DNA of 64,000 nt, from assembly GCA_018971775.1 (NCBI GenBank), contig JAGXAB010000024.1, forward strand, positions 1 to 64,000, written 5' to 3'. The notes beneath the pieces are model-generated. The model ran no database searches. It saw only the letters and a program-made list of their open reading frames with translations, and was not told the DNA's origin. Origin of the DNA: Cyanobacteria bacterium REEB67 (GTDB lineage Bacteria > Cyanobacteriota > Vampirovibrionia > Obscuribacterales > Obscuribacteraceae). A program made the position numbers and the translations under genes. This document shows, one piece after another, positions 1 through 64,000 of the stretch; within the stretch, counting starts at the first letter, position 1; every line of letters begins with the position of its first letter.

Positions 1-2547
1 TTGCTCGAGCGCGGTGCCGACAAGGACGACGAAGACTGCGACTACTGGGTGGACGAAAAACAGCGCAATGTACTGCTCACCGAGCGCGGTATGGTTAATG
101 CCGAAAAAATGATCGGCACCGACGATCTCTTCGACATGCACCACAATTACGCCCACCACCTCGTCCAGGCTCTGCGCGCTAAGGAGCTGTACAAGCTCGA
201 TACCGAATATGTCATCTTGCCAAACGAAGAAGGCAAACCGGAAGTGACGATCGTCGACGAGCAGACAGGCCGTATGATGGTCGGCCGCAGATGGAGCGAC
301 GGTCTGCACCAGGCGGTCGAAGCCAAAGAAGGCGTGCCGATTCAAGAAGAGACGATGACTTATGCATCAATAACCTATCAAAACTTGTTCCGTCTCTATC
401 CCAAGCTCGCTGGTATGACCGGTACGGCTATGACTGAAGCCCCCGAATTTGCCAAAATCTATAATCTCGATGTAGTTTCAATTCCGACCAATCGTAAAAA
501 CCAGCGTCAGGATTATGCCGACATCATTTACAAGACCGAGCGTATGAAATATATCTCGGTTGTCGAAGAAATCATCGAGATGCATGAAATCGGCAGACCG
601 GTCCTTGTCGGTACTGTTTCGATTGAAAAATCGGAACTGATCGATGAGCTGCTCAGCAAGCCGCAGAAGATGAACGAATATCTGACTTGGAAGATCAAGA
701 AGTGCGAAGAATTCATCGCCAAGAAATCGCTCTCTGGTGCCACCATAGATGGTCTCAAAAAAATCTTCGAGCGTCCTGGTCAAGTCGATGCTGAAAAGCT
801 GGAGCCGCTCGTCAAGGCCGCCGAAAGCGAATTTCCCAAGCAGGAAGATTTCCTCGACAGGCTATTTTCTACTCTGCGCACCGCCAAAGCCGTGGCCGTT
901 ATTCGCAAGGGTGTCGGTCATTCTCTCCTGAACGCCAAACATCATGAACGCGAAGCGATGATCGTCGCTCAGGCCGGCCGCAAGGGTGCTGTCACCGTCT
1001 CGACCAACATGGCCGGTCGCGGTACAGACATCTTGCTTGGTGGCAACGCCGAATATCTGGCCAAAGAAAAATTGCTCAAGGAATTCCCCGAGACACCATC
1101 GGTCATGGAAGAACCTGAGAAAATCGAGCTCTACGAGCAGCGCGTCAAGGAATTGACGAAGGAATTCAAAGCTCAAACTGACGCCGAGCACCAGGAAGTT
1201 TCGAAGCTCGGCGGCCTGCACGTCATCGGTACCGAGCGACACGAGGCTCGCCGTATCGACAACCAGTTACGCGGCCGCGCCGGTCGTCAGGGCGATGCCG
1301 GTACGACGCGCTTCTTCCTCTCCCTCGAAGATTCGCTGATGCGCATCTTCGGCGGTGAAGCAATATCGCGTCTGATGGACATCATCAACGCCGAAGAGGA
1401 TATGCCGATTGAATCTGGCATGGTTAGCAACAGTATCGAAAAAGCACAGAAGAAAGTCGAAGCGCACCACTTCGACATGCGTAAGCACGTCTTGCAGTAC
1501 GACGATGTTCTGAGCACCCAGCGGGAAGTTATTTATCGCGAACGCCGTCGCATCCTCGAGCGCGCCAACCTCAAAGACGGCATGCAGGACATGCTGCGTG
1601 AACACCTCGATTTGATTCTCGAGGCGCACATCGATCCCGACTCGCAGTCGGAACTCTGGGAAGAAGAAGCGATTCCTAACGTGATTGGATCACTGGCCAT
1701 GGACATCCCGATGTTCGGCGAAGTCAAGGCCGAGGATTATCACGGTTTGTCTTACGACGATCTGCGCGCCAAGTTGCTTGAAGATGTCCAGCTCGCCTAT
1801 CGGGTGCGCGAAGAGCATATCGGCACCGATGATATGCGCGAATTTGAACGTCAGGTCCTCTTGCACAATATCGACAGCAAATGGGTCGATTACTTGCACC
1901 ACATCGATTTGCTGCGCGAAGGCATTCAATTACGGGTGTATGCTCAAAAAGATCCCTTGCAAGAATACAAACGCGAAGCATTTAATATGTTCAACCAGCT
2001 TCTGCGTTCTATTCAAGCCGAATCTATTCAACATATCTTCCGCGCCCAACCGCAGATGGCCGAGATGGAAAATGTCTTCCAGATTCCCGAAGAAATGCTC
2101 GCCAACATGCCCGAAGGCATGAGCCCCGACGACTTCTTCTCGATGCTGCAAACGCTTATGGATCAGCAGTTGGCCGAAGGCCAGGGAGATCCGGAAACTC
2201 TCGCTCACAAGCAATATTTGCTCGAACAAATGCGCGAGAGTCAGGCCGAATACGATCAGCATGTCGCCTCTCTGGAAAACAATCTCAGTGAAGATGCCGA
2301 CAGCAGTTCCGAGAAAGACGCTACTTCTGCACCCGCTGCGGCTCCAGCGTTGGACCCAGGCCTGCCCAAAATAGGCTTGACCGGCAAAACGCCTGCCATT
2401 TCTGAAAGCCGACCGGCTAAAAACGGTAAGGCGAACGGCAAAGGCGATTCCTCAGCTGTCAGCGAAGTGGTGACGCCAGCTGCTCAAGCTGCTGAGGCCG
2501 CCGGCGAACTATCAGGCAGTGAAAATTCGGCGAGCAGCGACGCCTGA
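1..2547 (+). CDS. secA: Protein translocase ATPase SecA (5' end outside window)
   Basis: SecA is the ATPase motor that drives unfolded preproteins through the SecYEG channel. The frame is open from base 1, so roughly the first 260 residues of a normal SecA are missing here. Visible landmarks are the TGRMMVGRRWSDGLHQAVEAKEG block, KLAGMTGTA, VLVGTVSIEKSE, TNMAGRGTDI, and IGTERHEARRIDNQLRGRAGRQGD of the second nucleotide-binding fold, then the helical wing and scaffold (YAQKDPLQEYKREAFNMF). The run EEDMPIESGM...AQKKVE is typical of cyanobacterial SecA. Two oddities are seen: about 80 extra residues (nt 661-909) lie between SEKSELI-type sequence and the HSLLNAKHHEREA block, and the C-terminus is an Ala/Ser/Glu-rich tail without the usual CxCGSGK zinc motif. 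It is 2 nt from tsaB. Confidence 0.97.
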   Translation: MLERGADKDDEDCDYWVDEKQRNVLLTERGMVNAEKMIGTDDLFDMHHNYAHHLVQALRAKELYKLDTEYVILPNEEGKPEVTIVDEQTGRMMVGRRWSDGLHQAVEAKEGVPIQEETMTYASITYQNLFRLYPKLAGMTGTAMTEAPEFAKIYNLDVVSIPTNRKNQRQDYADIIYKTERMKYISVVEEIIEMHEIGRPVLVGTVSIEKSELIDELLSKPQKMNEYLTWKIKKCEEFIAKKSLSGATIDGLKKIFERPGQVDAEKLEPLVKAAESEFPKQEDFLDRLFSTLRTAKAVAVIRKGVGHSLLNAKHHEREAMIVAQAGRKGAVTVSTNMAGRGTDILLGGNAEYLAKEKLLKEFPETPSVMEEPEKIELYEQRVKELTKEFKAQTDAEHQEVSKLGGLHVIGTERHEARRIDNQLRGRAGRQGDAGTTRFFLSLEDSLMRIFGGEAISRLMDIINAEEDMPIESGMVSNSIEKAQKKVEAHHFDMRKHVLQYDDVLSTQREVIYRERRRILERANLKDGMQDMLREHLDLILEAHIDPDSQSELWEEEAIPNVIGSLAMDIPMFGEVKAEDYHGLSYDDLRAKLLEDVQLAYRVREEHIGTDDMREFERQVLLHNIDSKWVDYLHHIDLLREGIQLRVYAQKDPLQEYKREAFNMFNQLLRSIQAESIQHIFRAQPQMAEMENVFQIPEEMLANMPEGMSPDDFFSMLQTLMDQQLAEGQGDPETLAHKQYLLEQMRESQAEYDQHVASLENNLSEDADSSSEKDATSAPAAAPALDPGLPKIGLTGKTPAISESRPAKNGKANGKGDSSAVSEVVTPAAQAAEAAGELSGSENSASSDA

Positions 2548-2549
2548 GC

Positions 2550-3449
2550 ATGCGTCTTCTATCTTTTGATACCAGCTCGCGCGGGCTGAGCGTCGCCATC
2601 CTGGAAAATGGACAGATTCTGGCCGAGGCCAATTTCGAAGGCCAGGCTGGAGACCGTCCCAAGGCCGATCGGCAGGAAGCAGTCAGCCTCTTACTGCCCA
2701 CCATCGATGAATTGACTGTCAAGCTAGGCTTCCGGAAGACCGATTACAGCGCTATTGTCGTCGGCGTTGGCCCCGGCGGCTTTACCGGGGTGCGCGTCGC
2801 CGTCGTCACCGCTCGCACCCTCGGTCAGGCCCTGGAACTCCCCGTAGTCGGCATCAACAGTCTGGAAGTGGCGGCTTTTAATATTTTCGAAGGGCGGCCC
2901 GCCGCCGGGACTATCTGCGGGGTAATCAAAGAAGCCTCCAAAACCAATCTCTTTTTCGCCGCTTTCCAAAAAGGTCCATCCCTGACCGCTTTGGAGCTTT
3001 CCTCGGGACAGGTCGCTGCCCAAAACTCATCCGATATCGGAACAGTTTTGGCACCAGCTTACTTACCCGACGAGGAATTTTTCGCCTCCCAGGCCTCCTG
3101 GCCGCCTTCGGCTCCGATCACCTGGTATGCCGAGCCCCAACTGCTAGAACGTCTCGACCGTCTCGGACCGCTCCAACCTTCCGAACACCTTGCTAGCAGC
3201 AATGACACCCCGGCGGAAGCGGCACCCACCTTCCAAATGCTGACGCCTGTTAACAATGTGGCTGTCGTGCAGGCCAAAATCGCCTTTATTCGGTTATCTT
3301 TGAGGCAGTCTGCTTTCAATAGAGGCGAGGCGGCGTCGGGGCCCCTGCTTCTCCAGTATCCTTACCGTTTGGTTCAGCCACTTTATCTGCGTGGCGCTTC
3401 AGTGACCCTGAAAAAAGGCGATGTCATCGAAAGAGTCGAAACTTATTGA
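2550..3449 (+). CDS. tsaB: tRNA threonylcarbamoyladenosine biosynthesis protein TsaB
   Basis: TsaB is the inactive TsaD paralogue that scaffolds the TsaBDE complex, which makes the t6A modification on ANN-decoding tRNAs. The ASKHA-fold start MRLLSFDTSSRGLSVAIL and the VGVGPGGFTGVRVAV loop (residues about 72-86) are diagnostic. The protein has 299 residues, longer than the usual 220-240; the C-terminal 170 residues are weakly conserved and include a low-complexity segment. The ATG lies 2 nt after the secA stop and the 3' end overlaps rimI by 29 nt, so the three are probably cotranscribed. TsaB next to RimI is a widespread arrangement. Confidence 0.9.
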   Translation: MRLLSFDTSSRGLSVAILENGQILAEANFEGQAGDRPKADRQEAVSLLLPTIDELTVKLGFRKTDYSAIVVGVGPGGFTGVRVAVVTARTLGQALELPVVGINSLEVAAFNIFEGRPAAGTICGVIKEASKTNLFFAAFQKGPSLTALELSSGQVAAQNSSDIGTVLAPAYLPDEEFFASQASWPPSAPITWYAEPQLLERLDRLGPLQPSEHLASSNDTPAEAAPTFQMLTPVNNVAVVQAKIAFIRLSLRQSAFNRGEAASGPLLLQYPYRLVQPLYLRGASVTLKKGDVIERVETY

Positions 3450-3993
3450 GATAACGACGCTCACTTTGAGCGATCTCGACCAGGTGATGGAGATCGAGCC
3501 GGTGGCGTTTGGCTCGCATCACTGGTCGCGTCAGTCCTTTATGAACGAGCTCTTAAACCCGAAGGGCTTTTATTTCGCCGCGCGCGAACAGGGAACAAAC
3601 AAATTGCTCGGTTATTCAGGCTTCTGGCTAATTCCGGACGAGGCACATATCACAACCCTGGCTGTGCATCCCGATTTCCGCCGGCTCTATATCGGCGAAA
3701 AGTTGCTAATTCATGATGTCATCCAGGCCCGCAAGGTCGGAGCTGATTTCGTCACTCTCGAGGTGCGCGTCTCCAATGACTCGGCCCAGCGCTTATACGG
3801 CAAATACGGCTTTCGTTCGCTCGGAGTGAGACCCAATTACTACCAGGACAATGATGAAGATGCTTTGATCCTCTGGACGGATAGACTGACCACTGAAAAC
3901 TTCCTCGCCCTGCTTAAAAAGCGCATGAAGCATCATGGTGTGACATACGCCCATCTTGATGAATTGTTTCTTGGCGATCAGGTTCAGTTATAG
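3421..3993 (+). CDS. rimI: Ribosomal-protein-alanine N-acetyltransferase RimI-like (GNAT)
   Basis: This is a GNAT-fold acetyltransferase of 190 residues. RimI acetylates the N-terminal Ala of ribosomal protein S18. The acetyl-CoA loop is seen as HPDFRRLYIGEKLL, followed by the RimI-type block LEVRVSNDSAQRLYGKYGF and RPNYYQDNDEDALILW. The ATG at 3421 lies inside the end of tsaB (29-nt overlap), which suggests translational coupling. The C-terminal extension of about 40 residues after ALILW is longer than in E. coli RimI. Substrate identity is inferred from the motif and from the TsaB neighbour; a different GNAT target is possible. Confidence 0.85.
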   Translation: MSSKESKLIEITTLTLSDLDQVMEIEPVAFGSHHWSRQSFMNELLNPKGFYFAAREQGTNKLLGYSGFWLIPDEAHITTLAVHPDFRRLYIGEKLLIHDVIQARKVGADFVTLEVRVSNDSAQRLYGKYGFRSLGVRPNYYQDNDEDALILWTDRLTTENFLALLKKRMKHHGVTYAHLDELFLGDQVQL

Positions 3994-4044
3994 CTTTCTT
4001 ATACAGCCTGGGCTGCCCTTCTATATCACCTGGCGGGGCTTGAC

Positions 4045-5007
4045 TTGTCATATAGGCGCAAACGACAATATACAGGACCGACTGGCCATACAATAGGTCG
4101 AGTCACCCGAGAGGAAATCCCGTTGCGTTTAGTGGACCGTCCGACAAATATCCCGCGCGTCAGACGCAGGTCACTGCTTGGCCAGATTGTTTTGACACTG
4201 CTCGGTGTGCAGCTGCTTTTTCTGGCTTCGTTTACATCGGTAGATGTGCCGATTGCCACAAAGCGCAATATGAACAACTTCTGTCTTCAGCAGATGCACG
4301 ATCTGGCAAGTTGCGTACCTCCCGCTTATCTGCCGCGCGTCCAGGCAGCGCTGCCTGTCTTGAAGCAGCCTGTCGATCATCTGAGTGTGCGCCGATCTGC
4401 TTATACGCCACTGGTGGCGGTGGCAATTTTTCTCGGCTATGTTCTCGGCATGGTGATTGGGCCCATTTCCTGTGCCATTTTTATCGCTGTAGGCTTGCTC
4501 GGGCCGCTGGTCGGCATTCACGCCTTCGCCGGCGGTGGCGGCGTCGCCTATTACCTGGAGCCTGGTTTCGGTTATTTGCTTGCCTTGATCGGCGCCTCCT
4601 GGATAGCCGGTCTTGTCACTGACGGTAAACGCACCTCACTCAGCCAACTCTCTGCTGTTTTCGCCGGATTGACCGTTATTCACCTGACCGGACTGGTCTA
4701 TCTGCTTGGCAGTTGCCTTGTCTCCTATCTTGTCGACGGCAGCCGTACTTCGCTCGCCTGGCAGCCCTGGGTCTTCGAGTTGGCTCGCAATATGACCTGG
4801 TATCCGCTTCCCTACGACATCATTACCTCGCTTGTCCTGATCGCTCTCGGATTCCCTTTCCGCTGGTTGGCTTCGGCACTGATCGCACCCGACCTCGTTC
4901 CCAAGCCTGGGCCGCAGAACGGCATAGCGGGCGCTTCGCGAGCTGGCATGCCGCGTCACAGGGTGCCGGCCGGTTTTCCTACCGAGGTAGTCGAGGACTT
5001 TGTCTGA
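4045..5007 (+). CDS. BioY-like membrane protein (possible biotin ECF-transporter S component)
   Basis: This is a 320-residue polytopic membrane protein. The C-terminal two thirds contain a BioY-like signature: a glycine-rich GPLVGIHAFAGGGGVAYYL block near residue 150-170, followed by a PGFGYLLALIGASWIAGL helix. BioY family members have a comparable FAGG...GPTGGYL motif and serve as substrate-binding membrane subunits for biotin. Hydrophobic segments lie near residues 35-55, 115-150, 165-190, 200-235 and 255-280. The N-terminal 110 residues, with one membrane segment and a charged head, are not part of normal BioY (about 190 residues). The frame opens with TTG at 4045; a start a few codons downstream cannot be excluded. 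It overlaps the next gene by 8 nt. No EcfA or EcfT gene is in the window. Confidence 0.6.
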   Translation: MSYRRKRQYTGPTGHTIGRVTREEIPLRLVDRPTNIPRVRRRSLLGQIVLTLLGVQLLFLASFTSVDVPIATKRNMNNFCLQQMHDLASCVPPAYLPRVQAALPVLKQPVDHLSVRRSAYTPLVAVAIFLGYVLGMVIGPISCAIFIAVGLLGPLVGIHAFAGGGGVAYYLEPGFGYLLALIGASWIAGLVTDGKRTSLSQLSAVFAGLTVIHLTGLVYLLGSCLVSYLVDGSRTSLAWQPWVFELARNMTWYPLPYDIITSLVLIALGFPFRWLASALIAPDLVPKPGPQNGIAGASRAGMPRHRVPAGFPTEVVEDFV

Positions 5008-5920
5008 TTCTTCTTCCCGCTTGATTCGCTCTCTACCGTTGATTGGTGGCCTGCTTCTCTTCCTATCGGCACTGGCACTCTTTTTGTATGGTACTCGCGT
5101 CGAGACGCGTCGCTTTCGCCTGGAAAAATTGCGCCTTGCTCTCGGTCAAAATAAAGGTGCCGCCACTAAATCCGCTTATGACGAAAAACTGCGCATTCTG
5201 CATATCTCAGACTTGCACCTGCGCGATAGCGATCAAAAGAAAGTCGATTTCATCCGTGCCATCACCGATGATGACTTCGATCTGGTCGTATTGACCGGCG
5301 ATATATTCCAATTTTCGCAAGGTCTTGATTTCGCCCCCTTCCTGCTTTCACGTAAACCAAGGCTGGGAGCCTATGCTGTCTTTGGCAATCATGATTATTT
5401 CGATTATTCGCTCGTCAATAAAACGATCGGTCGAATCTTTCCAAAGATGCGCACGCCGGATGCGCGCAAGGATATTACTCCATTGCGCCGGGCTCTCGAA
5501 GGCGGCGGTTTTACAGTCCTGGTCAATGAGGCGGTGACATTAGCCGAGCCCAACATCTTCATCGTTGGAGTCGATTATCCAGGCATCAAGGATGATGCTC
5601 TGGCAGCACTCATGCAAGACGCTCCGGCGAATGCACTTAAGCTAGCCCTTTTTCACCTCCCCTGGAAATTGGCTCAACTGGCCTCCGCTGGGTTTGACCT
5701 GGTTTTTGGCGGACATACCCATGGCGGTCAGATTCGTCTGCCCGGTTTCGGCGCTTTGATTACCGACTCGGAGCTCGGTCGCAGCGAAGCTTCCGGTTTG
5801 TTGCGCCGCGACAATACTTACTTTCATATATCGCGCGGCCTTGGCGCCGATCCAAGGTCCAATCTGCGCCTGTTCTGTCCGCCGGCGGCCACTGTCATCG
5901 AAATCAACAGAAAGCTGTAA
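5000..5920 (+). CDS. Membrane-anchored calcineurin-like metallophosphoesterase (YkuE/YaeI type)
   Basis: A single N-terminal membrane segment (residues about 8-28) is followed by a dimetal phosphoesterase domain. The metal-binding motifs appear in order: ISDLHLR (about 70), LTGDIFQF (about 97), FGNHDYF (about 130), LFHLPW (about 217) and FGGHTHGGQIRLPG (about 236). Proteins of this architecture act on phosphoester substrates such as lipid precursors at the membrane; the substrate here is unknown. The frame begins with TTG at 5000, inside the 3' end of the preceding gene, which suggests coupled translation. The 20-bp tandem repeat begins at the base after its stop codon. Confidence 0.85.
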   Translation: MSDSSSRLIRSLPLIGGLLLFLSALALFLYGTRVETRRFRLEKLRLALGQNKGAATKSAYDEKLRILHISDLHLRDSDQKKVDFIRAITDDDFDLVVLTGDIFQFSQGLDFAPFLLSRKPRLGAYAVFGNHDYFDYSLVNKTIGRIFPKMRTPDARKDITPLRRALEGGGFTVLVNEAVTLAEPNIFIVGVDYPGIKDDALAALMQDAPANALKLALFHLPWKLAQLASAGFDLVFGGHTHGGQIRLPGFGALITDSELGRSEASGLLRRDNTYFHISRGLGADPRSNLRLFCPPAATVIEINRKL

Positions 5921-6000
5921 GCGTTAGCGATTATCCTGGAGCGTTAGCGATTATCCTGGAGCGTTAGCGATTATCCTGGAGCGTTAGCGATTATTTGGAA
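5921..6000. repeat. Four tandem copies of a 20-bp unit at a convergent gene junction
   Basis: The unit GCGTTAGCGATTATCCTGGA is repeated at 5921, 5941 and 5961 without change, and a fourth copy (5981-6000) differs in its last six bases (TTGGAA). The array starts exactly after the stop of the phosphoesterase. The fourth copy contains the last codons and stop of the minus-strand gene ending at 5984. The array therefore looks like repeated duplication of that gene's 3' end, including its TAA stop. Confidence 0.97.
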
Positions 6001-6817
6001 TAACGCCGCGTATGCCTTTATCTTTTTCATTGAACAAACTGGGAAGGGGTACTGCCGGCACTTGCGGAATGCGGTCTTGAGTCTGACGGAAGAGCGAGGT
6101 GAGAACGTTTTTCTCCATTGTCACTTTGTACTGTCCGGTGCGATCAGTGACCGTGCCAACTGCCTGACCACTATCGATCCGGCCGGTAAAACTGGCGCGC
6201 CAGGGAATGAAGCCCTGACGATGCCATTGCGCGGTTTCGACGAAATTGATCGTGAAGGGCTGACCCGACTGAGGTTTATTTGCGTCTTCACCCTCGACCA
6301 TATTCAAAAAGCCGTGATGGCCATAGTCGAGCTCCCCGCCCAAATTTTCGCCATGTTTTGTGAGCGAGAGACGGACCGGTCCGAGCTGGCGGTTGCGCCC
6401 CATATAGTCGCCGCTGAAATCAGTCGCTGTCCAGTTGAAGGCGGCAATCATGCCAAAGATGACGATCAAGCAGAGTGCTTCATTGCCGACTAATTTGAGC
6501 AGTCTTTTTTTCTGTGTTTTCTGCTCCGGTCTTTTGTCGGGCCGACTAATTTGACCTGCCGCACCGAAGGCGGCGCTGTAGGAGGGTGGCTCGCCTGCTG
6601 ACCCCTCGTTTACGTTGCCGCGCCCATTCTCTTCAGGCGGGTTATCGTTATCCAGAGGGCGGGCCGGTCTGCGCACGTTTCTTCCAAAGCCGCTGCTATA
6701 ACTTGCTTCGCCGGGCGCATTTTCTTCGCTATTTTCTTCGCTATTTACTTCGCCATTCTCTTCCCAGCTCTTGCGCCGGGGAGGTCTCTGCTGATTGTAA
6801 TCTCGTCCACCCGGCAT
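5984..6817 (-). CDS. Single-pass membrane protein of unknown function
   Basis: I do not recognise this family. The 277-residue product has a long hydrophilic N-terminal region (residues 1-105) rich in Asn, Glu, Pro and Arg, one membrane segment (ALCLIVIFGMIAAFNW, about 118-135), and a C-terminal domain of about 140 residues beginning SGDYMGRNRQLGPVRLSLTK that looks like a small beta-rich extracytoplasmic domain. It lies 10 nt downstream of the matrixin-like protease gene on the same strand, so the two are probably cotranscribed. Its last codons are within the fourth copy of the 20-bp repeat array. Confidence 0.65.
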   Translation of the reverse strand: MPGGRDYNQQRPPRRKSWEENGEVNSEENSEENAPGEASYSSGFGRNVRRPARPLDNDNPPEENGRGNVNEGSAGEPPSYSAAFGAAGQISRPDKRPEQKTQKKRLLKLVGNEALCLIVIFGMIAAFNWTATDFSGDYMGRNRQLGPVRLSLTKHGENLGGELDYGHHGFLNMVEGEDANKPQSGQPFTINFVETAQWHRQGFIPWRASFTGRIDSGQAVGTVTDRTGQYKVTMEKNVLTSLFRQTQDRIPQVPAVPLPSLFNEKDKGIRGVIPNNR

Positions 6818-6827
6818 CGCTTTCTCG

Positions 6828-7739
6828 CTATGGTATTAAATCCGGTGTCAGATGATAAAGGTAACGCAGCGTATCGGCGTCGTTTTGCGATATGGTGCCG
6901 CGGCCGTAATAGATGCTCATCAGATCCTGGTTATTGGTGCTGTGACCTTCGATGCCGAGGGCGTGACCAAATTCATGGGAGGCGGCGGCCTTCATTTTGC
7001 CCAGAGGCATGGACTGTCCCTGGTTGTCGGTGGTGCGCAAAACAATCACCACCGGTTGGAAATTGGCCTTGCCGCCGCGCATTACCTGGGCATAGGAAAA
7101 ATTTGTCTTGGAAGTATAGCCGCGTATGTCGTTGGCAAAAAGAGCCATGCCCAATTTGGTCACGAAGTGATGCGTAAAAAATACGTAGATATCTGCTTCA
7201 TCCGGCTCTTGGACAATCTGGTAGCTGATCAGGCCTTCCGGCTCGAAGCTTTTCCAGGCGAGAACGCCTTCCACTGCCGCCTGGTAATGACCGGGAATGA
7301 AGCCTTTGGCCGGTTGCAGTGACTTCCAGATGTGACCATTATCGATTGCCTGGGCGACGACTCGCGGCCAGCCGGGCAGATTATCGATATTGGCCACTGG
7401 TGCTCCGAGCTGTGGATCCATGATGCTATCCAGGCTGAGGCCGTGAGTGATGTACACTTTCAGAGGCATCTGTTCTTTTAACCAGCGCACAGTGCCTACC
7501 GGACTCTTAAATTGCGGATAGACCGCGGCCGCGACTGCAGTCGCTCCCGGCACGAGCGCTGTGTCAAAAGTCTGCGCACCGGAGCGAGCCTGTGCTCTTG
7601 TAACAAAAAGCAGGGGAATGAATAAGGCGCAGAGGAGGCCGTAAAGACCAGACCGTGCCTTTGTTTGCGCCCTTGTCGAAGGTGAGGCTGACAGTCTGTC
7701 GCGAGAAGAATTTTGGAGTGATTGGCAAACAGGCAACAT
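6828..7739 (-). CDS. Exported matrixin-like zinc metalloprotease
   Basis: The C-terminal region carries the extended zinc-protease signature HEFGHALGIEGH (three His ligands and the catalytic Glu), followed by DLMSIYYGRG, which looks like the Met-turn of metzincins. This places it with matrixin-like peptidases (clan MA). The frame is open from a TTG at 7811, but I place the start at ATG 7739: from there the protein has a charged N-terminus and then a hydrophobic export segment (GLLCALFIPLLFVTRAQA, about residues 33-50). That gives 303 residues. Substrates are unknown. It precedes the membrane protein gene at 6817 by 10 nt. Confidence 0.78.
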   Translation of the reverse strand: MLPVCQSLQNSSRDRLSASPSTRAQTKARSGLYGLLCALFIPLLFVTRAQARSGAQTFDTALVPGATAVAAAVYPQFKSPVGTVRWLKEQMPLKVYITHGLSLDSIMDPQLGAPVANIDNLPGWPRVVAQAIDNGHIWKSLQPAKGFIPGHYQAAVEGVLAWKSFEPEGLISYQIVQEPDEADIYVFFTHHFVTKLGMALFANDIRGYTSKTNFSYAQVMRGGKANFQPVVIVLRTTDNQGQSMPLGKMKAAASHEFGHALGIEGHSTNNQDLMSIYYGRGTISQNDADTLRYLYHLTPDLIP

Positions 7740-8018
7740 ATTTTTTTCTTTTGCGTCTTTTAAAACATACTGATTGAAAGTGCAGAAGGCCTGAACAGGC
7801 CACAAAGGCAAATCTATCTAGCTAGAGCTCTGAAAAGTGGAGAGGACGCCTGGGCGAATTGCAATTATTATCTGTCGCTCTTTTTGCAGAAACGCCTTGT
7901 CAGTGGCCCTTAAGCTGTAAGCTATATTCCCGAGAAGCAATAAAAGGTTACAGGCAAAATAAACGAAAGGTTAAAGATGATGACCCGGCATAGGTTTCCG
8001 AGTACAAATATATAGTCT

Positions 8019-8117
8019 ACCGCGGACACTCCAGTAGAGAGGCACTAGGGATAGAGCTTGTTGGGGCAGCACCAACCCTGCGAACATTTTAAAACCCCGC
8101 CCACCGGCGGGGTTTTT
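8019..8117 (+). ncRNA. Candidate small RNA or glmU leader ending in an intrinsic terminator
   Basis: A strong + strand terminator (8091-8117) lies upstream of glmU, yet the nearest upstream gene is on the other strand. Something on + must therefore be terminated here: a small RNA or an attenuated glmU leader. The preceding 70 nt contain short stems (GTTGG/CCAAC around GGCAGCA at about 8060-8076; CCAGT/ACT-A-GG at about 8031-8049). A weak -10-like TATAGT is at 8011-8016, without a clear -35. The 5' end is a guess. No RNA family is recognised. Confidence 0.35.
8091..8117 (+). terminator. Intrinsic terminator upstream of glmU
   Basis: Stem CCCCGCC / GGCGGGG with loop CACC, flanked by AAAA and TTTTT, so it could work in both directions. 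The T run on + follows the stem directly. Confidence 0.85.
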
Positions 8118-8187
8118 GCTTTAGCAGCGCACTGTGTTAACCTCTCTAGTTGAATCTATTCAGGTCAGGTGGAGGCGCGGGTCCATT

Positions 8188-9606
8188 ATGAGTTCGGGAC
8201 AGGTCAGAGGGGTGGTGCTTGCCGCTGGTCAGGGCAAGCGGATGAAGTCGAGCCGGCCCAAGGTCTTGCATGACGTCATGGGCAAGGCTGTGCTCAGCCG
8301 GGTTATTGATGCCGTAGCGGCGGTTGGTGTCGAGCATCTGCATATCGTCGTCGGCCATGCCCATGAACAGGTGGAAAATTTTCTGGCCGAAGGCGCTAAC
8401 CTGCCACCGGTGACTTATTCCTGCCATTTGCAGAAGCCGCAACTTGGTACCGGTCATGCTCTTTTGCAGATTGCCGATGCGCTCAAGGATTTTCACGGCA
8501 CTTTGATAGTGACAGTCGGTGACGCTCCGGTCATACAGCCAGAGCCGCTCCAGGCCCTGCTCGCCCACCATCATGCTCAAAAAGCGACGGTCACGGCCCT
8601 CACCACCGAGCTGCTCGACGCCAAAAATTATGGCCGTATCTTGCGTGACTACGAAGGCCGTGTGCGCAGTATCGTTGAAGACAAAGACGCCAATTCCGAA
8701 CAAAAGCTGATCCGCGAAATCAATACCGGTATCTATGCTCTGGCCTGGCCGGAAGTGAGCGAAGGCCTGAAGGGGCTCTCAAATAACAATAAACAGAAAG
8801 AATATTATCTGACCGATCTGGTCGCCTGGGCTTATGAGCGCGGCCACAGTGCCCATGCCCTCGTCCTTAACGATTCGCGTCAGGTGGCCGGCATCAATTC
8901 CAGGCTGGAGCTGGCCGAGGCGATCCGCCTCCTGCGCGATGTCACGATCGAGAAATTGGCGCTCGAATCAGGGGTGACCGTTGTCGACCCGCTCAATACC
9001 TGGATTTCCCCTGAAGTGAAGATCGGGGCCGAAACGGTTGTCCTGCCCGGTTGTCAGATTAGTGGCGTGGTGGAAATCGGCGCCGGATGCCAGATTGGGC
9101 CCTATGCCGTTATAAAGGGACCGGTCAAAATCGGCGAGCGCAGCAGTGTGGTTTCTTCGCACGTGAATAATTCGACAATCGGCAGCGACTCCAGAGTCGG
9201 TCCCTATGCCCATGTGCGCGATGGCAATGTGATCGGTGACGCCTGTAAAATCGGTAATTTTGTCGAATTGAAAAAAGCGACTGTCGGCGAGCACACCAAT
9301 GTCGGCCACCTGAGCTACATCGGCGATGCCAGCCTGGGCAGTGGCGTCAATATCGGAGCGGGCACGATTACTGCAAATTACGACCATTTGACCAAGAAAA
9401 AAGAGCGTACTGTAATCGGTGACGGCGCTTCGACCGGTTCCAATTCTGTGCTGGTGGCGCCGGTGGAAATGGGTGCCGAGTCTGTTTTGGCCGCCGGAAC
9501 GGTGGTCGGCAAAAATGTGCCGGCTGGGGCCCTGGCGGTCGGGCGGGCGGTGCTGAAAATGGTCGAAGGCTGGTCGGATATCCGCAAGAAGCAGAAGGTC
9601 AAGTAG
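8188..9606 (+). CDS. glmU: Bifunctional N-acetylglucosamine-1-P uridyltransferase / glucosamine-1-P acetyltransferase
   Basis: GlmU makes UDP-GlcNAc, the precursor of peptidoglycan and lipopolysaccharide. The N-terminal pyrophosphorylase domain starts with VLAAGQGKRMKSSRPKVLHDVMGK. The C-terminal left-handed beta-helix contains many hexapeptide repeats and the acetyltransferase motif VNIGAGTITANYDH, then GSNSVLVAPVEMG. The frame extends to 8134, but the ATG at 8188 places the conserved motif about 10 residues from the N-terminus and is preceded by GGTGGAGG at suitable distance, giving 472 residues. A terminated leader lies just upstream. Confidence 0.96.
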   Translation: MSSGQVRGVVLAAGQGKRMKSSRPKVLHDVMGKAVLSRVIDAVAAVGVEHLHIVVGHAHEQVENFLAEGANLPPVTYSCHLQKPQLGTGHALLQIADALKDFHGTLIVTVGDAPVIQPEPLQALLAHHHAQKATVTALTTELLDAKNYGRILRDYEGRVRSIVEDKDANSEQKLIREINTGIYALAWPEVSEGLKGLSNNNKQKEYYLTDLVAWAYERGHSAHALVLNDSRQVAGINSRLELAEAIRLLRDVTIEKLALESGVTVVDPLNTWISPEVKIGAETVVLPGCQISGVVEIGAGCQIGPYAVIKGPVKIGERSSVVSSHVNNSTIGSDSRVGPYAHVRDGNVIGDACKIGNFVELKKATVGEHTNVGHLSYIGDASLGSGVNIGAGTITANYDHLTKKKERTVIGDGASTGSNSVLVAPVEMGAESVLAAGTVVGKNVPAGALAVGRAVLKMVEGWSDIRKKQKVK

Positions 9607-9609
9607 GCA

Positions 9610-9625
9610 AGGGCCAGCAGGCCCT
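9610..9625 (+). terminator. Short hairpin between converging glmU and minus-strand gene
   Basis: AGGGCC, loop AGCA, GGCCCT, followed by ATTTC. The T tract is weak. It sits where glmU and the gene ending at 9624 converge. Confidence 0.4.
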
Positions 9626-9980
9626 ATTTCTCGAATTCGGAGACGCCGCGGTTATTGCCGCGATTGTCCTGATCCGAGCCCTGATCCAGGTCTCGTTCTT
9701 CGATTGGATCGAGGTGGGCCAGGTAATCGAGGCGCCGGCGTTCGGCTTCGGCAAAAGCGGTGGATTCGATGGTCAGATATTTGATCAGTCCGATCGGGAT
9801 GAGATGCTTGGCGTACTCGGCTGTGGCGCGTTTTTCGATGTCGCCGTAAGTCTCCATTTCGACATAGTCATGGCCTAGGCGGAAAAGCTTGCCTACCAGG
9901 TTTGTACCGTCGCCAAAGTGCAGCCGCACCCAGGCGCGGTTGTCGCATAATCGTTCCAGTCGTAGTTTGAGGTTCATCAT
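9624..9980 (-). CDS. Small conserved-looking protein, possible Sm-like fold
   Basis: The family is not recognised with confidence. The 118-residue product has a compact beta-rich N-terminal part (WVRLHFGDGTNLVGKLFRLG, then DYVEMETYG and HLIPIGLIKYLTIES) that resembles an Sm/LSm or similar small barrel, where a DG turn precedes a GxL strand. The C-terminal 35 residues are acidic, Asp/Asn-rich and probably disordered. No partner gene is nearby on the same strand. The barrel reading is an inference from the strand pattern only. Confidence 0.6.
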   Translation of the reverse strand: MMNLKLRLERLCDNRAWVRLHFGDGTNLVGKLFRLGHDYVEMETYGDIEKRATAEYAKHLIPIGLIKYLTIESTAFAEAERRRLDYLAHLDPIEERDLDQGSDQDNRGNNRGVSEFEK

Positions 9981-10363
9981 TTGACTTTCCTATACAACCA
10001 GTCTAGCAAAGTCTATATATCTTGTGCGCTAAACCTCCTTTCTAATGGCGGCTTCCAGCATGTGTCGGAAAGTCCTCCCTTAATTTTTAGGGGCGTATAA
10101 GTGGAGGATAGATCCTTCGTTGTACAGTCGCCGCACAGTTTGAGGTCAAGGATATATATTGCCAAACTCTAAGCCGGGCAATTTTGCTTGCACTTTTAGA
10201 AAGCCCACAGGACTGCCGTTTCTACTGTATATACGGGGAAGTCAAGAATTGCTCTTTTCAGCGAACAAACTACACTACATTTACTGGCGATTTGCTTATT
10301 AGCTCGCCACCACGATTGATGGCATTATTATTTTCAAAACTAACTAGAGAGAGACGGGAATCA
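9981..10363. other. Intergenic stretch without a supported gene
   Basis: This is AT-richer than its surroundings and divergent between 9980 (-) and 10364 (+). A + strand frame runs from 10184 into the small gene at 10364, but its first 60 residues do not look like coding sequence. AT-rich -10-like stretches (TATATA at about 10014-10019 and about 10152-10158) are present without convincing -35 partners. Confidence 0.5.
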
Positions 10364-10552
10364 ATGCAGGACGAGCTGTTACCGGCAAATTTGCTCAAAC
10401 GTTTGGAAGAATTGAAGGACAGAGAACAAAGTTACTGGCACGACGAGCTGTATTCTTTTGAGGCAATCACCAACCTGACTTATCGACAGGAATTGGAAAA
10501 ATCTTTCAGTCTTGATCCCTTGGGTCCATTGCCTCCTCGGCAAGAATCTTAA
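10364..10552 (+). CDS. Small acidic hypothetical protein (62 aa)
   Basis: The ATG at 10364 follows GAGAGACGGGAATCA, a purine-rich ribosome-binding region. The product is charged and probably helical (LLKRLEELKDREQSYWHDELY), with a Pro-rich end. The 3' end overlaps the convergent coaX gene by 47 nt. No family is recognised. The open frame extends upstream to a TTG at 10184, but that part looks non-coding. Confidence 0.5.
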   Translation: MQDELLPANLLKRLEELKDREQSYWHDELYSFEAITNLTYRQELEKSFSLDPLGPLPPRQES

Positions 10553-11288
10553 TACCCTTCAGAGTCAAGGTGACATCGACGGCATCGAAGACGTCGGCGG
10601 CGGGCGCGATTAGCGGTGCCAGGCCTCCGGTAGCGATGACAGCGGTTTGAGCCGGTAGATTTTCTTTGGCTCGCTCCACCCAGTATTTGACCAGTCCGAT
10701 GTGTCCGATAACACAACCGCGCTCGATTGCTCTTGCCGTATCGAAGGCTAAAGGTGAAGCATAGTTGTCCCATTCAATTACGCTCAATTCGGGTAGCTGA
10801 GCGGTCTGGCGATGAAGCGAGTAAAAGATTTTGGAGAGGCCGAGGGTGATCATGCCGCCCAGAAAACTACCGTCGCTGCTCACCGCTGTTAGTGTCGTTG
10901 CCGTGCCAAAGTCGATGACGATCGCCGCTTTTTTATCAGCCGTATAATTTCGGTAGGCAGCAGCGGCGTTGGCGATCCGGTCAGAGCCTATGGTTTCATA
11001 TAGGCCGCTGAGCATATTCTGGTTTTTTGCCGATACGGCGAAGAGATTTTTCTTGGGCGGTTGCCATAAATCGATCAATGCCTGGCCGGCGCTTGGCACC
11101 ACCGATGATATCGAAATAAGCGCCCCTTCAAATTTACTACTCAGGCTGCGCAGATGCGAAGCAGCCACCTTCGGCTCATCTGTGGCGTAATTGTAGGTGT
11201 CGGACAGTTCATCATCGAGGAATAGACCACAGGATATTCGGGAATTCCCAATGTCTACCGCCAGGGTGCGATTGAATTTTGCGCTCAT
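10506..11288 (-). CDS. coaX: Type III pantothenate kinase CoaX
   Basis: This enzyme phosphorylates pantothenate in the first step of coenzyme A synthesis. The type III family lies in the ASKHA fold and is recognised by the phosphate-1 loop LAVDIGNSRISCG near the N-terminus, the GSDRIAN motif (about residue 100), the phosphate-2 loop IDFGTATTLTAV (about 124) and ATGGLAPL (about 218). The length of 260 residues is normal. It converges with the 62-aa gene (47-nt overlap) and lies 25 nt downstream of the amidase gene on the same strand. Confidence 0.95.
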   Translation of the reverse strand: MSAKFNRTLAVDIGNSRISCGLFLDDELSDTYNYATDEPKVAASHLRSLSSKFEGALISISSVVPSAGQALIDLWQPPKKNLFAVSAKNQNMLSGLYETIGSDRIANAAAAYRNYTADKKAAIVIDFGTATTLTAVSSDGSFLGGMITLGLSKIFYSLHRQTAQLPELSVIEWDNYASPLAFDTARAIERGCVIGHIGLVKYWVERAKENLPAQTAVIATGGLAPLIAPAADVFDAVDVTLTLKGIKILAEEAMDPRDQD

Positions 11289-11313
11289 TTTGTTTCCATT
11301 CGTTCTTCTTTTC

Positions 11314-13308
11314 TCAGTCCCGACCTAAATAAGTAATCAAGCCGTCTTTGAGCGATGCGGCTGCCCTTTGCTGGAAACTATCGTCGAGCAAAAGAGCATA
11401 TTCATCGGGATTGATCATGAAGCCCACCTCGACCAGCACTGCCTGCATGGCTGATGGGCGGCAGAGGGCCAGATTTTGATAACGAGCGCCGATTGGTTGG
11501 AGACTCGCTCCCCGGGCCAGGGCTGACTCGAGCGCCTGAGCCAGTGGTTTGGATTGTGGGTGATAATAGTAAGTAGAAGTGCCATGCTCTTTGAGCGGAT
11601 CGCGTCCGTCTGGCAGGGCGTTGTTGTGAATAGAAATGAGCAGGTCTGCCCCTTTCGCTCGGGCTATTTCGACGCGGTCATCTAAGGAGACATCACTGTC
11701 GTCTTCTCTGGTCATAAATATGGTCGCCCCTTCTTTGACGAGCTGATCGCGCAACTTGAGAGCGATAGCCAGATTGATCTGCGCTTCGCGCACTCCAGAT
11801 GGACCGATGGCGCCGAGCTCGGCGCCGCCGTGGCCGGGATCGATGCAGACCTTCAGGCCCTTTAAGCGGCCGGGGCTGTCTGTGATCTGATGGTTGAGCG
11901 GCGAAAGTGAAGGTGCATTTTTGATTTTGAGGACTAGGGCGTGCTCGTTTTCGCCTTCGCCGTAGTTTGCGCTGAAGCCCCACTGCCGATTATTTTTCAA
12001 GTCGACGGTGACTTCATAGGTGCCGTCATCCGGTTGCTTCCAGGTGACATTGTCGACGAGCAATCCGTTGTCGTCCTCGACCGGTGCTTGATAGACCCAG
12101 TCTGTATCGCCGCGCGCTCCGTAGAGTTTAAGGGTGAGCCGGTTCGGCTTTAAGCTTTGTTCGATCGTGAAGGGCAGTCTCTGCGATAGTGGTATTACAA
12201 TCGATTCACCGAAGTTGTCTTTTTTTACGATGATCGTACGTGCCATCGCATTTGGTGCGGGCGAACCCGCTTCTTCCATTTGCAATTCACTTCTTTTGAT
12301 CCAGGCGTGCAGGCCCGGTCTGTAGTAGCAGCGGATGTTTTCGCCTTCCCAACCATCGACGAGCAAGCGCACTCCGGCCGGCAACGGCGTCAGTCGTCCG
12401 GCATCGGGCGCCGTGCGCACAATCGTTTCATTAGTCATGGTCCTGGCAAGAAGGGGCTGTTTAATCGTGGTCAAATGCGCGCTGCTTGCGACCATCGTTT
12501 CTTTACCGTCTTTCCTTGCTCTAAAAGACAGCGGGGCATCGACAAAATTGTCCTCTGGTTGAATCTTATAGAGTCCGACGTAGACGTCCGCGCGTCTGGC
12601 CGGGTAACGCTGGAAGGCCTGGCCGTAGGCCACCGATAGTCCGGGATTGACGCCGAAGTCGTTGAGGATCGCTTTTGTGGTCGGAGCGGTGGCTGTAGCT
12701 TTTTGAGCACGGACGGCAGCCGGGGAAATCATGGCAATCGTTTTGCCGCCTAGCTGGGCGCTGACGACGGCACCGGGAGTGGCCCGGCAGCTGAGCTCGA
12801 TGATATCGCCGGTGGTGTGACCTTGATCGTCTTTGGGCTTCAGGGAGGCGCGGTCAAAAGCGAGGCTGGCGGCACTCATCACCGCCGGCGGCCTTTCTCT
12901 GTTTGCCTCGACAATTTGGGTTGCCGTCGCTCCATTCGGGGAGAGACTCTGCACCGTGAAGTTGTTTTTGCCTGGAGCAAGCGCAATGACGTGGGCGAAA
13001 AAGCCCTGTTTATTGACTTTGACCGGCGCGCCGTTCACCGTCAATTGATAACCAGGTAAGGTCGAGCCCACTATAAAAGAAGTGGACGCCGGTATTTCGC
13101 CGCCGCGCGGATAGACGATCAGAAGCGGCTTCTCGGCGGTAGGCGGAGGCATCGGAGGCAGATGCTCAGCCAGAGCTATTTTAAGATGTTTCTCTAAATG
13201 AGCCGTGGCGCTGGTTTTCGGTGTGGCATTGGAGGCGCATGAGCAGATTGAACTGGCGGCGGCAAAAACGGTGATTAGCGTCAGTTCAATCTTGGGTCTC
13301 AGTGTCAT
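11314..13308 (-). CDS. Exported N-acetylmuramoyl-L-alanine amidase (Amidase_3)
   Basis: This cell-wall hydrolase cleaves the MurNAc-L-Ala amide bond and acts in the periplasm. The C-terminal zinc amidase domain (about the last 180 residues) shows DPGHGG (zinc His), the REAQIN Glu ligand, SIHNNA (zinc His) and LVEVGFMIN with the catalytic Glu. Upstream are a beta-rich segment resembling an AMIN domain and an Ig-like or SH3-like N-terminal region. The N-terminus has an export signal (IELTLITVFAAASSICSCAS), perhaps with an atypical lipobox. The start is ATG 13308, preceded by GGAG at 5 nt; the frame's TTG at 13323 is less likely. It overlaps the 3' end of the DUF547 gene by 23 nt, so the two are coupled. 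Confidence 0.92.
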   Translation of the reverse strand: MTLRPKIELTLITVFAAASSICSCASNATPKTSATAHLEKHLKIALAEHLPPMPPPTAEKPLLIVYPRGGEIPASTSFIVGSTLPGYQLTVNGAPVKVNKQGFFAHVIALAPGKNNFTVQSLSPNGATATQIVEANRERPPAVMSAASLAFDRASLKPKDDQGHTTGDIIELSCRATPGAVVSAQLGGKTIAMISPAAVRAQKATATAPTTKAILNDFGVNPGLSVAYGQAFQRYPARRADVYVGLYKIQPEDNFVDAPLSFRARKDGKETMVASSAHLTTIKQPLLARTMTNETIVRTAPDAGRLTPLPAGVRLLVDGWEGENIRCYYRPGLHAWIKRSELQMEEAGSPAPNAMARTIIVKKDNFGESIVIPLSQRLPFTIEQSLKPNRLTLKLYGARGDTDWVYQAPVEDDNGLLVDNVTWKQPDDGTYEVTVDLKNNRQWGFSANYGEGENEHALVLKIKNAPSLSPLNHQITDSPGRLKGLKVCIDPGHGGAELGAIGPSGVREAQINLAIALKLRDQLVKEGATIFMTREDDSDVSLDDRVEIARAKGADLLISIHNNALPDGRDPLKEHGTSTYYYHPQSKPLAQALESALARGASLQPIGARYQNLALCRPSAMQAVLVEVGFMINPDEYALLLDDSFQQRAAASLKDGLITYLGRD

Positions 13309-14152
13309 TGATTCTCCAATCAAACTTTGTCATGTAGTTTTCTTTGAAGCCATAATCGGAGTCATCCGGCTTTTCGTCAGCAGATAAGTAGTATATGACA
13401 AAGGACCAGGGGTTGGTGAAACTTTGCTCGATCACCGATTCGTTCCATTGAAAGAACGGCGAGATGAACATCGCATTTGGTTTTTTTGTCATGAAGACAT
13501 TGCCTTTGCGATGGATAAACTTGTAGGTGTTTTCTTCGAGATCGTGCTTGAGACGGCTCGTTTCAAGGGCGTGATCGCATATTACCGGATAGCCCATGGC
13601 CGAGCCGCAGATCAAAAAGAGTACACGGGCATCGGTGTAATCTCCGCTCGTCGAACCTCGCAAAAGCGGCGCAATTTTCAACTGACGAATATCTTTTACC
13701 GTGATCGGCACACCGCCGACGGTGTAACGATGCGAGGCCATGTCATTGGCTACTTCGCTGACTGTGCGCACTGGGAAGCGGTCGGTGACGGCCTTGGTCG
13801 AGAGCAAATTGTAGGCGTTGATCCAGTAAAGCAATTTGTCGCCTGGATCTCCAAATTCGTCGCAGCTTAAGGAGGCCAGTTCGGTCATGGCCTTATCAAG
13901 AAGCTTGCTGTTTTTAGCGCGGGCATAATCCACTCGATCGCGGCGAACGCATTCTTTTAAAAATTCATTGTAAAAAGGATAGCTTGGCTTGATTGGATGA
14001 TCGACTCGCGTAAAATAAGCGCCCAGATATTCAGGAGCGTGCACGATGGTGTGGAAAGTAGCCAGGAGTGCGCCGCCGCCAAAGAGCAGAGCGCTAAAGA
14101 AAAGGATCAGGGCTGAAGGCTGTTTGTTCATTGTCCGAGGGTGATAAACCAT
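13286..14152 (-). CDS. DUF547-domain protein, membrane-anchored or exported
   Basis: The DUF547 family is recognised by LLYWINAYNLLSTKAV (about residue 107-122) and ARVLFLICGSAMGYPVI (about 177-193). Its biochemical role is not established. A hydrophobic segment at residues 13-34 (ALILFFSALLFGGGALLATF) is an export signal or anchor. ATG 14152 and ATG 14131 are both possible starts; neither has a good ribosome-binding site. The 3' end overlaps the amidase start, suggesting an operon DUF547-amidase-coaX. Confidence 0.82.
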   Translation of the reverse strand: MVYHPRTMNKQPSALILFFSALLFGGGALLATFHTIVHAPEYLGAYFTRVDHPIKPSYPFYNEFLKECVRRDRVDYARAKNSKLLDKAMTELASLSCDEFGDPGDKLLYWINAYNLLSTKAVTDRFPVRTVSEVANDMASHRYTVGGVPITVKDIRQLKIAPLLRGSTSGDYTDARVLFLICGSAMGYPVICDHALETSRLKHDLEENTYKFIHRKGNVFMTKKPNAMFISPFFQWNESVIEQSFTNPWSFVIYYLSADEKPDDSDYGFKENYMTKFDWRINDTETQD

Positions 14153-14194
14153 GCGCGACTAAGCTTGTTCTAGCATTTTAGCGGCTTGGACGAC

Positions 14195-14230
14195 AAAAAA
14201 GGGGTTGCCGGAAAAACGGCAAGCCCCTCT
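14195..14230 (-). terminator. Intrinsic terminator of tRNA-Ala
   Basis: Read on the minus strand: AGGGG-CTTGCCG, loop TTTTTC, CGGCAA-CCCCT, then six T. It starts 8 nt after the tRNA 3' end. Confidence 0.88.
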
Positions 14231-14238
14231 TGAAAAAT

Positions 14239-14314
14239 TGGTGGAGTGTAGGGGAGTCGAACCCCTGACCTCTTCAATGCCATTGAAGCGCGCTACCAAC
14301 TGCGCTAACACCCC
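14239..14314 (-). tRNA. tRNA-Ala (anticodon GGC)
   Basis: Read on the minus strand, a complete cloverleaf folds. The acceptor is GGGGTGT/ACACTCC with one G-U pair, the D arm GCGC/GCGC has loop AGTTGGTA, the anticodon arm CTTCA/TGAAG has loop ATGGCAT (anticodon GGC, Ala), and the T arm AGGGG/CCCCT has loop TTCGACT. The discriminator is A and the 3' CCA is encoded. The T loop has TTCGACT, an acceptable variant of TTCRANY. Confidence 0.97.
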
Positions 14315-14325
14315 GTTATTCTGAG

Positions 14326-14355
14326 TTTATACCATAAAGTGCGACCGGCTATGAA
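14326..14355 (-). promoter_or_regulatory. Probable promoter of tRNA-Ala
   Basis: On the minus strand, TTCATA (-35) and an extended -10 TGGTATAAA are separated by 18 nt. The expected start of transcription is about 5 nt before the tRNA 5' end. Confidence 0.6.
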
Positions 14356-14597
14356 CCCTTGCATAACGGCTTGTTTACACACTCTTTTGCCGGCAGGCTC
14401 ATCTTTATCTCTTTACACCCCGCCCATTGCCTCTGCCGGGCTGAGCTTGAGCAGACTTCTGGGGCCGGCCGACTTACTAATTGGACCGCGGTGCAAAAAC
14501 TGAGTATTTCCTAACTATCCACCACGCTTTTATTGGTTGCCGCTAACAATTTGAGCGCATCGGCCTGTTACGCTCTACATGCCTGGAGGCCGATGCT

Positions 14598-15188
14598 ATG
14601 GACGCGCCCAAGTCTTCGTTTCGAAGACGCCATAAAAACATCTTGGAAGTAGGCAACGCACTTCTGGTCGTTGTTGATGTGCAAGAACGCTTCCGCGGCC
14701 ACATCGAAGGATACGAAGAGTTGATCGTCAGGACCGCGATCCTGTTGCGTGGGCTGGAAGCGCTTGGCGTGCCGGTTGTGATCACCGAACAATATCCGCA
14801 GGGTTTGGGACCGACTGTGGCTGAGATAAAAAATATCGAAGGCACGGAGACAGCGCGCCTGTATTTTGAAAAGGGGCATTTTTCCGCGGCTGCCAGTGCC
14901 GATTTTATCGATTATCTGCAAAAGTCCGGTCGTAAACAAATAATTGTCTGCGGCATCGAAACTCATGTATGTGTAAGTCAGACCGTGCATGATCTACTCG
15001 AGCGTGGTTACCAGACTCATCTGGTCGTAGACGCGGTTGCCAGCAGGAATGCCGTCGATAAAGAAGTGGGTCTGAAGAAGATGTTTGCCAGTGGAAGCTT
15101 GCCCGCTACTGTCGAGATGGTCTTATTCGAATTGCTGGTTCGCTCCGGAACAGCGGATTTCAAACAGGTTCAAAGTTTGGTCAAGTAA
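14598..15188 (+). CDS. Isochorismatase-family cysteine hydrolase
   Basis: This 196-residue protein has the alpha/beta fold of isochorismatase and nicotinamidase. The catalytic triad can be read: Asp in LLVVVDVQERF (about residue 27), Lys in FEKGHFSAA (about 91), Cys in VCGIETHVCVSQT (about 124). It resembles the YcaC-like branch, whose substrates are mostly unknown. ATG 14598 follows GGAGG at 8 nt. It stands alone between the tRNA and the TolC-like gene. Confidence 0.88.
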   Translation: MDAPKSSFRRRHKNILEVGNALLVVVDVQERFRGHIEGYEELIVRTAILLRGLEALGVPVVITEQYPQGLGPTVAEIKNIEGTETARLYFEKGHFSAAASADFIDYLQKSGRKQIIVCGIETHVCVSQTVHDLLERGYQTHLVVDAVASRNAVDKEVGLKKMFASGSLPATVEMVLFELLVRSGTADFKQVQSLVK

Positions 15189-15241
15189 TTGACTGGTCGG
15201 TTAGTAAGTAGTTTAATTCTACAGATCCAAGAGCGAATGTA

Positions 15242-17392
15242 ATGAAGGCATCCCAAAAAACTTCCTTTAGTAGACAGGTCGGAAAAGTGGCCAGCGCCGC
15301 GCTGCTTATTTCCGGTCTTAATCTGGTCCAGGTCACCCCGGTCCAGGCACAGTATTTAGATGGCGAGGGCCGCCCAGCACCGGCCAGGTCTATTCGCGAG
15401 AAGATTTCCAATCGCATAACCAGATTTATGGATGGCGACGACAACGTCAAAGTCGCTCAGAAAGGTCCGGGCTGGGCTCCCAGCAGTGCCAGCAGTGCCA
15501 GCAGTGCAGCGCCTGTGGGCGGCACAAATAGCGGGCCGCCCGGCCAAAATCCGCTGTCCGGCAATGCCAATGCAGGCGGGGCCTCGCTTGGCGGTTACAA
15601 CGCTGGCAGCGGTAACTATCCTGGTGTCACCCAGCAAGGTGCGCCCGGCAATCCCGAACTTTTCAATCCTACTTCACTGCCGGAAGGCGTGCCCCCGCCG
15701 ACGATGCCTATCCCCAATGCCGGTGTAGCACCTGTGGTTGTGCCCTCCGGCGCCCAGGGCATGCCGATGGACGCATCCGGTCTCAGTCCGCGCGAGCGTA
15801 AAGACGATTACGATGTCATTAATACTCAGGCCGAAAATTTCCGTCGTCGCTTTCTGCAGGGCGAAGCCATCGAGTTGAAATTACCGATGGGAGAGCAATT
15901 AATGCCTCTCGGCAGTAAATTGCCGCCGATTCGCCTGGAGGCAACCTACACCCAGCCTATCTCTCTGCGCGAAGTGGTCTCCTATTGCCTCGACAATAAT
16001 CTGGCCATCCGCATTCAGGCGGAGCAAGTTAGTTCGGCCAAGTGGCTGACAGCGGCTCAATTTGGCCGCTATTTACCGAACGCACTGATGCTCTACCGAT
16101 CGCAATATCAGGCAGGTACTACCCTCATCGGTGGTATCATCCCCGTCAAATTCGGCAATCCCTTCGTCAACGTCTCGGCCGGCTTCCAGTACTTCGGCTT
16201 TCAAGGCGGCGCCGTCACCTTCAATATGCTCTCCAATTTGCATCAATACCGAGCCACGAAGCAGGCTTTCCGCGCCTCGATCAACGATGCCCTCAACCAG
16301 GTCAGTCAGGGCTATTACAACCTCGTGCGCAACCAGGCCCTGCTGCAGATCCAGACCCGCGCCGTCGAAGTATCCAAGGCCCAGGTACAGCTGAACAGAC
16401 AGCTCGAGCGCGCCGGCACCGGCACTAGATTTCAGGTCCTGCAATCGGAGACGCAGTTGGCTCGTGACCAGCAAAACTTGCTCACCCAGGAAGTCGGTTT
16501 GCGCAACTCGGCCATCGATCTGGCCACCAATCTCAACTTGAATGCCACCGTCAACTTGCTCTCGGTCGAATCGGAAGTGCGTAAAGTGCGTTTGATCGAT
16601 CCGTCCGTCGATATCAACGGTTTGATCAATATCGCTTTTCAAAACCGCCCCGAGCTGAAGCAATATAAAGAGCTCTGGATTGCCTCCAAGCGCCAGATCC
16701 AGTTGCAGGTCGCCTCACTCTATCCGCAGTTCCAGTTTTTCGGACAATATGCCGGTAACGGTCAGACTCTCACCCGCAAATACAACATCACTCCGGCCTC
16801 TGTCAGTGCCGTCCAGGTCGCCGGTGCGCCGACCGTCCAGCAGTACACGACGACCACGGCTGCCGGTGCCTCCGCAATCAATCCGAGCGTCGGTAATGGC
16901 GCCGTCTATAATGCCGGCTATGTCTACAATCCGCCCACGATTAACGACCGGCAGATTCGCAAGTCCTATCAAATCGGTATGGAAGTGGACTGGAATTTCC
17001 TCAACATGGGTATGCCTCAGGCCGCTAATGCCGCTTCCGCCAAGGCTCTGGCCAGGCAGGCGGCGCTGCGCATCAACCAGCAAATCATGGTCGTTCTTCA
17101 GCAGGTGCGCGAAAGTTATCTCAATTCGCAGACCGCCGAGCGTCAGATCGAAGTTGCCACCAAAGAAGTGCTTTCTTCCGCCGAAGAATTGCGTCTGGCC
17201 CGCGTCCGCCTCGCTAACGGGGTCGGCACCAACATTGACGTTATTAACGCCCAACGTGACTTTACTCAAGCTCTTGTCGACAAGGCCGATGCCATCATTC
17301 AATTTAATATCCAACAAGTGCAGCTCTTGCATGATATCGGTGTGATCGGCTATGACACACTCACCTCGGGACGTCTGGTCAAGGCTCAATAA
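15242..17392 (+). CDS. TolC-family outer-membrane efflux protein
   Basis: This 716-residue exported protein has a signal peptide (AALLISGLNLVQVTPVQAQ, residues about 21-38) and a Pro/Gly/Ser/Ala-rich region (about 70-180). The remainder has two internally related coiled-coil/beta units typical of outer-membrane efflux proteins: the first starts near ISLREVVSYCLDNNLAIRIQAEQV, the second near DVNGLINIAFQNRPELKQYKELW, both ending in long helices (RQLERAGTGTRFQVLQSETQL; RLANGVGTNIDVINAQRDF). Such proteins form trimeric channels for RND, ABC or MFS pumps or type I secretion. The low-complexity linker is unusual. No inner-membrane pump is adjacent. It converges with the phosphatase gene with a 1-nt gap. 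Confidence 0.88.
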   Translation: MKASQKTSFSRQVGKVASAALLISGLNLVQVTPVQAQYLDGEGRPAPARSIREKISNRITRFMDGDDNVKVAQKGPGWAPSSASSASSAAPVGGTNSGPPGQNPLSGNANAGGASLGGYNAGSGNYPGVTQQGAPGNPELFNPTSLPEGVPPPTMPIPNAGVAPVVVPSGAQGMPMDASGLSPRERKDDYDVINTQAENFRRRFLQGEAIELKLPMGEQLMPLGSKLPPIRLEATYTQPISLREVVSYCLDNNLAIRIQAEQVSSAKWLTAAQFGRYLPNALMLYRSQYQAGTTLIGGIIPVKFGNPFVNVSAGFQYFGFQGGAVTFNMLSNLHQYRATKQAFRASINDALNQVSQGYYNLVRNQALLQIQTRAVEVSKAQVQLNRQLERAGTGTRFQVLQSETQLARDQQNLLTQEVGLRNSAIDLATNLNLNATVNLLSVESEVRKVRLIDPSVDINGLINIAFQNRPELKQYKELWIASKRQIQLQVASLYPQFQFFGQYAGNGQTLTRKYNITPASVSAVQVAGAPTVQQYTTTTAAGASAINPSVGNGAVYNAGYVYNPPTINDRQIRKSYQIGMEVDWNFLNMGMPQAANAASAKALARQAALRINQQIMVVLQQVRESYLNSQTAERQIEVATKEVLSSAEELRLARVRLANGVGTNIDVINAQRDFTQALVDKADAIIQFNIQQVQLLHDIGVIGYDTLTSGRLVKAQ

Positions 17393-17393
17393 G

Positions 17394-18197
17394 CTAGCGG
17401 ATGAAATAGATCTTGTTCGGCAGCTTTTCGCAGTCCAGGCTATGCCCGCCGGAGAGATCCGAATACTGATCGCCGATATTGACGACGATTTTGAAGCCCA
17501 TGTCTTCAATCTGCTTGCGGTAAGCCGCTTTCATCGTCGAGGCGTTTTGCTGGTCGCCGTTGGCGCGCATGTAGAGGCCATCATAGGCGATACCATATTT
17601 GATCAAATTTTCGATTGTCGGCCGGCGCAGGCGCTCCATTCGGCCGGTGATGAAAAAGATGGCCAGACCTTTGCTTCGTGCGTAGGCCAGCATCTCTTCG
17701 GTGTATTTGAGTGGCCTGGCATCGCAGGTTTTTTGCCAGTCTTCGAAGGCGTCCCAATTGATTTGCGATTCTTCTTTGTCGGCGCAGCCGTCGAAGAAGG
17801 GACGGTTGTCCAGCAGGGTCTCGTCAAGGTCGGAAACCACCGCTAAAGTACTGCCGTCCTTGAGCCTGGCCGCCTGCACAAGGGCATTGTCGATCGCTTT
17901 GCGACCATCGGCGCAGGCCTGGCTGAAAGATTGCTGATATTGCTTACTGTGGCTGAATGCAAGCGCTTTGCCGATCGGCGTGAGCGTCTGCACTTCTTTG
18001 TGCTCACTGTGCTCGTCCAGCTTCTTCAGTGCTGCATCGAGTTCGCTTGCCGACATGGCCAAAGCAGGGGCGAAAATAGGCGGGATTTGCGGTGAAAGGC
18101 CCTGAATGAAGGTGCCGGCGGCCAGAATTAAGGCCAGATTTACGATCTTGTCGGCTCGCCTCAGGCGTGCCGCCCTGCTGACGGGATATTCTGCCAA
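17394..18197 (-). CDS. Exported HAD-superfamily acid phosphatase (class B/C type, subfamily IIIB)
   Basis: HAD motif I is VSDLDETLLDN (nucleophile Asp and acid Asp), motif II is FFITGRMERLRRPTIENL, and the C-terminal acidic motif is NIGDQYSDLSGG. The order and the exported N-terminus (hydrophobic LALILAAGTFIQGL, then AMSAS) match non-specific acid phosphatases that release phosphate in the periplasm. The protein has 267 residues. Two Cys in the mature part (DGCAD, KTCDA) might form a disulfide. It stands 37 nt downstream of the 86-aa membrane protein gene, probably cotranscribed. Confidence 0.85.
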   Translation of the reverse strand: MAEYPVSRAARLRRADKIVNLALILAAGTFIQGLSPQIPPIFAPALAMSASELDAALKKLDEHSEHKEVQTLTPIGKALAFSHSKQYQQSFSQACADGRKAIDNALVQAARLKDGSTLAVVSDLDETLLDNRPFFDGCADKEESQINWDAFEDWQKTCDARPLKYTEEMLAYARSKGLAIFFITGRMERLRRPTIENLIKYGIAYDGLYMRANGDQQNASTMKAAYRKQIEDMGFKIVVNIGDQYSDLSGGHSLDCEKLPNKIYFIR

Positions 18198-18234
18198 ATC
18201 AGACCTCGTTTGCGTGCGGATTTTTTGGTCGAAT

Positions 18235-18495
18235 TTAGCCGCCGCTCATGCGTACGCCTTTACCGGCTGCATAGGTGGAGCTTCCCATAATATTGCGGTG
18301 TTTGCCAGATGGGGCTTTAGCTTCGACAACGCCCACCGACATATCTGGACGATTGCCTTCATAGACTCCCCAGTAGCTCGAAGTCACTTTTTTGCCCTTT
18401 GGCTTGACCAGCGCGAGCAGTCGATCCGACTCGGCCACGGCAAAAAGGATGGCTGCGGCGCAGAGAATGGCAACGGTATTGAAAACAATGTCCAT
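18235..18495 (-). CDS. Small single-pass membrane protein of unknown function
   Basis: The ATG at 18495 is preceded by GAGGGAG at suitable distance. The 86-residue product has one N-terminal membrane segment (VFNTVAILCAAAILFAVA) and a soluble Gly/Ser/Lys-rich tail. It lies directly upstream of the acid phosphatase on the same strand. No family is recognised. Confidence 0.65.
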   Translation of the reverse strand: MDIVFNTVAILCAAAILFAVAESDRLLALVKPKGKKVTSSYWGVYEGNRPDMSVGVVEAKAPSGKHRNIMGSSTYAAGKGVRMSGG

Positions 18496-18624
18496 AAATT
18501 TGCAAACTCCCTCGAAGGCTTAATTTGTGGCCGCCGGCCAGTTCTCAAGCGATATCAGGTTAGCCTATAGGTTTATGGATGTAAATGGGAGGATTACTCA
18601 TCTGCGAAAAATCTCCGACCCGAC

Positions 18625-18651
18625 AAAAAAGGGACATCAAAACGATGTCCC
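18625..18651 (-). terminator. Intrinsic terminator downstream of a 55-aa minus-strand gene
   Basis: Read on the minus strand: GGGACATC, loop GTTTT, GATGTCCC, then six T. It serves the small gene at 18767-18934. Confidence 0.88.
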
Positions 18652-18704
18652 CCTCGGCGAAGTGCAATTTTGTCGGCGACAGCGATCAGATCAATTTGTG
18701 ATCA

Positions 18705-18768
18705 GGTCTGTTATTGACCCGGTCTGTTATTGGCCCGGTCCATTTTCGATCCGGTCTGTTATCTTTTC
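18705..18768. repeat. Four copies of a 16-bp tandem unit
   Basis: GGTCTGTTATTGACCC-like units start at 18705, 18721, 18737 (degenerate) and 18753. The array lies between the stop of the 55-aa gene and its terminator, i.e. in the 3' untranslated part of that transcript. Confidence 0.85.
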
Positions 18769-18934
18769 AGTTTTTGACGACGTCGGCCAGGTCTTTGTAG
18801 AGGCCGGCAATCATCATCGTGATCACTGCTGTCTGCGGATGATCCTCTGAGTACTTGGTAAATTCGAGGGCTTTTGTTTCAAATAAGCCGAGCAATCTTC
18901 TGTCGAGGGCTCTTGCGTGTTCATTTGTAGTCAT
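18767..18934 (-). CDS. Very small hypothetical protein (55 aa)
   Basis: A minus-strand frame of 55 codons plus stop starts at ATG 18934. The product begins MTTNEHARALDRRLLGLF and continues with an amphipathic, charged helix-like sequence ending DLADVVKN. It is supported by a good intrinsic terminator about 115 nt downstream on the same strand and by the lack of any other gene that could use that terminator. The ribosome-binding site is weak. No family is recognised. Confidence 0.5.
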   Translation of the reverse strand: MTTNEHARALDRRLLGLFETKALEFTKYSEDHPQTAVITMMIAGLYKDLADVVKN

Positions 18935-19193
18935 CGGTCGGGCTCGTTTTCTAGGCGAAAGGTAGGTACGGGGAAAGGCTTTGGAATAAATTATTTATTA
19001 GTTTACTCCGGCCAGGGAAAAGCTCAATAGGCAAGGGGGAAAAATCTTTCCGCTTGGACCAGTTTTTATCTTCCGTCTTTATAGTCTATATCTAAAGCAC
19101 CTGTAATGGTGGCATCAATTGGTATCACTTGTGGTGAACTATATTTTGCTCTGGCATTGTAAGAGGCGTTTTTCTTGCCACTTTGTTCCCGGC

Positions 19194-19225
19194 AAAAAAA
19201 GAGAGCCCCGGGACAGGCTCTCTTT
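19194..19225 (-). terminator. Intrinsic terminator of the HU gene
   Basis: Read on the minus strand: AAAGAGAGCC, an 8-nt loop, GGCTCTCTTT, then T-rich sequence. It is about 35 nt after the HU stop. Confidence 0.88.
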
Positions 19226-19258
19226 ACGTTGCAGTTTGCGGTTTTGCGGTCCGAAAGG

Positions 19259-19654
19259 TTAGCGCTTTTTGGACTTGGCTTTAGCGGACTTTTTAGGAGC
19301 CGCTTTTTTAGCCATCGCTTTTTTTGCCGGAGCAGCTTTGGCGGTGGTGCCTGTGTGAGCAAATGATTTTTGCTTTACCCTGCCGTCTATCACATCCTTC
19401 AGCTCCTGGCCGGCCCGGAAGGCGGGTACTTTGCTGGAGGGGATGCGCAGCGGAGCGAGTGTACGAGGATTGCGCCCGGTTCTGGCCTGACGGTTGCGGC
19501 GCTCGAAAGTACCGAAGCCTACGAGGGTTGCCTTGTCGCCTTTGCTCATTGCTCCGGTAATGGAGTGAATGATGGCAGTGATAGTGGTGCCAACTTCAGT
19601 TTTGGTTTGTCCTGTAAGTTCTGAGATTTGGCCGATAAGCTCAGCTCTGTTCAT
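19259..19654 (-). CDS. hup: HU-family DNA-binding protein with Lys/Ala-rich C-terminal tail
   Basis: Residues 1-95 are a canonical HU/IHF fold: MNRAELIGQISELTGQTK, the GFGTFERRNRQARTGRNPRT beta-arm region and VPAFRAGQELKD. The last 30 residues are a PAKKAMAKKAAPKKSAKA-type tail like that of histone H1, found in some actinobacterial and other HU proteins and expected to increase DNA compaction. ATG 19654 has an AAGGAG site at 9 nt. It is monocistronic with its own terminator. Confidence 0.93.
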   Translation of the reverse strand: MNRAELIGQISELTGQTKTEVGTTITAIIHSITGAMSKGDKATLVGFGTFERRNRQARTGRNPRTLAPLRIPSSKVPAFRAGQELKDVIDGRVKQKSFAHTGTTAKAAPAKKAMAKKAAPKKSAKAKSKKR

Positions 19655-19874
19655 TACTTAGTTCTCCTTGGGAAATGCAGTCAGGGCTTCCAAGGCGGGA
19701 ATGTTATCACCACCTAATCTCTGGCACAAGGGCTCTACAGGCTTAATTCCTGGATTTTTTCTATCTCCGATGTATATAGAGGCGCCAAAATCATTGTTTG
19801 GCTTTGCTTTGCGGATTTTCGGCTGCTGATTGGCTTAAAGCCGCGCTAAGATAATGGATATCTAGAGGAACGGT

Positions 19875-21608
19875 ATGTCCCAGGCGCCTTATTCAATCCA
19901 GCCTACCGTCAAGCAATTACTTGCCTCCGACGCTCTGGCCGAAGCCCAGGTGCTCTTTGGCGACCAGCTCCTGAACGCGCCTGTTTCTCAGGTGATTTCT
20001 ACGGTTGGTCCCGGACCGCGGCCGGGGTCCCTGGTTGTCACGCGCAACGACAGTCTGAGCGCCCCCGAAGTAACGGCTCTCTCCCAACTTTCTGCGCTTG
20101 TTCTGGTTAAGGGCACTCCTGATTTTGTCCAGAGCAATGTCAGTGCCGCCGCTGCCGGTGCAGCCGGTTTGACCGCCAGCGGAGCCGAGGTCGAGGCAGC
20201 TCGATTGGCATCGCTCAATGACGCCGGCGTCAAACGTTTGATCAAGCGTTGCTCGGAAGCGAAAGTGCCACTGATACTGGTGCCCAGTTATGGAGATCCG
20301 GCTCAGGTTATTGAAGATGTGCGCTTTGTTTTTTTGCGCGAGTTGAAACTTTCGGCGGCGCGTCTGTCGTCGATCATGCTCAGTATCGTCCTGGAAGAAG
20401 GGCTGGATGGGCTGATCGAAACTGTTTCGGCCTGGCTCAATCGTCCTCTGGTTGTGGAGAACGCCGACTTCAAAGTGCTGGCGTCGCGCAATATGGGCGT
20501 CACTCCGGCCAATCAACAAAAACATCTGACCGATGAAGGTGTCACCAGCTTGCGCGCTTACAAAAAGAGCATGGGTCAGCTTTCGCCGGGAATAAGCCCG
20601 CTCAGCGAAGTCAATCTCGATGTGCACATGAGTCCGATCAAACTTGGTCGTCGTCTCGTTTTCCCCGTACCGCTCAGTGAAGTTATTGTCGGCTATGTCT
20701 CGGTAATGATTCGCCCTCAGGATGATCTGGCCGCTCTGTCCGAGTATATGCATCCGCTCGCCCTGGCCTGTAAGGTCGATTTCAGTCACCGTTTGAAAGA
20801 TTCGCCTTCTTTCAGCGTCACTCAAAAAACGCTTCTCAAAGATCTCCTCTCCGGCCGTCCCCTTTCCGCTGCCGACCAGGAGAGACTAGATCGTCATTTC
20901 GGCTTCGATTTGTGCGATGGTTTTTTTGTCTTTGCCGTAGATGCCACTTATCCTGATGAACCACCCAGTGCAAACGCCGTCGCTGGTGCTGTGATACCGC
21001 CTCTGGTGACATATCCGGATGAGGGCTTTATCTCCTGTGAGGCCGAGGGCATGCGCGCCTTTGTCGTGCCCTATAACGCCAAAACGACCGCTCCCTGGGG
21101 CGAGCTTGCCCAGGCGGTGGTGGACAAAATCAAAGAACTCAATCCCGGCGTCAATGTGCGCCTCGGATCGGCGCGCCTGATCGACACAGCTCTCGATCTG
21201 CCCGATGCATACGGCGAAGCGCGTCAAGCTCTCGTGATCGGCTCGATGATTCACGAAGGAGGCGACTTCCAGCTCGGCTATCAGGAGCTTGGTGTCAAGC
21301 GTCTCTTGTATCTGATTATCGACCATCCGGAAGTCGATCGATTTCTCCTGGAAAATTTGAGTCCGCTCGAGTCCTATGACGAAGAGTGGGAGTCTGAACT
21401 CGTCGACAGTCTGCGCGTTTACTTACAGCATGGAGCTAATTTGAACAGTGCCGCTCGCGGCCTTTTCATCCACCGTCACACTTTGCGCTATCGTCTGGAA
21501 CAGATCGCCGACATTCTCAAAGTCGACATCGACTCTCAGGAAGTCTTGCTCAATTTGCAAGTGACTTTCCTCATCCGCGATATGAAAACCGGCTTGAAGA
21601 AGCGCTAA
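19875..21608 (+). CDS. PucR/CdaR-family transcriptional regulator
   Basis: The 577-residue protein has an N-terminal PucR-like ligand domain (about residues 10-150, starting PTVKQLLASDALAEAQVLFGD), a GAF-like or CdaR middle region, and the C-terminal PucR helix-turn-helix (about 515-575: LRVYLQHGANLNSAARGLFI then HRHTLRYRLEQIADILKVD). Family members control purine degradation, sugar-diacid use or amino-acid uptake. It is 22 nt upstream of an ABC ATPase gene for polyamine-type transport, so it probably senses the substrate of that system or of its catabolism. Confidence 0.88.
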   Translation: MSQAPYSIQPTVKQLLASDALAEAQVLFGDQLLNAPVSQVISTVGPGPRPGSLVVTRNDSLSAPEVTALSQLSALVLVKGTPDFVQSNVSAAAAGAAGLTASGAEVEAARLASLNDAGVKRLIKRCSEAKVPLILVPSYGDPAQVIEDVRFVFLRELKLSAARLSSIMLSIVLEEGLDGLIETVSAWLNRPLVVENADFKVLASRNMGVTPANQQKHLTDEGVTSLRAYKKSMGQLSPGISPLSEVNLDVHMSPIKLGRRLVFPVPLSEVIVGYVSVMIRPQDDLAALSEYMHPLALACKVDFSHRLKDSPSFSVTQKTLLKDLLSGRPLSAADQERLDRHFGFDLCDGFFVFAVDATYPDEPPSANAVAGAVIPPLVTYPDEGFISCEAEGMRAFVVPYNAKTTAPWGELAQAVVDKIKELNPGVNVRLGSARLIDTALDLPDAYGEARQALVIGSMIHEGGDFQLGYQELGVKRLLYLIIDHPEVDRFLLENLSPLESYDEEWESELVDSLRVYLQHGANLNSAARGLFIHRHTLRYRLEQIADILKVDIDSQEVLLNLQVTFLIRDMKTGLKKR

Positions 21609-21630
21609 ATAACTCTCGGGGAGTGGGTCT

Positions 21631-22797
21631 TTGCATTCGACAGATGAAACCTGCGCCCTCGAAGCGCAAAGTGTCAGCAAAAAATATGAGGGTGCCGCGG
21701 TCAACGCTCTCACTGACATAAGTTTGAAGGTTCAGCCCGGTGAATTCTACAGCTTTCTCGGTCCTTCCGGCTGCGGCAAGACGACGATGTTGCGCATCTT
21801 TGCTGGTTTCGAGCAAGCGAGCAGCGGTAATATTTTTGTCGGCGGCATGGCCATGAATGGTGTGCCGCCTAATAAAAGACCGGTCAACATGGTTTTCCAG
21901 AGTTATGCCCTATTTCCGCATTTGAGCGTTCTAGAAAATGTCGCCTTCGGTCTGCGCGCGCGCGGCGGTCGCAGTAAGTCTGAAATTTTCAAGTTGAGCG
22001 ACGAGGCCCTCGCTATTGTGCGCTTGCAGGCTTTTGCCGATCGTCTCCCAGCCCAACTCTCCGGCGGTCAACAGCAACGCGTGGCTCTGGCCAGGGCTCT
22101 GGTCATGCGTCCGGTGGTATTACTTCTGGATGAGCCGCTGTCTGCCCTAGACGTGCAGATACGCGAAGAAATGCAAGACGAGCTCTCGCGTTTGCAAAAG
22201 CAATTAGCCATAACTTTTGTCATGGTCACCCACGACCAAGGTGAGGCTCTGGCCCTCTCGACCAGAGTCGCTGTTTTCAATCAAGGTCGTATCGAGCAGG
22301 TCGGTCCGCCCCGTGAAATCTATGAGGCGCCGCTCACTGATTTCGTCGCCAGATTTATCGGCAGGTCCAATGTCCTTGCCGCCTCTGTGCAGGACGTGGC
22401 GAGCGGTGTGGCAACGGTGCGCTTGTCCGATGTCGAGGGGGCGCCGCTCATGCGCTGCCTGCTAAGCCCCGATCAACCTTTGCCGGTCAAAGGACAGGCG
22501 GTCGGTCTCTGCTTGAAGCCGGAGGTGGTATCGCCAGCGGTGCGCGGTCATAGTCTCGCTTCCGGTAATTTTGACGGAAATATCGGTCAGACTCACCGCA
22601 ATACGCTTGTATGTCGTCTCGAGTCAAGCGCTTATCTGGGCAGTCTGGCCGATCTGCGCCTGCAAATCGCCGGTAGCGAAGTGATCTTGCGTGCCACCGT
22701 ACCCCAGGCGTTGCTCGGTGAAATCAGTTCGCAAGGAAACTTTGATGTTTCGATAGATGCGGCCGATCTGCGTCTGGTTGAGGTGAGTAAAAATTGA
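21631..22797 (+). CDS. potA: Spermidine/putrescine-type ABC transporter ATPase
   Basis: The Walker A motif GPSGCGKTT is at residues 45-53; the Q-loop (VFQSYALFPHLSV), the signature LSGGQQQRVALARAL, Walker B VLLLDEPLSALD and the H-loop VTHDQGEALAL follow in order. A C-terminal TOBE-type region (about 290-388) matches the CUT1/PotA group of import ATPases. The start is TTG at 21631 with GGGGAG upstream. Its stop overlaps the start of the binding-protein gene (TTGA). The permease genes potB and potC are absent from the window. Confidence 0.9.
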   Translation: MHSTDETCALEAQSVSKKYEGAAVNALTDISLKVQPGEFYSFLGPSGCGKTTMLRIFAGFEQASSGNIFVGGMAMNGVPPNKRPVNMVFQSYALFPHLSVLENVAFGLRARGGRSKSEIFKLSDEALAIVRLQAFADRLPAQLSGGQQQRVALARALVMRPVVLLLDEPLSALDVQIREEMQDELSRLQKQLAITFVMVTHDQGEALALSTRVAVFNQGRIEQVGPPREIYEAPLTDFVARFIGRSNVLAASVQDVASGVATVRLSDVEGAPLMRCLLSPDQPLPVKGQAVGLCLKPEVVSPAVRGHSLASGNFDGNIGQTHRNTLVCRLESSAYLGSLADLRLQIAGSEVILRATVPQALLGEISSQGNFDVSIDAADLRLVEVSKN

Positions 22798-23942
22798 TCA
22801 GTCGCCGGCGATTTTTACAAGGTCTGCATGGCGGAGCGGCTCTGACTCTGGCTTCCGCCTGTTTGCCCTGGCTCGCTGGTTGCTCGACTGGTCGCTCCTT
22901 CTCCGGAGAGGACAAACAAGTCAACATCCTCAACTGGGCCGACTATTTGCACCCCGATACAATCCCGGAATTCGAGCGTCGCTACGGCATCAAGGTCGTC
23001 CAGGATACCTTTGCTTCTAACGAAGCGCTCCTGGCCAAATTGCAAGCTGGTGGCACCAGATACGATGTGATTGTGCCCTCAAGCTATATGGTCAAACAGC
23101 TAAAAAAACTCGATATCCTGAGCACGCTCGAGCACGACAGGTTAATCGGACTGAATAATTTATTGCCGCGCTTTCGGAGTACCAGCTTCGATCCAGGTCT
23201 GAAAGTGTGTGTGCCGTATACCTGGGGCACCACCGGCATCGGCTACAATCTGGCCTACATGGAGGAAGTGCAGGGGTTTGGTCGGCGAGCCGGCAAACTC
23301 TCCGGCGCCACCGCCGGCAGTGCCGATTCGAAGAGCTACGCCATCGGTTGGCAGATACTTTTTGATAAGCGCTTCGCCCATCGCCTCACCATGCTCGAAG
23401 ATGCCCGCGAAGTGATTGGCAGCGCATTGAAGATGCAGGGCCATTCCTACAACACCACTGATAGCCAGCAAATCCGCGCCGCCACCGAAATTTTAAAACA
23501 GCAAAAAGAACTCGTCATGTGTTATACATCGGACCAGGTAATTGTCGAGTTGGCTTCGGGAGATTCTTATCTGTCCCAGGTCTATAGTGGTGATTGCTAT
23601 CAGGCCAGGCGTGAGAACAATCAATTGCGCTACGCGATACCAGAGGATGGTTGTTCAATCTGGACCGACAATTTTTGCATTCCGAAGAGCGCGCCGAACC
23701 GAGATTTTGCCTACCTCTGGATAAGCTATATGCTGGAGCCGGCTGTGGCCGCGGCCTGTGCCAATTTTACCCACTATGCCACGGCCAATGAAAAAGCCTT
23801 TCGCCTGGTCCAAAAAGAATTGGTCGAGGATCAAAACCTCTACCCGGGCGAAAAAATTTTGGCCCGTTGCGAGGAGGTGTCAGATGTCGGCCCTGCTCTC
23901 TTCTACTACGATCGCATGTGGACCGAGCTCAAATGTTCTTGA
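22794..23942 (+). CDS. potD: Polyamine-binding lipoprotein with Tat-like signal (PotD-like)
   Basis: This periplasmic solute-binding protein of the spermidine/putrescine group has 382 residues. The N-terminus has a twin-arginine motif (SRRRFLQG) and a lipobox (LAGC at about residue 29), so it is probably a Tat-exported lipoprotein. The mature part starts VNILNWADYLHPDTIPEFE, which is characteristic of PotD, and YDVIVPSSYMVKQL follows. An inserted Gly/Ala/Ser stretch (about 165-180) is unusual. The TTG start overlaps the potA stop by 4 nt, suggesting coupled translation. Confidence 0.88.
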   Translation: MISRRRFLQGLHGGAALTLASACLPWLAGCSTGRSFSGEDKQVNILNWADYLHPDTIPEFERRYGIKVVQDTFASNEALLAKLQAGGTRYDVIVPSSYMVKQLKKLDILSTLEHDRLIGLNNLLPRFRSTSFDPGLKVCVPYTWGTTGIGYNLAYMEEVQGFGRRAGKLSGATAGSADSKSYAIGWQILFDKRFAHRLTMLEDAREVIGSALKMQGHSYNTTDSQQIRAATEILKQQKELVMCYTSDQVIVELASGDSYLSQVYSGDCYQARRENNQLRYAIPEDGCSIWTDNFCIPKSAPNRDFAYLWISYMLEPAVAAACANFTHYATANEKAFRLVQKELVEDQNLYPGEKILARCEEVSDVGPALFYYDRMWTELKCS

Positions 23943-23956
23943 TGTAGGCTGAATTT

Positions 23957-24682
23957 TCAGGCGCTTTTTTTCATTGCCACTAAAAACGTCGAATCGGCAT
24001 CCACTTTGTCTGTCGTGATCGAGGCGAAATCTTTGAATAAATGCTGCAGCTCTTGCTGGCTATAGCGACGCAGCAGCATACCCTGTCTGGCTTTGTCTGT
24101 GTAAACCTGTGTACCGTCCGCCAGTTTGTAGTGTTCGCCCGGGCCGCCGCCGACCTCGTCGAAGCAGCCGATAAATATGCCGTCATCGGCAAGTATTTGA
24201 TGGACTTTGGCGGCCATTTTTTCTGCCACTTGCAAAGGGAAATGCTCGAAGATCGAGTTGGCCACAACGGCGTCGAAGCTTTTTGCCGGGAAGTCCAGCT
24301 CGGCGATGTCCGCCACTGAAAAGGCGATTTTTAAATCTTCTTGCAAAGCCCAGGTCTCGGCCAGCGCGATTGCTTGTTTGGATACATCGACCCCGACTAC
24401 CTCGAAATCTTGCCTGGCCAGGTAGACTGACAGCCAGCCGGAGCCGCAGCCGAGATCGAGCACTCGTTTGACCCGCTTACTGGTCAGCGCTTCAGGAATG
24501 CGGGGAATGTAGGTCAAGCTGGGCAATTGCGTGTAAGGGACCTTGCACATATTCCAGGCTCTTTCCCAGAACTGGATATTGCCTTCGTATATTTCCTCAG
24601 AAACTGCCGAAACCGCGTCCTCGGTTTGTGAGATTGCTTCTGTGCCTTTTTCGTTCGCCTGCAAAATCGTCCCAAACCCCAT
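23957..24682 (-). CDS. Class I SAM-dependent methyltransferase
   Basis: Motif I VLDLGCGSGWLSVYLA binds S-adenosylmethionine; the acidic loop VVGVDVSKQAI and the post-I/IV region FDAVVANSIFEHFP follow. The length is 241 residues from ATG 24682, which has AGGAG upstream; the frame continues to 24733 but without a better start. The substrate is unknown. It converges with potD (14-nt gap) and stands alone on its strand. Confidence 0.85.
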   Translation of the reverse strand: MGFGTILQANEKGTEAISQTEDAVSAVSEEIYEGNIQFWERAWNMCKVPYTQLPSLTYIPRIPEALTSKRVKRVLDLGCGSGWLSVYLARQDFEVVGVDVSKQAIALAETWALQEDLKIAFSVADIAELDFPAKSFDAVVANSIFEHFPLQVAEKMAAKVHQILADDGIFIGCFDEVGGGPGEHYKLADGTQVYTDKARQGMLLRRYSQQELQHLFKDFASITTDKVDADSTFLVAMKKSA

Positions 24683-24872
24683 TGTTATCCATCTCCTTCC
24701 TGGCGGTGGCAGCCGCTCGGGCCTTCTTGCCAAGAATCAAAAATGAATGTTAGCACGGCCCGGGGCCCGGTGGAGGCTCGTCCCTGCCTATGTTTACAAG
24801 CGCGTGTCTGTAGGTTGCCCTTTATTTAGCCGGAATCCAGCCGGCGGTTTGCTCCGAAAAGAGTGGTAGGCG

Positions 24873-24901
24873 TTGATGTAAAGGGTAACATTGCCTTTAT
24901 A
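24873..24901 (+). promoter_or_regulatory. Probable sigma-70-type promoter of the GGDEF gene
   Basis: TTGATG, a 17-nt spacer and TTTATA. Transcription would begin near 24908, about 137 nt before the ATG at 25045. It lies in the 362-nt gap between the methyltransferase start and the GGDEF gene, where I see nothing else. Confidence 0.55.
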
Positions 24902-25044
24902 ACGTTAACTTTGGAGATTAGGTGCTCGTTTACAGTGGTATCTAATTGCGAGGATCTATTATTAGATGGTGTTCTGGTTCAGGCCTTCAAAAGTGCTCCT
25001 CGACCCTGCTTTACAGCCTGAGGGGAGCGAATATCCGGGTAACA

Positions 25045-28000
25045 ATGGGCGAGTCCGGCCGCATACAACTCCAGATGATGCTGGTGCAACAATCCGGTCA
25101 GGGGGCGCTGCCCCTCAGTATTTTGGCGCCTCAAACTTTTATGCCTTTTATCAGACAGGTGGAGCGCCTCACTGTCGATGAGCGACTCTCGCCGGTAATC
25201 GTCTACTGGAGCCGGAAAAGCGTCTCGCGTCTGCTGCCGCCCGGCCGCGATTACGGCACGCTGGTGCGGGAAAGCACCTTCGTCGGCTATTTCTCCGAAG
25301 AGAGATTGGACCCTCCAGATGAGTGGTGCTTCCTGGTGGAAAGTCCGCAACTGTGTCTGGTCGTCTATGGTCAGCAGGCCGTGGAAGTATCGGAAAGCGA
25401 AAAATATCAATGTACCGGCTCAATGGAACCGGCCATCGTGCGCGAGTCTTTTAATCGTCTGTTGCCGATCTGGCAAACGCTCAATCTGCAAGATTCAAAC
25501 CGGGTCGAAGACTATCGCGTTTCGCTCGGGCCCGGTAGCAGTTCGCCGCATTTTGTGCAGATGTTGAAGTCAGCGTGGCCGGTAGTCAAAGCTCCGATTC
25601 AGCAGCAGGGCTTGCTCTTGCCCGGTGGTGGCGCAGCCGTTATTGGCAACCAGGATAATAGTTACTACAATCAACAAGAAATCAGTGGCCAGCACATGCT
25701 CAAGGCGGCGCTCTCGAGCACCGGTCCAAACAAGATTTCGCCAATTGCTTTCGATGTCGTTGCCGACAGCGCCAATCAGCAGAGTAGTCAGGGCAATCAG
25801 GGCAATCAGGGCAATCAGGCTATTACATCGCCATTCGGCTTGAACGGTGGCGGGACTGGAAGCGCTACCGGAAACGCTACCGGAAACGCTACCGGAAACG
25901 CTGTAGTCGGCGGCGGCTTGCCAGCGATCGGCCCGAACGGTAACGGTAATGGCAGTGGCAATGCCGGTAGTAACGGCAGCGGCGATGGCGGCGCCGGATA
26001 CTACGACCAGTCCGGCAATTTCGTGCCCGGACCGGCAGGCGAGTCGGGCGGTAATCCATCGCCATCGCGGCCCAAATTGCCCCAGCCGTTTGGCGACAAT
26101 CCAATAAGCGGCGGCGGCGCTGGTGCCATTGATGTTACGGGGCCAGGTCAGGGGAGCTTGCCGCTCGGCGGCAACGGCTCCCAGTCCGGACCTGAAGCCG
26201 GTGCTGGTACTGGTTCTGGTACTGGAGCTGTTGCTGGAGGCAACATCAATCCATCTAATGCCAATAGCCAGAGTGGCGGTCAACTCGAACAACCGCGAGC
26301 GGCAGGCGCACCGTTTGGAGCGGGCGATGCCCAGAAGAAAAATGCCACACGCACTAACATGAAGGCCGTGCAGGCTTCTCATTCCCCCGGCCCGAGCGAA
26401 GCAAAAAATCTTATACCGCCGGCGGCGCAGGCGATTATCAGCGATATCATCGGTCAACTGCGCCATTCCAGCGACCTTAATTCGATATTGCAATACGCCA
26501 TCGAAACTCTAAGCAAAGGTCTCGGTGCCGATCGCGGCTTAATTTGGAAAGTCGTCGGCGATCAACTCGCCGTCACTAATGAATTTTCGATAGAGAGCAA
26601 TGCTTGCTTCGTTGACAATCAACTCAATTCCCAGGAGTCGATGTCGATCGTTCTCGAATTTCTTTCTCGCTTCCCCGATGAATCCGGAGCCGGTGTTATC
26701 AGCGTGCCGGACACTTTTCAGGACATCGATTTGCATAAGCAATCGCGCACGCTGTCTTCCTTGCTCGAGCTCGGCGAAGTGCGGGCTCGTTTGATGGTGC
26801 AATTGCGTTCGCGCGGTATTTTTTCCGGCTTTTTGGAATTGCAGCAGTGCGGTAAACCCCGCGAGTGGAGCACTGAAGATGCGGTCATCCTGCAGAAGGT
26901 AGCCGAGATGCTCTCTGTGGTAGTCCAGCAGTCTTTCGACCAATCGAAAATTGAAATGGACGCGCAGGAGATGAAGTTGATCAACGAGATCGCCTCTCTG
27001 TTCCGCGAATCGAAGGGCGAAACGAGTCGCGATTCGCTCGTTAAATCCGTTTTGCTCGTGGCCGACCACATGGGCTTTGTCAAATCGCAAATCTATTTGT
27101 TCAATGCTGACTCCGGTGTGCTCGATCCGCAAATCGGCGATGACGAAGAGTCTGCTGTAGATCTATCGAACAAGGATAATCCCTTCGTGGCTGTTTTCGA
27201 GTCCGGCCGCGGCAAAGTCGTGAATATGGAATACTCGCGCAAGGGCGATCCTTTCTTCAAGCACGATATGGCGCTTGTTTTGCCGCTCATCTCCGAAGGA
27301 ACAAGACTTGGTGTTATCGGCCTCTGGCGCCGTCAACCGAAAAGGCCGCAATTCAGACCTCAGGATAGAGAACTCGGTTTGACTATTGCCGGTCACCTTT
27401 CAAACGTCATTCGTGCTGACCAGGCTGTGCAACAGATACGCGCCGATCAGGCTCGCGAAGCGCTGATCAACAAGGTGTCCGTTGAAATTAAACGATCACT
27501 GAAGGAAGCGGATCAGATTTCCGACACTCTGGTCAAGTCGGTGCGGGAATATTTTGGACTCGATTTGTGCGTCGTCTCTCAGTATGATCAAGAATCAATG
27601 TTGTCCACCAAATGCAAATATACTGGCCTCGAAGAGGAGTTTGCGCCGCCCGGTCCACCGCCGGCGATTAGCGAATTTAACGAAGAGGTGCCGAAGCCGA
27701 TAGCTCAGCGTATCGCCGATCGTATCTATGAAGGTTCTGTCGAACTTCTGCGCGATGGTCAAACGGTTTTTATTCCCTCCGACGAGCTGGAAGATCGCCT
27801 CGGCGACCTCTACAATCAGGAATGGCATAACCGCGCCGTTATCTGTGTTCCTCTTGGTCAGGGCAATAACTTCAAAGCGGTATTGCTGATGGTGGCTCGA
27901 GACCGTAACCGTCCATTCCCCGACAAGGATATGCGCATGGTCATCGACATGGCGGACCGAGTCGGCGTCGTAATCTCACACTCCGAACTTTTTGCCACTG

Positions 28001-29202
28001 TCGAGCGACAGGCGGTCACCGATCCGATGACCGGTCTATTCAACCGACGTTATTTCGAAGAACAGCTGTCGAAGGAAATCGATCGTTTCCAGCGCTTTGG
28101 TCACCCCTTTTCTTTTATCATCGTCGACCTGGACTATCTCAAAAAAATCAACGACACCAAGGGCCACCACGTCGGAGACGCGGCTATTATCCACACCGGC
28201 AACGTTGTCCGACGCAGTGTGCGCGAAATCGATACGGTCGGTAGATTCGGTGGTGAGGAATTTGTCGTACTCCTGCCCGAAACTGATTTGAAGTGGGCCA
28301 AGATGGTAGCCGAGCGAATCTGCGCCGCCTTGCGCGAGAAAGCTGTAGATGGTGCAGGCATCGTCACCGGCTCTGTCGGTGTGGCGACATTCCCGCATGA
28401 CTCGGATCAAAAAGATAGATTGTTCGAGCTTGCGGACCAGGCGTTGTTCCTGGCCAAGCACCGCGGCCGTAACCAGGTCTGTACTGTTACCGAAGATTTG
28501 ATGCCTTCGCTTGCTGACGGCGGCGAAGAGAAGCTGCGTGACGCCATGAAGCAGGACATCCGCATGGGTCCTACTCCGGATATGAACGTGCCGAATGTAG
28601 CGGATGCCATTCCGAGCTTTGATGTGGAATTGATCAAAGAAAAGGGCCTGCTCGGCATGTTGTCTCAGCTTATCAGTGCTGTTGAAGAACGTTCCTGCTA
28701 TAACTCGGATCGTTCATCGCGGGCGTACGGCTATGCCAATCGCATCGCCCAATCGTTGCATCTGACTAAAGACCACACCGAAGTCGTGTCACTGGCGGCG
28801 GTGCTCTGCAACCTCGGCAAAATGGCCGTACCTGAAGAAGTTTTGAAAAAGCCGGATCCCCTTTCCGAAGAGGATCGTGTCTATATCAATCAAGTGCCGC
28901 ATGCTGGCGCAAAATTTCTCGAGCCGGCCAAGACGCTGGGCAAGATCGCCGGCATCGTCGAGGCTTATAAAGAGCATTGGGATGGTAGCGGTTATCCCAA
29001 TGGTTTAAAGGGTGATGTTATCCCCATCGAGGCCCGCATCGTCTCCCTCGTTGACGCGTATACGGCAATGACTAGCGAGCGTCCTTACCGGCAGGCTATC
29101 GACCACGAATTGGCCATGAAGTTAATACAGGAAGGTGCGGGCAAGGAGTGGGATCCTCGCCTGGTGAAGATTTTCCTGGGTTTGCTAAATAAGGAAAAAT
29201 AG
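25045..29202 (+). CDS. Large GAF-GGDEF diguanylate cyclase with degenerate HD-GYP domain
   Basis: The 1385-residue cytoplasmic sensor has an N-terminal domain of about 200 residues (perhaps DICT-like), a Gly/Asn/Ser-rich linker (about 245-430), three GAF-like domains (about 460-630, 640-790, 800-990), a GGDEF domain (about 991-1150) and an HD-GYP-like end (about 1205-1382). The GGDEF active site is intact (RFGGEEF at about 1067) and the inhibitory RxxD site (REID) lies 5 residues before it, so c-di-GMP synthesis with product inhibition is expected. In the HD-GYP part DGSGYP is kept, but the HD pair is CN (1255-1256) and the HHE triad reads YKE, so phosphodiesterase activity is unlikely. The frame opens at TTG 24946; ATG 25045 gives a more plausible N-terminus. 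Confidence 0.88.
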   Translation: MGESGRIQLQMMLVQQSGQGALPLSILAPQTFMPFIRQVERLTVDERLSPVIVYWSRKSVSRLLPPGRDYGTLVRESTFVGYFSEERLDPPDEWCFLVESPQLCLVVYGQQAVEVSESEKYQCTGSMEPAIVRESFNRLLPIWQTLNLQDSNRVEDYRVSLGPGSSSPHFVQMLKSAWPVVKAPIQQQGLLLPGGGAAVIGNQDNSYYNQQEISGQHMLKAALSSTGPNKISPIAFDVVADSANQQSSQGNQGNQGNQAITSPFGLNGGGTGSATGNATGNATGNAVVGGGLPAIGPNGNGNGSGNAGSNGSGDGGAGYYDQSGNFVPGPAGESGGNPSPSRPKLPQPFGDNPISGGGAGAIDVTGPGQGSLPLGGNGSQSGPEAGAGTGSGTGAVAGGNINPSNANSQSGGQLEQPRAAGAPFGAGDAQKKNATRTNMKAVQASHSPGPSEAKNLIPPAAQAIISDIIGQLRHSSDLNSILQYAIETLSKGLGADRGLIWKVVGDQLAVTNEFSIESNACFVDNQLNSQESMSIVLEFLSRFPDESGAGVISVPDTFQDIDLHKQSRTLSSLLELGEVRARLMVQLRSRGIFSGFLELQQCGKPREWSTEDAVILQKVAEMLSVVVQQSFDQSKIEMDAQEMKLINEIASLFRESKGETSRDSLVKSVLLVADHMGFVKSQIYLFNADSGVLDPQIGDDEESAVDLSNKDNPFVAVFESGRGKVVNMEYSRKGDPFFKHDMALVLPLISEGTRLGVIGLWRRQPKRPQFRPQDRELGLTIAGHLSNVIRADQAVQQIRADQAREALINKVSVEIKRSLKEADQISDTLVKSVREYFGLDLCVVSQYDQESMLSTKCKYTGLEEEFAPPGPPPAISEFNEEVPKPIAQRIADRIYEGSVELLRDGQTVFIPSDELEDRLGDLYNQEWHNRAVICVPLGQGNNFKAVLLMVARDRNRPFPDKDMRMVIDMADRVGVVISHSELFATVERQAVTDPMTGLFNRRYFEEQLSKEIDRFQRFGHPFSFIIVDLDYLKKINDTKGHHVGDAAIIHTGNVVRRSVREIDTVGRFGGEEFVVLLPETDLKWAKMVAERICAALREKAVDGAGIVTGSVGVATFPHDSDQKDRLFELADQALFLAKHRGRNQVCTVTEDLMPSLADGGEEKLRDAMKQDIRMGPTPDMNVPNVADAIPSFDVELIKEKGLLGMLSQLISAVEERSCYNSDRSSRAYGYANRIAQSLHLTKDHTEVVSLAAVLCNLGKMAVPEEVLKKPDPLSEEDRVYINQVPHAGAKFLEPAKTLGKIAGIVEAYKEHWDGSGYPNGLKGDVIPIEARIVSLVDAYTAMTSERPYRQAIDHELAMKLIQEGAGKEWDPRLVKIFLGLLNKEK
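25789..25902 (+). repeat. In-frame tandem repeats in the GGDEF protein linker
   Basis: Three 9-bp units CAGGGCAAT (25789-25815; Gln-Gly-Asn) and three 12-bp units ACCGGAAACGCT (25867-25902; Thr-Gly-Asn-Ala). Both unit lengths are multiples of 3, so copy-number change would alter linker length without breaking the frame. Confidence 0.9.
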
Positions 29203-29234
29203 CTACCGCCGGGCGGGGCTTATGAGCCTGGTCT

Positions 29235-29266
29235 CAAAAACTGAACCGATATCGGTTCAGTTTTTG
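29235..29266. terminator. Perfect 32-bp palindrome after the GGDEF gene
   Basis: CAAAAACTGAACCGAT followed by its exact reverse complement. With a GATATC loop and a T5 run it can be a bidirectional terminator for the gene ending at 29202. Its perfect dyad symmetry also fits a protein-binding site. A near-copy is at 29368-29395. Confidence 0.7.
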
Positions 29267-29367
29267 CTTTTGAGCGGCGTCCATTTTGTCACCGTCGGAG
29301 CTTCAGATCGTCCTGCCTGGAGGCCTTGCTGCCGAAAAGCTCATTTTGTGCTTATAAGCCACTTTCA

Positions 29368-29395
29368 AAAACTGATCCGATATCGGTTCAGTTTT
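29368..29395. repeat. Second, near-perfect copy of the palindrome
   Basis: AAAACTGATCCGAT / ATCGGTTCAGTTTT: 14-bp arms with one mismatch, sharing the core CCGATATCGG with the palindrome at 29235-29266. The stretch 29203-29505 between them and the MerR gene has no supported gene. Confidence 0.85.
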
Positions 29396-29426
29396 GCGGC
29401 CTTGCATATAAAGAATGCAAGGCCGC
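29396..29426. repeat. 12-bp stem hairpin upstream of the MerR gene
   Basis: GCGGCCTTGCAT, loop ATAAAGA, ATGCAAGGCCGC. The stem is perfect but no T run follows, so a simple intrinsic terminator is not obvious. It directly abuts the second palindrome. Confidence 0.85.
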
Positions 29427-29505
29427 CCCTTGAAAAGATGGAAAAGCCTGACATCACTGCTTTTTCGTGTCTCGAAGGCGGGCCGCTATTTCCGTGACAG
29501 TAACC

Positions 29506-29542
29506 TTGACAGTATTACAGTAATTGTGTAATGATACTGTCA
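29506..29542 (+). promoter_or_regulatory. Promoter with MerR-type inverted-repeat operator
   Basis: TTGACA at 29506-29511 is the -35; TAATGA (29529, spacer 17) or GATACT (29533, spacer 21) is the -10. The inverted repeat TGACAGTAT / ATACTGTCA (29507-29515 and 29534-29542) spans the whole promoter, with an inner ATTAC / GTAAT repeat. Long, dyad-spanned spacers are typical of promoters that MerR proteins twist. The right arm ends on the A of the ATG start codon. Confidence 0.65.
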
Positions 29543-30150
29543 TGATAGTTGCAAAGAGCTACAGCTTGAATATCGATGAATTGTCCGAAGAAATCGGCCG
29601 ATTGCTCAAGGTCAACAACCTTGTCAGTCAGCAACAGGACAACAGGGTATCGCCGGTGCCAGATATGCGCACGATTCGATACTATTCCGGACTCGGCCTG
29701 GTTGATCGCCCGGCCATTATGGGTCGAGTGGCTAAGTACAGCGGCCGACATATACTCCAGCTTCTGGCAATCAAGGTATTGCAAGGCGCTTCCCTGCCTC
29801 TGGCTGAAATTCAATCCAAGCTCTATGGCTTGAGCGACAACGAACTGGAAAATCTCATTTCGATGTATGTGGCCGATCAAGCCAAACTGGGTTCGGCCAC
29901 TTCCCCTGCTTCTGGCCATGGTCTTCGACCGCCCCACGCTCGAGGGCAATCTTCCGCAATTTCCTGGCAAGAGATCACAGCGGAGCCGGGATTAAAAATA
30001 ATGGCCGAGCAATCCTGGCTGGATAATCTCAACCGCTCAATCAAGCAGTCCGGAGAGCCTGTCGATCGCGCCGCGCTGTACCAAAAACTTACTGCCGCCC
30101 TAGACGCACTAATCGGGACCGAAATCGAATCTAATGGAGAAAACATATGA
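29542..30150 (+). CDS. MerR-family transcriptional regulator
   Basis: The winged-helix MerR DNA-binding domain is seen at DMRTIRYYSGLGLVDRPAIM, with RVAKYSGRHILQLLAIKVLQ and SLPLAEIQSKL. It is preceded by about 40 residues (SLNIDELSEEIGRLL) not present in typical MerR proteins, where the helix-turn-helix starts at the N-terminus. The C-terminal effector region (about 100 residues) has no cysteine, so metal or thiol sensing as in MerR/CueR/SoxR is unlikely. ATG 29542 lies at the end of the promoter's inverted repeat, so the mRNA may be leaderless. Its stop overlaps the start of the VIT/VWA gene (ATGA), giving a two-gene operon. Confidence 0.85.
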   Translation: MIVAKSYSLNIDELSEEIGRLLKVNNLVSQQQDNRVSPVPDMRTIRYYSGLGLVDRPAIMGRVAKYSGRHILQLLAIKVLQGASLPLAEIQSKLYGLSDNELENLISMYVADQAKLGSATSPASGHGLRPPHARGQSSAISWQEITAEPGLKIMAEQSWLDNLNRSIKQSGEPVDRAALYQKLTAALDALIGTEIESNGENI

Positions 30151-33071
30151 GCGCAGCCGTTCCTCTGATTGCTGAAAGTCCTGATGGCAAATCACCATTT
30201 AACAAACGCCGCCCGCTTGGTCGGCTCGATGTAACCAGCAAAGGGCAGACCATTAAACTGCCTCTGACTGCCGTTGATATTCAGGCTCGCGTAGCCGATC
30301 GTCTGGCGCACGTCACGATCAATCAGAAATTTCACAATCCTTTCAGTGATCATCTCGAGGCTGTATATATTTTTCCTCTTTCGGGAGGCTGTGCCGTCAG
30401 TGCTTTTCAGATGAAAGTCGGCGACCGCATTGTGGAAGGCGTTGTGCGTGAACGCGAGCAAGCTCGGGCTGAATATCAGCAAGCGATGGAGCAGGGGCGG
30501 CGTGCGGCTTTGATGGAGCAGGAGCGTGAGAACGTCTTCACCGTACAGGTCGGAAATCTGCCGCCCGGCGAAGAAGTGACTATCTTACTTTCGTACTCTG
30601 AGAAATTACCATATTTCGATCAGGGTACTACAGAATTGCGCCTGCCTCTGGTTGTTGCTCCGCGCTATGTCGCCGGTACGCCGCTAGAGCGTGAGAACGT
30701 CGGTAGTGGCATCGAGCTCGACACAGATCAAGTACCTGATGCTTCGCGTATTTCTCCGCCACGGCTGGTCACTGGTGTGGACGCCATGGTGGCCCTGGCA
30801 ATCAATGTAACGCTAGAGTCAGAAGGCAGTCTCGAGGATCTTTCCTGCTCGCAGCACGTGACTCGGCTAGGTGTGGGAAGTGGTGGCATCGTCATCAATC
30901 TTCTTCGCGACGACGAAGTGATGGATCGTGATTTTATTTTGCGCTGGCGCCTGGCTGATGATAGTGTGCGCTCCAAATTTCTGGTTTACAAGGAGAGCCA
31001 GAAAAACAGCGACGGCGTTAATTGCAGTGCTAACTGTTACGGCATGCTCTCGCTGGTGCCGCCCCGCGCCGACGAAATAGTACGACCCAGTCGCGATGTG
31101 CTTTTTGTCATCGATCGCTCCGGCTCTATGCAGGGATTGAAGATGCTTTCGGCCGCACGCGCCTGTTCATTTTTGATCAACACGCTCGGCCCGGATGATC
31201 GCTTTGCTATTCAAATTTTCGATGACCAACTCGAGTGGTTGCAGGACAGCCGTGGTGAGCGTTTCTTTGATGCTGATGAAGAAGCTCTGGTGCGTGCTGA
31301 TGATTTCCTCCGTGGGGTGGAAGCACGCGGTGGGACATCTCTGTATGAAGCTCTAGTCGACGCCATCACCGTAATGAGTCAGCGACCATCAACAAATTTT
31401 CGTCTCCCCGTCATCGTTATTCTCACCGACGGTGAAGTCAGCAACGAACCAGTCGTCTATAAACATATCCAGAATTCAGTCGGCGATATACGTCTCTTCA
31501 CGGTCGGCATAGATACCGCTGTCAATGATGCTTTCTTGCGCCGTCTTGCCGGCCTTGGCGGCGGCACCGCTTCCTTCGTCGCTCCCGGGGAACAGCTGGA
31601 AAATGCTCTCACTCAAGTCGGACGCGAGATTGGTACGCCGCTGGTTCGCAATCTCGTCGTCGAAGATATAAATTGCGGCCTCGAGCAAGCTTCTTTTGCT
31701 CCCGGCCATTTAACCGACCTTTTTGAAGGCCGGGCAGTAAATCTCTTTTTCCGAATGGATGCAGCCCGGCTGAAAAATCTGGCCAAGGCAAAAATTCGGG
31801 TGCGTGGCAAGTATGAGGACGGACGAGATTTCGTCAGCGAAGTGACGGCTCATGCTACGCAGGTGGAGGCTTTGCCGCAGCTGTGGGCCCGCGCGCATGT
31901 GGTTGATCTCGAAGACCGCTATCGAGTCGCTCGCGCCGCTGAGCAAACGGCGCTGAAGAAACAGATCGTTTCGCTGGCGATCGAACATAGCTTGCTCACC
32001 AAGTTTACGGCTTTTGTCGCCGTCGACCATAGTGAAATCGTCAATAGCGATGGCCGCATGCGCACGATTGTCCAGCCCGTCGCCATGCCGGCTGCCTGGG
32101 AGGAGGACGCGGCGCCGAGTGCTTTCAACAGTTTCGCCGGCAATGCCAGGACAGGCTTCGGCGCAGCACCGGCGAGAAGTGGTGGAATGTTCTTGGCAAA
32201 TTCGTCCTCGGTTTCCTCTTCCTCGTCCTCTTCCTCGTCCTCTTCCTCGTCCTCTTCCTCTGCCGCTGACGCGGATGTCTGGGGCGCGGCTCCGACACCG
32301 CCTGCCGGTGCCTGGGGCGCGCCGCTTCCAGCAAACGGCGGCCTGGGTGACAATGCCGATCCATGGGGTACAACCGGCGCTGGTTGGACGCCACCACAGG
32401 CGCCACCGCAAGCCGCTCCGTTCTCCCGGGAAGAATTTCCGGCTCGGGCTGGGGCTGGGGCCGCGACACCCGCTCCCGCTCATTCCCAACCTTCCGTACC
32501 CAGGTCACCTCTGGTGCCGCCTGGTTCAAGCGGTAGCAATATTAGCGACTGGGTCAACAAGCCCAGGCAAATTTTCGATGCCCTGCTTAAAAATATCAAT
32601 TCACCTTTCCCTTCACCGATGAGCGAACAGGAATTAGATAGGGTTTTTGACGCCATTGGTGCTCCAGCCGAAAGCCCTCTCGATGCCGCCACCGCTCCGA
32701 CCGTGGCAAGAGTTGCTGCTGCCGAGGCGGCGCTTCTTAAAGCGGTAGAGGATTTAAAGTTGGCACTGCAGGTGGTGCTGACTGCGATAGCTTCCGGTCA
32801 ACTGGTCGATGCGAGCGAGCTTGAGAAAGCACGTAAAACTCTTCTCTCGCTCTTAAATCAATCGCAATTGTCGAGTGCTGCTCACTTGCTGCAGAAATAT
32901 CTTAAAGCCGACCTGCCGCTCCTACTAGCGGCGCTCTCCTCTGCCAAAACGGTCACGCCGAAATTGCAGGCGATGGCCTCGAAACAGGGCTCGCTCTTTG
33001 ATACTGCATCCGACGCTGTGCTGTCAAAAATAAATGATGCCGGCAAGCCTTTTTGGGAGGTCGGCGTCTAA
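30147..33071 (+). CDS. VIT and von Willebrand factor A domain protein
   Basis: The 974-residue protein has an N-terminal VIT domain (about 20-150; TINQKFHNPFSDHLEAVYIF and GNLPPGEEVTILLSY), then a VWA domain (about 315-490) with an intact metal-ion-dependent adhesion site: DRSGSM at 323, GGTSLYEAL and TDGE at 427-430. A Ser run (about 684-706) and a Pro/Ala/Gly-rich region follow, then a helical end of about 170 residues. No signal peptide is visible, so it may be cytoplasmic or exported by an unknown route. The arrangement resembles inter-alpha-trypsin inhibitor heavy chains and bacterial VIT/VWA proteins of mostly unknown function. It is translationally coupled to the MerR regulator. Confidence 0.88.
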   Translation: MSAAVPLIAESPDGKSPFNKRRPLGRLDVTSKGQTIKLPLTAVDIQARVADRLAHVTINQKFHNPFSDHLEAVYIFPLSGGCAVSAFQMKVGDRIVEGVVREREQARAEYQQAMEQGRRAALMEQERENVFTVQVGNLPPGEEVTILLSYSEKLPYFDQGTTELRLPLVVAPRYVAGTPLERENVGSGIELDTDQVPDASRISPPRLVTGVDAMVALAINVTLESEGSLEDLSCSQHVTRLGVGSGGIVINLLRDDEVMDRDFILRWRLADDSVRSKFLVYKESQKNSDGVNCSANCYGMLSLVPPRADEIVRPSRDVLFVIDRSGSMQGLKMLSAARACSFLINTLGPDDRFAIQIFDDQLEWLQDSRGERFFDADEEALVRADDFLRGVEARGGTSLYEALVDAITVMSQRPSTNFRLPVIVILTDGEVSNEPVVYKHIQNSVGDIRLFTVGIDTAVNDAFLRRLAGLGGGTASFVAPGEQLENALTQVGREIGTPLVRNLVVEDINCGLEQASFAPGHLTDLFEGRAVNLFFRMDAARLKNLAKAKIRVRGKYEDGRDFVSEVTAHATQVEALPQLWARAHVVDLEDRYRVARAAEQTALKKQIVSLAIEHSLLTKFTAFVAVDHSEIVNSDGRMRTIVQPVAMPAAWEEDAAPSAFNSFAGNARTGFGAAPARSGGMFLANSSSVSSSSSSSSSSSSSSSSAADADVWGAAPTPPAGAWGAPLPANGGLGDNADPWGTTGAGWTPPQAPPQAAPFSREEFPARAGAGAATPAPAHSQPSVPRSPLVPPGSSGSNISDWVNKPRQIFDALLKNINSPFPSPMSEQELDRVFDAIGAPAESPLDAATAPTVARVAAAEAALLKAVEDLKLALQVVLTAIASGQLVDASELEKARKTLLSLLNQSQLSSAAHLLQKYLKADLPLLLAALSSAKTVTPKLQAMASKQGSLFDTASDAVLSKINDAGKPFWEVGV
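32214..32261 (+). repeat. 12-bp tandem repeat encoding a poly-Ser run
   Basis: Four copies of TCCTCTTCCTCG (the last ending CT) inside the VIT/VWA gene, coding for an uninterrupted serine stretch. Confidence 0.92.
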
Positions 33072-33139
33072 CTAAAATCGATAGGACAAGCCCGCACCTT
33101 ACAAGAAAATAATAAATCAAATTGTAGTGCGTCGCCCTC

Positions 33140-33168
33140 TTGGCAGCCTGGACTTAGCGCGCTATAAT
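33140..33168 (+). promoter_or_regulatory. Strong sigma-70-type promoter
   Basis: TTGGCA (33140-33145), a 17-nt spacer and TATAAT (33163-33168). This is the best consensus promoter in the window. Expected transcription start is about 33175. Confidence 0.8.
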
Positions 33169-33174
33169 AATTGC

Positions 33175-33309
33175 AGATCGACCGACGTAAGCTCCTGAAG
33201 CGGGCTACCAGCAATGGATCCCGGAGTTAGTCTCACAACAGTTGGAGCATAGACAGCGGCCCGATTAAATGGAATCGGTTTATTGCCTAATCCGCAGTAA
33301 AGTTAGGAG
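33175..33309 (+). ncRNA. Structured RNA candidate (6S-RNA-like architecture or leader)
   Basis: The strong promoter at 33140-33168 is followed by about 180 nt without a convincing reading frame that end in a long hairpin. GCTCCT (33191-33196) can pair with AGGAGC (33305-33310) to close the structure; GCGG/CCGC continue the stem inward, and CCGATT/AATCGG form an inner hairpin (about 33261-33278). A closed stem with an open centre and about 180 nt total recalls 6S RNA, which binds RNA polymerase, but I cannot confirm the family. It could also be a riboswitch-like leader of the gene at 33493. Confidence 0.45.
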
Positions 33310-33359
33310 CAGACCTCAGTGAGACCGGTGGGTGAACCGGCACTGAGGTCTGATTATTT
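33310..33359 (+). terminator. Long bipartite hairpin ending the RNA candidate
   Basis: CAGACCTCAGTG / CACTGAGGTCTG (12 bp) with an inner CCGGT / ACCGG stem around GGGTGA, followed by ATTATTTG. The U tract is weak, but the stem is long and perfect. Confidence 0.65.
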
Positions 33360-33492
33360 GTGGGTATTTTGTCGGCAAAAATGGATATTTGCCTCGGCGC
33401 TCTGAGAAGGGATTCAGGCAGTAAACAAGAGCCTGGTTTATTGTTGTCATTGTCAAAGCCCGGATTGGTTTTAAACCAATGCTTCTGGCGAT

Positions 33493-34758
33493 TTGATTGG
33501 ATTGCACTGGCAAAAGGCGCTCTTTACTTTGATTTGTCGGACGATATCGGCCCTGCTCCTCTTTGCCGCGGTGAACGTGGTCATTGGCGCAGCGCCTCCT
33601 CCGCCTCCGGAAGCTTTCAAAGCTGCCGATTTTATCTTAAACGCCCGGATTCTCGCCGAAGGCAAACCCTCTAGCTGGTGGCTGGCGCGTTCATACATGA
33701 CTGCACCACATCAGCCGGAAGTCGTCATTTGCGGAAGTTCGCAAATTGGTGGGTTGCAAGCTGCTGATGCTCGCGTTTTGAACAAGCCGATTGATTTTGT
33801 CGAAAATCACCATTGTGATGTCCTGGAGCGAGATTTGCGCGGCAAACTCGGCATCAATCCCTACGTGTTCATATCCGCCTTACCCGGGGCGATGATTTCG
33901 GACCATTTTGCCATTGCCAAATCGCTTTTTGCTGCCAAAGGCAAACCGGCCTTGCTGGTGCTCACCGTATCGCCCCGCGATTTTATCGACAACACTTTAC
34001 CTGGAGCCGGTGCCACCGAGCCGTACAAATTTTTCTCCGCTCATAGCGATCTGACTTCTTTTACCGATATTGCTTACAACGACGGCTGGTCTCGTATGTC
34101 GCATTTTGTTTCGAGCGAATTGCCCCTGCGCAGGCTTACTACCGAGATCGAAAATGCGCAGCATCACTGGACGGAGGTAAACTCAGACTCGCCTGCTGAC
34201 ACCACCTGTGGTGTGGAGCAAAAAGCTGCCGCCGCCGCCGACCTCTCGCAGCAGGTCAAGTTTGTCATGGGCGGCTATCAAGGCAATATTCGGCCGGGTG
34301 ATGCTGTTCTCTATCCAAGTCACTTAAAGATTTTCGTCAACAATGTCGGTGATTATAAAAAACGTTACCGCAATACTCATCCGGCCAATTACGAAGCGCA
34401 GATGCAGTACTTCAAAAATTATCTCAGTTATCTGAGCGATCAAGGAGTCCGTGTTCTGGTCGTCGGCATGCCTTTAACCGAGCTCAATCGCGATATTTTA
34501 CCCGCTGATTTCTGGCAAGAGTTTCGCGGTCGCTTGCTGCTCACCTGCGGTTCTACAGGAGCGGAATGGCTTGATCTGAGCGACAGTAAAGCTTTCACCG
34601 TGGACGATTTTGTCGATACTGTCCACCTTAACGCCGATGGCGGCGTCAAGCTGGCTGACAAAATTGCCAACCGCATCGGTTCGTCGCGCGAGCTGAGCGC
34701 AGCACTCTACAGCCGACTACCGGCTGTCGCAGCCAAAGAAGCACCGGAAACGTTTTAA
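33493..34758 (+). CDS. Exported SGNH/GDSL-like protein of unknown substrate
   Basis: The N-terminal hydrophobic segment (LFTLICRTISALLLFAAVNVV) is an export signal or anchor. The domain has an SGNH-like pattern: VVICGSSQIGGLQ near residue 75 (nucleophile Ser in a GSS turn) and DFVDTVHLNADGGVKLADKIA near residue 375 (Asp and His). This resembles DltD/AlgX-type O-acylation proteins and SGNH esterases that modify surface polymers. The start is uncertain (TTG at 33493). The 3' end converges with the esterase gene with a 6-nt gap. The structured RNA candidate lies directly upstream. Confidence 0.65.
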   Translation: MIGLHWQKALFTLICRTISALLLFAAVNVVIGAAPPPPPEAFKAADFILNARILAEGKPSSWWLARSYMTAPHQPEVVICGSSQIGGLQAADARVLNKPIDFVENHHCDVLERDLRGKLGINPYVFISALPGAMISDHFAIAKSLFAAKGKPALLVLTVSPRDFIDNTLPGAGATEPYKFFSAHSDLTSFTDIAYNDGWSRMSHFVSSELPLRRLTTEIENAQHHWTEVNSDSPADTTCGVEQKAAAAADLSQQVKFVMGGYQGNIRPGDAVLYPSHLKIFVNNVGDYKKRYRNTHPANYEAQMQYFKNYLSYLSDQGVRVLVVGMPLTELNRDILPADFWQEFRGRLLLTCGSTGAEWLDLSDSKAFTVDDFVDTVHLNADGGVKLADKIANRIGSSRELSAALYSRLPAVAAKEAPETF

Positions 34759-34764
34759 GCGCGA

Positions 34765-35700
34765 CTATTCCTGGGCTGGTATCATGCCGATCGTCGCCAG
34801 CCACGTCTCTGCGAGTCTTGGCCATTTGCTCACAGGCAGCTTCGAGGGTCTCAGCCCAAAGGCATGGCCGCCCTGTGCGTAGAGATGCATTTCCACCGGC
34901 ACTCCCGCTTTTTTCAAAGCGCGGTAATAGACGAGTGAATGCTCGACTGGGTCGACTGGATCATCTTCGTTTTGGAGCAGAAACGTCGGCGGAGTATCCT
35001 TCGTCGGACGAATATCGGAATTCAACTCAAATTTATTTTTATCGATCCAGAGATGTCCCGGATAGACCGGTATGGCAAAGTCCGGGCGGCAGCTGACTTT
35101 ATCTGCGGCGTCGACGAAGGGATAAAGGCGATGTGCGTAGCGCGTGCTGATCGCTGCCACCAGATGACCCCCCGCCGAAAAACCGATCACGCCGATTTTA
35201 TGCGGATCGATATGCCACTGGGCCGCTCGCTGACGTACCAGACCGAGCGTTCTCTGAGCGTCTTGTAGAGCTTGCAGAGAGCCTCTTGGCGGAAAAAGCT
35301 TTTCGCTGGGCACCCGGTATTTCAGCAGGATTGCTGTTAGTCCTCGTGAGACCAGCCAGTCGCAAATTTCCGTACCTTCGAGATCCATGGCTAAATCTTT
35401 ATAGCCGCCTCCGGGACAAACAATCACAGCTGCGCCAGTATTTTTAATCGATGGTGAATAGACCGTCATCGTCGGCCGTGTGACATTGTTTACACCGTCG
35501 TTGGGCGTGAAGTATTCCGGTCCTTTCGAGGGCAGCGCATTGGGCGCCGCTCCCGGCCAGATCGGGATTTGTTTGTGACCGGGTGTCGGCTCCCAGGTTG
35601 CAGCCAGGGCGGCAGATATAAGGGGTGGCGACGTGGCAAGCACCGTAAGTGCTGTAAGTGCTGTGAGTGCTGTCAGCGATAGCAATTTCTTTATAAGCAT
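34765..35700 (-). CDS. Exported alpha/beta hydrolase (acetyl-esterase type)
   Basis: The 311-residue protein has a signal peptide made partly of a TALTALTALT repeat. The hydrolase core shows the oxyanion segment VIVCPGGGYKDLAMDLEG, the nucleophile elbow IGFSAGGHLVAA, the acid in NEDDPVDP and the His in QGGHAFGL. This is the pattern of acetyl-xylan-esterase-like and similar carbohydrate esterases. It is 34 nt downstream of the small CxxC membrane protein gene, so it may be the last gene of the operon starting at 42145. Confidence 0.85.
   Translation of the reverse strand: MLIKKLLSLTALTALTALTVLATSPPLISAALAATWEPTPGHKQIPIWPGAAPNALPSKGPEYFTPNDGVNNVTRPTMTVYSPSIKNTGAAVIVCPGGGYKDLAMDLEGTEICDWLVSRGLTAILLKYRVPSEKLFPPRGSLQALQDAQRTLGLVRQRAAQWHIDPHKIGVIGFSAGGHLVAAISTRYAHRLYPFVDAADKVSCRPDFAIPVYPGHLWIDKNKFELNSDIRPTKDTPPTFLLQNEDDPVDPVEHSLVYYRALKKAGVPVEMHLYAQGGHAFGLRPSKLPVSKWPRLAETWLATIGMIPAQE
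35645..35671 (-). repeat. 9-bp tandem repeat in a signal peptide
   Basis: Three units of GTAAGTGCT type on + (encoding Leu-Thr-Ala on the minus strand) form the hydrophobic core of the esterase signal peptide. Confidence 0.85.
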
Positions 35701-35734
35701 CGTTTTTGCTCGTTGGTGGTCAGGGACTTGCCTA

Positions 35735-36067
35735 TTACTGGTCTTCTGCTACCGGTGCTACAGCGGCCGGCGCTAGTGCTTCTGCCATTTCTGTAGCATT
35801 TAGCGAATCTATCGAATCTACCGAATCTATCGAATCTATCGAATCTACTGAATCTACCGAATCTACTGCATCGACTCTGCCTTGACGATAGCTCGTGCAA
35901 GAAATGGCGCTTGCACGCTCGCTTTTTTGACAAAGACTGGCGCTATTGTAGCGGCAGTCGGTGCAGAGAAATTCTCCACCACCAATGCGGAAGCGTATGC
36001 AGACGATGCTGAGGGCAAGAGCCCCAAGCACCACCAGTGATGCTTCTATCCAATGTATGAGATCCAT
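35735..36067 (-). CDS. Small membrane protein with CxxC and a VDS-repeat tail
   Basis: The 110-residue product has one membrane segment (IEASLVVLGALALSIVCI), then FLCTDCRYNSASLC, a CxxC plus further Cys that could bind metal or form a disulfide, and then a tail of (V/I)-D-S repeats coded by seven 9-bp units. The ATG at 36067 shares its A with the TGA stop of the permease gene (TGATG), so translation is coupled to the transporter. AAGGGAG lies just upstream. Its role with the transporter is unknown. Confidence 0.65.
   Translation of the reverse strand: MDLIHWIEASLVVLGALALSIVCIRFRIGGGEFLCTDCRYNSASLCQKSERASAISCTSYRQGRVDAVDSVDSVDSIDSIDSVDSIDSLNATEMAEALAPAAVAPVAEDQ
35805..35867 (-). repeat. Seven 9-bp units coding for (V/I)-D-S repeats
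   Basis: GAATCTATC-type units, differing only in the last two bases. They keep the frame of the minus-strand gene; the alternative minus frame reads R-F-D/G repeats but has no gene context. Confidence 0.92.
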
Positions 36068-37224
36068 CAATGTCTCCCTTGCAGCTTAGGGTCGAGTACG
36101 TCACGCAGCACATCACCGATGCTGTTGAAGCACAAAATGGTCACGAAAATAAGAAAGCCCGGAGCAATCAGCCAGGGCTGGTTGAGCAATTCGTTGGGCT
36201 GGTCCATTGCCGCTTTAAGCATGTTGCCCCAGCTGGCATCCGGTTGCTGGATACCGAGGCCAATCAAGCTCAGACTGCTTTCGGCCAGGATAAAATTGGG
36301 CACTTGCAGGGTGGCCGCTACGATTACGTAGCTGGCCGTTTGCGGCAAAACGTGCCTGACGATGTTTTGAAATTCGGGTAGACCGAGCGCCCGCGCCGAC
36401 TGGACGAATTCCTCCTCGCGGATCGAGAGTACCATGCCGCGGATCACGCGGGCCAGCGGTGACCAGCCGATAAAGGAGAGTATAACTGTGATCAGGGCAA
36501 AGCGCTGGGCGCTGGACATACCAGTTGGCAGCACCGCGGCCAGACCGATCAAAAGATAAAAGGAGGGGATGGACATCACCGCTTCGGCAAAACGCATCAT
36601 GGCATTGTCGACGGCGCCGCCCAAATGTCCTGATATGCCACCATAGAGGATACCAATTGGAAAGGCGATGAGGAGGCCGAGAAAACCAATGGTCAGGCTC
36701 TTTTGCGATCCGAAAAACAGACGCGAATAATTATCGCGGCCATTCATGTCGGCACCGAGGATAAATAAACGGGCCGGTGCTTGGACGCCAAAGAGATGGA
36801 TGTTTGCTGGAATGAAGCCGAGCAGTTTGTAAGACTCTCCATGAGTGAACAGGTGGATCGGATATTTGCTGCCTTCGACTTCGCTAAAGGTCTGTTGATA
36901 GGTGGACAGATTGTTGTGCTGCTCGATTTGCAAGACATAAGGAGCACAGAAATTGCCCTGGTCATCGTAAATATGAATGAGGGTGGCAGGAGCGTTTCCG
37001 ATTGTAGTGTCACCAAATTCCATGCTGTAGGGTGCGAAAAAATCGGCGAAGGCGGCGGCGCTATAGAAGCAGAAAAGTACAATCATGGCGGCGCGCGCCA
37101 TCTTGTCATGCCAGAGTTTACCGAATACCCCTCTTTTGCGACCAAGCGCTTTCAGGGGCGGTGCAGCCGGCGCCGCACTAGGCGGCTGTGGCGGAGTGAT
37201 GGCATTCGTGGCAGCCGGAGGCAT
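36067..37224 (-). CDS. Peptide/nickel-type ABC transporter permease (OppC/DppC-like)
   Basis: This is an inner-membrane permease of 385 residues. The EAA loop that contacts the ATPase is readable as EEFVQSARALGLPEFQNIVRHVLPQ; VMSIPSFYLLIGLAAVLP and ESSLSLIGLGIQQPDASWGNML are typical of the OppC group. A periplasmic loop of about 100 residues sits between the first and second membrane segments, as in OppC. The start is ATG 37224, sharing its A with the TGA stop of the upstream permease gene. It converts substrate delivered by the two lipoproteins into import, but no ATPase gene is seen here. Confidence 0.93.
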   Translation of the reverse strand: MPPAATNAITPPQPPSAAPAAPPLKALGRKRGVFGKLWHDKMARAAMIVLFCFYSAAAFADFFAPYSMEFGDTTIGNAPATLIHIYDDQGNFCAPYVLQIEQHNNLSTYQQTFSEVEGSKYPIHLFTHGESYKLLGFIPANIHLFGVQAPARLFILGADMNGRDNYSRLFFGSQKSLTIGFLGLLIAFPIGILYGGISGHLGGAVDNAMMRFAEAVMSIPSFYLLIGLAAVLPTGMSSAQRFALITVILSFIGWSPLARVIRGMVLSIREEEFVQSARALGLPEFQNIVRHVLPQTASYVIVAATLQVPNFILAESSLSLIGLGIQQPDASWGNMLKAAMDQPNELLNQPWLIAPGFLIFVTILCFNSIGDVLRDVLDPKLQGRH

Positions 37225-38192
37225 CAATCTATTGTTATCCTCGGGTCTGTGATTTTCAATAAAACATCGGCGAGAAGATTGCCGACGATAAGCATGATCG
37301 CACCCATCATAATCGAGGCCATGACCAGATTGATGTCCTTGGTCTGGACGGCGCCTAAAGTGAGGAAGCCGAGCCCGGGATAGCCCAGCACCATTTCGGT
37401 GATGGCGGCTCCCGAGAGCAGGCTGGCAAATTCAAAGCCGAGCAGGGTGATGAGCGGATTAACGGCGTTGCGCAGGGCGTGTTTGTAGATTACTCTTGTC
37501 TCGTCCACGCCTTTGGCGCGAGCGGTGCGTACATAATCGGCGCGCAGGACATCGAGAAGATTGCTGCGCACCTGGCGTTGAATACCAGCCAGTTGTATAA
37601 AAGTAAGCACGCAGACCGGCATGATCAAATGGTGGCCTATATCGAGCATCTGTTGCCAGCCGTTCAGTTCGTTGTAATTGGCCGATGTCATACCGCCGAT
37701 AGGCATCAGACCGGTGGCCAGTGCCACCATCAAAAGCAGGAAACACATCAAAAAAGTAGGCATGGACATGCCGACCGACGAAATCAGGCTGAAAAACTTA
37801 TCGATAATAGTGCCGCGGTGTACGGCTGCGTAGACCCCGGCCGGCAGTGCAATCAACCAGGTGAAGGCGAAGGTGAACATATTCAGCAAAAGCGTATTGC
37901 CGGCACAGGTAAACAGCCTGCCGGCTACGGATCCACCAGTAGATGAAACGCCCAGATTGCCCTGCATTGTGTTCGATAGCCAGATGTAATACTGGATCGG
38001 AGCAGGCTTGTTCAAGCCGAGCCTTTCTTCCTCGGCCTCGATTGCCGCTTGTGAAACCGAGGGATTGGCGCGCATGGTGGCGAGCGGATCTACCGGTGAG
38101 AGTTTGAGCATGGTGAAGGCCATGATCGAAATCAGAAAGAGCAGAGGCAAAGCCTGTAGCACCCGCTTGAAGATATAGACCGGTAGCGACAT
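37224..38192 (-). CDS. Peptide/nickel-type ABC transporter permease (OppB/DppB-like)
   Basis: The 322-residue permease starts MSLPVYIFKRVLQALPLLFLIS, as OppB proteins do. It has the conserved FAFTWLIALPAGVYAAVHRGT region and the EAA loop LRADYVRTARAKGVDETRVI followed by KHALRNAVNPLITLLG. About six membrane segments can be seen. The ATG follows the stop of the binding-protein gene directly (TAAATG). Confidence 0.94.
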   Translation of the reverse strand: MSLPVYIFKRVLQALPLLFLISIMAFTMLKLSPVDPLATMRANPSVSQAAIEAEEERLGLNKPAPIQYYIWLSNTMQGNLGVSSTGGSVAGRLFTCAGNTLLLNMFTFAFTWLIALPAGVYAAVHRGTIIDKFFSLISSVGMSMPTFLMCFLLLMVALATGLMPIGGMTSANYNELNGWQQMLDIGHHLIMPVCVLTFIQLAGIQRQVRSNLLDVLRADYVRTARAKGVDETRVIYKHALRNAVNPLITLLGFEFASLLSGAAITEMVLGYPGLGFLTLGAVQTKDINLVMASIMMGAIMLIVGNLLADVLLKITDPRITID

Positions 38193-40226
38193 TTACTGGC
38201 CTCCTTTCAAATAGATTTCTTCCAGGTTATACATCGATCCTTTCGGCGTGTAGTAGACACTGCCGTATGGTGTGGGGCGATAATTACCGACGTGATTTTT
38301 GGCGGCGGTGAGCATGACATTGGTGTAAATGAAGATTAGCGGCTGTTCTTCATAGACGATTTCCTGGAAGCGGTTGTAGAGTTTGTGGCGCGCCGCCTCG
38401 TCATAGGTGCCGGCGGCGGCGTCGAGGCAGTGGTCTATTTCTTTTTCCCAGGGACGCACATCTTTAAGATCCGGGACTTTCTCGTCCTTGCACTGCCGGC
38501 TGTCAAACATATGCATGCGGGCGTTCGATTTCCAGATATTCGCTCCGCCGTAAGGCTCGAAGCGCGAACCGGAAAGCCCCATCATCACTGCCTCAAACTC
38601 CAGCGACTGGTGGACGCGGTCGATCATGGCGTTAAATTCCATGGGTTGATATTTTGCCTTGATACCGAGCTTCTTCAGGTCTTCTTTGATAATGATGCAG
38701 ACTGCGTCGCGAATGTTGTTGCCACTATTGGTGGTGAGGTCAAATTCTACGGCATTACCTTTTGCGTCGTAGAGTTGACCGTCTTTTTTGACAAAGCCTC
38801 CATGACTTAGCAGGGCGGCCGCTTCCTCGAGCGAATAGTCAATCGGTTTGAGCGCTTTGTCGAAGTAGAGACTGGCCGGTGTTTCGACGGTGTAGAGAGG
38901 GTAACCCACCCCTTTCAAGACATTATTGATGATGCTGCGGCGATTGATCGCGTGGGATAGCGCTTTTCTAAAATCGAGATTGTTGAACCATTCCTGTTTG
39001 ACCGGATCGACAAAAAACTTACCGCTCTTGGGATTTTTACGCCGGGAGAGATTGAGGATGATGAAATAGGTGCCGTCATCAGGACCGAGATTGTAGAGGG
39101 TAAAATTGAGTTGCTGCTCCTTGTGCTTGAGCATATTGGCGTCCTGACCGCGCACGCTTTTGACGTCTAGCAAGTCGAGCTCGCCGCCGAGAAACTTCAT
39201 AATCTCCGTATTTTGCTCGGGTACGATACCGACGCTTACTTTATCGAGGTAAGGCAAGTGCTGGCCTTTGCTGTCCACCATCCCAAAATACGGGTTGCGT
39301 TTGAGCTCGTAGCGCTGGCCGACAACGTAGCGCTCGAGTATGAAAGGGCCGCTGCCGACCATTGTTTTGGGATCGCAGTTGATGTCCCAAAAATTGTGAA
39401 ATTCGTCTTTCGGTCGTCTGGTGAGGGGCTCGAGCACATGCTTGGGTGCCACCATGACGGCATTTAAATTATAGAGAAAGGGAGCGAAAGGTTTTTGGAA
39501 AACGAAATCAACGGTCAAATCATTTATTTTGTTCACCGCCGGATAATCGCCTGTGACCGAGAGCGTATCGCGGTGACTGATTTCGCCAAAGCCTTCTTTG
39601 ACCACAGTGCCGTATGTAAAAACGACATCGTCTGCGGTGAGGGGATGGCCGTCGGACCATTTGAGACCCTTGCGCAAGACGAAACGCACGGTTTTGCCGT
39701 CGGGACTGACCGTGAAGGATTTGGCCAGACGGGGAATCGGTTTGCCGGTCCAGGGATCGTAATCGACCAGCGATTCGTTTTGAATGAGGCCGATACCATG
39801 GCTGGTGACATCATTGGTATCGAGACCGTTAAAAGTTTTGGGGCCTGCTCCGAATTCCGCCAGTCTCAGCGTGCCGCCAAATTTTCCGACTTCACCCCGA
39901 CCCTGCCAGTATTCATTGCCGGCGCTGTCGGTGTAGAGTTTGCGGGGACCGGGATCGGCAAAAAGTACTCTGGTGATCGGACTTTCATCGCTTGATCCTG
40001 AGGCTGTGCTCGCCTTTTTCTTGCTTCTACTCTTTTCGTCTGCTGGAAGCAGAGTCTCGGCCAAATTTCGGCTCGCACCGCCGGGCAAGCGCGGCGGCGG
40101 CGCAATGCAGGCGCTAAGAAATGGTTGGCTGAGGACAAGTAAGGCCGCTACTTTTGCTGCCGTCGAATGGAGCGGCATCTTATGAATGCTCAATAGTCGG
40201 CTAGAAGTCATCTTTGATCTTTTCAC
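38193..40226 (-). CDS. Family 5 extracellular solute-binding lipoprotein, copy 2
   Basis: This is a periplasmic substrate-binding lipoprotein for a peptide-type ABC importer, with a lipobox LSAC near residue 40 after a hydrophobic LLVLSQPF stretch. The mature domain has the SBP_bac_5 pattern: a variable start, LVDYDPWTGKPIPRLAKSFT, LRKGLKWSDGHPLTADDVVF and repeated aromatic blocks. It has 677 residues. GTG 40226 overlaps the stop of the preceding gene (GTGA). It is a diverged paralogue of the upstream gene, so the transporter has two binding proteins. Confidence 0.92.
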   Translation of the reverse strand: MKRSKMTSSRLLSIHKMPLHSTAAKVAALLVLSQPFLSACIAPPPRLPGGASRNLAETLLPADEKSRSKKKASTASGSSDESPITRVLFADPGPRKLYTDSAGNEYWQGRGEVGKFGGTLRLAEFGAGPKTFNGLDTNDVTSHGIGLIQNESLVDYDPWTGKPIPRLAKSFTVSPDGKTVRFVLRKGLKWSDGHPLTADDVVFTYGTVVKEGFGEISHRDTLSVTGDYPAVNKINDLTVDFVFQKPFAPFLYNLNAVMVAPKHVLEPLTRRPKDEFHNFWDINCDPKTMVGSGPFILERYVVGQRYELKRNPYFGMVDSKGQHLPYLDKVSVGIVPEQNTEIMKFLGGELDLLDVKSVRGQDANMLKHKEQQLNFTLYNLGPDDGTYFIILNLSRRKNPKSGKFFVDPVKQEWFNNLDFRKALSHAINRRSIINNVLKGVGYPLYTVETPASLYFDKALKPIDYSLEEAAALLSHGGFVKKDGQLYDAKGNAVEFDLTTNSGNNIRDAVCIIIKEDLKKLGIKAKYQPMEFNAMIDRVHQSLEFEAVMMGLSGSRFEPYGGANIWKSNARMHMFDSRQCKDEKVPDLKDVRPWEKEIDHCLDAAAGTYDEAARHKLYNRFQEIVYEEQPLIFIYTNVMLTAAKNHVGNYRPTPYGSVYYTPKGSMYNLEEIYLKGGQ

Positions 40227-42145
40227 TTCAGCCAGATCTCTTCGATATTGTGCAGGCCAAGCGACTGTTGAGATAAGGGCGTCGGATTATAGTTTTGCAG
40301 CGTATTGCGCGCTCCGACGATGAAAGTGCCGGTCGCTGTATAGATGAAGGGGCTTTCCTGATAGAGGATTTCGTCGACCCTGTTATAGAGCGCTTTGCGT
40401 TCGGTCGGATCAAATGTCTGCGGCCCGCGCGCCATCAGCAGGTCTATTTCTCTTTCCCAGGAGCGCGCATCGGTGACTATCACTTTGCCCTTCATATCGG
40501 GTAGACGTTGATCGAAAAGATGCAAGCGACCATCGCTCATATAGACGTTGGCGCTGTCATTTGGCTCGAGGGGATCGCCGCCGCTCAAGCTGAAGAGCAC
40601 CGCCTGCCAGTCGAGAGAGTGGCCGAGTTTGTCGGTGAGTGTATTGAAATTGAGCTCGCCGTAATTGACTTTGATACCGATTCTTTTCATGTCTTCGCTA
40701 AAAGCATTGCCGACAAAAGTCCAGTAAGGCGAACCGGAAGCGGTGAGCAGGTCGAATTCTACGCGGTGATCTTCTCTGTCGTAAAGATTGCCTGAGGCAT
40801 CCCATTTAAAGCCGGATTTGGCCAGAAGCGCGCGGGCCAGGCGCAGGTCTTCGGGGAAGGGGCGGAGCCTGGTGTCATAGAAGGGGCTGCTTGAAACTTG
40901 ACCGCAAAAGGCTTCGCTGCCCAGACCTTTCAAATAGTTTTTGACGATCGCTTTGCGGTCCATCGAATGATTAATTGCCTGGCGAAAATTGACATCATTA
41001 AACCAGGCCGATTTAATCGGGTCTACGTAAGGCTTGCCGGTAGAGGGATCCTTGCGCCGATTGAGATTGAAAGTGAGAAAATTGGAGCTCACCATCGGCC
41101 CAAAATCATAGAGTTTGTAATTGCCCTGATCGGCGCTCGAGACCAGATCTCCTGCGTCGCGCGGACGGAGCATGGTGATGTCTATTTCTTTAGCGCGAAA
41201 CTTGAGTAGATTGGTGTTGACGTCGGTGACAATCGTAAAGACGATCTTGTCGAGATAGGGCAAACGATTGCCGGCCGGATCGACACCAAAATAATTTTGC
41301 GTCTTTTTGAAAACGACTCGCTGGCCACCGACGAATTCCGCCAGGACAAAGGGCCCGCTCGTCACGAATTGAGCCGGTTTGCTTTCGCTCGACCAGAGCT
41401 GATTGAAGGCTTCGCGCCCATTCTTTGCTTTCAGTATAGGAGCGATCACATGTTCTGGCGCAATCGGTAAGTTGAGAGCTTTAGTGAAAGGCACGAAAGG
41501 TTTGGCCGTGACGAATTTATTGGTCAGGCTGTCGACCACGGTGACAGTCGGCGATTGACCGTCGACAGCGGTGACATCTCGCAGGGAGCTATTGCCGTAA
41601 CCACCTTTGACGATCGTATTCCAGGTGAAGGCGACGTCGGCGGAGGTGATTGGTTTGCCGTCCGACCAGGTCAGGCCCTTGCGTAAATGGGTTATATAAG
41701 TGCGGTGATCCGGCAGTGCTTCGATACTGGCGGCAAGGGCTGGCACGACCCGGCCCCTGAAATAATCGATGTCGACGAGTCCGGCAAACATCATGGCGCT
41801 CAATTCGCGTGATGTCGAATCGGTGGCCTGCCAGTAGTTGAAGGTGTGTGGATCGGCCCCGATGATACTGCGTTGCAGTGTCCCACCACCTTTCCCCTGA
41901 GGGTAGCGTCCCTGCCGCAGCTCGGCACCGCCGATGGTGACAGTTTTAAACTGTCCGGGGGCGGGCCGATCGCATTTCTGAATCGGAGAGTTGGCCGAGA
42001 GCTTCGGCTCTTCTTCCGGCCTTGACAAGGCGGTGCGTCTGGATCCCCCAGCGACGCAGGCCGGCAGAGTAAAGGCCATTAGAGTCGCAGCCAGAGCTAA
42101 GAAGAGGCGTTCGGTGGATAGATGCTGGCGCTGCGTTGACGACAT
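40223..42145 (-). CDS. Family 5 extracellular solute-binding lipoprotein, copy 1
   Basis: This is the first gene of the leftward transporter operon. The 640-residue protein has a signal ending in the lipobox LPAC (about residue 30). SBP_bac_5 features include LRKGLTWSDGKPITSADVAFTW, KPFVPFTKALNLPIAPEHVI and RQAINHSMDRKAIVKNYLKG. It is related to the next gene along most of its length, and a tandem duplication is the simplest explanation. The expected substrates are oligopeptides or related amphipathic molecules. Confidence 0.92.
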   Translation of the reverse strand: MSSTQRQHLSTERLFLALAATLMAFTLPACVAGGSRRTALSRPEEEPKLSANSPIQKCDRPAPGQFKTVTIGGAELRQGRYPQGKGGGTLQRSIIGADPHTFNYWQATDSTSRELSAMMFAGLVDIDYFRGRVVPALAASIEALPDHRTYITHLRKGLTWSDGKPITSADVAFTWNTIVKGGYGNSSLRDVTAVDGQSPTVTVVDSLTNKFVTAKPFVPFTKALNLPIAPEHVIAPILKAKNGREAFNQLWSSESKPAQFVTSGPFVLAEFVGGQRVVFKKTQNYFGVDPAGNRLPYLDKIVFTIVTDVNTNLLKFRAKEIDITMLRPRDAGDLVSSADQGNYKLYDFGPMVSSNFLTFNLNRRKDPSTGKPYVDPIKSAWFNDVNFRQAINHSMDRKAIVKNYLKGLGSEAFCGQVSSSPFYDTRLRPFPEDLRLARALLAKSGFKWDASGNLYDREDHRVEFDLLTASGSPYWTFVGNAFSEDMKRIGIKVNYGELNFNTLTDKLGHSLDWQAVLFSLSGGDPLEPNDSANVYMSDGRLHLFDQRLPDMKGKVIVTDARSWEREIDLLMARGPQTFDPTERKALYNRVDEILYQESPFIYTATGTFIVGARNTLQNYNPTPLSQQSLGLHNIEEIWLK

Positions 42146-42370
42146 CGGGTATCCCTGGGCTGACTGGCAAAAGCGTAGTCCATGATTTTAGCGTTCTTTC
42201 CGGCCTTGAGACCGCTCCAGGCCAGGGTGGATGTCAAGGAAAAAATTTTAAGTGAGCTTGATGAAAAAAATGCGCCTACAAGAGATATCATGTGTGCTGA
42301 TAAATTAATTTTGCCTGTCCGCCTGTCTGCGGACGGTTACTCCAGGGAGAACGGCTAAGGCCGGGATATT

Positions 42371-42535
42371 ATGGGCGCATCAACCGGGCTTCTTCTGATC
42401 GATTATTTATTTCGACCCTTGCTTCGCTTTGGTTTCAAGTTTTACTTTGTCGGCTTTATACTGCTCTTTCTGGTCTATGGTTTCATCGCCTACAAAGCGT
42501 TGAAATCCGCCTATCTATCCGAGCACCAGTATTAA
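42371..42535 (+). CDS. Very small membrane protein (54 aa)
   Basis: ATG 42371 to TAA 42533-42535 encodes MGASTGLLLIDYLFRPLLRF followed by a clear membrane helix (FYFVGFILLFLVYGFIAY) and a short polar tail. The ribosome-binding site is weak (AAGGCCGGGATATT). It lies divergently from the transporter operon and is in the same frame, 42 nt upstream of the TPR gene. No family is recognised. Confidence 0.55.
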   Translation: MGASTGLLLIDYLFRPLLRFGFKFYFVGFILLFLVYGFIAYKALKSAYLSEHQY

Positions 42536-42577
42536 TCAGTACCAAGCAGTTCTCCTATCAATTTTAAGGTTTCCAGC

Positions 42578-44173
42578 ATTGATTCGCTCTTTTGTAGCCG
42601 CCTCCTCGCAGCGGCTACCTTTGCGCCGTCGCGGTCAAAGTCATCGGACCGTGCTTTTCTCGCGCTGACGGCGACCATTCTTCTCTGCAATGGCTCAGCT
42701 TCTGCTGCATCCCAGGGCAAGGCCCCCGGTCAGTCACAGGGGCCGTCGCAGGGGCCGTCGCAGGGGCCGTCAGCGCAGGCGCAGGGTCAATCAGGGTCGC
42801 ATCAGCGAGCCCAGCAGAATGCCGAAAAAATCTACCAGCAGGCCCTCGACGCTTACCGGCGCGATGACTTCGCTCAGGCCGTGACCCTGGGCAAGGAGGC
42901 CGTATCACAGGCCCCCAGAAACGGACGTATGCGCGGTGCCCTCGCTGTTTTCGAAAGCAAACGCCAACCTCTTATATACAGTCTATCGACAGGACGCGAA
43001 GCGGCCAAGCTGGCACCGGCCGATCCGTGCGTTCTTACCAATCTCGGTATTCTGCTTCAGAAAAACGGACAGCGGGCCGATGCCGTCGACCGGTACAAAA
43101 AGGCCGATGCCTTGGATGGCAAGGATTATCGGCCGAAGGTAGGCGTCGCCCAGTGCCTTGGTGTGGACGGCAGCGATGGCTTGACTATAGCCGAGCGCGA
43201 ATTGAAAGCGGCCTGTGCCACCAGCGAAGATACGGTCGAGAAGTGGGTTTCAATCGGCAACACTTATCTCATCTTGCGGATCAATGAAGCTGCTTCTGCT
43301 TGCTTTGCGCGCGCGCTCAAGCTCGATCCCAAAAGTTATGACCTTAAGACACTGCGCTTGAAGTCTGCCCTGCTCGAACATGACAGGGCGACGACAAATG
43401 CCCTTGCTGAGGAAGTCCTGACCGACAAACTGGCGGACCGGGACGTCGCTCTTGGTCTGGCTCTCTTGCCAGATAATGACTTTTCACCGGCGCTCAAGCG
43501 CAAACTCCTACCGGTTTGCGAGCGAAATTTTTACGCCGATGGCGATTTTTTCTATCGGCTCGGTCGCAATTTTGAGGCGGACAAACATCTGGACATGGCT
43601 TTTGAAGCCTATCAAGTCGCCCTGCGCTTTTGTCCGGGCGAATGTCAGTACATTATCAGCGAAATAGGCAACCGTCTGGCGGCCGGCCGCGATGACGAGG
43701 CCGTGACGATCTGGGGGCAGTCAAGCGCCGAGCGCAAAAAAACGCCTGCACCGGGCGGCTTGCCGGCGGACCGCAGCGTCTTTGCCCATGCCTTCGCCTC
43801 GATAGGCGAGCTGCTGCAGGCAGAGTCTCCGGGCATCCGCATCGTCCAGGCCAAATTTAAAAATGTGAAATGCGGCTGTCGCTTGCCGGTCATTCGTTTG
43901 AAATTGCTCAATCAAGCAGGTGTCATTTTCGCCAATCTGGAAGACGCAAAAGATTACCCCTGTGTGCTGGTTTATGATGCCAAGAAGAATGGCGTCGAGA
44001 GCATCTTTAAACATGTGCGCCAGCCGGACGATGTTGTTGAAGTAATTAGCGATAGCCCGGTACAATCCATACCGGAGCTGGTGCGGCTGATCCAAAATGC
44101 TTCTGATAAGCCGGACAAGCATATTTTTTCGCTATGGTCCTTCGCGCCACCACCTATGGAATTACCAAAATGA
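42578..44173 (+). CDS. Exported TPR-repeat protein, apparent ATT start
   Basis: TPR-like helix pairs (AEKIYQQALDAYRRDDFAQA, PCVLTNLGILLQKNGQRADA and others) run through residues about 90-380, followed by a C-terminal domain of about 130 residues. The longest frame with a standard start opens at GTG 42881, but this cuts off a coding-like N-terminus: a positively charged stretch, a hydrophobic core (FLALTATILLCNGSASA) and a GPSQ repeat, with no ATG, GTG or TTG in frame. The first suitable codon is ATT at 42578 with AAGG 8 nt upstream, as in infC. The 3' end overlaps the next gene by 4 nt (ATGA). Alternatives are a frameshift or a sequencing error. Confidence 0.65.
   Translation: MDSLFCSRLLAAATFAPSRSKSSDRAFLALTATILLCNGSASAASQGKAPGQSQGPSQGPSQGPSAQAQGQSGSHQRAQQNAEKIYQQALDAYRRDDFAQAVTLGKEAVSQAPRNGRMRGALAVFESKRQPLIYSLSTGREAAKLAPADPCVLTNLGILLQKNGQRADAVDRYKKADALDGKDYRPKVGVAQCLGVDGSDGLTIAERELKAACATSEDTVEKWVSIGNTYLILRINEAASACFARALKLDPKSYDLKTLRLKSALLEHDRATTNALAEEVLTDKLADRDVALGLALLPDNDFSPALKRKLLPVCERNFYADGDFFYRLGRNFEADKHLDMAFEAYQVALRFCPGECQYIISEIGNRLAAGRDDEAVTIWGQSSAERKKTPAPGGLPADRSVFAHAFASIGELLQAESPGIRIVQAKFKNVKCGCRLPVIRLKLLNQAGVIFANLEDAKDYPCVLVYDAKKNGVESIFKHVRQPDDVVEVISDSPVQSIPELVRLIQNASDKPDKHIFSLWSFAPPPMELPK
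42737..42772 (+). repeat. 12-bp tandem repeat coding for Gln-Gly-Pro-Ser
   Basis: Three copies of CAGGGGCCGTCG (the last ends CA), in frame with the TPR gene N-terminus. Confidence 0.9.
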
Positions 44174-45075
44174 ATCGGCTTCTTTCTCAATCGACTGAAA
44201 AGACTTTCCTGGCCATCGGGCTTAGCATCTGTTTGAGCGGATCTGTGGCGCCTAACGCTATTGCGACTGGGCCGGTCGGTAAGGCCGGCGGGGGGGCTGC
44301 AGCCGCCCCTGCTGGCGGACGCGGAGCGGTGGTGGGCACCACTGGTGGTATCGTCACCAGTAAAGGTGTAGTCGATGCCATTGTTTTGAAGGAAACGAGT
44401 ACTTTTGTCGGTCCTGTCGAAATGACCGTCAGTGATGGCGGTATCAAATTTGCCATGTCCAAAATGGGCCTGGTCTGGATGACCTATCCGCCCAAATGGG
44501 ACGGTTACGCCTACAATCCGGAATCGAAGAGCTATCTGATTCGTCCGCACAGCGAGTGGAAAAAAAAACTTTTCAACCTGCCCTCCGGTAAGAAAAGTCT
44601 AGAGGATGGACCGAAATTTACGGTCAAGGACACAGGCAAAAAAGAAACGATCGAAGGTTATGTTTGTCGCAAAGAGGCTCTGATCAGCGGGCCTTCTAAA
44701 AAGCGCAAACCCGGTGAACCGACTAAATCCTATTGCGCCGGCAATATATGGGTCGCCGATGATTTCCCGGCTCCAAAAGAAGTGGGCGAATTGATGAGCA
44801 ACTTCGTCAAAGTGGAAGTAAAAAAGGGTATTGTGCTCAAGGCTGAAATGCTCAAGCCCGGCTCATTTACTGAATACAAACCGGTTTTTGAAACTCTGAA
44901 AATTACCAGGAAGAAAGTGCCGGCCTCGGTTTTTGACCCGCCGAAAAATTTCAAACTGGTGACGAGCGAATTGCAGCTTATGATGGGCGATGCCGATAGC
45001 GACGCCCCCGGTATGGGCGGCATGAGCACAGGCGGTTCTATCGATACCGATGCCCTGTTGAAAAAGCTCAAATAG
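44170..45075 (+). CDS. Exported protein of unknown function
   Basis: The start is ATG 44170, which overlaps the TPR gene stop (ATGA); the longer frame from 44134 has no better start. The product (301 residues) has a signal peptide (FLAIGLSICLSGSVAPNAIA) and then an Ala/Gly-rich linker. The mature domain (SYLIRPHSEWKKKLFNLP, VEGYVCRKEALISG-like, KITRKKVPASVFDPPKNF) looks like the DUF4412-type beta-rich domain, but I am not sure. It is coupled to the TPR protein, so the two may act together in the envelope. Confidence 0.65.
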   Translation: MNRLLSQSTEKTFLAIGLSICLSGSVAPNAIATGPVGKAGGGAAAAPAGGRGAVVGTTGGIVTSKGVVDAIVLKETSTFVGPVEMTVSDGGIKFAMSKMGLVWMTYPPKWDGYAYNPESKSYLIRPHSEWKKKLFNLPSGKKSLEDGPKFTVKDTGKKETIEGYVCRKEALISGPSKKRKPGEPTKSYCAGNIWVADDFPAPKEVGELMSNFVKVEVKKGIVLKAEMLKPGSFTEYKPVFETLKITRKKVPASVFDPPKNFKLVTSELQLMMGDADSDAPGMGGMSTGGSIDTDALLKKLK

Positions 45076-45092
45076 TAAAAGGCCAGGTTTGA

Positions 45093-45899
45093 TCAGTCGT
45101 CTATCCTGAGACTTTCTACGGCCCGGTCCAGTCTGTCCAGATCTGGTTTGAATTTATTGCGCGGCAATTTGCTCAAGTAGCGCACTCCTTTTTCGATTGC
45201 CAAATTTTCGGGCAGGCTCTCTATCGTAAGCGGCCAGAAAAAGGAGACATAAAATCGGCCGTCTTTGCTCAGCCCCTGGAAGCAATAAAATTGGCTGTCC
45301 TTTTTCAAGGGTGGGTCGCCATTGGCATAACTGGCCACAAACGACACACCGGACCCGTTCTTGAAGTCGAGATAATGCATCTGATTGTGGAAGACTTCGG
45401 CGGCGTCCGATTGGGGGAAAATCGGAATAGCCTCTCCTTTTATCTCTGCCTTTGTTTTGATTATCGTCTTCAGCTGACGCAATTGTTTATCAAAAGATTC
45501 TTGACGCTCTCTGGTCTTCTGAGCGGCATATTTCGGTAGTGGAAAGATTAGCAGGTGCCTGGCGGCAAAGTTATTGTCGCTGCTTATTTTTTCGCCGTCG
45601 AAGCTGAGGCGTATACATTCGGGTTGACCGTTCAGTAGTATTACTTCGTCTTGCGGCTCGCTCGGTATCGCTTTTTCGATTTCACGACCGACCGTTTTGG
45701 CCAGGCCTTTAGGATCAAAAAAAACCTTTGTCTTTTTCAGATCCGGGCTGGTGGGCCGGGGCGCGCCGGCCTGGGCGGCGGGTAAGAGCGGGAGCAAGAG
45801 CAGGAGCAGGAGCGAAAGTCCCAGCAAGCACGCGCCGACGAGCGGCGCCCCATTTACACTTACCAAAGAGCGACTCTTTCTCTTGGAATTGTTTGTCAT
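45093..45899 (-). CDS. Exported protein of unknown function
   Basis: The start is ATG 45899 with GAGG at 8 nt; the frame extends to 45974 without a better start. The signal peptide has a long Leu-rich core (LLGLSLLLLLLLPLLPAAQA). The mature part of about 225 residues has no recognised domain; it is Lys/Glu-rich with a central PLPKYAAQKTRERQESFDK helix. It lies 19 nt downstream of the trypsin-like protease on the same strand. Confidence 0.65.
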   Translation of the reverse strand: MTNNSKRKSRSLVSVNGAPLVGACLLGLSLLLLLLLPLLPAAQAGAPRPTSPDLKKTKVFFDPKGLAKTVGREIEKAIPSEPQDEVILLNGQPECIRLSFDGEKISSDNNFAARHLLIFPLPKYAAQKTRERQESFDKQLRQLKTIIKTKAEIKGEAIPIFPQSDAAEVFHNQMHYLDFKNGSGVSFVASYANGDPPLKKDSQFYCFQGLSKDGRFYVSFFWPLTIESLPENLAIEKGVRYLSKLPRNKFKPDLDRLDRAVESLRIDD

Positions 45900-45918
45900 G
45901 AAATTGCCTCGGCTGCGA

Positions 45919-47031
45919 TTAGAAGAGTTCGGGGGCAAACTCTTTAATCTGTTGTACGGACATGGCCGCCCCAAACTTATTTAGCTCGGCGCCGCTATCG
46001 GTGAGGGCGCGACGGACGACGAGGCCGAGTACTTTGCCGCGCAGGCTCAATACTGGTCCGCCGGAATTGCCCCTGGTAATCGGCGCGTCGACTTGCACCA
46101 GATGCGGTGTTACTTTGGTGACATGGCCGTTACTAAAAGTCGGTGTAAAATAATCATTGGCTTCATTGTCGATCTGATCCGAGGCGATCGGATAGCCGAT
46201 CACCTGTACTTCCTGGCCTTCGCTCGCTTCGAGGGGATCCAGTTCGAGGGGCGGCGCGGCTGATTTTTCGACGGTCAAAACAGCGATGTCGGGATCGGTG
46301 TCGGGCTTTGTCGCTTTGTAGATCTTCGCCAGGAGGGGCGGCTGATTGACTGAGCCGCAGGCGTGGAGGAAATAACCAACCTGGGTAGTGAGATTGGCTT
46401 GCTTGACGTATTTGTCGAAACGAGCGCGGCTTGGATCGGCGCGATTGGACAAATAGGTGTCGTAGGTGCTCCAGATATTGTCCACTGTGGTTTGATAAGT
46501 AATCAACATCGCTTTGGATCGGTCTTTTCTGGTAGCGATGTTGACGATTTGCAAAAGCTCTCGGAAGCGTTCGTCGACATTATTATTGTTCGCCGTTTGT
46601 TCGGCGTATAGGCGCATCCCGGCATAAAAGCGCTGGAAGGCCGTGACCAGGTCGTCCGTACTGTCAAAGACGTGACGGGCCGTCAAAAAGTATTGCCTGT
46701 CATTGTGCCTGGTTTTTATTGGAAAAGCCGTGGCCATTTGCACGACACGAAAGCCCGGATCGGTGGTCGAGGCACTGAAGACGTACTGGTGCGTGGTCGG
46801 CGAGGCGTCGGCGATCTGGCAATAAATCGAATCTTTTAATTTAAATTTGATGGCCACATTGATCTCAAAGACTTGTGTCTTAAGTTTTTTGTCCAGATGC
46901 TCCCAGGTCTCGACGGCGGCCGCCGACTGAGGCTGCGCCAGCGGCGCGATTAACGCGCCGGCGAGGGCGCTAAGGAGGACTGTGGCAATCGAGGGGGCAG
47001 CCAGGCTTTCGAAAGTTTTTCGATTGAACAT
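45919..47031 (-). CDS. Exported trypsin-like serine protease (S1C/DegP-type core)
   Basis: The catalytic triad can be read as His120 (FLTARHVF), Asp248 (DPDIAVLTV) and Ser323 (ITRGNSGGPVLS), the order and spacing of chymotrypsin-fold proteases. An inserted region of about 85 residues lies between His and Asp. A signal peptide (ATVLLSALAGALIAPLAQPQSAAA) marks it as periplasmic. There is no PDZ domain. The start is ATG 47031 preceded by GAGGGGACC; the frame extends to 47121. It follows the DUF4127 gene by 1 nt, so they are cotranscribed. Confidence 0.85.
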   Translation of the reverse strand: MFNRKTFESLAAPSIATVLLSALAGALIAPLAQPQSAAAVETWEHLDKKLKTQVFEINVAIKFKLKDSIYCQIADASPTTHQYVFSASTTDPGFRVVQMATAFPIKTRHNDRQYFLTARHVFDSTDDLVTAFQRFYAGMRLYAEQTANNNNVDERFRELLQIVNIATRKDRSKAMLITYQTTVDNIWSTYDTYLSNRADPSRARFDKYVKQANLTTQVGYFLHACGSVNQPPLLAKIYKATKPDTDPDIAVLTVEKSAAPPLELDPLEASEGQEVQVIGYPIASDQIDNEANDYFTPTFSNGHVTKVTPHLVQVDAPITRGNSGGPVLSLRGKVLGLVVRRALTDSGAELNKFGAAMSVQQIKEFAPELF

Positions 47032-47032
47032 T

Positions 47033-48700
47033 TCAGGTCCCCTCGAAGCTGATTTCGATTTCGAAGGTGCGCTTCCAGGGAAAGGAAAGGCGCACGCTCG
47101 GCTCCATACCGAGAGCGGCATTGACCTTGGCGATATAAGGACCGATCAGTTCGGCCAGTTTCTGGGTCGAGGGTTCACCCTGCAATAGTTTGCGCACGCA
47201 GGCCTGATAGGCCCAATCATCGACAAGTCGTACGAAAAGACACTGCTTATGCCAATCCAGGCTTTTCTCCGCCTCTTTCGCTTCGCCTTTGCCGGCGGCA
47301 CTGGCGCCCGGTCCGCCAGCGCTTGAGGCGGCGCTGGCTGCGGCAGCACCACTTTCCCTAAACCAGTAGGCGACAGCGATGGCGAGGGCTGAGCCCATGG
47401 TATTGCCGGCGGTGTTCCAGCCGGAGTACGATTTTACTTTGCGCAGCAGATCCGGACGCATGAGCAAGGCCTCGATAAGCTTTGGATCGCCGCCATTTGC
47501 ATAAGCGACATCGGCGATGATAACGCCGGCGCCGGTCGATTTTTCGATCAAAAAAAGAGTCTCGCTCACCGCCTCAGTCGTGTCTATCTGACTCAGATCG
47601 GCGAGGCCGGGCAGGGTAATGTGATCTCCCTGGCGGTCATTTGGGCCGTGAATGATCAAGGTAAAAGTATTGGCCGAGAGTGGCCGATTTTGCGAGGCGT
47701 CGTTATTTTCACTTGGGTGCCCATCACCAGAGGTAGTGGCATCACCGGACTTAAAATGATCGCCCGGCTTGTAGCGCAGAGCGCTGGCGTCGATGTGACT
47801 GGCCACTGTCGTGCCGATGTCCTGTCCTTCGTAGCGGCTGGCGGCCGCCGAGCATCCGCCTGGCGAAAAATAGACGGCTACACCCGGTGCGCGCTTGGCA
47901 GCGGCTTCGGTCCGGCCGCTTCCCTGCCTCAATCCTTCGGCAATGAGCAGGCGCGCCAGAAGTGTCTGCATTACTTCATCGGCTCCGGCATAGACTGAGA
48001 CTTTGTCGGTCAATCCAAGTTGAGCGCTGGTACTGATCAGTCTCTCTTTTTCGCTGACATTGAGGCCATAGGCACCGGAATCGTCCTGCGAAAAAATCAA
48101 ATGGTCGATATAGCCCTCATTCATGCTTTTCAGCAAAGTCATATTGGTCGAAAAATTACGTCTTCTCGTATCGAGATAGTCCTGACGAATGTCAGCGGGG
48201 ATGCGCCGCTCGAGAGACTCGAGCAGGCCAGCGGTGGGTTTTTCGCCGCGGGCGAGGCGGTGCAGGCAGGCCGACCATTCGAATATTTCGCGACCGAAGC
48301 GCGACCAGTATTCTTTCTCTTCCGTGTTGTCGTAATTGTCCGAGATGCGCATGATCGAAGACTGGGCCATAACGACGGGCGGACGCGATGAAAGTGTTTT
48401 CCACTTTTTGACGCGGTCGAGCCGGCTCATGATTGTTTTGAAATCATCCTGGGAGCGCCGGCCCGTGATCAGACCACCATAAAGGAGGCTGTCCAGGCAG
48501 ACGATGACGGCGGCTGGTTCCTGCCTGGCAATAGTTGTTTCGGCAAAGGCGAGCAATTCGTCGATCTGGGCCGGTCTGGTCAGGCTGCCCATCAGGTGTC
48601 GGGGCGGCAAAATCGCTTCGACGCGCGCTGCTCTGGCGACCAGTGCGGGAAACGTAAAAGTGACCGGTCTATCGTCCAGGGGAATAAGCAGTATCTTCAT
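47033..48700 (-). CDS. DUF4127-family protein
   Basis: The 555-residue protein starts MKILLIPLDDRPVTFTFP, the signature of DUF4127. Other conserved-looking blocks are VCLDSLLYGGLITGRR, QSSIMRISDNYDNTEE, FSQDDSGAYGLN and SGWNTAGNTMGSALA. The family has no established activity; the fold resembles metal-dependent or phosphorylase-like enzymes by eye only. There is no signal peptide. It sits between an exported charged protein and a protease on the same strand. A Gly/Ala-rich insert lies near residue 460-480. Confidence 0.82.
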   Translation of the reverse strand: MKILLIPLDDRPVTFTFPALVARAARVEAILPPRHLMGSLTRPAQIDELLAFAETTIARQEPAAVIVCLDSLLYGGLITGRRSQDDFKTIMSRLDRVKKWKTLSSRPPVVMAQSSIMRISDNYDNTEEKEYWSRFGREIFEWSACLHRLARGEKPTAGLLESLERRIPADIRQDYLDTRRRNFSTNMTLLKSMNEGYIDHLIFSQDDSGAYGLNVSEKERLISTSAQLGLTDKVSVYAGADEVMQTLLARLLIAEGLRQGSGRTEAAAKRAPGVAVYFSPGGCSAAASRYEGQDIGTTVASHIDASALRYKPGDHFKSGDATTSGDGHPSENNDASQNRPLSANTFTLIIHGPNDRQGDHITLPGLADLSQIDTTEAVSETLFLIEKSTGAGVIIADVAYANGGDPKLIEALLMRPDLLRKVKSYSGWNTAGNTMGSALAIAVAYWFRESGAAAASAASSAGGPGASAAGKGEAKEAEKSLDWHKQCLFVRLVDDWAYQACVRKLLQGEPSTQKLAELIGPYIAKVNAALGMEPSVRLSFPWKRTFEIEISFEGT

Positions 48701-48714
48701 CGGCTGTGAGATTC

Positions 48715-49710
48715 CTAAGGTTGTCCGGAGCTTAGACCCGGACCATTGACGTGGGCATAAGGCGAAGTGTTGTCCGGCACGAACTTGACGCCGTGTTTGC
48801 GCTCACCCTGTCCGCTGATGGCGACACTGTTCGCGGTGCTCGCCGCCTGCGTTTCAGAGGAGAGGGGCTGGGCCAATTCGAGTTCGGCCGGTTTGTTTTC
48901 GGGCCATACTGCCGCTTCGAAATACAGATTGCCGCCGACCAGGTCTCCTTCCACGGGTGTGAAGATTTTTAGCGCCAGCACCCCTGATGCCGGTATCTTG
49001 CCAAGAGCCATTACCTTACGGTCCGGTCCAAGACGGAGTGCATGTCCGTAGATTGGCTTGGCACCCTTGTCTTTATCGGCCATGGCCAGAGCGGCCCAGT
49101 AACCGGGGCGTCCGCGAACGGTAAATTCAGCCGGTCGGCCAATCACCATGCGTCCGGGCATGTACACCTTTGAAGCGAAGAGGCGGTCGCGCAGACTCTG
49201 TCTGGCTGCGTGGATGGGGGATTGGCCTGAGGCCACCGCTCCATTCCTCCCATCCTTTCCATTGCTATCTCCACCCGTCAGCGAAATCGTCTGCAATTCG
49301 GAGCTGTCGGTCTTTTCCTCCTTTGCCTCATTGCTGCCAAAGGGCGTCTTCACCGTTTTGAGCAAGTCCTTGAGCTGCTTCTGGTAGGCCTCGTATTCGG
49401 CCTCGAGCTCTTCTTCTTCTTTTATCTCTTCCTTAGACCTGTGCTTGTCTTTGGGGGCATCTTCTTTAGCGTCTTTTGAATCTTTAGACTCTTTAGACTC
49501 TTTGGCATTTTTAGCCGGTTTTTCCGCTTTGGCGTCGCTTTCGGCATCGGCTGATGCTTTTTTTCCGGGTAGTTTGAAGGCCTGGGCGCCAGCTCCGTCA
49601 GCACTTGCCAAATCGCGCCGGCCAACGAGATCGGGCACAATCTGACTTAAAATCAGATTGGTGGCGAGGGCGCTTAAAATAATGGTTGTTTTTGCTAAGG
49701 GCGGCGGCAT
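48715..49710 (-). CDS. Exported protein with long charged repeat linker, unknown function
   Basis: From ATG 49710 the 331-residue product has a hydrophobic N-terminal segment (TTIILSALATNLILSQIV), a highly charged linker of Lys-Glu-Ser-Asp repeats (AKESKESKDSKDAKEDAPK), a coiled-coil-like stretch (EEEELEAEYEAYQKQLKDLL) and a C-terminal beta-rich domain. The same frame stays open to 50205, but that extension is antisense to the + gene at 49727 and does not look coding. It lies 14 nt upstream of DUF4127 on the same strand. Confidence 0.6.
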   Translation of the reverse strand: MPPPLAKTTIILSALATNLILSQIVPDLVGRRDLASADGAGAQAFKLPGKKASADAESDAKAEKPAKNAKESKESKDSKDAKEDAPKDKHRSKEEIKEEEELEAEYEAYQKQLKDLLKTVKTPFGSNEAKEEKTDSSELQTISLTGGDSNGKDGRNGAVASGQSPIHAARQSLRDRLFASKVYMPGRMVIGRPAEFTVRGRPGYWAALAMADKDKGAKPIYGHALRLGPDRKVMALGKIPASGVLALKIFTPVEGDLVGGNLYFEAAVWPENKPAELELAQPLSSETQAASTANSVAISGQGERKHGVKFVPDNTSPYAHVNGPGLSSGQP

Positions 49711-49726
49711 TGTATATGCAGGGTGT

Positions 49727-50068
49727 ATGCTTATTGTCAGGCCCATAGTAACACCATCTATTAATTTAGTGAAACTCGGACAATTGAAGGTAGAATACCC
49801 CGCCACACCGCTCAAGGTGATCGCCAAAGAGCGCGTCATAACCTTTATAAAGGAGCATGTAACACTAGCGCAGGCGGTACTGGTGGCCATGTCTTTGCAC
49901 GTCGCCTTTTTTCCCTTGATGTGGATAGCCGGTTGGGCGTTGCCCTGGCCTAAGACTCCGGTTTTTACCACGATTGTCGAATATGACCTGCGCGGTTGGA
50001 GTGGCTGGCCTAAGATGCCCAAGGCTAAGAAAATTTTCGACATAATGGATCCGGACTTGAACAAGTAA
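49727..50068 (+). CDS. Small membrane protein of unknown function (113 aa)
   Basis: The product has a soluble start, then a hydrophobic region (QAVLVAMSLHVAFFPLMWIA), then GWSGWPKMPKAKKIFDIMDP, a positively charged cytoplasm-like tail. Coding on this strand is favoured over the antisense frame by its aromatic/charged balance. It is divergent from the gene starting at 49710 with only 16 nt between them. The start could be later (GTG about 49769). No family is recognised. Confidence 0.5.
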   Translation: MLIVRPIVTPSINLVKLGQLKVEYPATPLKVIAKERVITFIKEHVTLAQAVLVAMSLHVAFFPLMWIAGWALPWPKTPVFTTIVEYDLRGWSGWPKMPKAKKIFDIMDPDLNK

Positions 50069-50309
50069 GGTCCTGGAAGATGGCCGCGAAAAACAGAAAA
50101 GATATATACGATTGAACTATTTTTGACTGCTGAGCGTATGGGTAAATAGCTGCTGATCGTGTAAGGCTGAAAGCCTTCTAAATAGCCCTTAGTACGCGGT
50201 TTCAAACCGGTAATCTCGTGCTACGATGACAATATTGATAACCGTCGACGCATCATTGGCGGTGCCTATATAGAGTGGTTCGTATAGCGATCGGCCGGGA
50301 TCTGATCTT

Positions 50310-50326
50310 ATATACATTCTGTATAT
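50310..50326. promoter_or_regulatory. Small inverted repeat upstream of recJ
   Basis: ATATACA-TTC-TGTATAT lies 39 nt before the recJ start, in the 296-nt gap after 50068 where no gene is seen. It could be an operator. It does not match the E. coli LexA box. Confidence 0.35.
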
Positions 50327-50364
50327 GAATGGTGTTCCCCTGATTTAGCCGAGGCCGCTGGTCC

Positions 50365-53001
50365 ATGACAGAAGCAAACGCAAGCCAGACTCAGACGACA
50401 AGCGGTCGTCCATTCAAGGCCTGGGTCTTCCCCGACAGTGCTCTGCCGACGGCCGATCTGGTGGAAGTTTGTGGGGGTTCGCAGCTTCTGGCCGGTGTTC
50501 TGCAAAGACGGGGCTTTGGCACGGCGGCCGCTATCTCAGAATTTCTCGACGAGAGTCTTTACGTTGCAACTGCCCCGCATGAGCTTCCTAATGTCGACAA
50601 AGCGGTCGCTCGCATTGCCGAGGCTATTTCTCTCGGCCAGCAAATCACCGTATATGGTGACTATGATGTTGATGGTATCACCGGTACTTCTGTATTGCTC
50701 ACCGTTCTCAAAGCGCTTGAAGCTAAGGTGGATTTTTATATCCCCAATCGGGCTACAGAGGGGTACGGGCTCAATCTAAAGGCCGTGAGCGTGCTGGCCA
50801 GCAAGCACCGCACCAAGCTTATAATCACCTGCGATTGTGGTGTTTCCAATTTTGCCGAGATCAATCTCGCTAAATCCCTCGGTGTCGACAGTCTTGTTCT
50901 CGACCATCATACGATGCCTGAGATGCTACCGCCGGCGGTGGCAGTCGTCCATCCTAAACTGCTGGCCGAAGATCATCCTCTCTTCCATTTGCCCGGCGTC
51001 GGCGTCGCATATAAAGTCTGTGAGGCGCTTTTGACTCGCTTTGGCAAGGAGGAAGAAATTGCCAAATTGCTCGACTATGTCACTCTGGGCATGATTGCTG
51101 ACCTTGTTCCCCTGGTCAAAGAAAATCGCTATCTGGTAAAAATTGGCCTGCCCGCCCTGGTCGGCTCGCCTCGTCCCGGCATCCGTGCCCTGCTCACTCA
51201 GGTGGCAGGCAAGGAAGATACAGATCTTGTTGGCTTCGGCCTTGCTCCACGTATTAATGCAGTCGGCCGTCTTTCCGATGCCAAATTTGCCGTGGAGCTT
51301 CTCACCACCGACGATACAGCCCGCGCCGATCAGCTCGCTATTCAAATGCAACGAGACAATGCTCGCCGCCAGGAGCTTTGCGAGAAAGTCTATCAGGAAG
51401 CCGAGGCGATGGTCTTGACCCGCTGTGACCTCAATGTCGATAAAGCGATCGCCATCTATGCCGAAGGCTGGCATCACGGTGTTGTCGGTATCGTCGCCTC
51501 GCGGCTTGTCGAGCGTTTCCAGCGACCGGTCTTTATCGGCGAGCTCGATAGCGAAGAAAATATGGTGCGCGGTTCGGCGCGGGGAGTCGACCAGATCGAT
51601 CTCTACGAAGTACTCAAGGCCAACGAACATCTTCTCTACAAATGGGGCGGTCATAAAATGGCCGCCGGCTTCGCTATCGAGCTCGATAAGGCCGAGGCGG
51701 CCACTCGTGGTATCGTCGCTGCTTGTGGCCGTATGCTCGGGGGCCAACCGCTCAGTATGAAGCTGGAGATTGATGCCATCGCCAATGGTGCCACTCTCGA
51801 TCTTTCCACCGTCAAAGATCTCAATCGCATGGCGCCTTTTGGCATGGCTAATAAAAAGCCCGTGCTTTACATGGAGAAAGGTGTGGTCACTTCGACCAGG
51901 TTGCTCGGCAAGGAAGGTAAGCATCACCGTGTTATCGTCCAGGAGCTCGGTAGCGGTCGCGAATTCGAAAGTGTCATGTGGAATAGCAAAAACCGCGTCC
52001 CGGCCGACGGCGATCAGATTGACATTGTTTTCAATCCAGACATAAACACTTATAAGGGTGTCGACCGTCTACAACTCGTTTTGCTTGATTGGCGTCGGCA
52101 TGGCTATAAAGAAATGCCGCTGGAAGATTTGCAAGCCGCAGCTCTCGATGCTGGTTCGGAGCAGAGCAAGCAAAATTTCGATCCGGCCGCTGCCGGTGCT
52201 GGAGCCGGAAACGGAAAAGACGGTGGGCGTGATGCCGGCGATAAGGGACGGCGTCCGATCGCGGCATCGACTGGCGGTGAGTCTCCCACCGCCGTCAAAT
52301 TTGTCTTCAAAGATCTGCGCTCCTTTGCCGCCAATGCCGAAGTGGTCAAAAAAGCTCAAGCCAAACTCGGCAAAGATTTGCTCGTCTTTGGAGAATCGTG
52401 CGGCCGCGTTGACGGTATCGACTTTGTCGATCGCACCCAGGTGAGCGAAAAAGACCACCTGCTGCTCTGGCAATTTCCTCCGACTTTGAAAAATTTGCAA
52501 GATTTGATCAAACAGAGCAAGGCCACCAATCTTTATATGGTCGGTTGCCAGGATGATGATCTGGAAGAACCTGCCTTTTTCCTCAAGCGCCTGCTCGGTC
52601 TCGTGCGATTCGCTATCAATCAGCGCGAAGGTCAGGTCGAAGGCGATAAGCTGGCCGCCCTGCTAGGAGCGAGTAAGATGTCAGTGGCTCTGGCTCTGAC
52701 CGCCCTTAAAAAAGTGCACTGGATCGATTGGTTTTCCGAGAATGGCATGCTTTATCTTGACATGCTCGGCCAGCCCATGGAAAGCGTTGAAGATACCCAG
52801 GAGTACAAGCAGCTGGCGGCATCTCTTGACCAGGTCAAGAAGTTTAGGCAGTGGTGTCAGGAATGCAGCATGAACGAGCTACAATTAGCGCTTGTGCCCA
52901 ATCGTGTGACGCTGGCCGCCACACCACTGGAATCTCTCGAGCCGACCGAAATCTCAGGTCAGCCTGGCGTTCTCAAATCGGTCACCACTTACGGCGACTA
53001 A
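50365..53001 (+). CDS. recJ: Single-stranded-DNA-specific exonuclease RecJ
   Basis: RecJ digests single-stranded DNA 5' to 3' in recombination and repair. The DHH phosphoesterase motifs are clear: VYGDYDVDGITGTS (about residue 95-108), IITCDCGVSN (about 153), VLDHHTMPE (about 178) and the DHHA1-type GWHHGVVGIVASRL and KWGGHKMAAGF. The protein has 878 residues, about 300 more than E. coli RecJ. The extra C-terminal part, after a Gly-rich linker near residue 615-645, is like the second C-terminal domain of Gram-positive RecJ. apt follows after 68 nt, as in the recJ-apt order of Firmicutes. Confidence 0.96.
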   Translation: MTEANASQTQTTSGRPFKAWVFPDSALPTADLVEVCGGSQLLAGVLQRRGFGTAAAISEFLDESLYVATAPHELPNVDKAVARIAEAISLGQQITVYGDYDVDGITGTSVLLTVLKALEAKVDFYIPNRATEGYGLNLKAVSVLASKHRTKLIITCDCGVSNFAEINLAKSLGVDSLVLDHHTMPEMLPPAVAVVHPKLLAEDHPLFHLPGVGVAYKVCEALLTRFGKEEEIAKLLDYVTLGMIADLVPLVKENRYLVKIGLPALVGSPRPGIRALLTQVAGKEDTDLVGFGLAPRINAVGRLSDAKFAVELLTTDDTARADQLAIQMQRDNARRQELCEKVYQEAEAMVLTRCDLNVDKAIAIYAEGWHHGVVGIVASRLVERFQRPVFIGELDSEENMVRGSARGVDQIDLYEVLKANEHLLYKWGGHKMAAGFAIELDKAEAATRGIVAACGRMLGGQPLSMKLEIDAIANGATLDLSTVKDLNRMAPFGMANKKPVLYMEKGVVTSTRLLGKEGKHHRVIVQELGSGREFESVMWNSKNRVPADGDQIDIVFNPDINTYKGVDRLQLVLLDWRRHGYKEMPLEDLQAAALDAGSEQSKQNFDPAAAGAGAGNGKDGGRDAGDKGRRPIAASTGGESPTAVKFVFKDLRSFAANAEVVKKAQAKLGKDLLVFGESCGRVDGIDFVDRTQVSEKDHLLLWQFPPTLKNLQDLIKQSKATNLYMVGCQDDDLEEPAFFLKRLLGLVRFAINQREGQVEGDKLAALLGASKMSVALALTALKKVHWIDWFSENGMLYLDMLGQPMESVEDTQEYKQLAASLDQVKKFRQWCQECSMNELQLALVPNRVTLAATPLESLEPTEISGQPGVLKSVTTYGD

Positions 53002-53069
53002 TTTAGCGACTAACTTAGCGCCTAGTTTTACCCCCCGGCCAAATCATTGGCTGAGTAAGAGGAATTTTC

Positions 53070-53657
53070 ATGACCTCCCAGAAGTTAGCCGGTCAGCAGT
53101 CGAGCCTGACCTTGCCTTTGTCCGCCGAACAATCTGACTGGTTGAAAGGCACCATCCGCGATGTGCCTGATTTCCCCAAAAAAGGTATCGTCTTCAAAGA
53201 TCTGACGACAATGATGAAGGACCCGCGCGCCTTTTCTTTTGTCTTGAATGTACTGTCCGAAAAATGTCGCTCTCTCAAGCCGACGGTAATTGTCGGTATT
53301 GAAGCGCGCGGCTTCATTCTCGCTCCGGCCATTGCTCATCAACTGGACGTCGGCTTTGTCCCTGTACGCAAGCCGGGCAAATTGCCCTGGCACACCGAAA
53401 AAGTCTCCTACGATCTGGAGTACGGTCAGGACACGATTGAAGTGCACAAAGATGCTGTCAATAAGACCGATCGGGTGATCATCATCGATGATTTACTCGC
53501 CACCGGCGGTACTGCTCTGGCGGCCAAACAATTGATGGAGAAGCTGGAAGCGCAAGTGATCGCCTGCGGTTTCTTGGTCGAGCTCGATTTTCTGGCCGGC
53601 CGTGCCCGTGTCGAAGGCAGTGACAAGACTGAAGTCTTTTCGGTAGTTCATTTCTAG
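53070..53657 (+). CDS. apt: Adenine phosphoribosyltransferase
   Basis: Apt salvages adenine to AMP with PRPP. The 195-residue protein has the APT start WLKGTIRDVPDFPKKGIVFKD, the VGIEARGFILAPAIA block and the PRPP-binding motif RVIIIDDLLATGGTALAA. ATG 53070 has GAGGAA at suitable distance. Downstream of recJ on the same strand, probably in one transcript. Confidence 0.96.
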   Translation: MTSQKLAGQQSSLTLPLSAEQSDWLKGTIRDVPDFPKKGIVFKDLTTMMKDPRAFSFVLNVLSEKCRSLKPTVIVGIEARGFILAPAIAHQLDVGFVPVRKPGKLPWHTEKVSYDLEYGQDTIEVHKDAVNKTDRVIIIDDLLATGGTALAAKQLMEKLEAQVIACGFLVELDFLAGRARVEGSDKTEVFSVVHF

Positions 53658-53715
53658 AAGTGTGCGGGCAAATTTTCCCGGAAAGTTGCCAGCAAATTCT
53701 CTAAAGTAATTGTGT

Positions 53716-54102
53716 TCAATCGTCTCGAGCTCGCCAGAGATAACTCTCCAGATTGATTGTGCCGGCGCTGTCGAAAACTATCCCCTCGGCCTCCAGCAAT
53801 GATTGCTGCAGACCCGAGGGGATGTTTGGTTCATTATTGGTGCTTACCTGACCACGGCTATTGATCACTCGATGCCAGGGCACGTTGTGAGAATTAAAAG
53901 GATAGTTTTGTCCATTTTGTCCTTTTTTGCCTGTCTCTGCCGGTAGGGCGCGCATCGCCCAGCCGACGGCCGCGGCACTGAGTCGCTTGTCCATCAACCT
54001 GCTGATCTCGCCGTAAGTCAAAACTTTGCCCCGGGGGATCTTTTGCACAATGGCATAGACTTGATTGAAAGGCGTATCTTTGCTCTTCGACATCGGGCGC
54101 AC
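53716..54102 (-). CDS. Alkyltransferase-like protein (ATL), Cys replaced by Trp
   Basis: The sequence follows the C-terminal domain of O6-alkylguanine-DNA alkyltransferases: IPRGKVLTYGEISRLM, AVGWAMRA and VPWHRVINSRGQVS. The active-site PCHR is PWHR (residues 75-78), so the alkyl-accepting Cys is absent. ATL proteins of this kind bind alkylated guanine and hand it to nucleotide excision repair. Residues 52-70 contain a Gly/Asn/Gln-rich insert. It is the last gene of the leftward GH3-GT4-MFS-hydrolase run, 18 nt after the hydrolase gene. GTG 54102 or ATG 54093 may be the start. Confidence 0.88.
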   Translation of the reverse strand: MRPMSKSKDTPFNQVYAIVQKIPRGKVLTYGEISRLMDKRLSAAAVGWAMRALPAETGKKGQNGQNYPFNSHNVPWHRVINSRGQVSTNNEPNIPSGLQQSLLEAEGIVFDSAGTINLESYLWRARDD

Positions 54103-54120
54103 CAGCCACTAACCTACTAA

Positions 54121-55164
54121 TCAGGGGGCGATTTCCGCGATTTCTCCGCGGCCGGTTTCGACGGCGGCGGTGGCCTGTGGTCTGGCTTCTTGCCTGGCCA
54201 GCCAGGTGTCGATGATTTCGGCTATGGCCGGATCGACTTCGCGATGTTCGAGCAGGAGATGGCCTTTGCCCTGCAATATCGTAAATTGCTTTTGATTGGA
54301 GCCGATGCGTTGCATCAATTTATGCAGAGACTTTGTATCCTGCACCCGGTCCTTGGCGCCGGCAATCATCAAAATCGGCATTGACTGAGGGATTTTTTCT
54401 ACTTCTTTGATGCTGTTTTTATTGGTGATGTTGGCTTTGATCAAATCGGTCGGACTGATCGCCGTTGTTGTTTCGGCATCGTTGACCATCGCTTCGGTGA
54501 CCGAGCGTTTCTCGGTCAAAACAGGCTTCATATATGGTTTCAGGTCGATCGGACGTTTGGGATGCTCCAGGCCTTTGGCGATTGTCACGGCCCAGTGCGC
54601 GCGCGGCATCAGGCGGCGATTTTTATTTGTCATGCCCACCGATATGACACCATCCATCAAAGTCGGCTCGGTGCTTGCTTCCCAGAGAGCCATATTAGCG
54701 CCCAGGCTTTCGCCCAGACAAAATATTTTTTTACCCGGATAAGCCTTGCGCAGCGCCTGTAAAACATGGGTCAGGTCGTCCTTGCTCATACCGTAGTGGA
54801 TGGCCCGATCCTCTCCAAAATCAGCGCTGTTGGTGAGCCAGTCTCCATAACCACGGATGTCGGCTGAATAAACTGTGTAGCCCTGACCAGTGAGGTGACG
54901 GGCGATACCATCATAGGCCCGACCGTTAAAAATCAAGGCCGGTACGGCGACAATAACGCCCTTGTTGACGACGCTTGTATCTTGCCAGGCATGCACCGGA
55001 ATTTTAAGCTGTCGACCGAGCGGGGATTGATTTTGAAATTCAACCGCCGCCAAGACCGGCATGTTCAGGCTATTTAAAAGCGGCAGCGCCGACAGCACCA
55101 TCGCCAGCAGAGCGTTGGGCTGCGATTTCTTGACAGGTGCCGGTCTATTTGCCACTTTTTCCAT
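54121..55164 (-). CDS. Alpha/beta hydrolase, possibly exported
   Basis: The 347-residue protein resembles serine aminopeptidase / lysophospholipase-type hydrolases. The nucleophile elbow is FCLGESLGANMALW, the acid AGAKDRVQDTK and the His GKGHLLLEH. The N-terminus has a hydrophobic segment (NALLAMVLSALPLLNSLNMPVLAA) that may be an export signal. Its 5' end overlaps the MFS gene by 20 nt, so it is coupled to it. The substrate is unknown; a lipid or ester fits the neighbourhood. Confidence 0.8.
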   Translation of the reverse strand: MEKVANRPAPVKKSQPNALLAMVLSALPLLNSLNMPVLAAVEFQNQSPLGRQLKIPVHAWQDTSVVNKGVIVAVPALIFNGRAYDGIARHLTGQGYTVYSADIRGYGDWLTNSADFGEDRAIHYGMSKDDLTHVLQALRKAYPGKKIFCLGESLGANMALWEASTEPTLMDGVISVGMTNKNRRLMPRAHWAVTIAKGLEHPKRPIDLKPYMKPVLTEKRSVTEAMVNDAETTTAISPTDLIKANITNKNSIKEVEKIPQSMPILMIAGAKDRVQDTKSLHKLMQRIGSNQKQFTILQGKGHLLLEHREVDPAIAEIIDTWLARQEARPQATAAVETGRGEIAEIAP

Positions 55165-56629
55165 CCCTTAATGGTACCTCAGGCAAAAACAAATTGAGTA
55201 AAAGAGTAAGTACTATAAATGAGGCATAGATATAGAGCACTTGACTGGTTGCCGTTTGTAGATTGCCCACTTTCAGCAAGCAGAGCATCAGAGCGCTCAT
55301 TAAGCCGGTGCCGATTGTGCCGCCAAGAGAGCGGAAAAATTGGGTCATGGAAGTGGCTACACCCATGATTTCGGACGGGACGATTTTTTGAATGATAATC
55401 GTGTGCACCGGCAGCAGCAGTCCCAGGCCGACGCCACCAAGAGCTGCCGCCGCGAGCAGGGCGCTGAGCGAATTTTCGGCGGAGACCTGATTGAGGCCAG
55501 CCTGTACTGCCTGCACTTGCACGCCGATCAGGGCCGTGCCGAGGGCGAGCAGGGTGAGGCCCGAAAGGATAAGCAATTTGTAGCGGCCGCTTTTGGAGAG
55601 GATCAAACCGCCGGCGATACTCGCGCCGGCCACAACGATCATCAAAGGTGTGAGCGTGACGCCTGTAGCGGTGGCCGAGCGCAGAAGCAGTTGTTGCAGT
55701 ATCGTCGCCAGAAGAAGCATCGAGCCAAACAGGCCGATGCCGGTAATAAAGACCGTAGTAAGCGAAATGGCAATCAGGCGGTCTTTGAATATCGTCAGTG
55801 GTATCAAAGGCTCGATCGCTTTTTCTTCGCAGCGGATAAAGAGGTAGAAAGCCAGCAAAGCGCCACCGAGCTCGACGGCGGCACTAGGACTGAAGTGGCC
55901 CAGTCGACCGATTTCGGCCGCACCTAAAATAACCGGCACGATCGTCAGGACGAAAAAAACAATACCTTTGTAATCGATGATCGCTCTAGCCAGTTTGCGT
56001 GTCGTCAGCGGAAAGGAAAGATAGAGGAAGAGGGCGGCTATAGCGCTGAGCGGGATATTCATATAGAAAACCAGGCGCCATGAGCTTTTGTCGGCGATGA
56101 AACCGCCCAGTACCGGACCGACCAGGGCCGCTACGATAAAGGCCGCGGCAAGGAAACCCTGATACTTGCCTCGTTCGGCCACTGGAAAAACTTCGCCAAT
56201 CGAAACGAAGCACAAGCCAAGCATGGCGCCGCCGGCCAGACCTTGCAGGGCACGAGCGAGAATGAGCTGGTCGATAGCATCGAGACCGAAGAGCACAGGT
56301 ATGGAGCCGGCTGCTCCGCAAAGCGTGGAAGCGGCGGCGAAAAGCAAAATCGCCGCCAGCAATACATTTTTTACACCATAAATGTCTGCCAGTTTACCGG
56401 CCAATGGTGTGGCGATTGTCGAAAAAAGCAGATAGGCGGTGATGATCCAGGCTGACTTATCGACGGCGTTGAGGGCCGCCGCGATTTTCGGTATGGCGAT
56501 ATTCAAAACCGTCTGGTCCAGAGCCGAGAGAAGAATGGCTATTTGCAGGGCGATGCAAACACCAGCGATGTTTTTCTTCGCCGGGGCCAGGCTGTTTTGT
56601 GGCTGTAAATCTAGGCTTTGCTCTGACAA
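55145..56629 (-). CDS. MFS multidrug/lipid exporter (DHA2, EmrB/QacA type)
   Basis: The 494-residue membrane protein has the DHA2-type start with 14 likely membrane helices. Motif C-like sequence (FIVAALVGPVLGGFIAD) marks an antiporter. Motif D1-like SALDQTVLNIAIPKIAAAL and motif A-like AGKLADIYGVKNV are present. Drug, fatty-acid or glycolipid export is typical. The start overlaps the GT4 gene by 19 nt. Confidence 0.9.
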   Translation of the reverse strand: MSEQSLDLQPQNSLAPAKKNIAGVCIALQIAILLSALDQTVLNIAIPKIAAALNAVDKSAWIITAYLLFSTIATPLAGKLADIYGVKNVLLAAILLFAAASTLCGAAGSIPVLFGLDAIDQLILARALQGLAGGAMLGLCFVSIGEVFPVAERGKYQGFLAAAFIVAALVGPVLGGFIADKSSWRLVFYMNIPLSAIAALFLYLSFPLTTRKLARAIIDYKGIVFFVLTIVPVILGAAEIGRLGHFSPSAAVELGGALLAFYLFIRCEEKAIEPLIPLTIFKDRLIAISLTTVFITGIGLFGSMLLLATILQQLLLRSATATGVTLTPLMIVVAGASIAGGLILSKSGRYKLLILSGLTLLALGTALIGVQVQAVQAGLNQVSAENSLSALLAAAALGGVGLGLLLPVHTIIIQKIVPSEIMGVATSMTQFFRSLGGTIGTGLMSALMLCLLKVGNLQTATSQVLYIYASFIVLTLLLNLFLPEVPLRDGKSGK

Positions 56630-57912
56630 AAATTGCCGCTTCCGCTTTGATTGGCCGCCCTTTTCACCATCGCTTCGAATTTGCCAGCCAGGGCTTCAGC
56701 GCTGAAGCGTGTGCTGACATTGTTCTGCAAGATTTTGATGCGGGCCAGGTTGGCCCTGGTATTGCGCCGCATCCAGTTGAGACGATTGGTGAGATTGCCC
56801 GGGGCGCTCAGATCGGTAAGCCAGTATTCATCTTCGATGACGAAGCGTCCGCCGTCATGCGGATGCACGACCACGGGTAGACCGGCCAGCACCGCTTCGA
56901 CGACGGCGTTGCCCAGGTGCTCGCGCAAACTGGGCAGGACAAAAACATCGGCGGCGTGCAAAATTTCACTGACACGCTCTTGGGTGACATTGAGCCACTG
57001 TACGCGATCTCCGAGCAGGCGTCGTCCCTGCTCCTGCAAGCCATCGCTATCCACTTCCGGAGCGCCGCATAAAAGCAATTTGCAATTTGGATCGTCGATT
57101 GCGCCCACTTCGTCGAGGAGATAGTCTATTCGCTTGTGGTATTTATTCCAGGCCGCGACACAAACAATTACCCAATCGCTTTCTTCCAGGCCGAGCGATT
57201 CTCTGGTGCGGGTGCGCTCGCGGGCGGCGTCTTCGATACTGGTGATGGCCGGTGCCGGCACACAATTACTGAGCAATTCCATTTTTTCGAGCGGTATGCC
57301 AAATTGCAAGGCCTCGTCAAAGGCATGATTTTCGATTTGCTGTACCAGATCATAATCTGCATAATTTTGCGGTTTGAGCATGCCGCCATTAGCAAAAATG
57401 ATCTTGAAATTTAGATTGAAAGCCACTCTCGACGCGCGCAGCAAATAGGCGAGCGGAATGTCTTTGGTCCAGATCACGTCAGGCTGGAAAGAGAGTAGCT
57501 CAAAATTGAGAGCCGACCAGAAGCTAATTTGCTCGGCGCCATAGGTCATTTCCCAGCGCTGTTGCTCCTGCATAAAAGGAACATAGTGAAATGGACGGGT
57601 CCACAAGCTATTGCGCGGGAAATTCCAGAGCTGTTTGCCGCCTTCGTGCTTGCCGCCGCAAAATAGTCGGACATCCATGTCCGTATGCTGATCGAGTGCG
57701 TGAAACCAGCGCGCCGTCGAAATTTCAAAGCCGCGGTGAATATTGCCGAGGCCCGAGCTGACCAGGGCAAGTTTGACCGGCTTGACTGGAGCAATCGCTA
57801 CTGCGTTTGCTGCTTCATGCAATTCGGCCGCTTTTTCCACGGCTTTATCTGTGGTGCCGGCAGCAGCGTCAACCAGGTTATTTTCTTCGGAGTGTCGATT
57901 AAATGCTAACAC
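56611..57912 (-). CDS. Glycosyltransferase family 4-like
   Basis: The GT-B-fold protein has 433 residues. An N-terminal Rossmann start KLALVSSGLGNIHRGFEIST is followed by the C-terminal donor-binding motif SLREHLGNAVVEAVLAGLPVVV, with the E(x7)E pattern of retaining GT4 enzymes. Nucleotide-sugar donor and acceptor are unknown. It is 1 nt from the GH3 gene and overlaps the MFS gene, so it belongs to the same operon. Confidence 0.88.
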   Translation of the reverse strand: MLAFNRHSEENNLVDAAAGTTDKAVEKAAELHEAANAVAIAPVKPVKLALVSSGLGNIHRGFEISTARWFHALDQHTDMDVRLFCGGKHEGGKQLWNFPRNSLWTRPFHYVPFMQEQQRWEMTYGAEQISFWSALNFELLSFQPDVIWTKDIPLAYLLRASRVAFNLNFKIIFANGGMLKPQNYADYDLVQQIENHAFDEALQFGIPLEKMELLSNCVPAPAITSIEDAARERTRTRESLGLEESDWVIVCVAAWNKYHKRIDYLLDEVGAIDDPNCKLLLCGAPEVDSDGLQEQGRRLLGDRVQWLNVTQERVSEILHAADVFVLPSLREHLGNAVVEAVLAGLPVVVHPHDGGRFVIEDEYWLTDLSAPGNLTNRLNWMRRNTRANLARIKILQNNVSTRFSAEALAGKFEAMVKRAANQSGSGNFCQSKA

Positions 57913-57913
57913 T

Positions 57914-59653
57914 TCAGATTCCGCTCAGGCTTTGGGACACTTTAGAGAGATGACCGGCAGGCGCATTTAAAAGTTCCGCTTCGAAATATTTGCGCACCTC
58001 GTCTTTCGGATTTAGATGACTGACTTTGATCTGCGCGTCGGCTACGCCCTGGCTTGTCAAAAACTTGCGGAAGTTTTCGTAACTACCCTGGCGGAGATTT
58101 TTCGTTTCTATCTCTCCAAGCCTGAGGGATTGCCTTTTGACTTTGTATTCGCTGTTTTCCCGGGCCAGCTCGTTATCGATCAGTGCTGCAAAATTTGAGG
58201 GACGGGCCGCGCCGGCATAAGCGTCTGTGCCATTATCGACCCGATTATCTGTTTCCAGCCAGACTTCATAATGGGGCTCAGGCCGAAAAACCGGTACGAC
58301 GGTAAAAAAGCGCAATTTGACCGAAGCTTCTCGGGCGACCCGATTGACTGCAGTCGTTACCTGCAATTCGGTGATTTTTTCGCCGGTGAAGGATGAAATG
58401 TTGCCACCCTTATATTGAAATTCGATCAAGGGCGTGGCGTTATAGAAGCCGGTCACCTTCACGACGTCATTGATGTTGTAGCGATACAAGCCACCGGATG
58501 TGGTGAACAAGATAAAGTAATTGGCTCCCTCTTTTAGCTGGTCGGCGAGCAAGACCGTCGGCTTTTCGGCCTGGATTTCGTCTTCGGGGACAAACTCGAA
58601 AAAATGCGACTGGATGGCCAGCACTTGCAGGCCCGGTCCCATGAAGACGGTGCCCCGGCCCTCGCTCGCCCCATAGGTAATATCGCAGACGGGCACATTA
58701 CCGAAATACTGAGGGAAATCAGCGAGATAGAAGGATGCGGCGGCCTTGGTCCAGCATGAAACAACGCTCAGGGTCGGCCAGATTTTGTGCGGCACAAACT
58801 GGCCGCTTCCGAAAAGCTCTCTCAAAAAGGCGGCACGCTCGGGGTTTGCCCGGAGCAAAGGGGTGATGGCGGCGCGAGCCTCCGAGCTCAGTTTGTCGGA
58901 CCGACCGCAGTCGGGCGGGCTGATTATGCCTCCGGCAATATCTTCTATTAATGATGGCGCATACTCTTGCAACCTTCGGCAGAGCAAGCTGATCGTGCTC
59001 GGATTGAGTGTATAGAAGCAGGAAAGCGGCAGTACGAGCGCCAGGCGCAACAATGTGTAATAGCGCGTGTCGTAGTCTTCGATCAAATAAACTTCATAGG
59101 GAATTGGTGAAATGAATTTTTTGATCAAAAAGGGTTCTTTTTGAAAGAGCTGGCCGGAGATTGCTCCGTATGGCGTGCCGCCTTCTGTGCGCCCTTCTTC
59201 CGCCGGCGAAGCAATCGAGAGTGTGACGCCGCCGTCGATTTTGGGAAAGGATTTGAGCAGATGATAGCCGGAGACTACCGAAGCGTGGCGAAACTCTTCC
59301 ATATAGCCGGGAGTAATCGGGATATATTTCGGTTTGCCGCTCGTGCCGCTCGTTGTTGCGTACATGAGCGGTTCGGCTGTGGTCAGGACCTTTTTTTCGC
59401 CGGCCGTAGCGCGCTCGACATAGGGGCGAAAGTCTTCGTATTCGCGGATTGGGACGGCTGCCTGGAAGTCGGCGATTGATTTGATCGAGGCAAAATTATG
59501 ATCACGACCAAAAGAAGAATCGGCATTGGCGGCAATGATCGAGAGCAGCTTGGCCGTTTGCGCAACTCGCGGTTTATGGCTCAGCGCCTTAAACTTGCTG
59601 ATTTTGCCCTCGGCAAGCAGACTGAAGGCTCGGTATAAGGCCTGCCGAAACAA
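57914..59653 (-). CDS. GH3-family acyl-adenylate/amido synthetase-like enzyme
   Basis: The 579-residue protein belongs to the GH3 branch of the ANL superfamily. The phosphate loop is LMYATTSGTSGKPKYIPIT (about residue 100), the second ATP motif is ITYGASEGRGTVFM (about 331) and the third TTSGGLYRYNINDVVKVTGF (about 390). Plant GH3 enzymes join acids to amino acids via AMP esters; bacterial ones are little studied. Here it could activate a fatty or polyketide acid. It leads the leftward operon and is separated from the GT2 gene by 79 nt, divergently. Confidence 0.88.
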   Translation of the reverse strand: MFRQALYRAFSLLAEGKISKFKALSHKPRVAQTAKLLSIIAANADSSFGRDHNFASIKSIADFQAAVPIREYEDFRPYVERATAGEKKVLTTAEPLMYATTSGTSGKPKYIPITPGYMEEFRHASVVSGYHLLKSFPKIDGGVTLSIASPAEEGRTEGGTPYGAISGQLFQKEPFLIKKFISPIPYEVYLIEDYDTRYYTLLRLALVLPLSCFYTLNPSTISLLCRRLQEYAPSLIEDIAGGIISPPDCGRSDKLSSEARAAITPLLRANPERAAFLRELFGSGQFVPHKIWPTLSVVSCWTKAAASFYLADFPQYFGNVPVCDITYGASEGRGTVFMGPGLQVLAIQSHFFEFVPEDEIQAEKPTVLLADQLKEGANYFILFTTSGGLYRYNINDVVKVTGFYNATPLIEFQYKGGNISSFTGEKITELQVTTAVNRVAREASVKLRFFTVVPVFRPEPHYEVWLETDNRVDNGTDAYAGAARPSNFAALIDNELARENSEYKVKRQSLRLGEIETKNLRQGSYENFRKFLTSQGVADAQIKVSHLNPKDEVRKYFEAELLNAPAGHLSKVSQSLSGI

Positions 59654-59732
59654 TGCTTGTTTATCCTTTTCTCTAAATCCAAAATTCTTTTGGCATTATA
59701 CTCTTAACTCCGCTCGGGGAATTTTGTCCTAC

Positions 59733-60923
59733 ATGCTCGTAGCCTTCTTTTTACTGGCCATTACGGTGCTGGGTTGCATCGTGCAGACCTTGGCTTTCAA
59801 TCGTCTTATGTCTTATGTGGCCAGCGAAATGGCCAAGCCGCTTGGCAAGTATCTGCCGCCGGTGACGGTGATTTTGCCCTGTAAGGGCCTTGACCCCGGC
59901 TTCAACGACAATGTGCGCAAGTTGCTCAATCAGGACTACCCGTGCTTCGAAGTAATCTTCGCTGTCGCGTCCACCGATGATCCGGCTTATCAAAATTTAG
60001 TAGATCTCGCCGCCGCCTCTTCGTTACCAATAAAGATTGTCGTTGCCGGCATTAACTTAAAACGCGCTCAGAAAATCAATAATCAGTTGAAGGCTCTGGA
60101 AAACCTTTCTCCCGAGTCCGAGGTAATTGTTTTTGTCGACTCGGACGTGATCGCCCGTGCCGATTTCTTGCGTCACCTCGTGGCGCCCCTCGAGGGCGAG
60201 CGTGTCGGCGTCTGCACTGGATATCGTTTTTATATAGCGTCGCTCTCCAACTGGCCCTCCCAGCTGCGCTCTCTCTGGAATCGCATGTCCGCCTGGGAAA
60301 TGGCCAACCAGAAATATGCTTTCGCCTGGGGCGGCGCCATGGCCATACGCAAAACGGTTTTTGAAAAGGCGGGTGTGGCGGCGCATTGGGACCAGGCCGC
60401 CGATGATGATCTCTCTTTGACTACCGCGGTAAAAGAGCTCGGCCTCGACGTTCATTTCGTGCCCCAGTGCCTGGTAGCGACCGATGGAGACTCGAGTGTG
60501 GCGGAGATTTTCGAGTGGACTAATCGTCAACTGATTCTCACCAAGGTCTACTATCCAAAACTCTGGGGCCGCGCCGTTGGCCGCGCTGTGGTCATGGCAG
60601 TCTGGTTGATTGCCATGATTGGCGCCCTCGGCGGTTGGCTGCTGTTTGGCGATCGGTCGATGGGCATGGCCGTTTTTGCCGGTCTCACCCTGATCCCCTT
60701 AGAGGTTATTTTTTTAATCCGGGCGCGAAGACTCTGGCAGCAGGTGCTCACTGATAACAGTCAATATATTCAGGAGTCATTTCTTACCTCCTGTGCGGCT
60801 ATCCCCCTCGCTCATCTCATTTTGCCTTGGATAACTTTGTTTTCGCTGTTAACCAATCGTATCCAATGGCGGGGCATTACTTACGAATTGCGCAGCCCGA
60901 CTGAGACGTTAATTATTTCTTGA
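59733..60923 (+). CDS. Membrane glycosyltransferase family 2/21 (ceramide-glucosyltransferase-like)
   Basis: A membrane helix (LVAFFLLAITVLGCIVQTL) precedes the GT-A domain: VTVILPCKGLDPGFNDNV, FVDSDVIARADFLRHL (DxD-like), WGGAMAIRKTVFEKAG and QAADDDLSLTTAVKE (D3). Two or three C-terminal membrane helices follow. This layout is that of GT21/HpnI-type enzymes that glycosylate lipids such as ceramide or bacteriohopanetetrol. The (Q/R)xxRW motif is not clear; NRQLILTKVY stands at its place. ATG 59733 or TTG 59724 is the start. The megasynthase gene follows on the same strand. Confidence 0.88.
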   Translation: MLVAFFLLAITVLGCIVQTLAFNRLMSYVASEMAKPLGKYLPPVTVILPCKGLDPGFNDNVRKLLNQDYPCFEVIFAVASTDDPAYQNLVDLAAASSLPIKIVVAGINLKRAQKINNQLKALENLSPESEVIVFVDSDVIARADFLRHLVAPLEGERVGVCTGYRFYIASLSNWPSQLRSLWNRMSAWEMANQKYAFAWGGAMAIRKTVFEKAGVAAHWDQAADDDLSLTTAVKELGLDVHFVPQCLVATDGDSSVAEIFEWTNRQLILTKVYYPKLWGRAVGRAVVMAVWLIAMIGALGGWLLFGDRSMGMAVFAGLTLIPLEVIFLIRARRLWQQVLTDNSQYIQESFLTSCAAIPLAHLILPWITLFSLLTNRIQWRGITYELRSPTETLIIS

Positions 60924-61111
60924 ATGCTCAAACTGGCCGCAGGTAAGCATCGGCACATTTTCTTCACATTTCTTCGCAACGGCGGCTGGCGTATCGTCTT
61001 ATAATTTGGCATATAAAATAAGCTGTCGAGTTTCTGTCGGCACGTATGGTGAGTCCAATTCCCGGTTGTGACTGGGTGGTTAGACAAGGTGTCGTTTGGT
61101 CTGAGGTAGAT

Positions 61112-64000
61112 GTGTCGGCTCTCAAAGTATTAGTTGTTTCCCCCGCCGGTCCCCGTGGGGACTTTAGAGATCCGGCAATGGCGATTGCGGCGGCCCGCTC
61201 TGGAGCCGTTGGCCTCCTCGATTGTGAGTTTGTCGAAGCCGAAACGTCCCTGGTCAGTCTGTACGAAAAATTGGTCAAGCACGCCAGAGGCGGTGCTGTT
61301 GGTTTCCGGGCCCGCAGCGGCCAGGTGCCGAGCGCAATTTTCGCTCACGGGCAGAGCTCAGGTTCGCTGAACAAAACGGGAAGCGGAGAGCGCTACATCG
61401 TCCTCACCGCCGGTTTGAGAGCTTTCGAAGCGGAAGCGTTAAAAGCAGACATCGATGTCGCGCGCGCTGCCGGTTATATAGTCATCGTCGAAACAATCGA
61501 TCTGAAAGAAGCACAGCTGGCCCAGTCGCTTGGTTGTGATGCCGTTATTGCCAAGGGGCATGAAGGCGCCGGTCGCGTCGGCGATGGCACTACCTTTGTC
61601 CTGGTGCAGCAATATATGCGCCAGTTGGAAATTTCGGTCTTCGCCCAGGGGGGTATCGGTTTGCATTCGGCCGCCGCAGTCGCCGCCGCCGGTGTGACCG
61701 GTATCGTCCTCGACAGTCAGCTCTATCTCTGTCGCGATTCAGGCGTCAGCCCGCAGCTGCGTTTGCGCATCGAGCGCATGGACGGCAGCGAAACGACGCT
61801 CGTCCGCGGTCCTCAGGGGCAGACCTATCGCCTCGCCGCTCCGGTCGGCACAGCCGATCTCAGTCTGGCCGCCGAACACAAATTCGAAGAGGCTCTGATC
61901 GAGAAGCTCGTCGGCAGTGAAAATTCTGCAGATTATCTCGTTGTTGGACAGGATGCTTCTTTCGGTCGACTATTGGCCACAGTTGGTGGCACCATATCCG
62001 GTGCTATCGAAGCGATTCAAAATGCCGTTCCCGAACAACTGGCCATCGCCACTCGCGCCGCTGCTCTTGCCGAAGGAGCGCCGCTTGCAGTCTCGCATGG
62101 CACGCGTTATCCTCTCGTTCAAGGTGCCATGACCCGCGTCTCCGATACCAGTGACTTTGCTCAGAAAGTCGCCGAGGGCGGCGCCCTGCCTTTCCTCGCC
62201 CTGTCGCTTCTGCGCGGACCGGATATCGAAGTATTGTTGCGCGAAACACAGGAAAAACTTGGTGCACTGCCCTGGGGCGTCGGCATGCTCGGTTTTGTAC
62301 CGCAGGCTTTGCGTCAGGAGCAGTTGGAAGTCGTCAATCGCTTCAAGCCTCCTTTTGCCATGATCGCCGGTGGTCGCCCGGATCAGGCTAGAGCTCTCGA
62401 AGATCTCGGCACTCCCACTTATCTGCATGTACCTTCGCCGCTCTTGCTCAAGTCTTTTATCGAGATGGGCTCGCGTCGTTTCATATTTGAAGGCAAAGAA
62501 TGCGGTGGTCACGTTGGTCCTCGGTCGAGTTTTATCTTGTGGCAGTCAATGGTCGAAGTCTTGCTCGACACAATAGGCCCGCGCGATGATGTCTCGGGCT
62601 ATCACATCATTTTTGCCGGCGGCATTCACGATGCTCTCTCCGCTGCCATGGTGGCTACTCTCGCGGCCCCCCTCTCGGCTCGCGGCATCAAGGTCGGATT
62701 TTTGATCGGCACCGCCTATCTCTTCACCGAAGAAGCGGTGACGAGTGGTGCTATTGTCGACAAATTTCAGCAAGCCGCTCTTGCTTGCGATCAGACGATA
62801 CTTCTAGAAACCGGTCCCGGACATTCGATCCGCTGCATTGATTCACCATATAAGCAGTCCTTCAACGAGCTGCGCAGCAAGCTGGAAAAAGAAGAGAAAA
62901 GTCGCGACGATATCCGCGAAGAACTCGAGCTATTAAATCTCGGTCGACTGCGCATCGCCAGCAAAGGACTGGGTAAAGTCCAGGGTGGATCCGGTCTTGT
63001 CTCTTTGCCGCACGAGCAGCAGTGGCAGGAAGGCATGTACATGATCGGCCAGGTGGCTGCCATGCACAATGAAGTAACGACTATCGCCGCCCTGCACGAA
63101 GACGTCTGTGCCACCGGTCAAGATCTGCTCGTCCGCAGGGATCTCGAACAATCATTTGAAAAAGTCTCTCCCGACCGCGTCAACGAAGGCATCGCCATCG
63201 TCGGCATGTCCTGCCAGTTTCCTAAAGGCAACGATGTAGAGACCTACTGGAACAATATTCTCGGCAAGGTCAATACGATCGAAGAAATACCCGCCAGTCA
63301 TTTCGATTGGCGCAACTACTACGATCCGGATTTAATGGCCCGCGACAAAATCGTCTCGAAATGGGGCGGCTTCCTCAAAGACGTTGTTTTCGACCCGAGC
63401 GTTTACGGCATTCCTCCGAGCAGCCTCGACAGTATCGATCCGATGCAGTTCTTGATCCTCGAAGCTTCGCGCCGAGCGCTGGTCGACGCTGGTTACGGTC
63501 AAAGACCCTTCAGCCGCGCCAAGACATCGGTCATTCTGGCCAATGCCGGTCACGGTCCGATTACTGCTCTATACTCTCTGCGTTCGATGCTCGGGTGGAA
63601 GCTGGAGAGTCTTGATCCGGCCGTCACCGAAGAAATCAAATCAGACATACCGGAATGGACGGAAGATTCTTTTGCCGGCTATCTCGGTAACGTCGCCGCC
63701 GGTCGCGTCACCAACAGGCTGGATTTGAAAGGGATCAACTTTTCTATTGACGCTGCCTGCGCCAGTTCCCTCGCCGCACTCTATGTGGGCATTTCAGATT
63801 TGCGCTCCGGGGCCAGCGATGTCGTTTTGCTCGGTGCCACCGATACCCATAACCAGCCGGGCGACTTCCTCAGCTTCAGCAAAACCTATGCTCTTTCGCC
63901 GACCGGCGCTTGCAAAACATTCGACGCCAAAGCCGATGGTATTGCCATCAGTGAAGGTATCGCCGTGCTCGTCCTCAAACGACTGAGCGATGCCGAGCGC
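61112..64000 (+). CDS. Megasynthase: two nitronate-monooxygenase-like domains + ketosynthase (3' end outside window)
   Basis: 963 codons are open to the window end. Residues about 1-270 are a first TIM-barrel flavin domain (LTAGLRAF, KGHEGAGRVGD, FAQGGIGLHSAAA). Residues about 330-600 are a second, canonical one (YPLVQGAMTRVSD, GKECGGHVGPRSS, IIFAGGIHDALSA, FLIGTAYLF), like the PfaD enoyl reductase of polyunsaturated-fatty-acid synthases. From about 690 a type I ketosynthase begins (IAIVGMSCQFPKGND) with the active-site Cys883 in DAACASSLAAL. The rest (remaining KS, perhaps AT, ACP, KR, DH) lies outside. Start GTG 61112 has GAGGT 5 nt upstream; ATG 61046 is in frame but lacks a site. It follows the GT2 gene by 188 nt. 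Confidence 0.92.
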   Translation, partial: MSALKVLVVSPAGPRGDFRDPAMAIAAARSGAVGLLDCEFVEAETSLVSLYEKLVKHARGGAVGFRARSGQVPSAIFAHGQSSGSLNKTGSGERYIVLTAGLRAFEAEALKADIDVARAAGYIVIVETIDLKEAQLAQSLGCDAVIAKGHEGAGRVGDGTTFVLVQQYMRQLEISVFAQGGIGLHSAAAVAAAGVTGIVLDSQLYLCRDSGVSPQLRLRIERMDGSETTLVRGPQGQTYRLAAPVGTADLSLAAEHKFEEALIEKLVGSENSADYLVVGQDASFGRLLATVGGTISGAIEAIQNAVPEQLAIATRAAALAEGAPLAVSHGTRYPLVQGAMTRVSDTSDFAQKVAEGGALPFLALSLLRGPDIEVLLRETQEKLGALPWGVGMLGFVPQALRQEQLEVVNRFKPPFAMIAGGRPDQARALEDLGTPTYLHVPSPLLLKSFIEMGSRRFIFEGKECGGHVGPRSSFILWQSMVEVLLDTIGPRDDVSGYHIIFAGGIHDALSAAMVATLAAPLSARGIKVGFLIGTAYLFTEEAVTSGAIVDKFQQAALACDQTILLETGPGHSIRCIDSPYKQSFNELRSKLEKEEKSRDDIREELELLNLGRLRIASKGLGKVQGGSGLVSLPHEQQWQEGMYMIGQVAAMHNEVTTIAALHEDVCATGQDLLVRRDLEQSFEKVSPDRVNEGIAIVGMSCQFPKGNDVETYWNNILGKVNTIEEIPASHFDWRNYYDPDLMARDKIVSKWGGFLKDVVFDPSVYGIPPSSLDSIDPMQFLILEASRRALVDAGYGQRPFSRAKTSVILANAGHGPITALYSLRSMLGWKLESLDPAVTEEIKSDIPEWTEDSFAGYLGNVAAGRVTNRLDLKGINFSIDAACASSLAALYVGISDLRSGASDVVLLGATDTHNQPGDFLSFSKTYALSPTGACKTFDAKADGIAISEGIAVLVLKRLSDAER

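Follow-up and report, generated by a model that had tools for sequence, protein, structure and literature searches.

A probable ArsA/PfaA-like lipid synthase with two FabK-like barrels ahead of its ketosynthase in an Obscuribacterales-like genome

The closest described systems to the locus reported here include the Type P synthases of Shulse and Allen, a group that pairs Beijerinckia indica with Azotobacter vinelandii and is associated with the alkyl chains of phenolic lipids, such as C22 behenic acid (PMC3098273). ArsA of Azotobacter is the characterised Type P synthase (alkyl chains of C22-C26); it is a fatty acid synthase that supplies long chains to ArsB/ArsC (PMC4824345). Synthases with fused reductases have also been reported: a fused pfaD-pfaA gene (pfaDA) with a pfaBC-PPTase partner is described for Aquimarina and Flavobacterium and is likened there to Renibacterium (PMC13291983), and the enoyl reductases (ERs) of thraustochytrids are fused as well (PMC13311796). 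The original prediction for this DNA assumed that the enoyl reductase (PfaD) is a separate protein in known Pfa-type synthases, which these two reports contradict.

We analysed a window made up of the first 64,000 bases of contig C85, which is 76270 bases long and comes from a draft genome of 6.7 Mb. At its right end lies the 5' part of a type I, ArsA/PfaA-like synthase gene (61046..64000, + strand), with a frame that stays open as far as the window reaches. The nearest named relatives of this gene are in Obscuribacterales/Melainabacteria genomes, which places the host very probably among non-photosynthetic, Obscuribacterales-like cyanobacteria. Following the contig downstream, we were able to recover the entire gene (61046-70072, without internal stop), which encodes a protein of 3008 aa (protein 1); neither a stop nor a frameshift, the events that the original prediction had named as telling against it, is present just past position 64000, and a gene ending there is ruled out by the unbroken frame to 70072. 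A second gene (70069-75045, past the window edge, protein 2 of 1658 aa) starts 4 bases inside the end of the first.

Domain annotation with Pfam, which had been proposed as a check, gives the order barrel 1-barrel 2-KS-AT-ACP-KR-DH for protein 1, with a single ACP, and KS-AT-DH-PPTase for protein 2, so that there are two DH domains, one per protein. In protein 1, the KS spans residues 714-1108, the AT 1308-1650, the ACP 1983-2025, the KR 2371-2594 and the DH 2711-2982. Only the N-terminal part of the KS falls in the window (63185..64000, + strand; assigned by Pfam, motifs and tree), including the active Cys (residue 905, in the motif DAACAS that begins at 902), and the remainder lies past its edge. 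As predicted, two nitronate-monooxygenase-like barrels precede the ketosynthase in one polypeptide (the Pfam NMO matches and the KS share one frame), and the motifs KGHEGAG, FAQGGIG and GGHVGPRSS are all found in the sequence. The KS motifs are intact (DAACAS/EAHGTGT/IGH, i.e. the Cys and both His regions), as are those of the ATs of the two proteins (GHSYGE and GCSTGE), the ACP (DMGIDSI), the KR (YVSAN), the DH (HKFDGIPVMP) and the PPTase (GIDAE and WSAKEA). The KS of protein 2 has its active-site Cys and is therefore not a Cys-less chain-length factor. With these domains in place, we consider it quite probable that the window covers the first (N-terminal) third of a type I fatty-acid/polyketide synthase that works iteratively and is of the ArsA/PfaA ('secondary lipid synthase') kind, that the two overlapping genes form the complete line, and that it makes a long, mainly saturated acyl chain.

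The generic KS-AT-ACP-KR-DH order, and the fact that modular polyketide synthase (PKS) structures are also matched by the KS, would suit a fragment of an ordinary modular PKS that carries unrelated flavin domains. We regard this as highly improbable. A tree built from 66 KS domains places the window KS inside a clade of tandem-barrel synthases together with those of Beijerinckia, Methylosinus and Streptomyces (97/96), and the KSs of modular PKSs branch off on their own (99/96); the identity of the window KS is ~53% to ArsA-like KSs versus about 40% or less to modular ones. Tandem-barrel KSs are joined, weakly (81/68), with PfaA-like KSs (some from plasmids, others from cyanobacterial clusters that have PfaD), and the KS of protein 2 clusters with the second KSs of other loci of this kind (99/99). 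The proposed KS placement among lipid synthases and modular PKSs thus points to a KS of the secondary-lipid (PfaA/ArsA) kind. The two-gene layout, which is kept across phyla, and the plainly FabK-like barrels also speak against a modular PKS, and the tree and the layout together refute it.

The resemblance of the barrels to FabK is seen in both fold and sequence. AlphaFold2, run with 66 aligned sequences, predicts two barrels (pLDDT 89, pTM 0.92), and the nearest solved folds in Foldseek are FabK-type enzymes (E 1e-18 to 1e-17), with PfaD far weaker (8.9e-8); the nearest solved proteins by sequence are FabK too. The expectation that the barrels are related to enoyl reductases is therefore upheld, with FabK-type enzymes as the closest relatives. 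The barrels share the fold of the FabK/nitronate monooxygenase family (PF03060), and barrel 2 shares its His, Met and FMN-phosphate motifs; in contrast to that family, however, they sit inside a megasynthase and fall well short of the NCBIfam FabK equivalog (TIGR03151; 41.5 and 66.2 bits against a cut-off of 453.1). An identification of the barrels as PfaD was ruled out: with a threshold of E<=0.001, the PfaD model (TIGR02814) matches neither of them, nor any other sequence of the genome, and the PfaD structure is a weak fold match.

Barrel 2 (residues ~346-700; 62081..63145, + strand) is annotated as an FMN enoyl reductase domain from its Pfam NMO match (E=3.6e-11 with the N-terminal half scanned alone), its FabK fold and column counts. 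Using the FMN and catalytic residues of thraustochytrid ER domains and FabK as a guide (PMC13311796), we found the motif-I Met (QGAM, M362) and the catalytic His (EGKECGGH, H489) in 66/66 aligned sequences, and the FMN-phosphate glycines G525-G526 (AGG) and G555-T556 (GT) in 64-66 of the 66. The description of this barrel as canonical (GGHVGPRSS) agrees with these counts, and barrel 2 looks catalytic, the sole predicted active reductase of the pair.

Barrel 1 (residues ~24-268; 61115..61849, + strand) matches Pfam NMO equally clearly (E=1.2e-11, N-terminal half scanned alone) and has a FabK-like fold, and its KGHEGAGR motif aligns with EGMESGGH of FabK. It is the shorter barrel and keeps KGHEGAG and FAQGGIG, as had been noted. 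When its residues are compared with those of thraustochytrid ER domains and FabK, the motif-I Met is absent and the catalytic His is found in 0/66 sequences, the position being occupied by Arg (40, R177 here), Trp (10) and others; at the phosphate site, Gly-Thr is replaced by Asp-x (D223 in 64/66). K170, G171, E173, G202-G203, D223 and Q225 are near-invariant across phyla. Barrel 1 evolves faster than barrel 2 (mean identity 41% versus 62%), and in a barrel tree the members of each type group together across phyla (N1 100/99, N2 80/82); we read nothing into the deep relations of N1, N2, PfaD and NMO in this tree, where the branches are long and one of the NMO rows is probably in the wrong frame. 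The separate cross-phylum groups suggest that the pairing of the barrels predates the spread of the synthase family and disfavour barrel 1 as a recent duplicate of barrel 2. Of the earlier suggestion that barrel 1 is a degenerate or regulatory copy, the missing catalytic residues stand, but the image of a decaying copy does not: the loss of the His in all 66 sequences, with its own invariant residues kept, points to an ancient, altered and separately conserved companion. Its probable role is structural or in docking to barrel 2, by analogy with the dimers formed by FabK/PfaD-type enzymes.

The near-invariant residue set, the separate clade and the retention of the glycine pair that holds the FMN phosphate could also be read as signs that barrels 1 and 2 are each functional as oxidoreductases and act on different substrates (e.g. 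barrel 1 as an isomerase or acting on another oxidation state), which would add a redox step per cycle. We think this unlikely, given the absence of the catalytic His and the motif-I Met from barrel 1, the altered second FMN-phosphate site and the faster evolution of this barrel.

Searching 84,980 species genomes with patterns placed within barrel 2, we found at least 446 relatives. Among the best 80 of these, a choice that favours full-length matches, 80/80 have barrel 1 followed by barrel 2 and then a KS wherever the contig extends that far, an arrangement that is far beyond chance; they come from Cyanobacteriota, Planctomycetota, Acidobacteriota, Chloroflexota, Actinomycetota, Pseudomonadota and others. 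Of 40 host-kin genomes searched, 22 have a match. The number of ACPs varies, some relatives having 2-5 (those of Solimonas, Panacagrimonas and Bryobacterales 4-5 in tandem) versus one here. A separate search recovered a homologue on a named plasmid record of Beijerinckia indica, 43.5% identical over residues 42-697 in one piece that spans both barrels. The tandem-barrel fusion, presented originally as unusual, is instead general to a synthase family of many phyla; the find is real yet mostly ordinary, and the tandem barrels are a shared ancient feature of this family.

In the homologue of Beijerinckia indica (BIND_RS19780, Type P), two barrels that bear the signature seen here (KGHEAGGQVG; ECGGHTGPR) stand before a KS of the same clade; the gene belongs to a phenolic-lipid ('Type P') operon, in which two type III PKSs and a PPTase gene come after it. 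A PPTase encoded just downstream is a further likeness to ArsA/Type P loci. Two points count against an ArsA-like reading of our locus: no type III PKS (ArsB/ArsC) adjoins the synthase on the contig as it does in ars loci, GH3 and GT21-like genes being its neighbours instead, and protein 2 (1658 aa) carries an extra intact KS and DH, whereas the B. indica locus has a short ArsD-like PPTase protein of 629 aa. The only type III PKS that we found in the genome (contig C114, 109266-109700) is distant from the synthase and ~26% identical to those of B. indica, and a phenolic-lipid product made through such an enzyme was rejected. As far as the published descriptions of Type M, the type of Renibacterium, go (fused pfaDA plus pfaBC-PPTase; PMC13291983, PMC3098273), the gene layout agrees with that type by text rather than by sequence comparison, with a reductase fused before the KS and a second protein that contains AT, DH and a C-terminal PPTase.

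Protein 1 also resembles PfaA-PfaD of marine polyunsaturated fatty acid (PUFA) synthases and thraustochytrid ERb/ERc in its KS-AT-ACP-KR order and FMN TIM-barrel reductase (both ERb and ERc keep the His that barrel 1 lacks; PMC13311796), and it passes the NCBIfam PfaA subfamily model (TIGR02813; 1113.1 bits versus a cut-off of 1010.1). Together with the PfaA-like neighbours of its KS and the DH on each protein, this would be compatible with a PUFA synthase in which the KS and DH of protein 2 behave like those of PfaC: the two DH domains, if isomerising in that way, could leave double bonds, barrel 2 would reduce only the others, and a PUFA or polyene lipid would result. We give this reading a low probability. 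Unlike PfaA-PfaD, the locus has FabK/NMO-like barrels in a genome without a PfaD match, and the tandem ACPs expected of a PUFA (Pfa) synthase are absent from protein 1, which has one ACP only; protein 2 has one intact KS rather than a KS-CLF pair. In addition, the nearest characterised lineage (Type P/ArsA) yields saturated long alkyl chains (PMC3098273, PMC4824345). The evidence speaks for a saturated acyl product of very long chain rather than a polyunsaturated one: the reducing set is complete and includes one predicted active reductase, and ArsA offers an analogy. The unusual polyunsaturated or reduced polyketide lipid first proposed is thus partly retained, a fully reduced long chain being the likelier outcome and a polyunsaturated one the less likely.

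We also looked at the genes next to the synthase (all annotated by Pfam). A GT2/GT21-like (ceramide glucosyltransferase-like) glycosyltransferase gene (59733..60923, + strand) ends 122 bases upstream and is found beside the synthase in 22 relatives' loci, and a divergent gene for a GH3-family acyl-adenylate (amide-forming) synthetase (57914..59653, - strand) in 20. These loci are the ones closest to that of the window and are mostly labelled Obscuribacterales/Melainabacteria, with a few labelled otherwise; no GH3 or GT21-like homologues were seen beside the synthase in more distant loci of other phyla. A group 1 (GT4-type) glycosyltransferase (56611..57912, - strand) and an MFS transporter (55145..56629, - strand) are near the synthase in closer relatives only, and an alpha/beta hydrolase (S33-like; 54121..55164, - strand) is near it in two close relatives, its link to the synthase being uncertain. 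Because the genome also encodes FabZ of FAS II at another site, the synthase is probably an accessory to that system. Other genes in the window include one for a DUF4127 protein (PF13552, E=2.8e-107; 47033-48700, - strand), which adjoins a trypsin-like protease gene (45919-47121), and one for a large signalling protein that combines GAF domains, GGDEF and, at its C-terminus, an HD domain (PF13487) in one chain (24946-29202, + strand).

In the mechanism that we propose for a saturated product, the single ACP would be armed by the PPTase of protein 2, malonyl units would be loaded by the AT, and the chain would be elongated by the KS, with full reduction of the beta-carbon by KR, DH and barrel 2 (FMN, NAD(P)H) cycle after cycle and with barrel 1 presumably serving barrel 2 as its structural or docking partner. 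At the end, the ACP would carry a long acyl chain that is mainly saturated; no releasing thioesterase was seen. The presence of the GH3 and GT21-like genes beside the synthase, a conserved neighbourhood, suggests that the chain is probably handed over to the acyl-amide synthetase and the glycosyltransferase to give a glycolipid, and the three together possibly represent an undescribed glycolipid gene set; we found no relevant paper on this gene set in Melainabacteria. More tentatively, barrel 1 may be a pseudo-reductase conserved for its re-purposed active site, in which Lys/Arg/Asp stand where the usual residues would be; paired with barrel 2 as an in-chain pseudo-heterodimer, it would steer the ACP or the chain length, and the Obscuribacterales synthase with its GH3 and GT21-like enzymes may make an undescribed amide-linked glycolipid.

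Reductase-fused, ArsA-like long-chain lipid synthases are spread over many phyla, mostly without a known product, and a catalytically altered barrel is retained in all members examined; this His-less first barrel is the least explained point of the family. For non-photosynthetic cyanobacteria, the specific conserved set of synthase pair, GH3 and GT21-like genes points to a probably glycosylated long-chain lipid to look for.
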